IMG/VR virus record: IMGVR_UViG_3300043395_000627
Coordinates: 1-34,531 of that record
Direction: 5' to 3' (one strand)
Source of the DNA: a virus
Length of the DNA stretch: 34,531 bases
Within the stretch, counting starts at the first letter, position 1; the number at the start of each line of letters is the position of its first letter. The notes under the pieces are model-generated. The model did not search any database. It saw nothing but the letters and a program-made list of their open reading frames with translations, and had not been told where the DNA came from. Shown here piece after piece: positions 1 to 34,531 of the stretch. Position numbers and translations under genes: made by a program.

Positions 1-95
1 GCAATGCGGCCATTAATCGCAATGCGACCGAAGCTCTTCAGAAATCGAACCGTCCTGATGTCGCTCTCCAGCGCATCCTCTCTATTTCTAAGTAG
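1..95 (+). CDS. C-terminal end of a virion gene, probably the last internal core protein (T7 gp16-like)
   Basis: An open frame enters from the left edge and stops with TAG two bases before the tail-fibre start. Only about 30 residues are visible, ending RPDVALQRILSISK, so no domain can be recognised. In T7-like phages the gene just upstream of the tail fibre encodes the large internal core/ejection protein gp16, and the assignment rests on that position alone. It could be another late virion gene. Confidence 0.5.
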   Translation, partial: NAAINRNATEALQKSNRPDVALQRILSISK

Positions 96-97
96 TA

Positions 98-1942
98 ATG
101 GCTGTCACTCAGAATACTTACACAGGGGACGGCTCCACCGTCCTCTTTTCTTTTACTTTTCCATACCTAGAGACTACCGACATCAAGGTTTCCTTGAACG
201 GTACAATTACAACTGCATACACCCTAGCCAACGCTACCACGATCCAATTCAATACAGCTCCTGCTAATGGAGCTGCTATTCGGATTTATCGTGTTACTGA
301 TGATGCTGCGCTGGCGGCTCAGTTCTATCCGGGTTCTGCTATTCGTTCTCAGGATCTGAATGATAACTTCACTCAGAACCTGTATGTGACGCAAGAGTCG
401 AACAGGGATGCTACGTCTGCTATCAGCACAGCAAACAGTGCTACGACGACGGCTAACACCGCTCTGAGCACCGCCAATGCAGCTACTGCAACGGCTAACA
501 CTGCGTCTACTAACGCCTCTGCTGCTGTAACCACAGCTAACACGGCTAGCACCAACGCCAGTGCTGCTGTGTCTACTGCCAATACAGCTAGTACAAATGC
601 TGCCACAGCACTTAGCACAGCCAACACTGCTGCTACCAACGCTGCAACTGCTCTTAGTACCGCTAACACTGCTCTGAGCACAGCCAACACAGCTAGCACT
701 AATGCGACTGCTGCTGTATCCACGGCTAATACAGCGTCTACCAATGCAAGCTCTGCTGTCAGCACAGCCAATACTGCATCTTCCAACGCTTCAACTGCTG
801 TCACCACTGCTAACACCGCAGCTAGCAACGCCTCCACCGCTCTTTCCACGGCCAATACAGCCTCTGCAGTTGCTAACGCTGCAGCCTCTGCTGTGGCTAA
901 TGCCATCCTCTACGACACCGTAGCCAACGTTGCTGCGATCCCAGCGAGTCCTGCTAACAACGATGCTGTTGAGGTTGTCAACTCCACTGGTATTGAGAGC
1001 TTCAGTCCGCTAAGTGGTAAGCCTGCAGGATTTGTTGGTGATTCTGGTCTCAGTGTTCGTATTGTCTATACCACTGCAGGTTCTACCTGGAACTGGATTC
1101 AGTATTTCCCGAATGATCCAGAGACTCGGTATGGAGATGCAATTACGACACTCCAGACAGATCTCAGTCAGGCTGAGACAGACATTCTTGCTCTTGATAG
1201 CGCCAAGTTGGATGCCACCACTGCTGCATCAACTTACCTGACGCAGAGTAACGCTGCCAGTACATATCTAACTCAAAGCAACGCTGCATCAACATATCAA
1301 ACCCAGTCTGGTATGTCGTCGTATCTGACGACTTCTAACGCTGCCTCTACCTATCAACCTCTGTCGGGGATGAGCAGCTACCTCACCACGTCTGCTGCTG
1401 GTACGACCTATGCACCACTAGCTAGTCCCACCTTCACAGGTACTGTCACAATCCCTGCTGGTGCTTCCATAAGTGGTTACTTGACTTCTGCTACGGCTGC
1501 CAGCACTTACCAGACCCAATCTGGTATGAGCAGCTATGTACCAACAAGTGCCATCGGTACGACCGTTCAGGCATACAACGCTAATAACGCTGTTACTGAC
1601 ACTGCTCAGACGTTTACCAAAGCTCAACGCGGCGCCTACGTCACCCTCACCGATGCAGCAACGATTGCCACGGACCTGAGCCTTGGCAACCAGTTCCAGG
1701 TCACCCTCGGTGGCAACCGCACGCTTGGTGCTCCGACGAATGTTGTCGCTGGTCAGAGCGGTGTGATCCGTGTCGTCCAAGACGGCACCGGCTCTAGAAC
1801 ACTGGCCTACAACAGTGTCTTCAAGTTCCCTGGGGGCACAGCACCGACGCTCACCACAACGGCCAACGCAGTGGATCTCCTGGCCTACCACGTTGAGTCC
1901 ACGACTCGCATCGCTGTCCGCTTCATTGGTGACGTGAAATGA
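98..1942 (+). CDS. gp17: Tail fibre protein, T7 gp17-like N-terminus
   Basis: Trimeric fibre subunit (614 aa) that attaches to the tail and contacts the host. Residues 1-110 match the T7 gp17 N-terminal attachment domain in layout: an opening TYTGDGSTVLFSFTFPYLE-type strand region, then a segment like SAIRSQDLNDNFTQ that precedes the rod. Residues about 108-262 are Ala/Thr/Asn/Ser-rich 14-residue repeats built on TANTASTNAS, two heptads each, consistent with a coiled-coil shaft. Residues about 370-500 hold a second repeat type (AASTYxTQS, SSYLTTS) and a PTFTGTVTIP motif common in phage fibres. The C-terminal ~110 residues form a Gly/Thr-rich beta domain. The start directly follows the upstream stop and no strong ribosome binding site is visible. 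The stop overlaps the next start (ATGA). Host-range function is inferred; the N-terminal match is strong. Confidence 0.92.
   Translation: MAVTQNTYTGDGSTVLFSFTFPYLETTDIKVSLNGTITTAYTLANATTIQFNTAPANGAAIRIYRVTDDAALAAQFYPGSAIRSQDLNDNFTQNLYVTQESNRDATSAISTANSATTTANTALSTANAATATANTASTNASAAVTTANTASTNASAAVSTANTASTNAATALSTANTAATNAATALSTANTALSTANTASTNATAAVSTANTASTNASSAVSTANTASSNASTAVTTANTAASNASTALSTANTASAVANAAASAVANAILYDTVANVAAIPASPANNDAVEVVNSTGIESFSPLSGKPAGFVGDSGLSVRIVYTTAGSTWNWIQYFPNDPETRYGDAITTLQTDLSQAETDILALDSAKLDATTAASTYLTQSNAASTYLTQSNAASTYQTQSGMSSYLTTSNAASTYQPLSGMSSYLTTSAAGTTYAPLASPTFTGTVTIPAGASISGYLTSATAASTYQTQSGMSSYVPTSAIGTTVQAYNANNAVTDTAQTFTKAQRGAYVTLTDAATIATDLSLGNQFQVTLGGNRTLGAPTNVVAGQSGVIRVVQDGTGSRTLAYNSVFKFPGGTAPTLTTTANAVDLLAYHVESTTRIAVRFIGDVK
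422..880 (+). repeat. Tandem 42-nt coding repeat in the tail-fibre shaft
   Basis: About ten degenerate in-frame units of 42 nt encode the 14-residue motif STANTASTNASAAV and variants. Synonymous positions differ between units (for example the Thr, Ala and Ser codons), so the protein repeat is better conserved than the DNA. This suggests selection on the rod with drift that would reduce slippage. Confidence 0.85.
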
Positions 1943-4404
1943 GCGCCTTGAACAACAGCCTCTTGTTGGGTCAGGAAGGTGGTGGTGGGTACGCCATCTC
2001 ACGTTCACTGAGATTCAACAGTAGTGACAGTGCCTACTTGTCCAGAACGCCTGCATCAGCCGGCAACCGCAAGACGTGGACACTCAGTTATTGGATAAAA
2101 CGTAGCAAGCTGGGCACGGCTCAAATTGTTTGGGGCGCGGGCAGTGGCTTTTGGGCGGGTGGCGATCAAAATCAAATGCTATTTCTTGCTAATGACACCC
2201 TCCAAGTTTTTGACTATACATCGTCAGGGGCTTATGTCTACGACTTAACGACAGTCCGAGTATTCCGTGATACGTCCGCTTGGTATCACATCGTGCTTGC
2301 AATCGACACAACTCAGGCCACAACGGCAAACCGTGTCAGGCTCTACGTTAATGGCGTTCAGGAAACACTAACAGTAGCCACAAATGCCGCTCTCAATGCG
2401 GACACCAAAGTAAACAACACAGTGGCACATTACGTTGGTGGTGCTACTGTTTATTACTGTGATTCTTATTTCTCCGACATCCACTTCATCGACGGCCAAG
2501 CGCTAACCCCCACCAGCTTCGGTGAGTTCGACACCAACGGCATCTGGCAACCCAAGCAGTACACCGGCACCTACGGCACCAACGGTTTCAAGCTTAACTT
2601 CAGCGATAACTCCGCCGCCACTGCCACCACGCTGGGCAAAGACAGCTCCGGCAACGGCAACAACTGGACGCCGAACAATCTCAGTGTCACCGCTGGTGCT
2701 GGCAACGACAGCCTGATCGATGTACCCGTCAACGGCACGCAGACCGACACCGGCGCCGGCGGTGAGGTGAGGGGGAATTATGCGACCTATAACCCCTTGT
2801 TTAAGGCCGCTAACTCGACATATTCCAATGGCAACCTTGAACACCTTGCAGCCACATCTGCAGGTGTGTACGAATCAGGTATTAGTACTATTGGCGTAAA
2901 TTCAGGTAAATGGTACGCCGAGTTCACAGTAGCAGTCATAGGAAATGATGCCATTGTGGGGATTACTACTCAGCCGTACACCATCCTCAATAGTTGGCCG
3001 GGCGGACAAGCCGGCAGCATTGGGTACGAAGCCGTCCTAGGTAGATTCTACAAAGATGGGGTAAATGGCCAGACAGTAAGTACATACACTACTAACGATG
3101 TTATTAGAGTTGCACTAGATTTAGACAATGGCGGAATATGGTTCTCTAAAAACGGTACTTGGCAGGGAACAGGCAGTCCTAATCCGGCTACCAACACCTC
3201 ACCCGCTTATACGGGCTTAACTGGCACTCACTTTTTCGCCTCAGGCACAGGAGGGAGTGGAAGAATAATCGCAAACTTCGGCCAACGTCCCTTCGCCTAC
3301 ACCGCCCCCAGCGGCTTCAAGGCGCTCTGCACGGCAAACCTGCCCACACCCACCATCGTCAAGCCTTCCACGGTGATGGACACGCTTTTGTGGACGGGCA
3401 ACAGCGCAACACGCACGCTAACTGGACTGAACTTTGATCCCGATCTGATTTGGGTCAAAATACGCAGCGACGCTAAGAATCACGTTATTCAGGACTCCAT
3501 CAGAGGATTTACGACCGCCAAGAAACTATCCTCTTCGGGTAACTTTATAGAAGGAGATGCAAGTAATCTGCCAGATTGGGCGGGCTATATCAGCGGCACT
3601 AGCTCTACGGGATTCAGCCTAGATAAAAGTGGCACAGGGGCTGATGACTGGGTACATGTAAACAAGTCCGGCAATACCTACGTTGGCTGGGCCTGGGACG
3701 CCGGCAGCAGCACCGTCACCAACACCGCTGGCACCATCTCAGCGCAGGTGCGGGCTAATCCGAGTGCAGGATTTTCTATTGCCACAGCCACTTATTTCGG
3801 AGGGACGGTAGGCCACGGCTTAGGCGTAGCTCCCGCAATGGTTATTGCCAAGCAAAGAGACGTAGCGCCTAATAACTGGGCTGTCTACCACAAAGACGCC
3901 ATAGCTGCTGGAACGGTAGCCAACAATTCCTACCTTGTATTAAATGGCACTTCCGCAGTTATTAACGCTGGCTCAAACATTTGGAATGTTACTTCCACCA
4001 CCATTAGCTCTAACGCAAGCCTCAGCGACAACGGTGTGTATTACTCTTTCGCCGCAGTCGCGGGCTACAGCGCCTTCGGTTCCTACACCGGCAACGGCAA
4101 CGCAGATGGTCCGTTTGTTTATACCGGGTTTAGGCCGAGATGGCTTTTGCTGCGTAGCACTTCAGGAGCACGCGACTGGATAATTAAAGATGCTCTGAGA
4201 AGCACAACATATAACCCAGCCGATGGCAACCTCTATGCCAACCAAACTTTTTCTGAAGACACTACTGCAAGCGTGTACGTAGACATCTTGTCTAATGGAT
4301 TCAAGTTGCGTGGCACATACGCTTCTATTAACGCAAGCGGTGAGACTTTCATCTACGCCGCATTCGCCGAGTCCCCCTTCGCCCTGAATGCACGAGCACG
4401 ATAA
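1939..4404 (+). CDS. Large tail-fibre/adhesin protein with LamG-like and SPRY-like domains
   Basis: 821-aa probable receptor-binding or fibre-accessory protein. Residues about 20-200 resemble a concanavalin/LamG fold (WTLSYWIKRS, then RVRLYVNGVQE, then IHFIDGQALTP). The next segment carries GIWQPKQYTGTYG and DSSGNGNNWTPNN, recurrent in phage fibre proteins. Residues about 295-455 are SPRY-like (SGKWYAEFTV, VIRVALDLDNGGIWFSKNG). The C-terminal ~350 residues contain repeated modules beginning near WTGNSATRT, GGTVGHGLGVAPAMVI and YTGFRPRWLLLRS. Each has a Pro-x-hydrophobic-hydrophobic turn and a W-V-D-x-tail segment, consistent with duplicated beta domains. It overlaps the gp17-like gene by 4 nt, so the two are probably translationally coupled and assembled together. 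The exact ligand cannot be deduced. Confidence 0.82.
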   Translation: MSALNNSLLLGQEGGGGYAISRSLRFNSSDSAYLSRTPASAGNRKTWTLSYWIKRSKLGTAQIVWGAGSGFWAGGDQNQMLFLANDTLQVFDYTSSGAYVYDLTTVRVFRDTSAWYHIVLAIDTTQATTANRVRLYVNGVQETLTVATNAALNADTKVNNTVAHYVGGATVYYCDSYFSDIHFIDGQALTPTSFGEFDTNGIWQPKQYTGTYGTNGFKLNFSDNSAATATTLGKDSSGNGNNWTPNNLSVTAGAGNDSLIDVPVNGTQTDTGAGGEVRGNYATYNPLFKAANSTYSNGNLEHLAATSAGVYESGISTIGVNSGKWYAEFTVAVIGNDAIVGITTQPYTILNSWPGGQAGSIGYEAVLGRFYKDGVNGQTVSTYTTNDVIRVALDLDNGGIWFSKNGTWQGTGSPNPATNTSPAYTGLTGTHFFASGTGGSGRIIANFGQRPFAYTAPSGFKALCTANLPTPTIVKPSTVMDTLLWTGNSATRTLTGLNFDPDLIWVKIRSDAKNHVIQDSIRGFTTAKKLSSSGNFIEGDASNLPDWAGYISGTSSTGFSLDKSGTGADDWVHVNKSGNTYVGWAWDAGSSTVTNTAGTISAQVRANPSAGFSIATATYFGGTVGHGLGVAPAMVIAKQRDVAPNNWAVYHKDAIAAGTVANNSYLVLNGTSAVINAGSNIWNVTSTTISSNASLSDNGVYYSFAAVAGYSAFGSYTGNGNADGPFVYTGFRPRWLLLRSTSGARDWIIKDALRSTTYNPADGNLYANQTFSEDTTASVYVDILSNGFKLRGTYASINASGETFIYAAFAESPFALNARAR

Positions 4405-4409
4405 CTATT

Positions 4410-4895
4410 ATGTTTTTACTTAATGGAAAACCCCTTTCTTTAGATCGGGCATTTACAACTGAAGATGGAACTCAGTACCCAGCAAACTGGCTGAGATTAT
4501 CCAGTCCTGAGGAGCGGGCAGCACTTGGTATTACCGAGACAGAAGATGAGCCTTGGTACGACCAAAGGTTCTATTGGGGTGTCGGTAATCCGAAGGATCA
4601 CGCTCAACTTGTCGAACAGTGGACTGCTCAAATTAAAGCAACCGCTGGATCTTTGCTTGCTCAGACGGACTGGTATATCACCCGTGCCTCTGAAACAGGC
4701 CTACAAGCCCCTCAGAGCGTGCTTGAGAGGCGTTCCTTGATACGTGCCATGAGCAACGATAAGGAGGCCTTCCTGAGCCTTACAGAGACCACTGAGCAGC
4801 TTGCTGAGTATGTCGCCAGTGCTGGCTTCAATAACTGGGAAAGTGGTGCTTCGATTGACGGCGCTACTGACGGCAACGACACCTTATCGCTGTAA
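4410..4895 (+). CDS. Putative tail-fibre assembly chaperone-like protein
   Basis: 161-aa acidic protein, family not firmly recognised. The N-terminus reads like a short extended strand followed by LRLSSPEERAALGIT and EDEPWYDQRFYWG, a pattern seen in small proteins encoded directly after phage fibre genes that help fibre folding or attachment. The C-terminal half is helical (QWTAQIKATAGSLLAQTDW, VLERRSLIRAMSNDKEAF). It starts 5 nt after the adhesin stop. Fibre-associated function is inferred from position and N-terminal style; a minor virion component is an alternative. Confidence 0.6.
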   Translation: MFLLNGKPLSLDRAFTTEDGTQYPANWLRLSSPEERAALGITETEDEPWYDQRFYWGVGNPKDHAQLVEQWTAQIKATAGSLLAQTDWYITRASETGLQAPQSVLERRSLIRAMSNDKEAFLSLTETTEQLAEYVASAGFNNWESGASIDGATDGNDTLSL

Positions 4896-4900
4896 AGACA

Positions 4901-5110
4901 ATGATCACCATTCTTGGGGTCAAGGTTTCTTATGAGACCTTGGCCTTCTTTGCTTTATTTATTGCTTCTGAATACCTTGGCATGACCAAGAAGCGTCGTG
5001 CTAACAGCGTTACTCAAGCAATCTCTATGGCGGCTGCATACTTCAGCAAGACCCGTACTGAAGATGACACCGTTCGTCGATTCCGTCGTACTTTCACGAA
5101 CCGAAAATGA
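4901..5110 (+). CDS. Small single-span membrane protein, holin candidate or structural accessory
   Basis: 69 aa. Residues about 11-27 (ETLAFFALFIASEYLG) form one hydrophobic span. They are followed by a strongly basic tail (KKRRANS, then VRRFRRTFTNRK). Size, one span and a charged C-terminus would suit a holin, and the endolysin gene follows with an ATGA overlap. A membrane or virion protein of another kind is equally possible. The protein type recurs in cyanophages but I know of no demonstrated function. Confidence 0.6.
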   Translation: MITILGVKVSYETLAFFALFIASEYLGMTKKRRANSVTQAISMAAAYFSKTRTEDDTVRRFRRTFTNRK

Positions 5111-5670
5111 TTAAGCTGACTGACGTAGCTCGCTACTACAAAGGTCTGCCTAACCAAGTTAAAGCCCTCCAACTCCTTGAGAAACTCCTTGGTGAGGAGG
5201 GCCTTTCTGAAGATCAGGAATGGGTAAAGTTATGGAGACAACCTCCCGCTAAACCCCCAACTCAAACCTTCTCTAATTCTTGGGATGGTATTGAAGCAGC
5301 AGCAGCAGCGGCTGGAGCTAAATTTCCTGAGGTTGTGGCAGCACAGTGGGCACTTGAAAGTGCATATGGCACAGCCCTATCTGGTAAGAATAACTTTTTT
5401 GGAATTAAGGGACCGGGAACGGTCAAGACTACATGGGAAGACTACGGTAATGGTCCTGTGACCATTAAGGCTTCCTTCCAAGATTTCGCTACACCATACG
5501 ATTGCGTGGCTCACCTTGTCACTCAATGGTACAAAGACTACAAAGGCTACAAAGGTGTCAACCGAGCAGCTACTCGTGAAGACTGTGCGTATCTACTGAA
5601 GCGTGAAGGTTACGCTACAGATCCCATCTACCCACAAAAGCTTATTCGGTTGATGGAGCAACATGATTGA
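5107..5670 (+). CDS. Endolysin, N-acetylglucosaminidase (FlgJ/GH73-like)
   Basis: 187-aa peptidoglycan hydrolase expected to cleave the glycan strand at lysis. The first ~50 residues are a helical leader (LTDVARYYKGLPNQVKALQL, then EWVKLWRQPP) that may bind the wall. Residues about 60-185 form the glucosaminidase domain. It has the VAAQWALESAYG segment with the catalytic-type Glu, NNFFGIKG (the usual N-x-FGIK signature) and a late AYLLKREGYATDPIYPQKL block typical of the family. There is no signal peptide, so export would need a holin. It overlaps the upstream membrane-protein gene by 4 nt and the downstream one by 8 nt, forming a compact lysis cassette. Confidence 0.9.
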   Translation: MIKLTDVARYYKGLPNQVKALQLLEKLLGEEGLSEDQEWVKLWRQPPAKPPTQTFSNSWDGIEAAAAAAGAKFPEVVAAQWALESAYGTALSGKNNFFGIKGPGTVKTTWEDYGNGPVTIKASFQDFATPYDCVAHLVTQWYKDYKGYKGVNRAATREDCAYLLKREGYATDPIYPQKLIRLMEQHD

Positions 5671-5896
5671 AGCAATAGTTTCAGGCACTGTAGCTATCTT
5701 TACTGCAGTTGTAGCTCTTCATTCACGTATGCACGGTCGTATCTCTGAAGTCGACAAACGTATCGACCAAGTTGAACTGCGTATAGCTGAGAAGTACGTG
5801 CAACGTGAAGAACTCTCCTCAGCACTTCAAAAGATGGAGGATCACATGATCCGCATTGAGAATAAGCTGGATCAAATTGTTTTGAGAAATGGCTAA
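5663..5896 (+). CDS. Membrane-anchored coiled-coil protein, holin/spanin-like
   Basis: 77 aa. An N-terminal hydrophobic span (residues about 2-20, AIVSGTVAIFTAVVALHS) is followed by a charged heptad-rich helix to the end (ISEVDKRIDQVELRIAEKYV, LQKMEDHMIRIENKLDQIV). It sits between endolysin and small terminase, the place of T7 gene 17.5 (holin). The N-terminal anchor plus periplasmic coil also resembles a short inner-membrane spanin. Either lysis role is inferred from topology and synteny. The start overlaps the endolysin stop by 8 nt and the end overlaps terS by 8 nt. Confidence 0.7.
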   Translation: MIEAIVSGTVAIFTAVVALHSRMHGRISEVDKRIDQVELRIAEKYVQREELSSALQKMEDHMIRIENKLDQIVLRNG

Positions 5897-6152
5897 GAAA
5901 GCTAAGGCCACAGAAGATACTTTTAACGAACTCCATAACCTTGTCACTGCAGAACTCATCAGCCGTATTAGATCTGGTGAGGCATCTACTGCTGATTTAA
6001 AGGCCGCTTGTGACTGGTTAGCAAAGAATGACATTACTGGAGTTGCAATGGAAGGTTCCCCTCTTGATCAACTTGTAAACATCCTTCCCAAGGTTGATCC
6101 TGAATTAGTACGGAGTCGGTTGAATGGCACGCGATTGGAAAAAAGAGTATAG
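5889..6152 (+). CDS. terS: Small terminase subunit (T7 gp18-like, DNA maturase A)
   Basis: 87-aa DNA-recognition subunit of the packaging motor. It is short and helical, with an N-terminal NELHNLVTAELISRIRSGEA segment followed by STADLKAACDWLAKNDITG. The latter is the pattern of cyanopodovirus and T7-type small terminases, where an accumulating-helix region is followed by a short C-terminal tail (LDQLVNILPKVDPELV). Length matches T7 gp18 (about 89 aa). Large terminase lies 1.75 kb downstream, separated by two HNH genes and a low-complexity gene, whereas in T7 the separation is much smaller. Confidence 0.8.
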   Translation: MAKKAKATEDTFNELHNLVTAELISRIRSGEASTADLKAACDWLAKNDITGVAMEGSPLDQLVNILPKVDPELVRSRLNGTRLEKRV

Positions 6153-6369
6153 AGACCGTGCTGAATACTTGAAGTCATACCGTCGTGCTCATCGCAAAGA
6201 AGATGCTGCACGAGCAAGAGCACGTCGTTCAATGGGTGACATTCCTAGTGGTTATGAAGTCGACCACAAAGATAACAACCCAATGAATAACTCCCGTGAG
6301 AACCTGAAGATCGTTCCACGTAAAGCTAACCGTGCAAAGGGAGCACGTAAGACGAACGCTAAACGGTAA
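6124..6369 (+). CDS. HNH-type homing/packaging-associated endonuclease, small
   Basis: 81-aa very basic protein. The C-terminal half contains the HNH-like core GYEVDHKDNNPMNNSRENLK followed by IVPRKANRAKGARK, that is, D-H with the downstream N residues that complete the metal site. The N-terminal half is an Arg/Lys-rich helix (KEYRDRAEYLKSYRRAHRKE) suited to DNA contact. The start overlaps terS by 29 nt. HNH proteins next to terminase genes can assist packaging cleavage or be homing endonucleases; which applies cannot be told from sequence. Confidence 0.78.
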   Translation: MARDWKKEYRDRAEYLKSYRRAHRKEDAARARARRSMGDIPSGYEVDHKDNNPMNNSRENLKIVPRKANRAKGARKTNAKR

Positions 6370-6698
6370 TGACTCCCCTACTTCCCTCGCCTGACCACTA
6401 TCTCCAAAACCTAATAACCATGACAAGCCCTGAAGCAAAGCGGCTCTGGCGTAAAGCCATCAAAGAGCACTTCAATTGTCAATGTGTTTACTGCGGAGAA
6501 ACTTATGACGCTAATGAACTCACTCTTGATCATGTTCGACCTAAAGCATTTGGAGGGTCTGACCTTACATCCAATCTTGTGCCCAGTTGTAGATCGTGTA
6601 ATCAGGCAAAGGGGAGTCAAAACTGGCTCCAATGGATGAGAGCCACCTTCGGTGAAAACCCCAACAAAGAACAGCTTATTCTCTCTTGGATTAATTAA
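6369..6698 (+). CDS. HNH endonuclease with zinc ribbon
   Basis: 109 aa from ATG 6369 (overlapping the previous stop by one base), or 92 aa from ATG 6420, which begins MTSPEAKRLW and may be the better start. The domain is a classical HNH: CVYCGETYDANELTLDHVRP followed by KAFGGSDLTSNLVPSC and RSCNQAKGS. It has two CxxC pairs and the central DH. It belongs to a different HNH subtype from its neighbour, so the two are not simple duplicates. The role is packaging-associated nicking or homing. Confidence 0.85.
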   Translation: MTPLLPSPDHYLQNLITMTSPEAKRLWRKAIKEHFNCQCVYCGETYDANELTLDHVRPKAFGGSDLTSNLVPSCRSCNQAKGSQNWLQWMRATFGENPNKEQLILSWIN

Positions 6699-6700
6699 TT

Positions 6701-7834
6701 ATGGCAACACCTACCTCTTCTTCTAATCGCAGCAAGCGTAAGACCAATAAGCCCGTCACTCAAGGACAAAATCCCCAACGGGCTAACCGTCAGAAGGTGT
6801 CGAACGCAACCGTAACCAATAGTACTCAGCGCACCAACAATGGTACTGCCAAGGTGACCACAGGCAAAGGCGGTTCTACGCCAAAGGCTCTTCCGCCTGG
6901 CGCTAAAAGCGGTGCATTAGCCACTCAAGGGCGTGGATCCCTTCGTGGCCAACCACAACTACCTCCTGGCCGTAAAGGTGGTGGCATGGAAAAGGCCGGG
7001 CCTACTGTCGATGTAAAGGCCAACACACCTAAGGTCTCTGGCGCTTCTCCAAAGACGAGTGCAGCGGCACCAAGGGCTCTCCCCGCTGGTCGTTCTGGTG
7101 GACAACTCACCCGCGCTGTAAGGGGCGCAGCATCCGCTGCCTCCAAAATGGGACCCCTTGCCAAAGCTGCTGGTGTTGCTGGCTCAGCAATAGCTGTTGC
7201 AGATCAGCTTGGTCGAGTCCTTAACCCTAAAGACAATATCCTTACCCGCGCTGGATCTGCTGGTCGCCGCATCGAAGGTCTTGTTGGTGGAGGTGGTGGT
7301 GGTAACGCAACCCCTGGTGAACGTGCAGCCCGTCTTAATGCACAACGCGGTCAATATGCTGGTCCTGGTGGCAAGCCGGATGGATCTGGTAAAGGACAGG
7401 AACGTCAGACAACCCCTCGTGTCAACAAAGCACGTCAAGATCAAATGCGTGCTGCTTTGAACAATGACTACCCCCTCAGTACTGCGAGCCAACGTCGTGG
7501 TTCTACCCAATCCGGGGGTGGTTCCACTCAATCACGGAGTAGTAGTTCTGCACCTGCAGCTCCTCGTCGTCAACCAGGACCTGCTGCTGACGCTGGGATG
7601 AAGAACCAGGACAAGAACTACCGTGGCAACTTGTTTGAAAAGACCTTTGGTTACAAGCCTGGTCAAGCTCCTGATCAACAGAAGTCTCGCTTCAAGAGCG
7701 TAGACAACAAGTTCGGTCAAGACTCTGGCTACGAGCCCCAAACCAAAGTTGATGGCAGCAAGTATGCCGACAAGAAACCTGACATGAAAAAGGTCAAAGA
7801 ATACGACCGCCTTCGTCGTAAGTACTACGACTGA
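6701..7834 (+). CDS. Basic, Gly/Pro/Ser-rich low-complexity protein between HNH and large terminase
   Basis: 377 aa, not assignable to a known fold. The N-terminal ~140 residues are disordered and basic with three copies of a short motif: LPPGAKSGAL, LPPGRKGGGM and LPAGRSGGQL. Residues about 140-175 form an Ala-rich segment (GPLAKAAGVAGSAIAVADQL) that could be a membrane-active or amphipathic helix. A Gly run and STQSGGGSTQ repeats follow. The C-terminal ~80 residues are Lys/Tyr-rich (NLFEKTFGYKPG, MKKVKEYDRLRRKYYD). Its place corresponds to the T7 spanin/terminase interval. A virion or DNA-binding role is possible but only inferred from charge and position. Confidence 0.75.
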   Translation: MATPTSSSNRSKRKTNKPVTQGQNPQRANRQKVSNATVTNSTQRTNNGTAKVTTGKGGSTPKALPPGAKSGALATQGRGSLRGQPQLPPGRKGGGMEKAGPTVDVKANTPKVSGASPKTSAAAPRALPAGRSGGQLTRAVRGAASAASKMGPLAKAAGVAGSAIAVADQLGRVLNPKDNILTRAGSAGRRIEGLVGGGGGGNATPGERAARLNAQRGQYAGPGGKPDGSGKGQERQTTPRVNKARQDQMRAALNNDYPLSTASQRRGSTQSGGGSTQSRSSSSAPAAPRRQPGPAADAGMKNQDKNYRGNLFEKTFGYKPGQAPDQQKSRFKSVDNKFGQDSGYEPQTKVDGSKYADKKPDMKKVKEYDRLRRKYYD

Positions 7835-7838
7835 TTCA

Positions 7839-7877
7839 TAACACTCGCTGAGAGGCCTCTAGAAGCCCCTAGAAGGC
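7839..7877 (+). repeat. Copy 1 of a 39-nt intergenic repeat (TAACACT...CTAGAAGGC)
   Basis: It begins TAACACTCGCTGAGAGG and ends TCTAGAAGCCCCTAGAAGGC. It aligns without gaps to 11275-11313, with about 31 of 39 positions identical by eye. Both copies lie in gene-free DNA, one just before large terminase and one at the start of the long non-coding region. The shared core is a direct pair of CTAGAAG units. Confidence 0.75.
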
Positions 7878-7894
7878 CTCTTCTTTCTTATTTA
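7851..7894 (+). terminator. Rho-independent terminator before large terminase
   Basis: AGAGGCC-TCTAG pairs with CTAGAAGGCCTCT, with one bulge around a short AAGCC loop. A pyrimidine-rich T tract (TTCTTTCTTATTT) follows. This would close the lysis/HNH transcript, or leave partial read-through into terL. Confidence 0.7.
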
Positions 7895-7907
7895 GGTACA
7901 ATCTATC

Positions 7908-9653
7908 GTGAACGATATTTTAGCGGCTTTACGGGGCGATTTCAAGCTGTTTCTGCAAGCACTGTGGCAACAGCTTGATCTACCTTCTCCTACACGAGCA
8001 CAATACGCCATTGCTGACTACCTACAACACGGACCTAAACGACTACAGATCCAAGCTTTCCGAGGAGTCGGTAAGAGCTGGATTACTGGAGCGTTTGTGT
8101 TGTGGACACTCTTTAATGACCCAGAAAAGAAGATCATGATCATCTCCGCTTCTAAAGAGCGTGCAGATAACATGTCCATCTTCCTTCAGAAGCTGATCAT
8201 TGAAACCCCGTGGCTCAGTCATCTAAGACCGAAGTCGGATGATGCCCGGTGGTCTCGCATCTCCTTTGATGTTAACTGCTCTCCACACCAAGCACCATCA
8301 GTCAAGTCAGTCGGCATTACGGGTCAGCTAACGGGTTCTCGTGCAGACCTGATGATTCTGGATGACATCGAAGTGCCTGGTAACTCGATGACTGAGATGA
8401 TGCGAGAGAAGCTCCTTCAGCTTTGTACAGAAGCGGAGTCCATCCTGACACCCAAGAAGGACAGCCGCATTATGTACCTTGGCACTCCACAGACTACCTT
8501 CACCATCTACCGAAAGCTAGCGGAACGTAACTATCGTCCATTTGTCTGGCCTGCTCGCTACCCACGCAAGGACAAGCTCAGTCAATACGAGAACCTGCTA
8601 GCCCCACAGATCGTAGAAGACATTGAGATGGGTGCTGAGGAGTGGACACCCACTGATCCAGACCGTTTCCAATCCGATGACCTATTGGAACGGGAAGCAG
8701 CCATGGGTCGCAGCAACTTCATGTTGCAGTTCATGCTTGATACCACGTTGAGCGATGCAGAGAAATTCCCACTTAAGTTCTCAGACCTCATCATTACTTC
8801 CGTTAATCCGACTCAAGCGCCGGATGCTGTTGTGTGGTGCAGTGACCCTCGTAATGTGCTCAAGGATCTGCCTACGGTTGGCTTACCGGGTGATTACTTC
8901 TACTCCCCGATGCAACTCCAAGGAGAGTGGACTGACTACACCGAGACGATCTGCTCCGTAGACCCTTCAGGTCGTGGTAGTGACGAAACCGCAGCAACCT
9001 ATATCTCTCAAAAGAATGGCTTTCTCTACGTTCACGAAGTACGAGCGTATCGCGACGGTTATAGCGACAATACACTTCTTGACATCCTTCGTGGGTGTAA
9101 GCGGTACAATGTTTCTAAACTCCTTATCGAAACAAACTTCGGTGACGGTATCGTCGCAGAACTGTTCAAAAAACACCTTCAACAAACCAAACAACCCATA
9201 GACGTAGAAGAAGTCAGAGCCAATGTCCGTAAGGAAGACCGCATCATTGATGCTCTTGAACCCGTCATGAACCAGCACCGGCTGATCGTTGACAAGTCGG
9301 TCGTGGAATGGGATTACAACTCCAATAAAGACGCAGCACCAGAAGAACGTCTGCTGTACATGCTCTTCTACCAAATGTCTCGGATGTGCCGGGAGAAGGG
9401 TGCCGTCAAACACGACGACAGATTGGACTCCCTAGCTCAGGGTGTCAAATACTTCACTGATGCCATGTCCATCAGCGCCTACGAGGCTGTTAAAGCCCGT
9501 AGACAAGAAGATTGGCAGGATCTCCTGGAAACCTTCCTAGACGACCCTCAGAGCGCCACTGATCACCTCGTGATGGGGTTCTCTCTTGACCAACGACGGA
9601 CAGCTAGAGGAGGCGGTAAACGCGGGTCCATTCCCACGTGGGTCCCAAGATAA
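7908..9653 (+). CDS. terL: Large terminase subunit (T7 gp19-like, DNA maturase B)
   Basis: 581-aa packaging ATPase and nuclease that pumps DNA through the portal; T7 gp19 is 586 aa. Walker A is FRGVGKSW (residues ~51-58) and Walker B with catalytic acid is LMILDDIE (~148-155). The motor-coupling motif YLGTPQT follows. The nuclease domain begins near residue 345 (ICSVDPSGRGSDETA, first metal-binding Asp) and continues through LLIETNFGDG and KHDDRLDSLAQG. Start is GTG at 7908 because no upstream in-frame start follows the terminator. It is separated from terS by three genes. Confidence 0.95.
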   Translation: MNDILAALRGDFKLFLQALWQQLDLPSPTRAQYAIADYLQHGPKRLQIQAFRGVGKSWITGAFVLWTLFNDPEKKIMIISASKERADNMSIFLQKLIIETPWLSHLRPKSDDARWSRISFDVNCSPHQAPSVKSVGITGQLTGSRADLMILDDIEVPGNSMTEMMREKLLQLCTEAESILTPKKDSRIMYLGTPQTTFTIYRKLAERNYRPFVWPARYPRKDKLSQYENLLAPQIVEDIEMGAEEWTPTDPDRFQSDDLLEREAAMGRSNFMLQFMLDTTLSDAEKFPLKFSDLIITSVNPTQAPDAVVWCSDPRNVLKDLPTVGLPGDYFYSPMQLQGEWTDYTETICSVDPSGRGSDETAATYISQKNGFLYVHEVRAYRDGYSDNTLLDILRGCKRYNVSKLLIETNFGDGIVAELFKKHLQQTKQPIDVEEVRANVRKEDRIIDALEPVMNQHRLIVDKSVVEWDYNSNKDAAPEERLLYMLFYQMSRMCREKGAVKHDDRLDSLAQGVKYFTDAMSISAYEAVKARRQEDWQDLLETFLDDPQSATDHLVMGFSLDQRRTARGGGKRGSIPTWVPR

Positions 9654-10003
9654 GACACAAGCTGTAGCAAGCGTTCTGGCTGAGGACGGATTAGAAGCGG
9701 GGAAGGGGGAGTCGTGTCTCACGAGACGTGATCCCCAACTCCCCCTCTATCAATGTCCCTGGGAAAGGACATTCTGTGAGTACTGAACTCAAACTGACAC
9801 AAATGACACAATTAACTGATGTCCTCAGCGAACGAAGTGAGCGGGTGAATGGACATCTCTAAATAACTACTACTACTACTTTCTTTTAGAGGAGACTGAA
9901 TCTAGATCATCTCAATGGCCTCTTGATTGGCCATCTGAATGATACAGGATTCATTTCTCTTATTAAAAATCCCAGTAACTACAATCTATTAACAACCCAA
10001 CTA
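9654..10003 (+). other. Intergenic region between terL and thyX with inverted repeats
   Basis: No convincing gene is present. It contains an 8-bp inverted repeat (GGGGGAGT 9705-9712 with ACTCCCCC 9738-9745) enclosing a GTCTC/GAGAC pair. A second hairpin is AATGTCC/GGACATT (9752-9773). A direct repeat of TGACACAA lies near 9798-9815, followed by a run of five CTA/ACT triplets near 9866-9880 and a third inverted repeat ATGGCC/GGCCAT (9915-9934). A 28-codon ORF from GTG 9776 is possible but unsupported. This is a candidate for packaging-end or regulatory DNA. Confidence 0.6.
9705..9745 (+). terminator. Hairpin downstream of terL, possible late terminator
   Basis: An 8-bp GC-rich stem (GGGGGAGT/ACTCCCCC) spans a 25-nt loop that itself can fold through GTCTC/GAGAC. 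It lies about 50 nt after the terL stop. The downstream tract is only CTCTAT, so termination is not certain. The site could alternatively be a protein-binding or DNA-end signal. Confidence 0.45.
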
Positions 10004-10672
10004 ATGCACTCAGTCCAACTTATCCACATCACACCAGAAGCAGAGAACCTCATTAGCTACATGGCTAGGGTCTCTAACCCATCTAATCAATCAAACACGA
10101 AGGGCTTGTCACTTCGTGACTACACTGAGACCAGTGCTAAACTAATTAAATACCTTATTGATCATCAACATTGGTCTCCCTTTGAGATGGTCAATATGTG
10201 TGTAGAGATTAACACTACTAGATCCATAGCAGCTCAGATCCTTCGTCATAGAAGCTTCTCATTTCAAGAGTTCAGTCAACGGTATGCAGATGTAACGACT
10301 ATTGGTACACCAGTCATTCCATCACTACGTAGACAAGACCTGAAGAACAGGCAGAACAGTACTGATGATCTTGATACAGCAAAGAAACAACAGTTCCTTC
10401 GTCGTATTCAACAGCACTTTGCAGAAGCTGAGGATCTCTACAGAGAAATGGTGTCAGCAGGTGTAGCAAAAGAGTGTGCTAGGGATGTGTTGCCGATGTC
10501 TGCTCCGTCTAGGTTGTACATGAATGGAACCATTAGGTCTTGGTTGCATTATTGTGACTTGAGAACTGCTAATGGAACACAGAGAGAACATGCAATTATT
10601 GCGGCACAAGTGCAAGATTTGCTGTATGAGCATCTGCCCAATGTGTGTAAGGCGATGTGGAACATGGAATAA
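10004..10672 (+). CDS. thyX: Flavin-dependent thymidylate synthase
   Basis: 222-aa ThyX, converting dUMP to dTMP with methylene-tetrahydrofolate, FAD and NADPH, which supplies thymidine for phage replication. The signature RHRSFSFQEFSQRY (RHRx7S, residues ~81-94) is intact. Upstream ISYMARVSNPSNQSNTKG and HQHWSPFEM are typical of the FAD/dUMP site. The C-terminal RSWLHYCDLRT and AQREHAI-like segment match the family. ATG 10004 (MHSVQLIHITPEAEN) is preferred over the in-frame ATG 9923 because family members begin just before this segment. It lies next to terminase, away from the RNR cluster, although it serves the same dNTP supply. Confidence 0.93.
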   Translation: MHSVQLIHITPEAENLISYMARVSNPSNQSNTKGLSLRDYTETSAKLIKYLIDHQHWSPFEMVNMCVEINTTRSIAAQILRHRSFSFQEFSQRYADVTTIGTPVIPSLRRQDLKNRQNSTDDLDTAKKQQFLRRIQQHFAEAEDLYREMVSAGVAKECARDVLPMSAPSRLYMNGTIRSWLHYCDLRTANGTQREHAIIAAQVQDLLYEHLPNVCKAMWNME

Positions 10673-10724
10673 CTCTATTTACCAGTAGTAGTCATTACCA
10701 CTAATTACCCAACTGGTCGCCTCG

Positions 10725-10952
10725 ATGACTGACGAAGAAAGCAACTACACAAAACTCCAACGCATGATTGGAGATGCCCTTGATTATCCGCCAGGTCACC
10801 CCAAGGTTGATGCAACAATCGAGGCCGTAGCTGAATGGTTTGAGCTTCTCCTAGAAAACATGGGAGTTCAACCAACTGCCATTCCAGCGCTTGTACGTTG
10901 GCAGTACTGGCAATCAAAAATCACTCAAGAAATGGAAGAGGACGATGACTAA
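10725..10952 (+). CDS. Small acidic protein of unknown function
   Basis: 75 aa, with a helical core (LQRMIGDALDYPPG, ATIEAVAEWFELLLENMG, ALVRWQYWQSKITQEM) and an acidic tail (EEDDD). No recognised domain. It overlaps the next small ORF by 8 nt, so the pair may be co-translated. It lies between thyX and the non-coding region that probably holds the genome ends, where T7-like phages carry small non-essential genes. Confidence 0.6.
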   Translation: MTDEESNYTKLQRMIGDALDYPPGHPKVDATIEAVAEWFELLLENMGVQPTAIPALVRWQYWQSKITQEMEEDDD

Positions 10953-11091
10953 ATGGTTTTCTATCCGCAAGGCAGACTTTGATAAAACCTTGTTTTTCGG
11001 CATCGGCTTTGGTGGCGACATCCCTCGCATAGAGGTCGCCGTACTCATTGTTATTGGCGAGCGTGTAATTTGCATTGGTCCTCATAAGTAG
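10945..11091 (+). CDS. Small hypothetical protein
   Basis: 48 aa (MTKWFSIRKADFDKTLF through ICIGPHK). The ATG at 10945 lies inside the previous gene's end, which is the usual coupled arrangement here. An in-frame ATG at 10891 would add 18 residues that only mirror the upstream gene. A hydrophobic patch (RIEVAVLIVIG) suggests a small beta domain. No family recognised. Confidence 0.45.
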   Translation: MTKWFSIRKADFDKTLFFGIGFGGDIPRIEVAVLIVIGERVICIGPHK

Positions 11092-11105
11092 TCGCTTCCA
11101 CTTCT

Positions 11106-11264
11106 ATGTCTGATCAACCACGGATCTTCACAGTTGACGAACTTGATGAGTTCTGCCTTTGGTGGTGGGGCTCAGACAATGACGAGCGTACAGTCACTGA
11201 TGTAATCGAAAGCGGAAGCATGGCTGCGTTTGCTGAAGCTTGCATTGCCCGCTGGGGCAAGTAG
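11106..11264 (+). CDS. Small hypothetical protein
   Basis: 52 aa, starting MSDQPRIFTVDELDEFCLWW and ending AFAEACIARWGK. Acidic, tryptophan-rich and probably helical. It begins 14 nt after the previous stop and is the last gene before the 724-nt non-coding stretch. Codon use resembles its neighbours, but no homology can be named. Confidence 0.45.
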   Translation: MSDQPRIFTVDELDEFCLWWWGSDNDERTVTDVIESGSMAAFAEACIARWGK

Positions 11265-11274
11265 TCACCTTCGC

Positions 11275-11313
11275 TAACACTTCATTAGAGGTATCTAGAA
11301 GGGCCTAGAAGGC
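11275..11313 (+). repeat. Copy 2 of the 39-nt intergenic repeat
   Basis: TAACACTTCATTAGAGG then TATCTAGAAGGGCCTAGAAGGC, the partner of 7839-7877. Unlike copy 1 it lacks the long pairing arm and T tract, so the conservation is not explained by terminator function alone. Confidence 0.75.
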
Positions 11314-11396
11314 GTGTGTAAGTGTTATTGAGTGTCTTTGTATGTTCAATGCGTTTCATACGTCTTCCTAGGGCTTGTAGAGGGGTCTCTTAGTTT

Positions 11397-11425
11397 TTGA
11401 CAAAAATTTCTTACGTCAATACGTA
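11397..11425 (+). promoter_or_regulatory. Possible early promoter (-35 TTGACA)
   Basis: A perfect TTGACA (11397-11402) is followed after 17 nt by TACGTA, a poor -10. It is oriented towards the early genes. Host-type recognition is inferred; the weak -10 keeps confidence low. Confidence 0.3.
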
Positions 11426-11881
11426 GGAGTAGGGGCGCGGTTCTACCCCCATGGCCCCTCTTTGGCCTGGAAATGGCCGCGCTAGTTACGTTATCTAGTC
11501 GATCCAACTAGGGTTTCGGCCCTGGCGGCCACTATATATAGACGCTTTGCCTTATTGCGAACAGTTCTCAACAAGTCTAGATCTGGTGTGATCTGTGCGC
11601 GATAGTGTGCCAATCGCCGAACCGCCACACAACCTGATGCTGAGTGCCACGATCCTGCTGTAGGTTGCTTGCAACGGGATGAGACCGGAACGCCACCGGA
11701 CAGACTCAAACCGTCAGGGGGCATCGATGCCACCGCTTCAAACCTCAGAACCTAGACAATCAAATAATCGCGAGCCAGCCAACTAGGGCAATGCCGCGTT
11801 GCAACCTATCGGGCGGGATCCTAGGTGCAACGGTTAGGGCAACCTGAACGGGCCTCGCTTTGCTGCCACTCACAACCTAAT

Positions 11882-11931
11882 GGCCAGCACACTAGTAGCG
11901 CGATGCTATGGGATCGAATCCCTGCTGTGCC
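11882..11931 (+). other. tRNA-like three-way junction
   Basis: GGCCAGCA pairs with TGCTG(T)GCC as a closing stem with one bulged T. Inside are TAGC-GCGAT-GCTA and GGGA-TCGAA-TCCC, the second resembling a T-arm directly abutting the 3' acceptor strand. There is no D-arm and no proper seven-base T-loop stem, so it is not called a functional tRNA. Confidence 0.4.
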
Positions 11932-11933
11932 TA

Positions 11934-11952
11934 TTCTCTCATCGTGAGAGAA
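11934..11952 (+). promoter_or_regulatory. Perfect 8-bp hairpin in the early leader, possible RNA-processing site
   Basis: TTCTCTCA-TCG-TGAGAGAA has no following T tract, so it is not a typical terminator. It stands 37 nt before the first early gene. A similar TTCTCT...AGAGA palindrome lies upstream of the capsid gene (32728-32745). Confidence 0.55.
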
Positions 11953-11956
11953 CCCT

Positions 11957-11968
11957 TCCACTAGTCAA
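11957..11968 (+). repeat. Early-leader motif copy A (TCCACTAGTCAA)
   Basis: It lies 32 nt before the first early gene and upstream of its AAGGAGG ribosome binding site. It belongs to a family with consensus TCCACTTGTCAAAC. Confidence 0.65.
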
Positions 11969-11988
11969 CAATCACAAGGAGGCACACA

Positions 11989-12168
11989 ATGTTCCGCATC
12001 ATCCAAACAGTTCATCACGATAACGGAAACAAACCTATCCGTTATTGGTACACATCAACTGACACACAAACAGAAGCTACTGCTATTGCTGATCGATTAA
12101 ATGATCGAAACAAGATCGCTATAGATGATCCGAGTCTGATTCTTGTTACCTACCACGTTGAAAAGTAA
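11989..12168 (+). CDS. First early gene, small hypothetical protein
   Basis: 59 aa, starting MFRIIQTVHHDNGNKP and ending LILVTYHVEK. The start is well supported by AAGGAGG at 11976-11982, the strongest Shine-Dalgarno in this part. The pattern of beta strand, Thr-rich helix (TQTEATAIADRLND) and beta strand suggests a small alpha/beta domain. First position in the early block fits a host-interaction role, which is inference only. Confidence 0.65.
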   Translation: MFRIIQTVHHDNGNKPIRYWYTSTDTQTEATAIADRLNDRNKIAIDDPSLILVTYHVEK

Positions 12169-12172
12169 TTCA

Positions 12173-12186
12173 TCCACTCATCAAAC
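12173..12186 (+). repeat. Early-leader motif copy B (TCCACTCATCAAAC)
   Basis: It occupies the short gap between the first two early genes, 21 nt before the next ATG. Confidence 0.6.
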
Positions 12187-12193
12187 CAACATC

Positions 12194-12424
12194 ATGGAAG
12201 CACTCAACATCCGTTTCACCCTTGATGAAGATACTCCCATTGATGAGTATCTAGAAGATGGCATCATCACTGAAGCATTCACTCAGGAAGATGACACCTA
12301 TCAAGCAATCATCAAGGACGTGGATGAAGTATTGATCGAATCACTCAATGCTGATGAACTTGCTGAATTCTATGGAATTGACAGTGAGTTTGTGATTGCA
12401 TGTGAAGTACTTGAGTTTTCCTAA
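12194..12424 (+). CDS. Small acidic hypothetical protein
   Basis: 76 aa, strongly acidic, from ATG 12194 (MEALNIRFTLDEDTPIDEYL). An earlier in-frame ATG at 12143 lies inside the previous gene and is not favoured. Acidic small proteins expressed early often mimic DNA or bind host enzymes. No specific family is seen, so this is only a possibility. Confidence 0.6.
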   Translation: MEALNIRFTLDEDTPIDEYLEDGIITEAFTQEDDTYQAIIKDVDEVLIESLNADELAEFYGIDSEFVIACEVLEFS

Positions 12425-12428
12425 CACG

Positions 12429-12442
12429 TCCACTTGTCAAAC
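12429..12442 (+). repeat. Early-leader motif copy C (TCCACTTGTCAAAC)
   Basis: Perfect consensus copy, followed by CAAA-type spacer repeats and an AAGGAG ribosome binding site, 35 nt before ATG 12464. Confidence 0.7.
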
Positions 12443-12463
12443 AAACAAACAAGGAGTCCACCA

Positions 12464-13183
12464 ATGACTAAACCAAAAGGCTTCATTATCGACCGTGGCT
12501 TGTCACCTATCGACGGTCAACCTTACGTTGCTATTCTCACCCTAGAAAGCAACAACCGAAAGACTGGTAACATGGCACAAGTATGGATCTTGTGCGAGGA
12601 TATTAACCCTGTGGAAGCTGTTAAGACTGGCAAGGATGTCACGATCTGCGGCAATTGTCCACATCGTAAACAACAAGATGGCAGCCGTTCTTGTTATGTG
12701 AACGTGGGCCAGGGACCGAATAGTATTTGGAAAGCATACAAACGTGGATCATATGTTGACGCTACAAAATCCATGGATGCATGGAACCACATGCGTCAAT
12801 CGGTCTACGGTAAGCGTATACGCTGGGGTGCATACGGTGACCCTAGTGTGATCGATTCTGCTGTTGTTGAATATATCAACGAGCAAGCACAGGGACACAC
12901 CGGTTACACTCACCAATGGCGCAATGAGTTTGCACAAGCCTTTAAAGGTATCTTTCAAGCTTCATGTGACGGCTTTCAAGATTACCTAGACGCTACTGCT
13001 CACGGCTGGAAAACGTTTACTGTTGTTCACAAGAACGCAACACCAAACTATGCAAAACAATGCCCCGCAACTGTTGAGAATAGTGCTGCCCAGTGTGCAA
13101 CTTGCAAGCTGTGCGATGGTGCTCGGGTTGATGTGTTTGTCCACGCTCATGGTACTGGTGCCAAGTATGTAACTGTTGCCTAA
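12464..13183 (+). CDS. Cys-rich early protein of unknown function (DUF7227-like)
   Basis: 239 aa, resembling a phage/plasmid family of unknown function, DUF7227-like from memory. An N-terminal beta region is followed by the cluster ICGNCPHRKQQDGSRSCYVN (CxxC plus a later Cys). Then come PNSIWKAYKRGSYVDA and RIRWGAYGDPSVI. The GYTHQWRN motif is central. A second cluster, CPATVENSAAQCATCKLC, precedes a C-terminal strand VFVHAHGTG. Spaced cysteines and histidines suggest metal or cluster binding. ATG 12464 is chosen for its AAGGAG at the right distance. A terminator follows. Confidence 0.75.
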   Translation: MTKPKGFIIDRGLSPIDGQPYVAILTLESNNRKTGNMAQVWILCEDINPVEAVKTGKDVTICGNCPHRKQQDGSRSCYVNVGQGPNSIWKAYKRGSYVDATKSMDAWNHMRQSVYGKRIRWGAYGDPSVIDSAVVEYINEQAQGHTGYTHQWRNEFAQAFKGIFQASCDGFQDYLDATAHGWKTFTVVHKNATPNYAKQCPATVENSAAQCATCKLCDGARVDVFVHAHGTGAKYVTVA

Positions 13184-13188
13184 ACCAT

Positions 13189-13203
13189 TCCACTAAGCAA
13201 AAC
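13189..13203 (+). repeat. Early-leader motif copy D (TCCACTAAGCAAAAC)
   Basis: Divergent copy placed just after the Cys-rich gene and directly before a terminator hairpin. Confidence 0.5.
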
Positions 13204-13204
13204 A

Positions 13205-13230
13205 AAGGGGTCACACGGCCCCTTCTTTTT
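13205..13230 (+). terminator. Rho-independent terminator
   Basis: AAGGGG-TCACACGG-CCCCTT followed by CTTTTT. It closes the first early transcript after the Cys-rich gene. Confidence 0.8.
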
Positions 13231-13272
13231 GTACCCATCAATTCCGTTACGACATCACAAGGACGCACTCAA

Positions 13273-13623
13273 ATGTTTGAACCCTCACGCGCTGCAATTC
13301 TTTCGCGTACACAACGACTCATCCACATGGGTGAGTGGTTAGAGCGCAATGAAGAGATACTAGCCACTCTTATTGAAGATCTTTCCGATGCAGTTGATCT
13401 TCACATGGATAGTGAGTTGGACTCATGGGTTGAAAATGAATTCCATCGGCTATCAGATGCACTTTCTTCATGTATATGCAACCTTGTTGATCACAAAGAT
13501 GCGCTTAATCCTTCAGAGCACTCTATGAAGCTGATTCTTAGGCACCCACGCCACACACGCTGCATTAAAAGTCCCACAGTTGTCCTTGACGAACAGCAAA
13601 CCCAAGAAACTACCAACTCATGA
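13273..13623 (+). CDS. Hypothetical helical protein
   Basis: 116 aa, mostly amphipathic helices (RTQRLIHMGEWLERNEEIL, IEDLSDAVDLHMDSELDSWV), with two Cys in SSCICNL and a disordered C-terminus. An AAGGA motif precedes ATG 13273. The stop overlaps the next start by 4 nt (ATGA), making it the head of a small coupled operon. Family not recognised. Confidence 0.6.
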   Translation: MFEPSRAAILSRTQRLIHMGEWLERNEEILATLIEDLSDAVDLHMDSELDSWVENEFHRLSDALSSCICNLVDHKDALNPSEHSMKLILRHPRHTRCIKSPTVVLDEQQTQETTNS

Positions 13624-13772
13624 ACCCGTTCAAACAAAAGAACACAGTCAGGATCACCATCACGATCCCTGGCTACATCCATGATCGCATGATTGCTGTC
13701 TCTAATAATCAGGGACGCAGCATCTCCAATCTTTGTGCCTTCATCTTGGAAAACCATCTCAAGGACTCATGA
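13620..13772 (+). CDS. Small ribbon-helix-helix (CopG/Arc-type) DNA-binding protein
   Basis: 50 aa. A beta strand (VRITITIPG) is followed by two helices (YIHDRMIAVSNNQG and SISNLCAFILENHL), the full ribbon-helix-helix pattern. Such proteins dimerise and bind short operators, usually as repressors. It overlaps neighbouring genes by 4 nt on both sides. Its targets are unknown; the repeated TCCACTTGTCAA motif in the same region is a candidate operator, an inference worth testing. Confidence 0.7.
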   Translation: MNPFKQKNTVRITITIPGYIHDRMIAVSNNQGRSISNLCAFILENHLKDS

Positions 13773-13918
13773 ACAAAACGCACATCATCATTGAAACCAC
13801 AGCGTTCTTTCTGTGCACTGTTCTGATCTCATCCATGACCATTCTTGGTGCTCTGGGTGTTGACCCTTTTCTTGCTACTGAAACTACTTACCAACACCGT
13901 GAGGCACAAGAACAATGA
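13769..13918 (+). CDS. Small single-span membrane protein
   Basis: 49 aa (MNKTHIIIETTAFFLCTVLI start) with one hydrophobic segment over residues about 8-30 and a polar tail (ETTYQHREAQEQ). ATG 13769 overlaps the upstream stop (ATGA). Superinfection or membrane modification would be typical for such early proteins, but no evidence singles one out. Confidence 0.5.
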   Translation: MNKTHIIIETTAFFLCTVLISSMTILGALGVDPFLATETTYQHREAQEQ

Positions 13919-14121
13919 ATGGATGGGTCGCAACCTTTGGTATCAAACAACCTAAAGGGGGTTGGCTTGTAACTGAGCAAGCCATTGTAGAAGCTGTTGA
14001 CTATCCCACTGCTTTTAAATGTGGCATTGCCTTGTGTCCACGCGGTGAATCCGTGATGGATGTGCAACTTATTCACGAAGACAGGGATCCACTAGACTAT
14101 GACAACATCGATGTTATCTGA
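13915..14121 (+). CDS. Small hypothetical protein
   Basis: 68 aa: MNGWVATFGIKQPKGGWLVT, then AIVEAVDYPTAFKCGIALCP, ending in acidic DYDNIDVI. Probably a small alpha/beta fold. ATGA overlap with the previous gene supports the start, and the following gene begins inside its end. No family identified. Confidence 0.5.
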   Translation: MNGWVATFGIKQPKGGWLVTEQAIVEAVDYPTAFKCGIALCPRGESVMDVQLIHEDRDPLDYDNIDVI

Positions 14122-14266
14122 CAAGCACGCTTATGTCATCCTCGATATGTGGATGCACATTATTGCTATCTTCTACGATAACAAAAAGGCATTGGCTTAT
14201 GCAGAAGTCTTAAGGAGAGAGGCACCTGATTCTATGTTCACCGTAGAAGAGCACCCGATCATCTAA
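14111..14266 (+). CDS. Small hypothetical protein
   Basis: 51 aa (MLSDKHAYVILDMWMHIIAI start, ending EEHPII). It overlaps the previous gene by 11 nt, like its neighbours. Its stop codon lies inside the loop of a terminator hairpin, which marks it as the last gene of this operon. Function unknown. Confidence 0.55.
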   Translation: MLSDKHAYVILDMWMHIIAIFYDNKKALAYAEVLRREAPDSMFTVEEHPII

Positions 14267-14281
14267 TGGTCGGGCTTTTTC
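14254..14281 (+). terminator. Rho-independent terminator overlapping a stop codon
   Basis: CCCGATCAT-CTA-ATGGTCGGG is a 9-bp stem with one G-T pair, followed by CTTTTT. It ends the operon 13273-14266. Confidence 0.85.
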
Positions 14282-14418
14282 TATCTTTTATCCGCTCACC
14301 AGAGGATAACAACAATGCCTGTGACGTCAAAACTACAGGGACGCTCGCCACCCATGTGGTAGGCCGCCGCGTCTCTGCTTTCCACTGGATCGCAAGATCT
14401 AGTCAACCGTTCCTGTTG

Positions 14419-14601
14419 ATGTCATCAATCAATGAGCTAACACTTCTTGATGCACTACTGCTGATGTGTGAGAACTATCAACAGTTGCTAGCACAAGATC
14501 CCTTGGATCCATCACTCACGGACGCACTCAAGTGTATCCATGACTGCGAACAACGACAGATGAGGCTTACACATGGCACGAAAAGATCCATTTCCCAATG
14601 A
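14419..14601 (+). CDS. Small hypothetical protein (start uncertain)
   Basis: 60 aa from ATG 14419 (MSSINELTLLDALLLMCENY), helical, ending HGTKRSISQ and overlapping the next gene by 29 nt. The same frame stays open to ATG 14266, but that start lies inside a terminator hairpin and the added residues look non-coding. No clear ribosome binding site precedes 14419. The 14267-14418 stretch otherwise shows nothing else definite. Confidence 0.4.
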   Translation: MSSINELTLLDALLLMCENYQQLLAQDPLDPSLTDALKCIHDCEQRQMRLTHGTKRSISQ

Positions 14602-14869
14602 ATGGGAGGAGGTCCACAATCTATCGGACGACGACATCGAAACAGCCACAGCAGAAGAGGTGATGGATGAGGTCATGGCATGGCATCTTCCTGAACCTTA
14701 CTGTGCGGTGATTCGTGTCTATGACCGCAAAACAAACAAGCTCAAAGAGTATGCGTACAAGCTTGAATCTAAAGCTCATCAACGCATCAAGGAGGCAGCC
14801 TTTTCTGACGATGAGGTAACCATCCTGACCAATTCCATCATTGGCACAGTTAATTATTTGCCTGAATGA
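14573..14869 (+). CDS. Hypothetical protein common in cyanophage early regions
   Basis: 98 aa. Acidic N-terminus (SDDDIETATAEEVMDEVMAW) followed by a beta-rich part (YCAVIRVYDRKTNKLKEYAY) and a final helix/strand (AHQRIKEAAFSDDEVTILT). A compact single domain of unknown function. The stop overlaps the next start by 4 nt. Confidence 0.6.
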   Translation: MARKDPFPNEWEEVHNLSDDDIETATAEEVMDEVMAWHLPEPYCAVIRVYDRKTNKLKEYAYKLESKAHQRIKEAAFSDDEVTILTNSIIGTVNYLPE

Positions 14870-15012
14870 CTGACATTCTCCAGCTTCCTGGTGAACCTGC
14901 ATTCAAGGGTTCACAATTCACTGCCCAAGAATACGACGATGCTTGGGGAGACGATTGGCACAGTGTCTTTATGCAGATCTTGCATCCCGAAGACACGGAG
15001 TTGCCAGACTAG
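14866..15012 (+). CDS. Small acidic hypothetical protein
   Basis: 48 aa (MTDILQLPGEPAFKGSQFTA start), very acidic towards the end (EYDDAWGDDWHS, ILHPEDTELPD). The ATGA overlap supports co-translation with the upstream gene. No family recognised. Confidence 0.5.
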   Translation: MTDILQLPGEPAFKGSQFTAQEYDDAWGDDWHSVFMQILHPEDTELPD

Positions 15013-15050
15013 TAAAAACGTACTACCCTGGATCCCGTGCTTGCGAACCC

Positions 15051-15290
15051 ATGACGCTGTTTGATTTCTTTGGTTTATACGTTGGCTGGGACATTTGTGG
15101 TCCTGCATTATGGGCGCGGATCTACAGCGGATCTATTCAGATTCAAGTAGGACGGCTGTTGCTAGGATGCGACTGGTTCTTCAAGCCTCCACATGGCCGA
15201 AACATCGACTCCACTTGTCAAACCATTGACAGACGAGGTGATGTGGAAAATTTGCCGCATTCACGAGTTGTTTCGTGCCAAGGACGTTGA
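15051..15290 (+). CDS. Possible small hydrophobic protein (doubtful)
   Basis: 79 aa. The first ~50 residues (MTLFDFFGLYVGWDICGPAL, then GRLLLGCDWFFKPPHG) look like a real small aromatic membrane-associated protein. The last ~30 residues overlap the winged-helix gene in another frame and look like shadow translation. No ribosome binding site is clear. It is included because 15013-15192 is otherwise empty. Confidence 0.3.
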   Translation: MTLFDFFGLYVGWDICGPALWARIYSGSIQIQVGRLLLGCDWFFKPPHGRNIDSTCQTIDRRGDVENLPHSRVVSCQGR

Positions 15291-15561
15291 AGTTCCGGGC
15301 CAACTGGTGTCCGTCTTTTGCTACATCGCGTCGCACAATCCTTGCAACCTTCAATCTATTGAAAAGGAGCTAGGACTCAGCCCGAACAGCACCAGTCGCA
15401 ACACCGATTGGCTCAGCACCCACCACCGTCTCGGTAAGCCTGGCATGGGTTTGATCTACAAGAAGCGTGATCCCTTCAATGGGCGTCGCCGCATTGTGGA
15501 ACTGACCGATAAGGGCTACGAGATGGTTGATCAAATCAAGGAGATCCTCAATGATCACTGA
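15193..15561 (+). CDS. Winged-helix (MarR-like) transcriptional regulator
   Basis: 122 aa. Helices VMWKICRIHELFR and GQLVSVFCYIASHNPC are followed by the helix-turn-helix LQSIEKELGLSPNSTSRNTD and a wing GMGLIYKKRDPFNGRRRIVE, then a C-terminal helix (GYEMVDQIKEIL). This protein type sits beside integrase and RNA polymerase in cyanopodoviruses and may control early or lysogeny-related transcription. ATG 15193 is the annotated start. ATG 15241 is an alternative, preceded by GACGAGG and by leader-motif copy G at the usual distance. The 3' end overlaps integrase by 11 nt. Confidence 0.8.
   Translation: MAETSTPLVKPLTDEVMWKICRIHELFRAKDVEVPGQLVSVFCYIASHNPCNLQSIEKELGLSPNSTSRNTDWLSTHHRLGKPGMGLIYKKRDPFNGRRRIVELTDKGYEMVDQIKEILNDH
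15210..15223 (+). repeat. Early-leader motif copy G (TCCACTTGTCAAAC), inside the annotated regulator start
   Basis: A 14-nt perfect match to copy C, located 30 nt before the internal ATG 15241. If translation begins at 15241, this copy is intergenic like the others. Confidence 0.55.
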
Positions 15562-16429
15562 ATCCGTCAAGACGTGGGGTCAGGCGGTTGACTTCACCTT
15601 CAAAACCAGAGATGCATGGAGGCACGGTGCTTCCAAGCCCACCAACACCTACAACTGCCAGCATTTCACCAATGCTGTTGGCAACTCCTTTCCATTGATC
15701 AAAATCACCCCGCTTCTGATGAACCAGGCGTGCATTGATCTGGAGGAGGAGCGTGGCCTTTCGGGTTCCACCATCAATCGGGTGATCAGCGCCGTCTCCA
15801 CAGTGCTCAATCACTGCAGTGCGATGGGCGTGATTGATTTCACACCCCCAAAGTTCCAACGCCGTAAGGAGGGGGAGCATCGCCTGACGTGGTTCACCAA
15901 AGAGGAGATCGAGACGATGCACCAGGCAGCCCTGGACCCGTTTGCACGGGATGACATCGCTTCGATCATTGTGGTGGCTGCTTACACCGGCATGCGCCAA
16001 GGTGAGCTGCTCAAACTGCGCGTCAAAGATGTGGATCTAGGCACCAACCAGATCTACATTGGTGGTCGTGATGGCTTTGAGACCAAAGGCAAGAACTTCC
16101 GGGCTGTGCCCATCCATGGACGCATCCAAGAGTTGTTGCATCAGCGATGCGAATACGGTCGCCGCGATGCGCTCATCTTTGGTGATGATTGGCCGTGTGG
16201 TAAGGATCAACTGATCCGAGCCTTCAAGAAGGTTCGTAACTACGCTGTTGAGAAAGATGACAAATGGACGTTCCACTCCCTGCGTCATACGTTCGCCACT
16301 TGGTGCGCCGAATCCGGCGTCCCAATCCGCACCCTGATGGGTCTCATGGGACATGCCAATGTGGAAACAACGTTACGATATGCAAAGGTTACGGATCAGG
16401 CTCGGGTGGACGCGATCAATGCGATCTGA
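15551..16429 (+). CDS. int: Tyrosine recombinase (phage integrase)
   Basis: 292-aa site-specific recombinase that would join the phage attP to a host tRNA gene. An N-terminal core-binding helical domain covers residues ~1-105 (NQACIDLEEERGLSGSTINR). The catalytic domain has Arg149 in AAYTGMRQGELL, H242-x-x-R245 in FHSLRHTFATW, His268 in LMGHANVETTLRY and nucleophile Tyr277. All signature residues are present, so it should be active. ATG 15551 overlaps the regulator stop. The putative attP lies about 100 nt downstream, as in Prochlorococcus phage P-SSP7. Confidence 0.95.
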   Translation: MITESVKTWGQAVDFTFKTRDAWRHGASKPTNTYNCQHFTNAVGNSFPLIKITPLLMNQACIDLEEERGLSGSTINRVISAVSTVLNHCSAMGVIDFTPPKFQRRKEGEHRLTWFTKEEIETMHQAALDPFARDDIASIIVVAAYTGMRQGELLKLRVKDVDLGTNQIYIGGRDGFETKGKNFRAVPIHGRIQELLHQRCEYGRRDALIFGDDWPCGKDQLIRAFKKVRNYAVEKDDKWTFHSLRHTFATWCAESGVPIRTLMGLMGHANVETTLRYAKVTDQARVDAINAI

Positions 16430-16534
16430 GTCCGACTACGGGCCGACTAAGCGTGTCTAGTACCCCGCTCTGCTACGCTCTTTGAGCACCCGGCGCACAG
16501 GTTTCTCACCTGGACTCATCGCTGGAATCCCCAC

Positions 16535-16573
16535 GCGGATGTGGCGGAATTGGTAGACGCGCTAGTTTCAGGT
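16535..16573 (+). other. Putative attP: sequence of the 5' half of a bacterial tRNA-Leu(CAG)
   Basis: GCGGATGTGGCGGAATTGGT continues through AGACGC-GCTAGTTTCAGGT. This reproduces the acceptor 5' strand, D-arm and anticodon loop (CAG) of a cyanobacterial-type tRNA-Leu and stops after the anticodon loop, with no 3' half. The position just after int matches known cyanopodovirus attP sites (P-SSP7). Confidence 0.82.
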
Positions 16574-16604
16574 TCGCTTCAGAACTGATCCCACGAGTGG
16601 ACAG

Positions 16605-16630
16605 AAGCCGGGTGAAAGCCCGGCTTTCCT
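16605..16630 (+). terminator. Rho-independent terminator downstream of int/attP
   Basis: AAGCCGGG-TGAAAG-CCCGGCTT is an 8-bp perfect stem followed by TCCTATT. It separates the integrase transcript from RNA polymerase. Confidence 0.8.
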
Positions 16631-16644
16631 ATTGATCACAAGGT

Positions 16645-16658
16645 TCCACTTGTCAAAA
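16645..16658 (+). repeat. Early-leader motif copy E (TCCACTTGTCAAAA)
   Basis: Lies 58 nt upstream of the RNA polymerase ATG, right after the terminator. The 13-nt core is identical to copies C and G. Confidence 0.65.
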
Positions 16659-16687
16659 GATCTAAACCGTGATCTAGCGACAACCAT

Positions 16688-16702
16688 TCCACTTGAGACA
16701 AC
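16688..16702 (+). repeat. Early-leader motif copy F (TCCACTTGAGACAAC)
   Basis: Abuts the RNA polymerase start codon and occupies the place where a ribosome binding site would be, with no AGGAGG visible. Confidence 0.55.
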
Positions 16703-19042
16703 ATGGTTTCACCTGCTCTCACCGAGCAACAGATCGAGCTGGAGAAGCGTGCCATTGCCTACGGGCGTGAACGTCTTCTCGATCAAACACGCAAGCTGGA
16801 GGAGCGCTCCTACGGGTCAGCAACGGTCTATGGCGCAGCCAGCATCCAGGCAGCCCTTGGAGAGGTTTCACGGGTCATCGAGGACACGCTGATCCGCATC
16901 CACAAGGGGCAGAACGGCGTTGATTTCGCCACCATCCACCAATACCTGGCTGAGATCGAACCGGAGGCAGCCGCAGCCATTGCATTGAAGCTGACCTTCG
17001 ACAAGGTGTTCAGCCCAAAGGACAAGGCCAACGAGATCGCCAACGTGATCACAGCCATTGGCCAGGCGTTGGAACAGGAGTGTCAGCTCCGCTGGTATGA
17101 GGCTCAGGATCCTGACCTGTATGACCGCATCAAGCGGCAGTACTGGCACAGCGCCTGTGGCACCCAGCAGAAGGCAACAGTGGCTCGCACGATGATGAAT
17201 CGGCATGAGCATCACTGGGACAATTGGCCAACTGCTACAAAAGCAAAGCTTGGTGGATGGCTTCTTGATTGCGTGCTGAAGGCCACTGGGTGGTTCGACA
17301 AGCACATGGTTGTCAGAGATAAGAGGCGGTACACCTTGCTTGTGCCGAGTCTTCTTTTTGCCATGCAAAAGGAGGAGCTGATGCAAGACGCTCTGATGTT
17401 TGCTCCAATGGCTTGGCCCATGTTGGTCCCACCACGAGATTGGAGTCCCATCAAGGCTGGTGGCTACCTCCTCAATGAGGTAATGCATGGCCATGAGATG
17501 GTGCGACGCGGTGAGGGCGGATTAGTACAGGGGAACACGCCACTCCTGTTTTTGAACAAGCTCCAGAAGGTTGCCTACACGCTCAACAATTTTATTGTCG
17601 ACGTGGCTGAGACCTTGATGGAGCGTCAGTACAAGGTCGGTAAATTCTTACCGATCATTGAGCTACCCCTCCCCAACAAACCGTTCGACATCGCGGAGAA
17701 CGAAGAGGCTAGGCACGAGTACAGACGGCAAGCAGCAGAGGTGTTAAACCACAACGCTGCGTCATTCAAACGGTCTTGCCGTACACGAATGACCATGGAG
17801 ACCGTCAAGCTCTTCAAGGAGAAGGACAAGTTCTTTCTCCCGTGGTCATTTGACTATCGAGGGCGTACGTATCCGATCCCAGCCTTTCTCACTCCACAAG
17901 ACACTGACTTCGGTAAGTCTTTGCTGAAGTTTGCTGAGCCGTCGTTCATGACGGATGAAGCAGAAGCGTGGCTGGCATTCCAAGTAGCGACTTGCTACGG
18001 GAATGGGTTGGACAAAGCCACGATGCAAGAGCGTCAGGATTGGGTTGTTCAAAACCAAAGCCTGATTTCCGCTGTTGCAACTGATCCACTTGGCAATTTG
18101 TCTCAATGGGAGGCTGCAGATGAGCCGTGGCAGTTCCTCGCTGCATGTGAGGAGTACAACGCTTGTGTTATTGAATGCACAAGAAGTTGGACAAATCTGC
18201 CGGTTGCTATTGACGCTACGTGCTCAGGACTGCAGATCCTGGCTGGTATGGCGAGAGATCAATCAACTGCAAAGTTGGTGAATGTCTTTCCGTCAGATAC
18301 ACCACAGGATGCATACAAAGTTGTGGCAGAAACGGCTAAGCCAAAGCTGCCAGATCACCTAGCTGTTCTTCTTGATCGGAAGGTCACAAAGAGAACAGTG
18401 ATGACAATTCCATACAACGCCACCAAGCATTCCAACAGGGCTTACATCCGTGAGGCTCTTAAAGAAAAGGGTGCTGAGTTCACACCAGAAGAACTCACTT
18501 TGATTGTTAATGCAGTCAGAGAAGCGATGTATGAGGTTGTCCCCGGTCCAATGCGTGTTATGGACTGGATCAAACAAGAAGTTGGCGCAGCGTTTAAACG
18601 CGGCGTAGATCACCTCACTTGGGAGACACCTTCAGGGTTTATCGTCAAACAAAACAGACGTAAACGTAAGGTAACGACGATCAAGTTACAGATCCTTGGT
18701 CGTTGTGAAGTGAACCTAACTACAGGACTTGAAGGACCAGATGTTGCTGGTCATAAATCCAGCACAGCTCCCAATCTTATTCACTCCTTGGATGCTTCGA
18801 TCTTGCATCAAGCATTCCTGAAGTTCAACGCACCGTTCACGGTGATCCACGATTCAGTGCTTTGTCGGGCAACTGATATGGGCATATTGAATCGCGTAGT
18901 CAGGGAAACCTACTGCGAAATCTTTTCATCCAGCAATCCACTTCTGGATTTTGCTGAAGCTATCGGAGCAGAGACTGATCCGCCAATCATTGGTGATCTC
19001 GATCTTGATTCCGTCCTTGAATCCACCTATTTTTTCTGTTAA
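16703..19042 (+). CDS. gp1: Single-subunit DNA-directed RNA polymerase (T7 gp1-like)
   Basis: 779-aa phage RNA polymerase that should transcribe middle and late genes from its own promoters; T7 RNAP is 883 aa. Motif A with catalytic Asp is AIDATCSGLQILAGM (near residue 500). Motif B is VTKRTVMTIPYNATKHSNR (near residue 560), equivalent to the T7 Arg/Lys/Tyr helix. Motif C is IHDSVLC (near residue 715) with the second Asp. SFDYRGRTYPIPAFL is the conserved palm segment preceding motif A. The shorter length is typical of cyanopodovirus enzymes. It overlaps the SSB gene by one base. Confidence 0.97.
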   Translation: MVSPALTEQQIELEKRAIAYGRERLLDQTRKLEERSYGSATVYGAASIQAALGEVSRVIEDTLIRIHKGQNGVDFATIHQYLAEIEPEAAAAIALKLTFDKVFSPKDKANEIANVITAIGQALEQECQLRWYEAQDPDLYDRIKRQYWHSACGTQQKATVARTMMNRHEHHWDNWPTATKAKLGGWLLDCVLKATGWFDKHMVVRDKRRYTLLVPSLLFAMQKEELMQDALMFAPMAWPMLVPPRDWSPIKAGGYLLNEVMHGHEMVRRGEGGLVQGNTPLLFLNKLQKVAYTLNNFIVDVAETLMERQYKVGKFLPIIELPLPNKPFDIAENEEARHEYRRQAAEVLNHNAASFKRSCRTRMTMETVKLFKEKDKFFLPWSFDYRGRTYPIPAFLTPQDTDFGKSLLKFAEPSFMTDEAEAWLAFQVATCYGNGLDKATMQERQDWVVQNQSLISAVATDPLGNLSQWEAADEPWQFLAACEEYNACVIECTRSWTNLPVAIDATCSGLQILAGMARDQSTAKLVNVFPSDTPQDAYKVVAETAKPKLPDHLAVLLDRKVTKRTVMTIPYNATKHSNRAYIREALKEKGAEFTPEELTLIVNAVREAMYEVVPGPMRVMDWIKQEVGAAFKRGVDHLTWETPSGFIVKQNRRKRKVTTIKLQILGRCEVNLTTGLEGPDVAGHKSSTAPNLIHSLDASILHQAFLKFNAPFTVIHDSVLCRATDMGILNRVVRETYCEIFSSSNPLLDFAEAIGAETDPPIIGDLDLDSVLESTYFFC

Positions 19043-19611
19043 TGGCCCCCAAAACTATCGTCACTGAAAAGCCTGTTGTCCTTGAAGGTTATCAGGCTGT
19101 GATGAAGCCCAGCAAGTTTGGTTACTCGCTTGCTACTGTCTTTACCGATGATCTGATTGAACAACTGGAAGCAGACCGCACTGAGGTTCTCAAGTGGTGT
19201 GAATCCAAGTTGAAGAACCCAAAGCGTGCAACGCTGAAGCCTGAACCATGGGAAGAAGTTTCCGATGGTAAATATAAAGTCAAGTTCTCTTGGAATGAAG
19301 AGAACTGCCCAACGATTGTGGACAGTGAAGGTACTGTGATTACTAACACAGCATTGCCTGTGTATAGCGGATCGACAGTCAAGCTGGCCTTTTTTCAAAA
19401 GCCTTACATCCTTAAGGATGGTGTCACATACGGCACAAGTCTTAAGTTGAAAGGTATTCAGATCATCAGTCTTTCCAGCAGTGCTGGTGTAGATACTGGT
19501 GACATGGATGCTGAGGATGTTGCTGAACTCTTTGGCAAAACCAAGGGATTCAAGGCTGAGGATCCGAACGTGACCCCGGCTCCTGCAACTGAAACTGACA
19601 TCGATTTCTGA
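19042..19611 (+). CDS. gp2.5: Single-stranded DNA-binding protein (T7 gp2.5-like)
   Basis: 189 aa. An OB-fold-like beta-rich core (EGYQAVMKPSKFGYSLATVF, later KYKVKFSWNEENCPTIVDSE, LKLKGIQIISLSS) ends in an acidic, aromatic C-terminal tail (ATETDIDF). The tail is the hallmark by which gp2.5 contacts polymerase and helicase. Placement between RNA polymerase and endonuclease I is exactly as in T7. It should coat ssDNA and stimulate annealing during replication. Confidence 0.88.
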   Translation: MAPKTIVTEKPVVLEGYQAVMKPSKFGYSLATVFTDDLIEQLEADRTEVLKWCESKLKNPKRATLKPEPWEEVSDGKYKVKFSWNEENCPTIVDSEGTVITNTALPVYSGSTVKLAFFQKPYILKDGVTYGTSLKLKGIQIISLSSSAGVDTGDMDAEDVAELFGKTKGFKAEDPNVTPAPATETDIDF

Positions 19612-19838
19612 TGGCAACCCTCAACCAGTTACTGAAACTTCAACAGCAGATTGAAGCTGACGAAGACAAGTTGGAGCAGAAGCGTGTGCGTAGGTCCAAG
19701 CTCATCATTGATCTCGGACTCAAGCGGGGCGATTACTTCAAAGGGAAGGGTGAAAACTTCGTTACTGTTGACAAGGTTGCTCATCGTCTGTGGGTCTCAG
19801 TTGATGGTCGCATTGAACTGGAGGCCTTGAAGTTCTAA
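19611..19838 (+). CDS. Small hypothetical protein between SSB and endonuclease I
   Basis: 75 aa. An N-terminal coiled-coil helix (LLKLQQQIEADEDKLEQKRV) is followed by a small beta domain (GDYFKGKGENFVTVDKVAHR). It shares one-base overlaps with both neighbours, so it is part of the replication operon. No family recognised. Confidence 0.6.
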   Translation: MATLNQLLKLQQQIEADEDKLEQKRVRRSKLIIDLGLKRGDYFKGKGENFVTVDKVAHRLWVSVDGRIELEALKF

Positions 19839-20191
19839 TGGCTTTCCGCTCTGGGTTGGAAGAGAAGGTCGCTGATCTTCTCACCAACCTGGGCGTGAAG
19901 TACGAGTATGAATGCACCAAGGTTGCTTATCAGATTCAACATAATTACTGCCCTGATTTTCTTTTACCGAATGGAATTTATCTTGAGGTGAAAGGGCATC
20001 TGACCGAAGAGGATCGTCGAAAGATGAAGGCAGTAAAGGATCAGAACCCTGACCTTGATATTCGCTTTGTATTTCAATCGCCCTATAACAAAATCTACAA
20101 AGGTAGTAAAACAACGTACGCAAAGTGGGCCGAGAAACACGGCTTCCAATGGTGCGTGTTCCACAGTATCCCAATCGAATGGCTGATGTAG
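19838..20191 (+). CDS. gp3: Endonuclease I, Holliday-junction resolvase (T7 gp3-like)
   Basis: 117 aa. PD-(D/E)xK nuclease core: an early Glu in FRSGLEEKVADLL, Asp in YCPDFLLPNG and Glu-Val-Lys in IYLEVKG, matching the T7 gp3 active-site layout. The C-terminal WAEKHGFQWCVF is typical of the family. It resolves branched DNA before packaging and degrades host DNA. It overlaps the next gene by 13 nt. Confidence 0.92.
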   Translation: MAFRSGLEEKVADLLTNLGVKYEYECTKVAYQIQHNYCPDFLLPNGIYLEVKGHLTEEDRRKMKAVKDQNPDLDIRFVFQSPYNKIYKGSKTTYAKWAEKHGFQWCVFHSIPIEWLM

Positions 20192-20328
20192 AGCTGATCA
20201 AAGATCTAGCTACCAATCTCATCATGGCACTCGACAAACATTCCTCACCGAATGACATTGTTGAAGGCTTTGAAGATGCATTGGATGGCTACGAAGAATT
20301 GATCCAACGTTTCCACAAACAACAATGA
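20179..20328 (+). CDS. Small helical protein, first of a tandem related pair
   Basis: 49 aa from ATG 20179 (MADVELIKDLATNLIMALDK). Its second half, SPNDIVEGFEDALDGYEEL, resembles the next gene's TPDEVVTCFADALTEWHSY. Two helices are predicted by eye. It overlaps endonuclease I and the following gene. Function unknown. Confidence 0.55.
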   Translation: MADVELIKDLATNLIMALDKHSSPNDIVEGFEDALDGYEELIQRFHKQQ

Positions 20329-20534
20329 TGACCCCCAAAGAGCGCATCACTGAATTCTTTGCTGACACTTTGTGTGAAGCAGAGGAGGCTATCAAGCTTG
20401 GCGAATTGACACCTGATGAAGTTGTCACTTGCTTCGCTGATGCATTGACTGAATGGCATTCGTATTTCCAGAACTGTGCTGACATTTACGAAAAGCTGAT
20501 CAATGCAGTCATCTCCCGATACAGAAACAAGTAA
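20325..20534 (+). CDS. Small helical protein, second of a tandem related pair
   Basis: 69 aa (MMTPKERITEFFADTLCEAE start), sharing the S/T-P-(N/D)-(D/E)-(I/V)-V-x2-F-x-D-A-L core with the previous gene and adding a C-terminal helix (DIYEKLINAVISRYRNK). It overlaps the primase-helicase start by 32 nt. Function unknown; the pair may be a replication accessory. Confidence 0.55.
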   Translation: MMTPKERITEFFADTLCEAEEAIKLGELTPDEVVTCFADALTEWHSYFQNCADIYEKLINAVISRYRNK

Positions 20535-22092
20535 GTATCTAACCCATGAACCTTGTCCTTCTTGTGGTAGTCGAAACAATCTTGCTCGTTACGACGACGG
20601 TCACGGCTACTGCTTTGGGTGCGGCCATTGGGAAGCTGGTGAATACAGCAACGTCACATCGTCAAAACCACGAATGACATTCCCCATAAAGGGAACCCCT
20701 GAACCACTACCTAAACGTGGCATTAGTGAAGAGGTTTGCCGTAAGTATCGAGTCCATCGAGAAGGCAATCAACTCTTCTTCCATTACTTTTCAAAGGATG
20801 GGACATGTACTGGTGCCAAGGTAAAAACCCCTGACAAACAATTCCGATGGGATGGATCAAACCCTGATGGACAACTCTTTGGACAGCAGCTCTTCCCAAG
20901 TTCTGGCAAACGAGTGGTTATCACCGAAGGAGAACTTGATGCACTTTCGTGTTATCAAGCTTACTCGGGGAATTGGCCGATGGTTTCAATACCGGATGGT
21001 GCCAATTCGGCCAAGCGTGCGATTCAAAGGCAGCTTGAGTGGCTCCAGGGTTATGAGGAGATTGTCCTCTTCTTTGATATGGACGATCCAGGGCGTCAAG
21101 CTGCGAAGGATGCGGCAGGGGTATTGCCACCAGGCAAGGTTAAGATCGCTCACTTGCCAGATTTCAAGGATGCTTCCGATGCACTCCAGGCTGGCAAGGC
21201 ACAAGCGATTAAAGAGGCAATCTGGAACGCTTCCGCATACCGCCCAGACGGCATTGTTGAAGCGAAGAGCCTTCTAGAGCAGATCCTTAAACCGAATGAT
21301 GATGGACTCTACGAGTATCCATTCAAAGGTTTACAGGACAAGCTTCACGGTATTAGAGCGGGCGAACTGGTGACGGTCACCGCTGGATCGGGTGCAGGGA
21401 AGAGTTCTTTTTGTAGAGAACTTGCCACACACTTACTTAACAAGGGTGAGCGTGTTGGCTACCTAGCTCTAGAGGAAAGCAACCGTCGCACAGCTCTTGG
21501 GCTGATGTCCGTTGCTGAAGGCAAGCCCTACCACATTGGTGAACACTCACGCACTGAATTATCAGATGTCTACTCCAGAACCCTTGGACATTGGCCGCTT
21601 TATCTTTTTGATGGCTTCGGTAGTTTTGATCCCGATGTTATTTATAACCGTGTGGAGTATCTTGCCCAAGGTCTTGACGTAAAGATCGTCTTCCTTGATC
21701 ACCTCAGTATTTTGCTGAGTGGTCTTGATGGAGATGAACGTCGTGTCATTGACCAGACAATGACCAAGCTTCGCTCACTTGTGGAGCGGACAGGGATCTC
21801 ATTGTTCCTTGTCTCTCATTTGCGTCGACCTAGTGGTGACCAGAGTCACGAGGAAGGGGCACGTGTAAGCCTGGGCTCCTTGAGGGGATCGCACAGCATC
21901 GCACAACTCAGTGATGCCGTTATTGCACTTGAACGGAATCAACAAACCAACTCCGCGACAACTGTACGAGTACTCAAAAATCGCTACAGCGGAGAAGTTG
22001 GCCCTTGTTGTGACCTTATTTATGACCTTAACACTTGCCGTTTTATCGAGCATGAACCCGAACAAGAGTTCGACCCAACAACGGATTTCTAA
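20503..22092 (+). CDS. gp4: DNA primase-helicase (T7 gp4-like)
   Basis: 529-aa bifunctional replication enzyme; T7 gp4 is 566 aa. The N-terminal zinc-binding domain has CPSCG and CFGCG (residues ~18-40). The TOPRIM primase domain has VVITEGELDALS (~140) and LFFDMDDPGRQAA. The C-terminal RecA-type helicase has Walker A TAGSGAGKSSF (~294) and Walker B KIVFLDHLSIL (~395). SLFLVSHLRRP and LRGSHSIAQLSDAVIAL follow. It unwinds duplex DNA and primes lagging-strand synthesis. It overlaps the preceding small gene and contains the start of the next one. Confidence 0.95.
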   Translation: MQSSPDTETSKYLTHEPCPSCGSRNNLARYDDGHGYCFGCGHWEAGEYSNVTSSKPRMTFPIKGTPEPLPKRGISEEVCRKYRVHREGNQLFFHYFSKDGTCTGAKVKTPDKQFRWDGSNPDGQLFGQQLFPSSGKRVVITEGELDALSCYQAYSGNWPMVSIPDGANSAKRAIQRQLEWLQGYEEIVLFFDMDDPGRQAAKDAAGVLPPGKVKIAHLPDFKDASDALQAGKAQAIKEAIWNASAYRPDGIVEAKSLLEQILKPNDDGLYEYPFKGLQDKLHGIRAGELVTVTAGSGAGKSSFCRELATHLLNKGERVGYLALEESNRRTALGLMSVAEGKPYHIGEHSRTELSDVYSRTLGHWPLYLFDGFGSFDPDVIYNRVEYLAQGLDVKIVFLDHLSILLSGLDGDERRVIDQTMTKLRSLVERTGISLFLVSHLRRPSGDQSHEEGARVSLGSLRGSHSIAQLSDAVIALERNQQTNSATTVRVLKNRYSGEVGPCCDLIYDLNTCRFIEHEPEQEFDPTTDF

Positions 22093-22225
22093 CTACGAAT
22101 CGCTGCTAAAGCGGCCCAACCCGCCTTCACCAGAAATGGTGCAACGAGCGCAACCCTACCGGGCAGATACGCTTCAGGAACTAGAGGCTGTGATTAAGTA
22201 CCCCGCTAAAGCCATTGATGTCTGA
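22052..22225 (+). CDS. Small hypothetical protein
   Basis: 57 aa from ATG 22052 inside the helicase end (MNPNKSSTQQRISNYESLLK). It continues PPSPEMVQRAQPYRADTLQE and ends in a helix AVIKYPAKAIDV. A basic Asn/Ser/Gln-rich N-terminus precedes the helical part. Family not recognised. Confidence 0.5.
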   Translation: MNPNKSSTQQRISNYESLLKRPNPPSPEMVQRAQPYRADTLQELEAVIKYPAKAIDV

Positions 22226-22382
22226 CACCATCATCGTCTGCACTCCAGATGAAATGCTTGCCATGCATGAGCGTGGTGAGATCAGCAGTTCAGGTCATGT
22301 GATCACGCTACCGATTCTCTTTGAGTTTCTGTGTGATTACTACGGAGTCGATTCTCACTGGCAACCTAATGATGTCTACTGA
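22218..22382 (+). CDS. Small hypothetical protein
   Basis: 54 aa (MSDTIIVCTPDEMLAMHERG start, then LPILFEFLCDYYGVDSHWQ). It overlaps the previous gene by 8 nt and shares one base with the exonuclease start. Compact and acidic. Function unknown. Confidence 0.5.
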   Translation: MSDTIIVCTPDEMLAMHERGEISSSGHVITLPILFEFLCDYYGVDSHWQPNDVY

Positions 22383-22897
22383 TGAACCTCCTCTTCGACA
22401 TCGAGACTGACGGCCTGTACGACAACCTTACCACCATTCACTGTGTTGCTATCAAAGACCTTGGTAACAATGAGGTTTATGTCTTTAACGATGAGGGTAA
22501 TCAGCCACCTATTGCTCGTGCCATCACGATGCTGGAGGAAGCTGACACGATCATTGGGCAGAACGTAATTAATTACGACATTCCAGTCATCCAGAAGTTC
22601 TACCCATGGTTCACGCCACCACGGACCATTGACACTCTTATTCTTAGCCGTTTGTATCATCCTGATCTGCTTAAGATTGATGGTATTAGGAAGTGGAACC
22701 ACATGCCACTCCAACTCTACGGACGACATTCCTTAGAGGCATACGGTTACAGGTTGGGTGAATACAAGGGTGGCTTTGCTAAGCAAACTGACTGGAAAAC
22801 CTGGTCACAAGACATGGAGGATTATTGCGTACAGGACTTACAGGTCACACACAAACTATGGGAGCACTTCCACAAATACCTGACTGGGTCTTACTAG
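22382..22897 (+). CDS. DNA polymerase 3'-5' proofreading exonuclease domain as a separate ORF
   Basis: 171 aa corresponding to the N-terminal proofreading domain of T7 gp5. ExoI is LLFDIETDGLY (metal-binding Asp and Glu), ExoII is IIGQNVINYDIPVI, and ExoIII is DYCVQDLQVT (Tyr-x3-Asp). All are intact. It ends HFHKYLTGSY where, in single-chain homologues, the polymerase domain would continue. The polymerase ORF follows in the -1 frame and overlaps by 40 nt. Either the phage has a natural two-gene polymerase or one base is missing or extra near 22860-22895. Confidence 0.9.
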   Translation: MNLLFDIETDGLYDNLTTIHCVAIKDLGNNEVYVFNDEGNQPPIARAITMLEEADTIIGQNVINYDIPVIQKFYPWFTPPRTIDTLILSRLYHPDLLKIDGIRKWNHMPLQLYGRHSLEAYGYRLGEYKGGFAKQTDWKTWSQDMEDYCVQDLQVTHKLWEHFHKYLTGSY

Positions 22898-24129
22898 AAC
22901 ATCAGGTAGCAGAAATCCTCACCAAACAAGAGTTGCATGGATGGTACTTCGACGAACGATCCGCTTATGAGTTGGAATCAGAACTACGATCTGCATTTGA
23001 CTCGCTGCAAAGATCTCTTCGACAGCGGCACCCTTTCGTTGCGGGAGGCGAGTTTACTCCTCGTCGTTCTAACAAGACCAAGGGATATATACCTGGATGC
23101 GCTTTTACGCGCCTCAAGGATCTTAGCCCAACCTCGCGAGATCACATCGCGTGGGTCATGCAGCAGTTCTATGGATGGGAGCCGACCCAGTTCACAGAAT
23201 CTGGAAAAGCAACTATTGACGAAGTAGTTCTAAAGGACATAGGTACTCCAATTGCACTTGAATTCTTTCAATGCTTGGAACTGACCAAGCAGCTTGGCAT
23301 GTTGTCAGACGGCAACAACGCCTGGCTAAAGCTGGTCAGAAAGGGCCGAATCCACCACAACTGCTCTGTCTCAACTAACACTCACAGATGTGCCCATAGA
23401 AACCCAAATCTGGCCCAAGTCCCATCTGATGAACGATTCAGACGACTCTTCACTGCAACTCCAGGACTATGCATGGTTGGGGCCGATCTTAGCGGCATCG
23501 AGTTGCGGATGTTCGCGCATTACCTTAGTCGGTATGACGGTGGTCGCTATGGTGAGATCTTGCTTAATGGCGACATCCACCAAGTTAATGCCGACAAGAT
23601 TGGCATTAGTCGTAAGCTCGTCAAAACCGTTACCTATGCTTTTCTTTATGGGGCAGGGAACGAGAAGATCGGACTTTCCTATGACCCTCAGCTTCCTGCC
23701 GATAAGGCAAAGAAGAAAGGGGCAGAGATACGGCAAGCGTATCTTGATGCAATTGAAGGTCTTAGCGATCTTGTTGAGGCCGTCAAGAAAAAGGTTCAAT
23801 CAGTTGGCCACATCAATTCAATTGATGGACGGCGTATCGCTGTTGATGGACCCCATAAAGCTCTGAACTATCTCCTGCAGTCGGGAGCTGGTGTCATTGC
23901 AAAGCGATGGATGGTCATCGCTAACGATCAAATTAAACAACTAAATACAGAGGCACATCAATTGGCATTTGTTCATGATGAGCTTCAGTTTGAATGTAAC
24001 CCCGCTTATGCGGACACTCTAATGTTTAATCTTGAACTCGCTGCAGCTATCGCTGGAGAATACTACGGCCTGCGAATTCCAATCGCAGCCGAAGCAGGAA
24101 CCGGAAGTACGTGGGCTGACACACATTAA
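22858..24129 (+). CDS. gp5: DNA polymerase, polymerase domain (T7 gp5-like)
   Basis: 423-aa family A polymerase domain from ATG 22858 (MGALPQIPDWVLLEHQVAEI). A TTG start at 22825 would add 11 residues. Motif A is GADLSGIELRMFAHY, motif B (O-helix) is KLVKTVTYAFLYGAGNEKIG and motif C is FVHDELQFE, giving both catalytic Asp. The O-helix position equivalent to E. coli Phe762 is Tyr, as in T7. The region corresponding to the T7 thioredoxin-binding loop is about half as long, so thioredoxin-dependent processivity is unlikely. Exonuclease plus polymerase lengths together equal a usual cyanophage polymerase. Confidence 0.93.
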   Translation: MGALPQIPDWVLLEHQVAEILTKQELHGWYFDERSAYELESELRSAFDSLQRSLRQRHPFVAGGEFTPRRSNKTKGYIPGCAFTRLKDLSPTSRDHIAWVMQQFYGWEPTQFTESGKATIDEVVLKDIGTPIALEFFQCLELTKQLGMLSDGNNAWLKLVRKGRIHHNCSVSTNTHRCAHRNPNLAQVPSDERFRRLFTATPGLCMVGADLSGIELRMFAHYLSRYDGGRYGEILLNGDIHQVNADKIGISRKLVKTVTYAFLYGAGNEKIGLSYDPQLPADKAKKKGAEIRQAYLDAIEGLSDLVEAVKKKVQSVGHINSIDGRRIAVDGPHKALNYLLQSGAGVIAKRWMVIANDQIKQLNTEAHQLAFVHDELQFECNPAYADTLMFNLELAAAIAGEYYGLRIPIAAEAGTGSTWADTH

Positions 24130-24499
24130 TTTCAGCCCCAATCGTGCTGGTGACATTGCAGAGATATATGCCACTGCCGCGTTAATGGCTAAAGGTGCAA
24201 CCGTGTTTCGTAATACTGGGTGCGACGGTAAGACAGACCTTTGTTTTAAGTATAGCGGTACTATTTACGAAATAGATGTAAAGCTGGCTAGCGTAACTTA
24301 CGGCGGTAAGGGGGCTTGGTCTTGGAGCACCCAACATGCGTCCAAGGTAAAGCCGCCTGTGTATCCCCTCATTGTTGTACCAGCGACTGGTACTGACCTT
24401 TCTGGTTGGTACTGCAGATGGCGGCAAAAGCTGGGGCAGAACAGAGCAGCTATTAAAAAGTACAACTGCCCACCCGGCCTTGAAAACTTCTGGGACTAA
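24032..24499 (+). CDS. PD-(D/E)xK-like nuclease/resolvase-type protein (start uncertain)
   Basis: Up to 155 aa. The conserved part begins near NRAGDIAEIYATAALMAKGA and continues to TGCDGKTDLCF and YEIDVKLASV. The Asp followed by D-V-K fits a PD-(D/E)xK nuclease fold. The C-terminus has SGWYCRWRQK. ATG 24032 lies 98 nt inside the polymerase gene and its early residues look like shadow sequence. CTG 24116, ATT 24125 or ATG 24186 are alternatives, so the real N-terminus is open. Likely a repair or recombination nuclease. Confidence 0.65.
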   Translation: MNSLQLSLENTTACEFQSQPKQEPEVRGLTHINFSPNRAGDIAEIYATAALMAKGATVFRNTGCDGKTDLCFKYSGTIYEIDVKLASVTYGGKGAWSWSTQHASKVKPPVYPLIVVPATGTDLSGWYCRWRQKLGQNRAAIKKYNCPPGLENFWD

Positions 24500-24502
24500 C
24501 TA

Positions 24503-24643
24503 ATGCCACCAACCAAATCCAAAACAAACCTAGCCAAGAAACAATTTGAATCACGTGCCAAGTTCAAGCACACACGTCAAGGAAACGGGACCCGCTCACT
24601 TCCAAAGGGCACAAACAAATTGCGTAAGGGGCAAGGCCGATGA
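24503..24643 (+). CDS. Very basic small protein
   Basis: 46 aa rich in Lys, Arg, Thr and Asn (NLAKKQFESRAKFKHTRQGN, then SLPKGTNKLRKGQGR). It overlaps the exonuclease start by 4 nt (ATGA). Charge suggests nucleic-acid binding. No family known to me. Confidence 0.55.
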   Translation: MPPTKSKTNLAKKQFESRAKFKHTRQGNGTRSLPKGTNKLRKGQGR

Positions 24644-25434
24644 CCTTACTTATTGATGCTGACTTCCTTGCGTACAAAACCTGTGCCGCTTGTGAAGATG
24701 AGATCGACTTCAATGACGACGTAATCGTTGTCACGAGTCGCTTCTCTGAAGTGCTGGAGATGTTCCAGAAAGAGCTGATGTCCATCGCTGAATGCATGGG
24801 TCAGTTCGATGACTTCATCCTTTTCTTCAGTAGCCCAAAGAATTTCAGGAAAAAAATTTTCCCGGATTACAAGGGTCATCGAAATAGGAAGAAGCCCTGC
24901 GGCTACAAGCGCCTACTTAATTGGTGTGGTGATAACTACATCACCATGGTGGTTGACAGCCTGGAAGCTGACGATGCTATTGGTATCTACGCTACTGATC
25001 CAATTGAATCAGAGAACGAACTGATTATCTGCTCACCTGATAAGGACATGAGGCAAATACCTGGGCTGCTGTTTGATCTCAAGAATCCTGTGATTGAAAT
25101 CACCAAGGAAGAGGGGGACAGATGGCACCTGATTCAAACGATGAGCGGTGATCAGACAGATGGTTACGCAGGTGCTCCTGGGATTGGCATCAAACGTGCT
25201 GATGCTCTCCTTGAAAAACATGGCTGCTCTTGGGAAACAGTTGTTCAAACATTTGAAGAACGAGGAATGACTGCCGATGATGCCCTTCTTAATGCACGTC
25301 TCGCGAGGATTCTCCAACACTCCGACTACAACTTCGATACCGATGAACCAATCCTTTGGACCCCCACCACCAGTGATGGAGATGACGGTGGAGCAGCAGT
25401 TCAAGATGCGACGCCTGAACGACTTACTGCCTGA
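24640..25434 (+). CDS. gp6: 5'-3' exonuclease (T7 gp6-like)
   Basis: 264 aa, FEN/5'-nuclease fold. The N-terminal LLIDADFLAYKTC carries the first metal-binding Asp. Next come FPDYKGHRNRKKPCGYKRL (arch/helical region), EADDAIGIYA and LIICSPDKDMRQI (further Asp ligands), and the helix-hairpin-helix GAPGIGIKRADALLEKHG. It removes RNA primers and degrades host DNA for nucleotides. Its 3' end is overlapped by the next gene. Confidence 0.93.
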   Translation: MTLLIDADFLAYKTCAACEDEIDFNDDVIVVTSRFSEVLEMFQKELMSIAECMGQFDDFILFFSSPKNFRKKIFPDYKGHRNRKKPCGYKRLLNWCGDNYITMVVDSLEADDAIGIYATDPIESENELIICSPDKDMRQIPGLLFDLKNPVIEITKEEGDRWHLIQTMSGDQTDGYAGAPGIGIKRADALLEKHGCSWETVVQTFEERGMTADDALLNARLARILQHSDYNFDTDEPILWTPTTSDGDDGGAAVQDATPERLTA

Positions 25435-25594
25435 AGCAAAAAAGGAGGACATAATCACTGTCCTTCTCGCCTTACAACATCAGAACTTTGTCCTCACGAA
25501 CACTGTCTCTAACCTTGTCAAACAATGGCCAACAGTCCAGAGCATTACGGAAGCAGTTGGAAAGTCGGAGACTTCATCCGAGAACAACAACTAA
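25343..25594 (+). CDS. Small hypothetical protein common in cyanopodoviruses
   Basis: 83 aa from ATG 25343. A Pro-rich start (MNQSFGPPPPVMEMTVEQQF) is followed by helices MRRLNDLLPEAKKEDIITVL and LALQHQNFVLTNTVSNLVKQ. It overlaps the exonuclease by 92 nt and the DUF3310 gene by 70 nt, unusually long even for this genome, but the protein pattern is clear. Role unknown. Confidence 0.6.
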   Translation: MNQSFGPPPPVMEMTVEQQFKMRRLNDLLPEAKKEDIITVLLALQHQNFVLTNTVSNLVKQWPTVQSITEAVGKSETSSENNN

Positions 25595-25806
25595 GTTTCC
25601 ACCTTGGTAATGCAATCAAATACATCTGCCGTTGTGGAAAGAAACCCACAGCAGACCCCATCGACGATCTCACCAAAGCAATCCACTACCTTGAAAACGA
25701 ACGTGAGTTTCTACGAAACAGCAGCGTACGAGTTTCGGACAGCGTACGAGCTGCCGCTCGGTCTGACGATTTCCTCTTTGAAGCTTCAGCAGAATTTGAT
25801 CGATGA
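25525..25806 (+). CDS. DUF3310 protein (T7 gp1.7-related nucleotide kinase family domain)
   Basis: 93 aa. Residues ~3-60 carry the DUF3310 signature: PEHYGSSWKVGDFIREQQLS, FHLGNAIKYICRCGKK and DDLTKAIHYLENE. T7 gp1.7, a nucleotide kinase acting on dGMP/dTMP, belongs to this family, so a nucleotide-metabolism role is plausible. The kinase activity itself is not shown by this short form. The last ~30 residues overlap the MazG-like gene in another frame. Confidence 0.8.
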   Translation: MANSPEHYGSSWKVGDFIREQQLSFHLGNAIKYICRCGKKPTADPIDDLTKAIHYLENEREFLRNSSVRVSDSVRAAARSDDFLFEASAEFDR

Positions 25807-26083
25807 GGAACATCTAGAGGTAGCTCATGCTTACCTTGATTTGCTGAAGGACATCACAAATAAGCGAGCACGTGAGCACCTGCTGAAGGAGCTTGCTGAT
25901 CTGGTGTACGTGTGTCATCAGATGGCTGCAGCATTTGGTTGGGATCTGCAAACAGCACATAACCGAGTCCATGCCAGCAACATGAGCAAGCTCGGGGAAG
26001 ACGGCAAACCCATACGTCGTGAGGATGGAAAGATCCTCAAGGGACCTAACTACAAAGAACCTTCACTGATTGATCTTGTCTAA
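25703..26083 (+). CDS. MazG-like NTP pyrophosphohydrolase
   Basis: 126 aa from GTG 25703 (VSFYETAAYEFRTAYELP). The all-alpha NTP pyrophosphatase motif is present: DEEHLEVAHAYLDLL (E-E-x2-E) and LKELADLVYVC (E-x2-D), the four metal ligands. The C-terminal NMSKLGEDGKPIRREDGKIL is typical of phosphoribosyl-ATP-pyrophosphatase-like phage proteins. Cyanophage MazG proteins are thought to alter nucleotide pools during infection. The start lies inside the DUF3310 gene. Confidence 0.82.
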   Translation: MSFYETAAYEFRTAYELPLGLTISSLKLQQNLIDEEHLEVAHAYLDLLKDITNKRAREHLLKELADLVYVCHQMAAAFGWDLQTAHNRVHASNMSKLGEDGKPIRREDGKILKGPNYKEPSLIDLV

Positions 26084-26090
26084 TACTACT

Positions 26091-27497
26091 GTGGAAAAAG
26101 AACTCATCGCACGTACTGGCCGTGTACAAAGTTGGATTGATGATCCGACATCTCGTCTACCTGTGAGCTGCACTGTCTTCGTTGTTGAAGACACAATGGA
26201 GGGAGAGAATGGAATTGAAGCGTCTTGGCGATTTGTTAGCCATGCTCTCCGCTATGGAGCAGGAGTGGCGGTCCACTTATCCAAACTACGACCCAAGGGA
26301 GCTGAGAACGGCAAAGGCTTGGTTGCTTCTGGCCCAGTCTCGTTTGCAAAGATCTACTCCACCCTCAATGAAATCCTGAGGCGTGGAGGTATCTACAAGA
26401 ATGGAGCAGTTGTATGTCATCTTGATCTCAGTCATCCTGATGTGCTTGAGTTCATTACTGCTAGCCGTAGTGAGCTGCCTTGGGTTAAGCGTTGCGTCAA
26501 CATTAATCACCACTGGTGGAATCTTGCCACGCCAGAAGTCAAGGAAGCTCTGATTCTTGCCATCAAACGCGGCGACGTTTGGCTCAACAAAACAAAAGTC
26601 GATAAGCATGGACAACGTATCTACGGAAATGTTTGCTTGGAGGTGTACTTGCCATCACGGGGCACCTGTCTACTGCAACATGTCAACCTTGGGGCATGCG
26701 AATTTGATGACATTCGATCTGCGTTTTCACGTGGAATGTCCGAACTGTGTCACCTCCACTCAAAAACAGGTGTTGGAGACAGCGGTGAATACCTCACTCC
26801 AGAGGTTGATCGCCAGGTCGGTCTCGGAATGCTTGGGCTTTCAAACCTGCTCCGTCAACAAGGGGTGACCTACAAGGAGTTTGGTGAGGCGTTGATGCAC
26901 ATCGTCAACAACGAACCTCATGAACGGACTCCTGCTGCAGTACTAGCTCACGAGATCCACGCTGGTATCCGTGAGGCTGCAGAGATTGCCAAGGCAAACA
27001 AGATGGTGCGTGCCTTTGCAATTGCTCCTACTGCCTCGTGCAGTTACCGATACAAGGATCTCGATGGGTACACCACTACCCCTGAGATCGCTCCTCCCAT
27101 TGCCCGTCAAGTGGACCGTGATAGCGGCACCTTTGGCGTCCAGAGCTTTGACTATGGTCCTGTTGAGATCGCGTCTGAAGTTGGCTGGGATGATTATTTC
27201 AAAGTGGCAAACGGTATTGTCCGTCTTCTTAGTCTGACAAATCTGCTACACGGATATAGTTTTAATTCGTGGAGCGACGTTGTTACTTATGATGAACGGT
27301 TTATTGAGGAATGGCTGAACAGCCCCCAAACCTCTTTGTATTACAGCTTGCAGGTAATGGGAGATGTTCAGGATAAGTCCGACGCATATGCTGCGTTGTC
27401 TCAATCTGATATCGACGATTACCTGGACGAGTTGTTTAATGATGACCCTGTTGGCGCTAGCCAGCACCAAGCTCCAGATTGTAATTGCGGCGAATGA
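26091..27497 (+). CDS. nrdA: Ribonucleotide reductase large (alpha) subunit
   Basis: 468 aa from GTG 26091; a TTG at 26070 is less likely. It reduces NDPs or NTPs to deoxy forms. Active-site residues are seen: Cys27 in RLPVSCTVF, the radical site NVCLE (Asn180-Cys182-Glu184) and its partner Cys193 in GTCLLQHVNLGA. The C-terminus CNCGE gives the redox-active Cys pair that recharges the enzyme. The chain is short because the N-terminal ATP-cone/allosteric region is missing. P-SSP7-type cyanophage RNRs were first annotated as class II and later reclassified as class I; the adjacent small-subunit gene supports class I here. Confidence 0.92.
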   Translation: MEKELIARTGRVQSWIDDPTSRLPVSCTVFVVEDTMEGENGIEASWRFVSHALRYGAGVAVHLSKLRPKGAENGKGLVASGPVSFAKIYSTLNEILRRGGIYKNGAVVCHLDLSHPDVLEFITASRSELPWVKRCVNINHHWWNLATPEVKEALILAIKRGDVWLNKTKVDKHGQRIYGNVCLEVYLPSRGTCLLQHVNLGACEFDDIRSAFSRGMSELCHLHSKTGVGDSGEYLTPEVDRQVGLGMLGLSNLLRQQGVTYKEFGEALMHIVNNEPHERTPAAVLAHEIHAGIREAAEIAKANKMVRAFAIAPTASCSYRYKDLDGYTTTPEIAPPIARQVDRDSGTFGVQSFDYGPVEIASEVGWDDYFKVANGIVRLLSLTNLLHGYSFNSWSDVVTYDERFIEEWLNSPQTSLYYSLQVMGDVQDKSDAYAALSQSDIDDYLDELFNDDPVGASQHQAPDCNCGE

Positions 27498-28207
27498 ACC
27501 CTTATCAGAAACTATTTAATCGCAAACGTAAGTGGACTCCAGTGCAAACCACTGCGGGTCAACTTGCTGAGGGCTCGGAGGAAACCATCTTCCGGGCTCT
27601 CGCCCTTCGCCATATGGAACTACCAGTTGGCGACTTTATCCAAGATGCACTGAAGAATGAAGTTCCAGAGGTATCGCGGGACCTACTCCGATCCAACATC
27701 CAAGACGAAGTCAACCACGACTTGGCTCTCGGTTACATCGCCCAAGCTATCGGCACTGACCCAAGTGCTGAAGCCGAAGCACTCCGACTCCGCGATGCTT
27801 GGACGGCGCATCCAGATCACACGGTCCTCAAAGCAATGGTGGCCGAGCGTGCAATTTTCTTCGTTCTACTCCCCTTCTTCCGCTTTAATGGTGACGCTGG
27901 TCTCCGAACAGTAAGTGCAGACATTTCACGGGATGAGCAAGTCCATGTGGCAACGAATAGCTTGGTATGTCGTGAGCTTAATCTCACTGTATCTCCTTCT
28001 CTTGATCGCCTCAGGAAGGCAACCATTGCTTGGGTAATGCAACCACTGAAGAAGTCAGAGAACAAGTACCTGGACAAACAGTTCTGGCTTGATCAAAGCG
28101 ACAGCTTGATGTATGCAGGTAAAGCAGAAGGGTTAATCGAAACACAACGTGCTCGTATGCCTGCGTTCTTTGAACATGCAAACCCCAATCTCCCTCAGTA
28201 TGCTTGA
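27494..28207 (+). CDS. nrdB: Ribonucleotide reductase small (beta) subunit, lacking the radical tyrosine
   Basis: 237 aa from ATG 27494, overlapping nrdA by 4 nt. Ferritin-like beta subunit with metal ligands Glu72-x2-His75 (QDEVNHD), Glu118 (VAERAIFF) and Glu148-x2-His151 (RDEQVHVA). An earlier acidic ligand is present in MELPVGDFI. The residue four after His75, which is the radical Tyr122 in E. coli NrdB, is Leu79 in DEVNHDLALG. The cofactor must therefore store its oxidising equivalent otherwise, for example in a metal-only form, or the protein has another radical site. Expressed with NrdA. Confidence 0.88.
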   Translation: MNPYQKLFNRKRKWTPVQTTAGQLAEGSEETIFRALALRHMELPVGDFIQDALKNEVPEVSRDLLRSNIQDEVNHDLALGYIAQAIGTDPSAEAEALRLRDAWTAHPDHTVLKAMVAERAIFFVLLPFFRFNGDAGLRTVSADISRDEQVHVATNSLVCRELNLTVSPSLDRLRKATIAWVMQPLKKSENKYLDKQFWLDQSDSLMYAGKAEGLIETQRARMPAFFEHANPNLPQYA

Positions 28208-28376
28208 GACCTCTGGTCTCCAGCTTCAATCAATATTGCAAGAACTAGAGGAAAACTTTCCTGTAGTTAATCCTCACCCGGATGATCCAACCAATCTCAT
28301 AATGTACCGCTCCGGCCAACGTTCTGTGGTCGAGTGGATTAACCATCGACTTACAGAAAACAATGGCACTATCTGA
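28200..28376 (+). CDS. Small hypothetical protein
   Basis: 58 aa from ATG 28200 (MLETSGLQLQSILQELEENF). It has VNPHPDDPTNLIMYRSGQRS and VVEWINHRLTE. ATG 28176 would add eight residues. It overlaps nrdB by 8 nt and the next gene by 14 nt. The Arg/Ser/Gly-rich central motif looks conserved-domain-like. Function unknown. Confidence 0.55.
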   Translation: MLETSGLQLQSILQELEENFPVVNPHPDDPTNLIMYRSGQRSVVEWINHRLTENNGTI

Positions 28377-29454
28377 TTACATCAGCAACGGCGGCTTCGG
28401 CATGGGTTCATTCAACCGTGCCAAAGCTGATGGTTATAGCGACCTTGACATCTACAATTTCTTGTCAAGGTACAACGGAACTATTGGTGATCAGGTTCGC
28501 TCTAACATGGCGACCTTCAACCAGTCACAAGCTCAGAGTCAAGGCGGTTTAGGTATTGAATCATACAACCGAGCACTAGCATCAGGCCAAACACCACAGC
28601 AGTTCTTTGATTATGCAAGCGGCTCTGGACTGGAAATTGGTGAGAAACTGCAAGCTGAGATGGATAAGTATGCAGCCTCTCAAGCACGCCCTATGCAAAT
28701 CAGCGATGCTAAGGGTGTCAACCAGGCACTTAAGATCGCAGGTGAAGGAGGCATTACTCGACAAGAACTTAATAATATTACTGAGACAACTGGCAAGTCT
28801 GCAGCCACTGTCATTAAACAGTTAGACAAAGTTAACAGCAAACTTAAAGATGCAAACTCAGCCAGGATCCGTCTTAATTCTGGTGCAGCAAACACGCTGA
28901 TCAAGCAAGCAGGACCAGCTAGTGGTGGGTTCTATGGCCTTAACATTAAACCTATGTTTGGTACTGGCAATATTGGTAGGGCGCTAGAAGGTATGCGTGG
29001 TACTAGCACAAGTGGGGGTTATACGAACCCTCAAAGTGGATACAGCATGACAACTCCTGGCACTAAACCTAGTCTCATGATGGGTGGTACTCAAATCCGA
29101 GGCGGTGGACGACCTACTGTTAATGGTTTTGGGGGGCAATATACGTACAAACCCGGTAATGATTACAGCTATACACCGGCTGAATCAACGGGCACGGGTA
29201 CTGGTGATCCGATCCCTACCGAGCAACCAATCACACCTGAAGCAGCGCCTGAATCGAAGTTCGGTCCTGGTGGCCCCGGCTCTGCATTAGATGGTGGAGC
29301 AACTGGTTTCCGCCCTCGTCGTTCACGTTGGCGTACGTCTGGTCAAACAACTAAAGGTACAGCCAATCTAAAGATCAATGGTCAAACCGGACGTAGCTCT
29401 GGTGTCAACTTAGCCACCGGACTTGCTGCTGCAGGTCTAGGTATGTTTGGTTAA
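28363..29454 (+). CDS. Putative tail adaptor/virion protein at the T7 gp7.3 position
   Basis: 363 aa immediately upstream of portal. Residues ~10-105 contain two related units: GMGSFNRAKADGYSDLDIYN and GIESYNRALASGQTPQQFFD, each followed by a helix ending in a short Met/Gln or Lys stretch. The middle is Ala/Thr-rich and helical. The C-terminal ~130 residues are Gly/Pro/Thr-rich and disordered. The extreme C-terminus (RRSRWRT, NLKINGQTGRSSGVNL) resembles the L-x-V...RSSGGGINI ending of T7 gp7.3, a tail adaptor. This homology is a by-eye inference; virion location is supported by position. Confidence 0.65.
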   Translation: MALSDYISNGGFGMGSFNRAKADGYSDLDIYNFLSRYNGTIGDQVRSNMATFNQSQAQSQGGLGIESYNRALASGQTPQQFFDYASGSGLEIGEKLQAEMDKYAASQARPMQISDAKGVNQALKIAGEGGITRQELNNITETTGKSAATVIKQLDKVNSKLKDANSARIRLNSGAANTLIKQAGPASGGFYGLNIKPMFGTGNIGRALEGMRGTSTSGGYTNPQSGYSMTTPGTKPSLMMGGTQIRGGGRPTVNGFGGQYTYKPGNDYSYTPAESTGTGTGDPIPTEQPITPEAAPESKFGPGGPGSALDGGATGFRPRRSRWRTSGQTTKGTANLKINGQTGRSSGVNLATGLAAAGLGMFG

Positions 29455-29462
29455 CTATTATT

Positions 29463-31076
29463 ATGTCAGCAAAAACAAGATATGACTATTTAGCAAGTGA
29501 TCGTTCCCAGTTTCTAAACGTAGCAAGACAAGCCGCCGACCTGACTCTTCCTTATCTAAATCGTGGTGAAGAGGAGTTTGTCAAAGGAGCACGTCATCTG
29601 CCTACACCTTGGCAAAGCGTTGGTGCAAAGGGGGTAGTCACTCTGGCATCCAAATTGATGCTGGCACTACTGCCTCCTCAAACCAGCTTCTTTAAGCTCC
29701 AGGTAGATGACACTGCATTGGGTACGGACTTCCCACCCGAAGTTCGTTCTGAGTTGGATCTTTCCTTCGCAAAGATCGAACGCACTATCCTTGAATCCAT
29801 TGCAGCCTCCAGTGATCGTGTCGTTGTACACCAAGCACTGAAGCATCTGGTGGTGACAGGTAATGCGTTGATCTTCATGGGAGAGAAACAGCTCAAGCTG
29901 TACCCCTTGAATCGCTACGTTGTAGAAAGAGATGGCAACGGTAATGTGCTTGAAATAGTCACAAAAGAACGCATCTCAAAGAAGCTTCTCATGAAGGTTC
30001 TCCCCATGGCCGTGCCCAATGATGTGGCCGGTACTGAAGCAGAACGGAATGATGAAGCCGACATCTACACACACATCCGCCGAGACAACAACAGGTTTGT
30101 CTGGCATCAGGAATACGAAGACAAGATCATTCCAGGTTCAATGGGTAAAGCACCTGTTGAAGCTAACCCATGGTTGGTCCTTAGGTTCAACACTGTTGAT
30201 GGTGAGGTCTACGGTCGTGGTCGAGTAGAAGAGTTCATCGGAGATCTACGCTCCCTTGAAGCCCTCTCTCAGGCCCTCGTAGAAGGCTCTGCAGCAGCCG
30301 CTAAGGTTGTCTTCGTAGTGTCACCCTCTAGTACCACCAAACCGGCCACGCTGGCCCAAGCAGGCAACGGTGCAATCGTTCAAGGAAGACCGGATGACAT
30401 TGGTGTCATTCAGGTTGGCAAGACTGCAGACTTCCGAACTGCATTTGAAATGATGCAGCAGTTGGAACGTCGGTTGTCTGAAGCATTCCTCATCCTTTCT
30501 GTTAGGCAGTCCGAAAGGACCACTGCTGAAGAAGTACGGATGACTCAAATGGAACTGGAGCAACAGCTCGGTGGACTCTTCAGTCTGCTGACGACTGAGT
30601 TCCTTGTTCCGTATCTTAACCGTAAGCTCAACGTCTTCCAAAAGACTGGACAAATTCCACGTCTTCCAAAGGACATTGTTAAGCCTACTATTGTTGCTGG
30701 TGTAAATGCTCTTGGTCGTGGTCAGGATCGTGAAAGTATTACTGCTTTCCTGACCACTATTGCTCAGACCATGGGGCCAGAAGCTCTTGCTAAATACATC
30801 AACAGCGATGAGGTAATCAAACGTCTTGCTGCTGCACAAGGTATTGATGTCCTGAATCTTGTTAAGAGTATGGATGCTCAACAAGCCGAGATGCAACAGA
30901 ACATGGCTATGCAGAAGGACATGATGCTTACACAGCAAATTGGTCAGCTTGCTAAGACGCCACTAATGGATCCGACAAAGAACCCTCAAGCACTGGAGAT
31001 GATTAATGGACAAGGCAGTCCCGTCCCGCCCGCAACGGGCCAAGAACAAGCCGGTATCCCCGCCCCTCTCGGCTGA
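29463..31076 (+). CDS. gp8: Portal (head-tail connector) protein, T7 gp8-like
   Basis: 537 aa; T7 gp8 is 536 aa. Typical family segments are PTPWQSVGAKGVVTLASKLM and LMLALLPPQTSFFKLQVDD in the wing/clip region, NTVDGEVYGRGRVEEFIGDL in the stem, and LSVRQSERTTAEEVRMTQME near the crown. The C-terminal tail is Gln/Met-rich and disordered. It forms the dodecameric pore at the capsid vertex for DNA packaging and ejection. A small gene overlaps its end by 71 nt. Confidence 0.95.
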   Translation: MSAKTRYDYLASDRSQFLNVARQAADLTLPYLNRGEEEFVKGARHLPTPWQSVGAKGVVTLASKLMLALLPPQTSFFKLQVDDTALGTDFPPEVRSELDLSFAKIERTILESIAASSDRVVVHQALKHLVVTGNALIFMGEKQLKLYPLNRYVVERDGNGNVLEIVTKERISKKLLMKVLPMAVPNDVAGTEAERNDEADIYTHIRRDNNRFVWHQEYEDKIIPGSMGKAPVEANPWLVLRFNTVDGEVYGRGRVEEFIGDLRSLEALSQALVEGSAAAAKVVFVVSPSSTTKPATLAQAGNGAIVQGRPDDIGVIQVGKTADFRTAFEMMQQLERRLSEAFLILSVRQSERTTAEEVRMTQMELEQQLGGLFSLLTTEFLVPYLNRKLNVFQKTGQIPRLPKDIVKPTIVAGVNALGRGQDRESITAFLTTIAQTMGPEALAKYINSDEVIKRLAAAQGIDVLNLVKSMDAQQAEMQQNMAMQKDMMLTQQIGQLAKTPLMDPTKNPQALEMINGQGSPVPPATGQEQAGIPAPLG

Positions 31077-31233
31077 GGATCGTGACCTCTTTGATGAGTC
31101 CGGCAACAAATATGCACCACGAACCAAGATCGGCAAACCGTCAGTCGGTGTTCCCAATCGTGTTGAACGAGTTGGTCTTGGCAATCTTAAAGTAATCACT
31201 ACTAATGGCTACACTGACGTACGATCCGACTGA
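31006..31233 (+). CDS. Small hypothetical protein between portal and scaffold
   Basis: 75 aa, basic and Pro-rich (MDKAVPSRPQRAKNKPVSPP, then YAPRTKIGKPSVGVPNRVER). A GGAG motif stands 7 nt before ATG 31006, which supports translation inside the portal end. It overlaps the scaffold start by 29 nt. The gene fills an otherwise empty 128-nt gap. Function unknown. Confidence 0.55.
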   Translation: MDKAVPSRPQRAKNKPVSPPLSAEDRDLFDESGNKYAPRTKIGKPSVGVPNRVERVGLGNLKVITTNGYTDVRSD

Positions 31234-31966
31234 AGCACAAGACGGAGAATTCTCCGCAGATGAACTTGATTCACTTCAAGTCGGTCAAGCACTAGAAGAC
31301 CAACAACAGCAACTCCTTGCTGGTAAGTTCAAAGATGCTGAGGATCTAGAGCAAGCTTATATTGAGCTGCAACGGAAACTTGGTAACCGCGAAGCTGACA
31401 CTACTGAAGAAGAACCTCAACCCACAGAGGAAGAGGTTCAAGATGAAGTAGATGCTGATTTCCTTGAGCGTCTGTGGCAAGAATCACAGGATGAGTACTC
31501 GCAGGAAACCATCGAAGCTCTGCAGAAGATGGATCCAACTGACCTTGCTCAGATGTACCTGGAGTATCGCTCACAGGTTGAAGAGGGTGGTGCTGTGGAA
31601 ACCATAACTGCTGAGGATGTTAGCAATCTCCAAGGTCTTGTTGGTGGTCAAGAGCAGTACGGCCAAATGATGGCTTGGGCTCAGGAATCATTATCTGACC
31701 AAGAGATAAGTATGTACGACGCAGTAATGGATAAGGGTGATCCTCTTGCCTGTTACTTCGCTGTGAATGCTCTTGCATTTAGGTTTCAAGAGGCTCAAGG
31801 TTATGACGGTCAGATGTTGACCGGTAAGGCACCATCGTCTCAGGTCCAAGGTTTCCGTAGTCAGGCTGAACTCGTGCGTGCCATGAGTGATCCTCGCTAC
31901 GACAATGATCCTGCATACCGTGCAGATGTAGCTGCGAAGCTTGAGATGTCTGATCTCAACTTCTAA
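31205..31966 (+). CDS. gp9: Capsid assembly scaffold protein, T7 gp9-like
   Basis: 253 aa, highly acidic and helical. The N-terminal segment with LAGKFKDAEDLEQAYIELQR is the hallmark of podoviral scaffolds. An acidic linker (TEEEPQPTEEEVQDEVDADF) and C-terminal capsid-binding helices (SQAELVRAMSDPRYDNDPAY, DVAAKLEMSDL) follow. It guides procapsid assembly and exits before DNA packaging. Portal-scaffold-capsid order as in T7 is interrupted here by three small genes. Confidence 0.9.
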   Translation: MATLTYDPTEAQDGEFSADELDSLQVGQALEDQQQQLLAGKFKDAEDLEQAYIELQRKLGNREADTTEEEPQPTEEEVQDEVDADFLERLWQESQDEYSQETIEALQKMDPTDLAQMYLEYRSQVEEGGAVETITAEDVSNLQGLVGGQEQYGQMMAWAQESLSDQEISMYDAVMDKGDPLACYFAVNALAFRFQEAQGYDGQMLTGKAPSSQVQGFRSQAELVRAMSDPRYDNDPAYRADVAAKLEMSDLNF

Positions 31967-32013
31967 ATGATGTTGGAAGAGTAAGCAATATAAAAGTCCT
32001 TTGCAATGAACTC

Positions 32014-32319
32014 ATGCTTACTCTGACACTCACTCTTGCTTCTCTTGCATCGTGGTATGGTTATCCATATCATGGGAATCGCACCGCTTCTGGTGAGATT
32101 TACAATATGCATTCCATGACTGCAGCACATCGCACCCTTCCATTTGGAACGAAGGTGCGGGTCTGCAATACCTCTAATAAACGCTGCATCAATGTCCGTA
32201 TCAATGATCGTGGACCTTTTGTCCATGATCGTGATATTGACTTGAGTCGTGCTGCTGCTGAGGCAATTGGTTTGAGAAGTAAGGGTGTTGGTCAAGTCAC
32301 CATTCAACGAATTAACTGA
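32014..32319 (+). CDS. RlpA-like double-psi beta-barrel protein, possible lytic transglycosylase
   Basis: 101 aa. A short hydrophobic leader (MLTLTLTLASLAS) is followed directly by the RlpA/DPBB domain: SWYGYPYHGNRTASGEIYN, then MTAAHRTLPFGTKVRV, then VRINDRGPFVHDRDIDLSRA. The His in TAAHRTLP and the Asp in INDRGPF correspond to residues needed in bacterial RlpA transglycosylases. The leader has no positive charge, so export is uncertain. It lies between scaffold and capsid and outside the lysis cassette. A virion-carried or capsid-module muralytic role is a hypothesis. Confidence 0.85.
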   Translation: MLTLTLTLASLASWYGYPYHGNRTASGEIYNMHSMTAAHRTLPFGTKVRVCNTSNKRCINVRINDRGPFVHDRDIDLSRAAAEAIGLRSKGVGQVTIQRIN

Positions 32320-32320
32320 C

Positions 32321-32488
32321 ATGGCAAAAGCTTTTGACCCGAAGACATCTTCGGTAACTGTGCAGTATGTCACTACTGCTTCTGACGCTCGGGCATTCAT
32401 TAGTGCCTATGGCGAGACCGCTCAAACCCTGACTGAACTAAGCCCGAAAGGTGTGAAGGTTCAGGCCGGTGGTGCTGCTTGGACCTAA
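32321..32488 (+). CDS. Small hypothetical protein upstream of capsid gene
   Basis: 55 aa from ATG 32321 (MAKAFDPKTSSVTVQYVTTA), ending GVKVQAGGAAWT. Beta-strand-rich, small and near-neutral. It begins one base after the RlpA-like stop and its stop overlaps the next tiny ORF by one base. Possibly a minor capsid component; unproven. Confidence 0.5.
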   Translation: MAKAFDPKTSSVTVQYVTTASDARAFISAYGETAQTLTELSPKGVKVQAGGAAWT

Positions 32489-32541
32489 TGATCATGAAAG
32501 GTAAAGGCGGTAAGGGCGGCGGCGGCAAGAAAGGCTGCTGA
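32488..32541 (+). CDS. Tiny Gly/Lys/Cys peptide ORF
   Basis: 17 aa: MIMKGKGGKGGGGKKGC, from ATG 32488 with TAATG overlap to the upstream stop. Composition is extreme (Gly and Lys, one terminal Cys). A positive, flexible peptide this close to the capsid gene may be real, but so short an ORF can arise by chance. Confidence 0.4.
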   Translation: MIMKGKGGKGGGGKKGC

Positions 32542-32594
32542 TAACTAGTTCCCGCAAATCACTAATCGGGCTGAAATCCACAGCGATGTGGTTG

Positions 32595-32630
32595 GAGTAG
32601 GGCACCTCAGAGTCGGACCCTACTCTTTTT
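32595..32630 (+). terminator. Strong rho-independent terminator before the capsid gene
   Basis: GAGTAGGG pairs with CCCTACTC around a 15-nt loop, followed by TTTTT. It isolates the capsid transcript from the portal/scaffold transcript. Confidence 0.88.
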
Positions 32631-32775
32631 GACTATTGGCCTCTACGGAGACAACCTTTAGTCATGACAGTCGGAGAGACGACACCAAAACAAAAACCTT
32701 TAATGAACACATGTTTATTCATGTGATTCTCTAAGCGCTTAGAGAGAACGAACACAAACTTCTCTCTTTACTATT
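32631..32775 (+). promoter_or_regulatory. Capsid-gene leader with hairpin, 18-bp palindrome and candidate phage promoter
   Basis: After the terminator come two GGAGA-containing segments (TCTACGGAGACAACC and AGTCGGAGAGACGAC). The first follows ATTGGCC, which partly resembles the reported Syn5 promoter start ATTGGGCACCCGTAA. Then come a CACATG/CATGTG hairpin (32708-32725) and the perfect palindrome TCTCTAAGC/GCTTAGAGA (32728-32745). This is a plausible late promoter and RNA-processing/stability leader for the most abundant virion protein. Confidence 0.5.
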
Positions 32776-33795
32776 GTGGCTAACACTCTTGTTACTCCTG
32801 TAGGTCGCGTAAATAATACGTCGGCCACTCCTCTTGCACTTGGTACTGCTTATGATACCAAGTATGCAACTTATCTGAAGCTGTTCTCTGGCGAAATGTT
32901 CAAGGCGTATGAAAGCGCCACTATCGCCAAAGGCACTGTGCAAAGCCGTACCCTGAAAAATGGAAAGGCGATGCAGTTCATTTTCACGGGCCGTATGGAG
33001 GCCTCCTACCACGAGCCTGGTACTCCGATCCTGGGTTCTGGTGATCCTCCGGTGGCTGAGAAGACCATCGTCTGTGACGACCTGCTGGTTTCCAGCGCGT
33101 TCGTCTATGACCTTGATGAGACTCTCGCTCACTACAGCCTGCGTTCGGAGATCGCCGCTAAGATTGGCCACGCTCTGGCTGAAGCTTACGACAAGAAAAT
33201 CTTCCGCACTATTGCGAAGGCTGCTCGTGAAGCTCACCCCATCACTGCCGCCCCTGGTCCTGAGCCCGGCGGTAGCATCATCCAACTGGGTGCCAACAAA
33301 GAGTATGACGCTCAGGCACTTGTGGATGCCTTCTTTGAGGCTGCTTCCATCATGGATGAGAAGAACCTGCCTAAGCAGGGTCGTGTTGCTGTGCTGTCTC
33401 CTCGTCAGTACTACGCACTGATCAGCCAGGTTGACACCAACATCCTGTACCGTGAATTCGGTAACAATCAGGGCTCTATGAACTCTGGTGATGGTCTCTA
33501 TGAGATCGCTGGTATCAGCATCAAGCGTTCTAACAACCTGCCTTTCCTGGCCGGTAACGTTGCTTCTGTCAACGGTGAGAACAACAACTACTCTGGTGAC
33601 TTCAGCACCCACTGTGGTCTGATCTATCAGAAGGATGCCGCTGGTGTTGTTGAGGCTATTGGTCCTCAAGTGCAGACCACCGGTTCTGATGTGCGTACCA
33701 TGTACCAGGGCGACGTGATTGTTGGTCGTCTTGCCATGGGTTGTGGCACCCTGAATCCTGCTGCTGCTATCGAACTGCAGTCTGCTCGTTCCTGA
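32776..33795 (+). CDS. gp10: Major capsid protein, T7 gp10-like
   Basis: 339 aa; T7 gp10A is 345 aa. HK97-fold type. Recognisable segments are YLKLFSGEMFKAYESATIAK, FIFTGRMEASYHEPGTPILG, VCDDLLVSSAFVYDLDE and RVAVLSPRQYYALISQVDTN, with GSMNSGDGLYEIAGISIKRS near the end. Start is GTG at 32776 (MANTLVTPVG). No ribosome binding site is obvious close to it, so the structured leader may matter for expression. Icosahedral shell protein assembled with scaffold and portal. Confidence 0.96.
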   Translation: MANTLVTPVGRVNNTSATPLALGTAYDTKYATYLKLFSGEMFKAYESATIAKGTVQSRTLKNGKAMQFIFTGRMEASYHEPGTPILGSGDPPVAEKTIVCDDLLVSSAFVYDLDETLAHYSLRSEIAAKIGHALAEAYDKKIFRTIAKAAREAHPITAAPGPEPGGSIIQLGANKEYDAQALVDAFFEAASIMDEKNLPKQGRVAVLSPRQYYALISQVDTNILYREFGNNQGSMNSGDGLYEIAGISIKRSNNLPFLAGNVASVNGENNNYSGDFSTHCGLIYQKDAAGVVEAIGPQVQTTGSDVRTMYQGDVIVGRLAMGCGTLNPAAAIELQSARS

Positions 33796-33810
33796 TAACG
33801 GAGAACGACA

Positions 33811-34140
33811 ATGGGATTCGCACCTAAAGACGGTGTAGGCGTCACCACAAGTGAAACTGCCTACAGTCGTCCTCCTATTGAGGCTGGTCGCGAAGGTGGC
33901 ACTGTTCTTACCGTAACTCGCCTTACTGCTGGCACTGGCCAAACTGCTGGCACCAAAGCTACTACTGCTGACAACATCAACGGTAGTGGTTGCACTCTGA
34001 CTACCACTGTTACCACTGGTGCAGTGACTGGTCAGACTGTTGCTGCTGGTGGTGATGGTTACCGTGTCGGTGACGTGTTGAGTGTGGCTGGTACTACCAG
34101 TGCAACATTCCGCGTCGTTACTGTCGACTATACAAACTGA
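33811..34140 (+). CDS. Small beta-rich virion protein after capsid, possible decoration protein
   Basis: 109 aa, Thr/Gly/Val-rich with few charges. A C-terminal motif AAGGDGYRVGDVLSVAGTTS is common in phage structural proteins. A GGAGAACGA motif precedes ATG 33811. Being next to the capsid gene suggests a capsid-surface or knob protein, as in Syn5, but no homology can be claimed. Confidence 0.6.
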   Translation: MGFAPKDGVGVTTSETAYSRPPIEAGREGGTVLTVTRLTAGTGQTAGTKATTADNINGSGCTLTTTVTTGAVTGQTVAAGGDGYRVGDVLSVAGTTSATFRVVTVDYTN

Positions 34141-34151
34141 GGTAAACTATC

Positions 34152-34334
34152 ATGGCTGCTTCTGTAGCTGCTGGCAATAACGGATGCTGCACAACTGATG
34201 CTGTGCGTATCTCTGTTGCCAAGACTCAGCGTCGCTTTGGTGGCGCTGCTATTGCTGACTCTGCTGTGGCTTCGACCACCAAGGGTCTGCGTACTGCATA
34301 TCCTGGCGTTGAGTGCAACATCGCTAACGTCTGA
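34152..34334 (+). CDS. Small hypothetical virion-region protein
   Basis: 60 aa, Ala/Ser/Thr-rich (MAASVAAGNNGCCTTDAVRI), with adjacent cysteines (CC) and a third near the end. Composition resembles the previous gene and the capsid, suggesting a minor capsid component. A GGTAAACT stretch precedes the ATG. It is followed by a terminator. Confidence 0.5.
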   Translation: MAASVAAGNNGCCTTDAVRISVAKTQRRFGGAAIADSAVASTTKGLRTAYPGVECNIANV

Positions 34335-34340
34335 TCTATT

Positions 34341-34371
34341 GGGGGATCCTTTCGGGGGTCCCCCTTTTTAT
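34341..34371 (+). terminator. Rho-independent terminator after the capsid operon
   Basis: GGGGGATCC pairs with GGGTCCCCC (9 bp, one G-T) around a TTTCGG loop, followed by TTTTTATTT. Position matches the T7 T-phi terminator after gene 10. Confidence 0.92.
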
Positions 34372-34398
34372 TTCCCCATTGCATACAACATAATTGTT

Positions 34399-34531
34399 AT
34401 GCCGTTCCCTACCACTAACGCTCAGACTGAGCTTGAGGCTGTTAATGAAATTCTGGCGTCAGTTGGTCAGGCGCCTGTAACCACTCTTACTCAAACCAAC
34501 CCGGACGTTGCGATTGCATACGACACCCTTC
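34399..34531 (+). CDS. gp11: Tail tubular protein A, N-terminus (T7 gp11-like), cut by window end
   Basis: 44 residues visible: MPFPTTNAQTELEAVNEILA, then SVGQAPVTTLTQTNPDVAIA and YDTL. The opening E-L-E-A-V-N-E-I-L-A-S-V-G-Q-A-P-V pattern is diagnostic for the gp11 gatekeeper family that joins portal and tail. The remainder of the gene lies beyond the window. Confidence 0.9.
   Translation, partial: MPFPTTNAQTELEAVNEILASVGQAPVTTLTQTNPDVAIAYDTL

Follow-up and report, generated by a model that had tools for sequence, protein, structure and literature searches.

A non-coding block with a predicted terminal repeat and a covarying RNA leader ahead of the early genes of a T7-like cyanophage

Genome context of the non-coding block

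The window, i.e. the whole 34,531-nt stretch of the IMG/VR virus record IMGVR_UViG_3300043395_000627, was assigned by gene content to a T7-like cyanophage, with aquatic cyanobacteria as the host group. Genes for a primase/helicase and a head-tail adaptor are found in the 34.5-kb record besides those in Table 1. A block of 724 nt (11265-11988) separates the late/ThyX end from the first early gene, whose product gave no match in a PHROG search. The corresponding place in cultured relatives is an unannotated gap of about 380-950 bases; relatives with such a gap are S-SRP01, S-CBP3, DSL-LC07, MedDCM-OCT-S28-C3, S-B28 and KBS-P-1A.

Table 1. Coordinates of genes and elements in and around the non-coding block.
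Feature	Position	Strand	Remarks
Terminase large subunit (terL)	7908-9653		94% identical to Synechococcus phage S-CBP3
ThyX	9923-10672		
Long hairpin with imperfect pairing, immediately left of the terminase-site block	11293-11396	+	z -3.7, 0/200 shuffles
Conserved pac-like block TTGACAAAAATTTCTTACGTCAAT	11397-11420	+	Predicted terminase recognition/cleavage site, left edge of repeat
Predicted direct terminal repeat, 170 bp	11421-11590	.	Homology and synteny with known repeats
ATCTGTGCG, predicted right edge of repeat	11591-11599	+	Counterpart of T7 RNA-polymerase class II pause/termination site at concatemer junction
P0 hairpin, stem CCGG/CCGG, conserved loop AACGCCA	11684-11702	+	Compensated stem changes
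Short hairpin around GGCATCGATGCC	11718-11735	+	Possible boxB counterpart (tentative)
boxA-like element GAACCTAGACAATCAAATAA	11748-11767	+	Consensus in relatives GAACCTWGACAACTnAATA
91-nt structured RNA with P1 (closing stem, GCGAG/CTCGC) and P2 (long hairpin)	11768-11858	+	Covariation; directly 3' of boxA
tRNA-like element	11882-11931	+	Acceptor stem GGCCAGCA/TGCTGTGCC (one bulge), arm GTAGC/GCTAT, T-arm GGG-ATCGAAT-CCC
Hairpin TTCTCTCATCGTGAGAGAA directly after the tRNA-like element	11934-11952	+	Conserved CTATT at junction
First early gene, 59 aa	11989-12168	+	AAGGAGG ribosome site just upstream
Single-subunit RNA polymerase	16703-19042		

All ORFs within the block are short. In comparison with the closest relative, L089 (90% identity), substitutions in the longest of them are spread evenly over the codon positions (7/7/7 and 6/5/5) and indels shift the frame, whereas the first early gene displays the 6/0/13 pattern of coding DNA. 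The first-pass annotation had seen no supportable gene here, and the codon-position test and the indels uphold this and rule out a hidden gene. The block had also been described as rich in GC, which is true only to a slight degree (51.9% versus 49.3%, a value reached by 21% of windows of equal size). The four CAACCT copies noticed earlier are indeed present, but their meaning as repeats did not hold: 12% of shuffled sequences contain some hexamer at least four times, so the count is not above chance and a repeat array was rejected. The four copies belong to different RNA elements.

Folding of the whole block is not clearly better than that of shuffled sequences (z -1.1). Folding energy was dropped as proof of structure since neither the whole block nor the 91-nt RNA falls clearly below shuffles, and the evidence for structure is covariation. 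Taken together, the data support a block of two adjoining parts, a terminal repeat followed by a structured RNA leader, and with them two of the three options raised at first reading, each for its own part of the block.

The terminal repeat and its edges

The hairpin stretch to the left of the pac-like block is conserved in close relatives, with similarity to L012-L014, L017 and L088; a weak match to sno_ZL1 (E 0.11) was taken as chance. The pac-like block itself is present in some 36 relatives with the consensus TTGRCAnAAATTTSTnAAG, followed by a C-rich run. The ends of P-SSP7 were determined experimentally, giving a repeat of 206 bp (PMC3350473), and Syn5 was deposited with a repeat of 237 bp; that of T7 is 160 bp. 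The P-SSP7 and Syn5 repeats both begin exactly 24 nt from the first T of TTGGCA, and from this spacing the left edge in the window is predicted at 11421. The TTGACA block was also considered as a sigma-70 early promoter, which was dropped because it lies 24 nt left of the P-SSP7 and Syn5 ends.

At the right edge, ATCTGTT follows immediately on the repeat in T7 and Syn5, as ACCTGTT does in P-SSP7; the sequences directly after the repeat are ATCTGTTCG in Syn5, ACCTGTTGC in P-SSP7 and ATCTGTTACAG in T7. About 25 nt inward from its left end, the T7 repeat also possesses a run of CCCCC. ATCTG was found at the corresponding place in 26 of 31 relatives, the window counted in, against 10% of shuffles, and ATCTGT in most relatives; the first match of the scan in the window is ATCTGG, and ATCTGT follows at +170. 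For T7 RNA polymerase, ATCTGTT acts as the class II termination sequence, and it is located at the concatemer junction (PMC11617373). The Syn5 RNA polymerase gives truncated products like those of the T7 polymerase on a template with an ATCTGTT site (PMC9624206).

The predicted repeat shows homology to the P-SSP7 and Syn5 repeats with mapped ends and lies between the terminase and last genes on one side and the first early genes on the other. Based upon the spacing to the conserved block, the right edge at ATCTGT and the homology to known ends, the stretch 11421-11590 can be taken with high probability as the terminal repeat of this T7-like cyanophage, with the edges as predicted, which agrees with the left-end region suggested by the first-pass annotation. 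Such a repeat is ordinary for this phage group; what is added here is a prediction of its edges to single-base precision. The terminase would cut 24 nt inside the TTGACAnAAATTT block and at ATCTGT to leave a terminal repeat of about 170 bp, and pausing of the phage RNA polymerase at ATCTGT may be coupled to this cutting, as in T7.

The contig of the record crosses the concatemer junction once, and assembly running through the junction is the usual assembler behaviour with such repeats (PMC3350473). The ends of IMG/VR contigs do not fall at the predicted edges and are uninformative as evidence on the repeat. A sequence ACTATATATAGAC, possibly a promoter, was found inside the predicted repeat at 11531-11543, and a similar TATATA stretch is present in L088.

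The covarying RNA leader

The second part of the block, from about 11684 to 11952, contains helices that covary among relatives. The partners of the P0 stem change together in L073 (GCGGG/CCCGC), L118 (GCTGG/CCAGC) and L098, and the loop AACGMCA is kept. In the 91-nt RNA, the main helix of P2 is 97% paired in ten sequences, with 11 of 14 pairs compensated. Its covariation of 0.743, compared with 0.186 +- 0.038 in shuffles, was reached in none of 500 shuffles and falls to 0.07-0.12 when the partners are slid. The closing stem P1, paired by hand, covaries as well (GCGAG/CTCGC, GGCTG/CAGCC, AGCTG/CAGCT, GCCGC/GCGGC and GACTG/CGGTC). A covariance model of the 91-nt RNA found 13 places, including L058 (E 5e-4), which had been left out of model building. 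The covariation check proposed earlier thus points to an RNA, and the opposite outcome, lacking covariation together with a conserved ORF in homologues, was not observed.

No Rfam 15 family was found above the gathering threshold in the window or in 14 relatives, and a known RNA family was rejected for the block on this result. A search of 31 Synechococcus genomes, run without a positive control, gave no copy of the 91-nt RNA, nor was a description of the leader found in the open-access literature; a CACTGCCGC..GCGGGWTC pattern proved too unspecific in IMG/VR and was left unused. The leader is therefore apparently an undescribed structured RNA, as far as the libraries searched show, which had been one of the options raised at first reading. 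In S-CBP3, an annotated CDS over the leader RNA (S-CBP3_0015, L002 8703-8933, minus strand) is probably spurious.

The tRNA-like fold and the perfect hairpin seen in the first reading are both present, with z -2.0 for the former and z -3.65 (0/200 shuffles) for the two together. Six leaders (L089, L073, L088, L118, L132 and L058) share the tRNA-like architecture with different complementary stems; acceptor stems of other leaders read GGTGCAAA/TTTGCACC, GGTAGGCA/TGCCTACC, GCTGTAGC/GCTACAGC, GGATAGTC/GGCTATCC and GGACAGA/TCTGTCC, and T-stems GGG/CCC, GTG/CAC and GAG/CTC. In the 3' acceptor strand of L089, an insertion and a deletion of one base each shift the bulge and keep the stem. The stem of the following hairpin also changes together in relatives carrying the element. 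The window copy has a bulged acceptor stem and a T-stem of only three pairs, and a second kind with a five-pair T-stem occupies the corresponding place in KBS-P-1A, S-CBP3 and others. ARAGORN called no tRNA, either in the window or in relatives that carry the element, and no cloverleaf with an anticodon arm was recognised, so that a tRNA or tmRNA was ruled out. The predicted fold, with its acceptor/T-arm helix, has a geometry that would suit an RNase P substrate, and from this helix cleavage by RNase P is conceivable, somewhat short of an even chance.

Two T-arm-containing tRNA-like structures, not called by ARAGORN, lie at 603-650 and about 990-1045 in the unannotated left end of P-SSP7 (L091). 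In L063, L066 and L192, the 91-nt RNA is followed downstream by a terminator-like hairpin with TTTCT behind it and then by a second hairpin before the early gene.

The location at the concatemer junction would also suit a block that serves only as DNA, for packaging and as an origin, with its inverted repeats acting at that level. We consider this very improbable, because the boxA, the tRNA-like features and the ribosome site share a strand and follow each other as they would in a transcript, and G-U pairs occur in the helices.

The boxA-like element reads GAACCTAGACAATCAAATA in the window, and its 3' part strays from the consensus, with ACTGAATA changed to ATCAAATA. Of 23 leaders, 18 have a match, compared with 1% of shuffles, and the other five have no recognisable boxA. 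The boxA of the rRNA spacer in the host clade, GAACCTTGACAACTGCATAG, is present in 26 of 31 Synechococcus genomes with one or two copies each, and 23S rRNA sequence lies about 380-520 bases downstream in those inspected. The phage element matches it in the core GAACCTWGACAA, the 3' part of the window copy being degenerate. A short hairpin precedes the boxA rather than following it, and its resemblance to a boxB is tentative; its folding energy is not significant, and at the aligned place L132 and L118 have other hairpins (CCCATTGATGGG and GGCTTAAAGCC, respectively).

The boxA of other bacteria is bound by NusB-S10 and helps untranslated RNA to be transcribed or RNA to mature correctly (PMC4807359). 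NusB is encoded in the five host-clade genomes searched, some of them incomplete single-cell genomes, and nothing above the cut-off was found for Rho in the same five. Protection from Rho would thus not be the reason for a boxA here, which would serve processivity or RNA maturation instead. The lack of Rho in these genomes would also fit a leader of the HK022 put or riboswitch type, acting directly on RNA polymerase or sensing a host signal, with the boxA resemblance being secondary, and so would the well-conserved apical loop CGGGCGGGATCC and the GGTTAGGGCA strand beside a covarying stem. This is improbable in our view, as no other part is shared as widely as the boxA, which also agrees with the rRNA signal of the host, and the modules behind it vary between lineages.

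Relatives possess a TTGACA-N16/17-TAnnnT promoter before the boxA, ending 9 nt from it in L088, L127 and L192 and about 40-44 nt from it in L005, L033, L035 and L060. A good sigma-70 promoter was not found before the boxA in the window, only a weak site aligned with TTGACA..TATGTT of L073. This weak counterpart is the main gap in the argument for a leader read by the host RNA polymerase.

The tracts behind the boxA differ by lineage (sets B, C and D). A different and nearly invariant RNA of about 80 nt (CGTCACAAGACGGAACTAGCGGAGCGAGCGATCCCGCGA..) occurs behind the boxA in S-CBP1, DSL-LC07 and other cyanopodoviruses (alignment A5: L003, L005, L032, L033, L035, L044, L050, L060, L078, L079 and L087). 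Compensated changes occur in its closing stem and its 3' stem, and Rfam gave no match for the members scanned (L003, L033, L060, L078 and L087). The boxA-like sequence recurs as GAACCTAGACAACTGAATA before tRNA arrays in many other phage contigs, and the first tRNA of the array often has a UUU anticodon (L094, L096, L107, L119, L122, L124, L128, L136, L137, L139, L145, L161, L166 and others). From the lineage-specific tracts and the tRNA arrays it follows that the common factor behind the boxA is untranslated, structured RNA.

These exchangeable modules and the tRNA arrays also suit a separate small RNA that acts in trans and has a promoter of its own; it would carry a boxA because it is untranslated, and the early mRNA would start elsewhere. 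In some relatives the promoter is so near the boxA that the latter would form the start of the RNA, and L063, L066 and L192 carry the terminator-like hairpin and TTTCT in the slot of the tRNA-like element. The window has no terminator-like site ahead of the early gene, and early genes always follow close behind the RNA, which leaves the small RNA a less likely alternative, to be taken more seriously than the other two.

Proposed early transcription and comparison with known systems

The explanation we favour, and hold to be fairly probable, is a concatemer junction and left genome end joined to a boxA leader that is transcribed by the host and carries a tRNA-like element that RNase P may cut. 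After DNA entry, the host RNA polymerase would read the long untranslated leader directly inside the left end; that it would be read first is suggested by the position and order of the elements. The host-rRNA-type boxA in the nascent leader would recruit NusB-S10 of the Nus complex and render the polymerase processive through the structured, untranslated RNA, in which the 91-nt RNA and the tRNA-like element may fold as separate modules. A cut by host RNase P at the tRNA-like element would release the leader RNA and also leave the early mRNA with a 5' part that is defined and carries a protective hairpin.

We further propose, as a speculation that is rather less likely than the leader itself, that the cyanopodovirus leader imitates an rRNA operon by its boxA, structured RNA and tRNA-like processing site. 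It might thus capture the rRNA transcription and processing machinery of a host without Rho for the first phage transcript, and the swappable modules behind the boxA might represent a new class of phage early RNAs.

The analysis offers a rule, using sequence only, to place the physical genome ends of an abundant phage group, and, where the cyanophage early region starts, an RNA family with strong covariation that Rfam does not contain. The host-type boxA and the tRNA-like element make the passage of the first transcript through a long untranslated leader directly testable, as is the role of boxA in a bacterium seemingly without Rho.

The junctions of T7, P-SSP7 and Syn5 resemble that of the window in the site between the terL region and the early genes, the C-rich run near the start and the right edge at ATCTGT(T); P-SSP7 and Syn5 also share the 24-nt spacing from the TTGRCA block. 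The window differs from all three by a repeat predicted at 170 bp and an otherwise diverged sequence. The early leader of T7, from the repeat to gene 0.3, likewise has several hundred non-coding bases, but it is annotated with promoters only (A1-A3) and with neither a boxA nor a tRNA-like element. The boxA of cyanobacterial rRNA operons has the same GAACCTWGACAA core at the start of a structured untranslated RNA, whereas the window carries a phage leader without rRNA and a copy degenerate in its 3' part. Lambda nut and HK022 put are also RNA elements of phage early leaders, and nut has a boxA; in the window a boxA-boxB order was not found, nor, without a systematic search, an N-like protein, and it also differs in its fold and in the absence of Rho from the host-clade genomes searched. 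The tRNA-like domain of tmRNA, RNase P model substrates and the 3' structures of plant viruses share the acceptor stem, the T-arm and a T-loop-like sequence with the window element, which in contrast is about 50 nt long, has one further arm and no recognised anticodon arm, and is located inside the 5' leader of a DNA phage.
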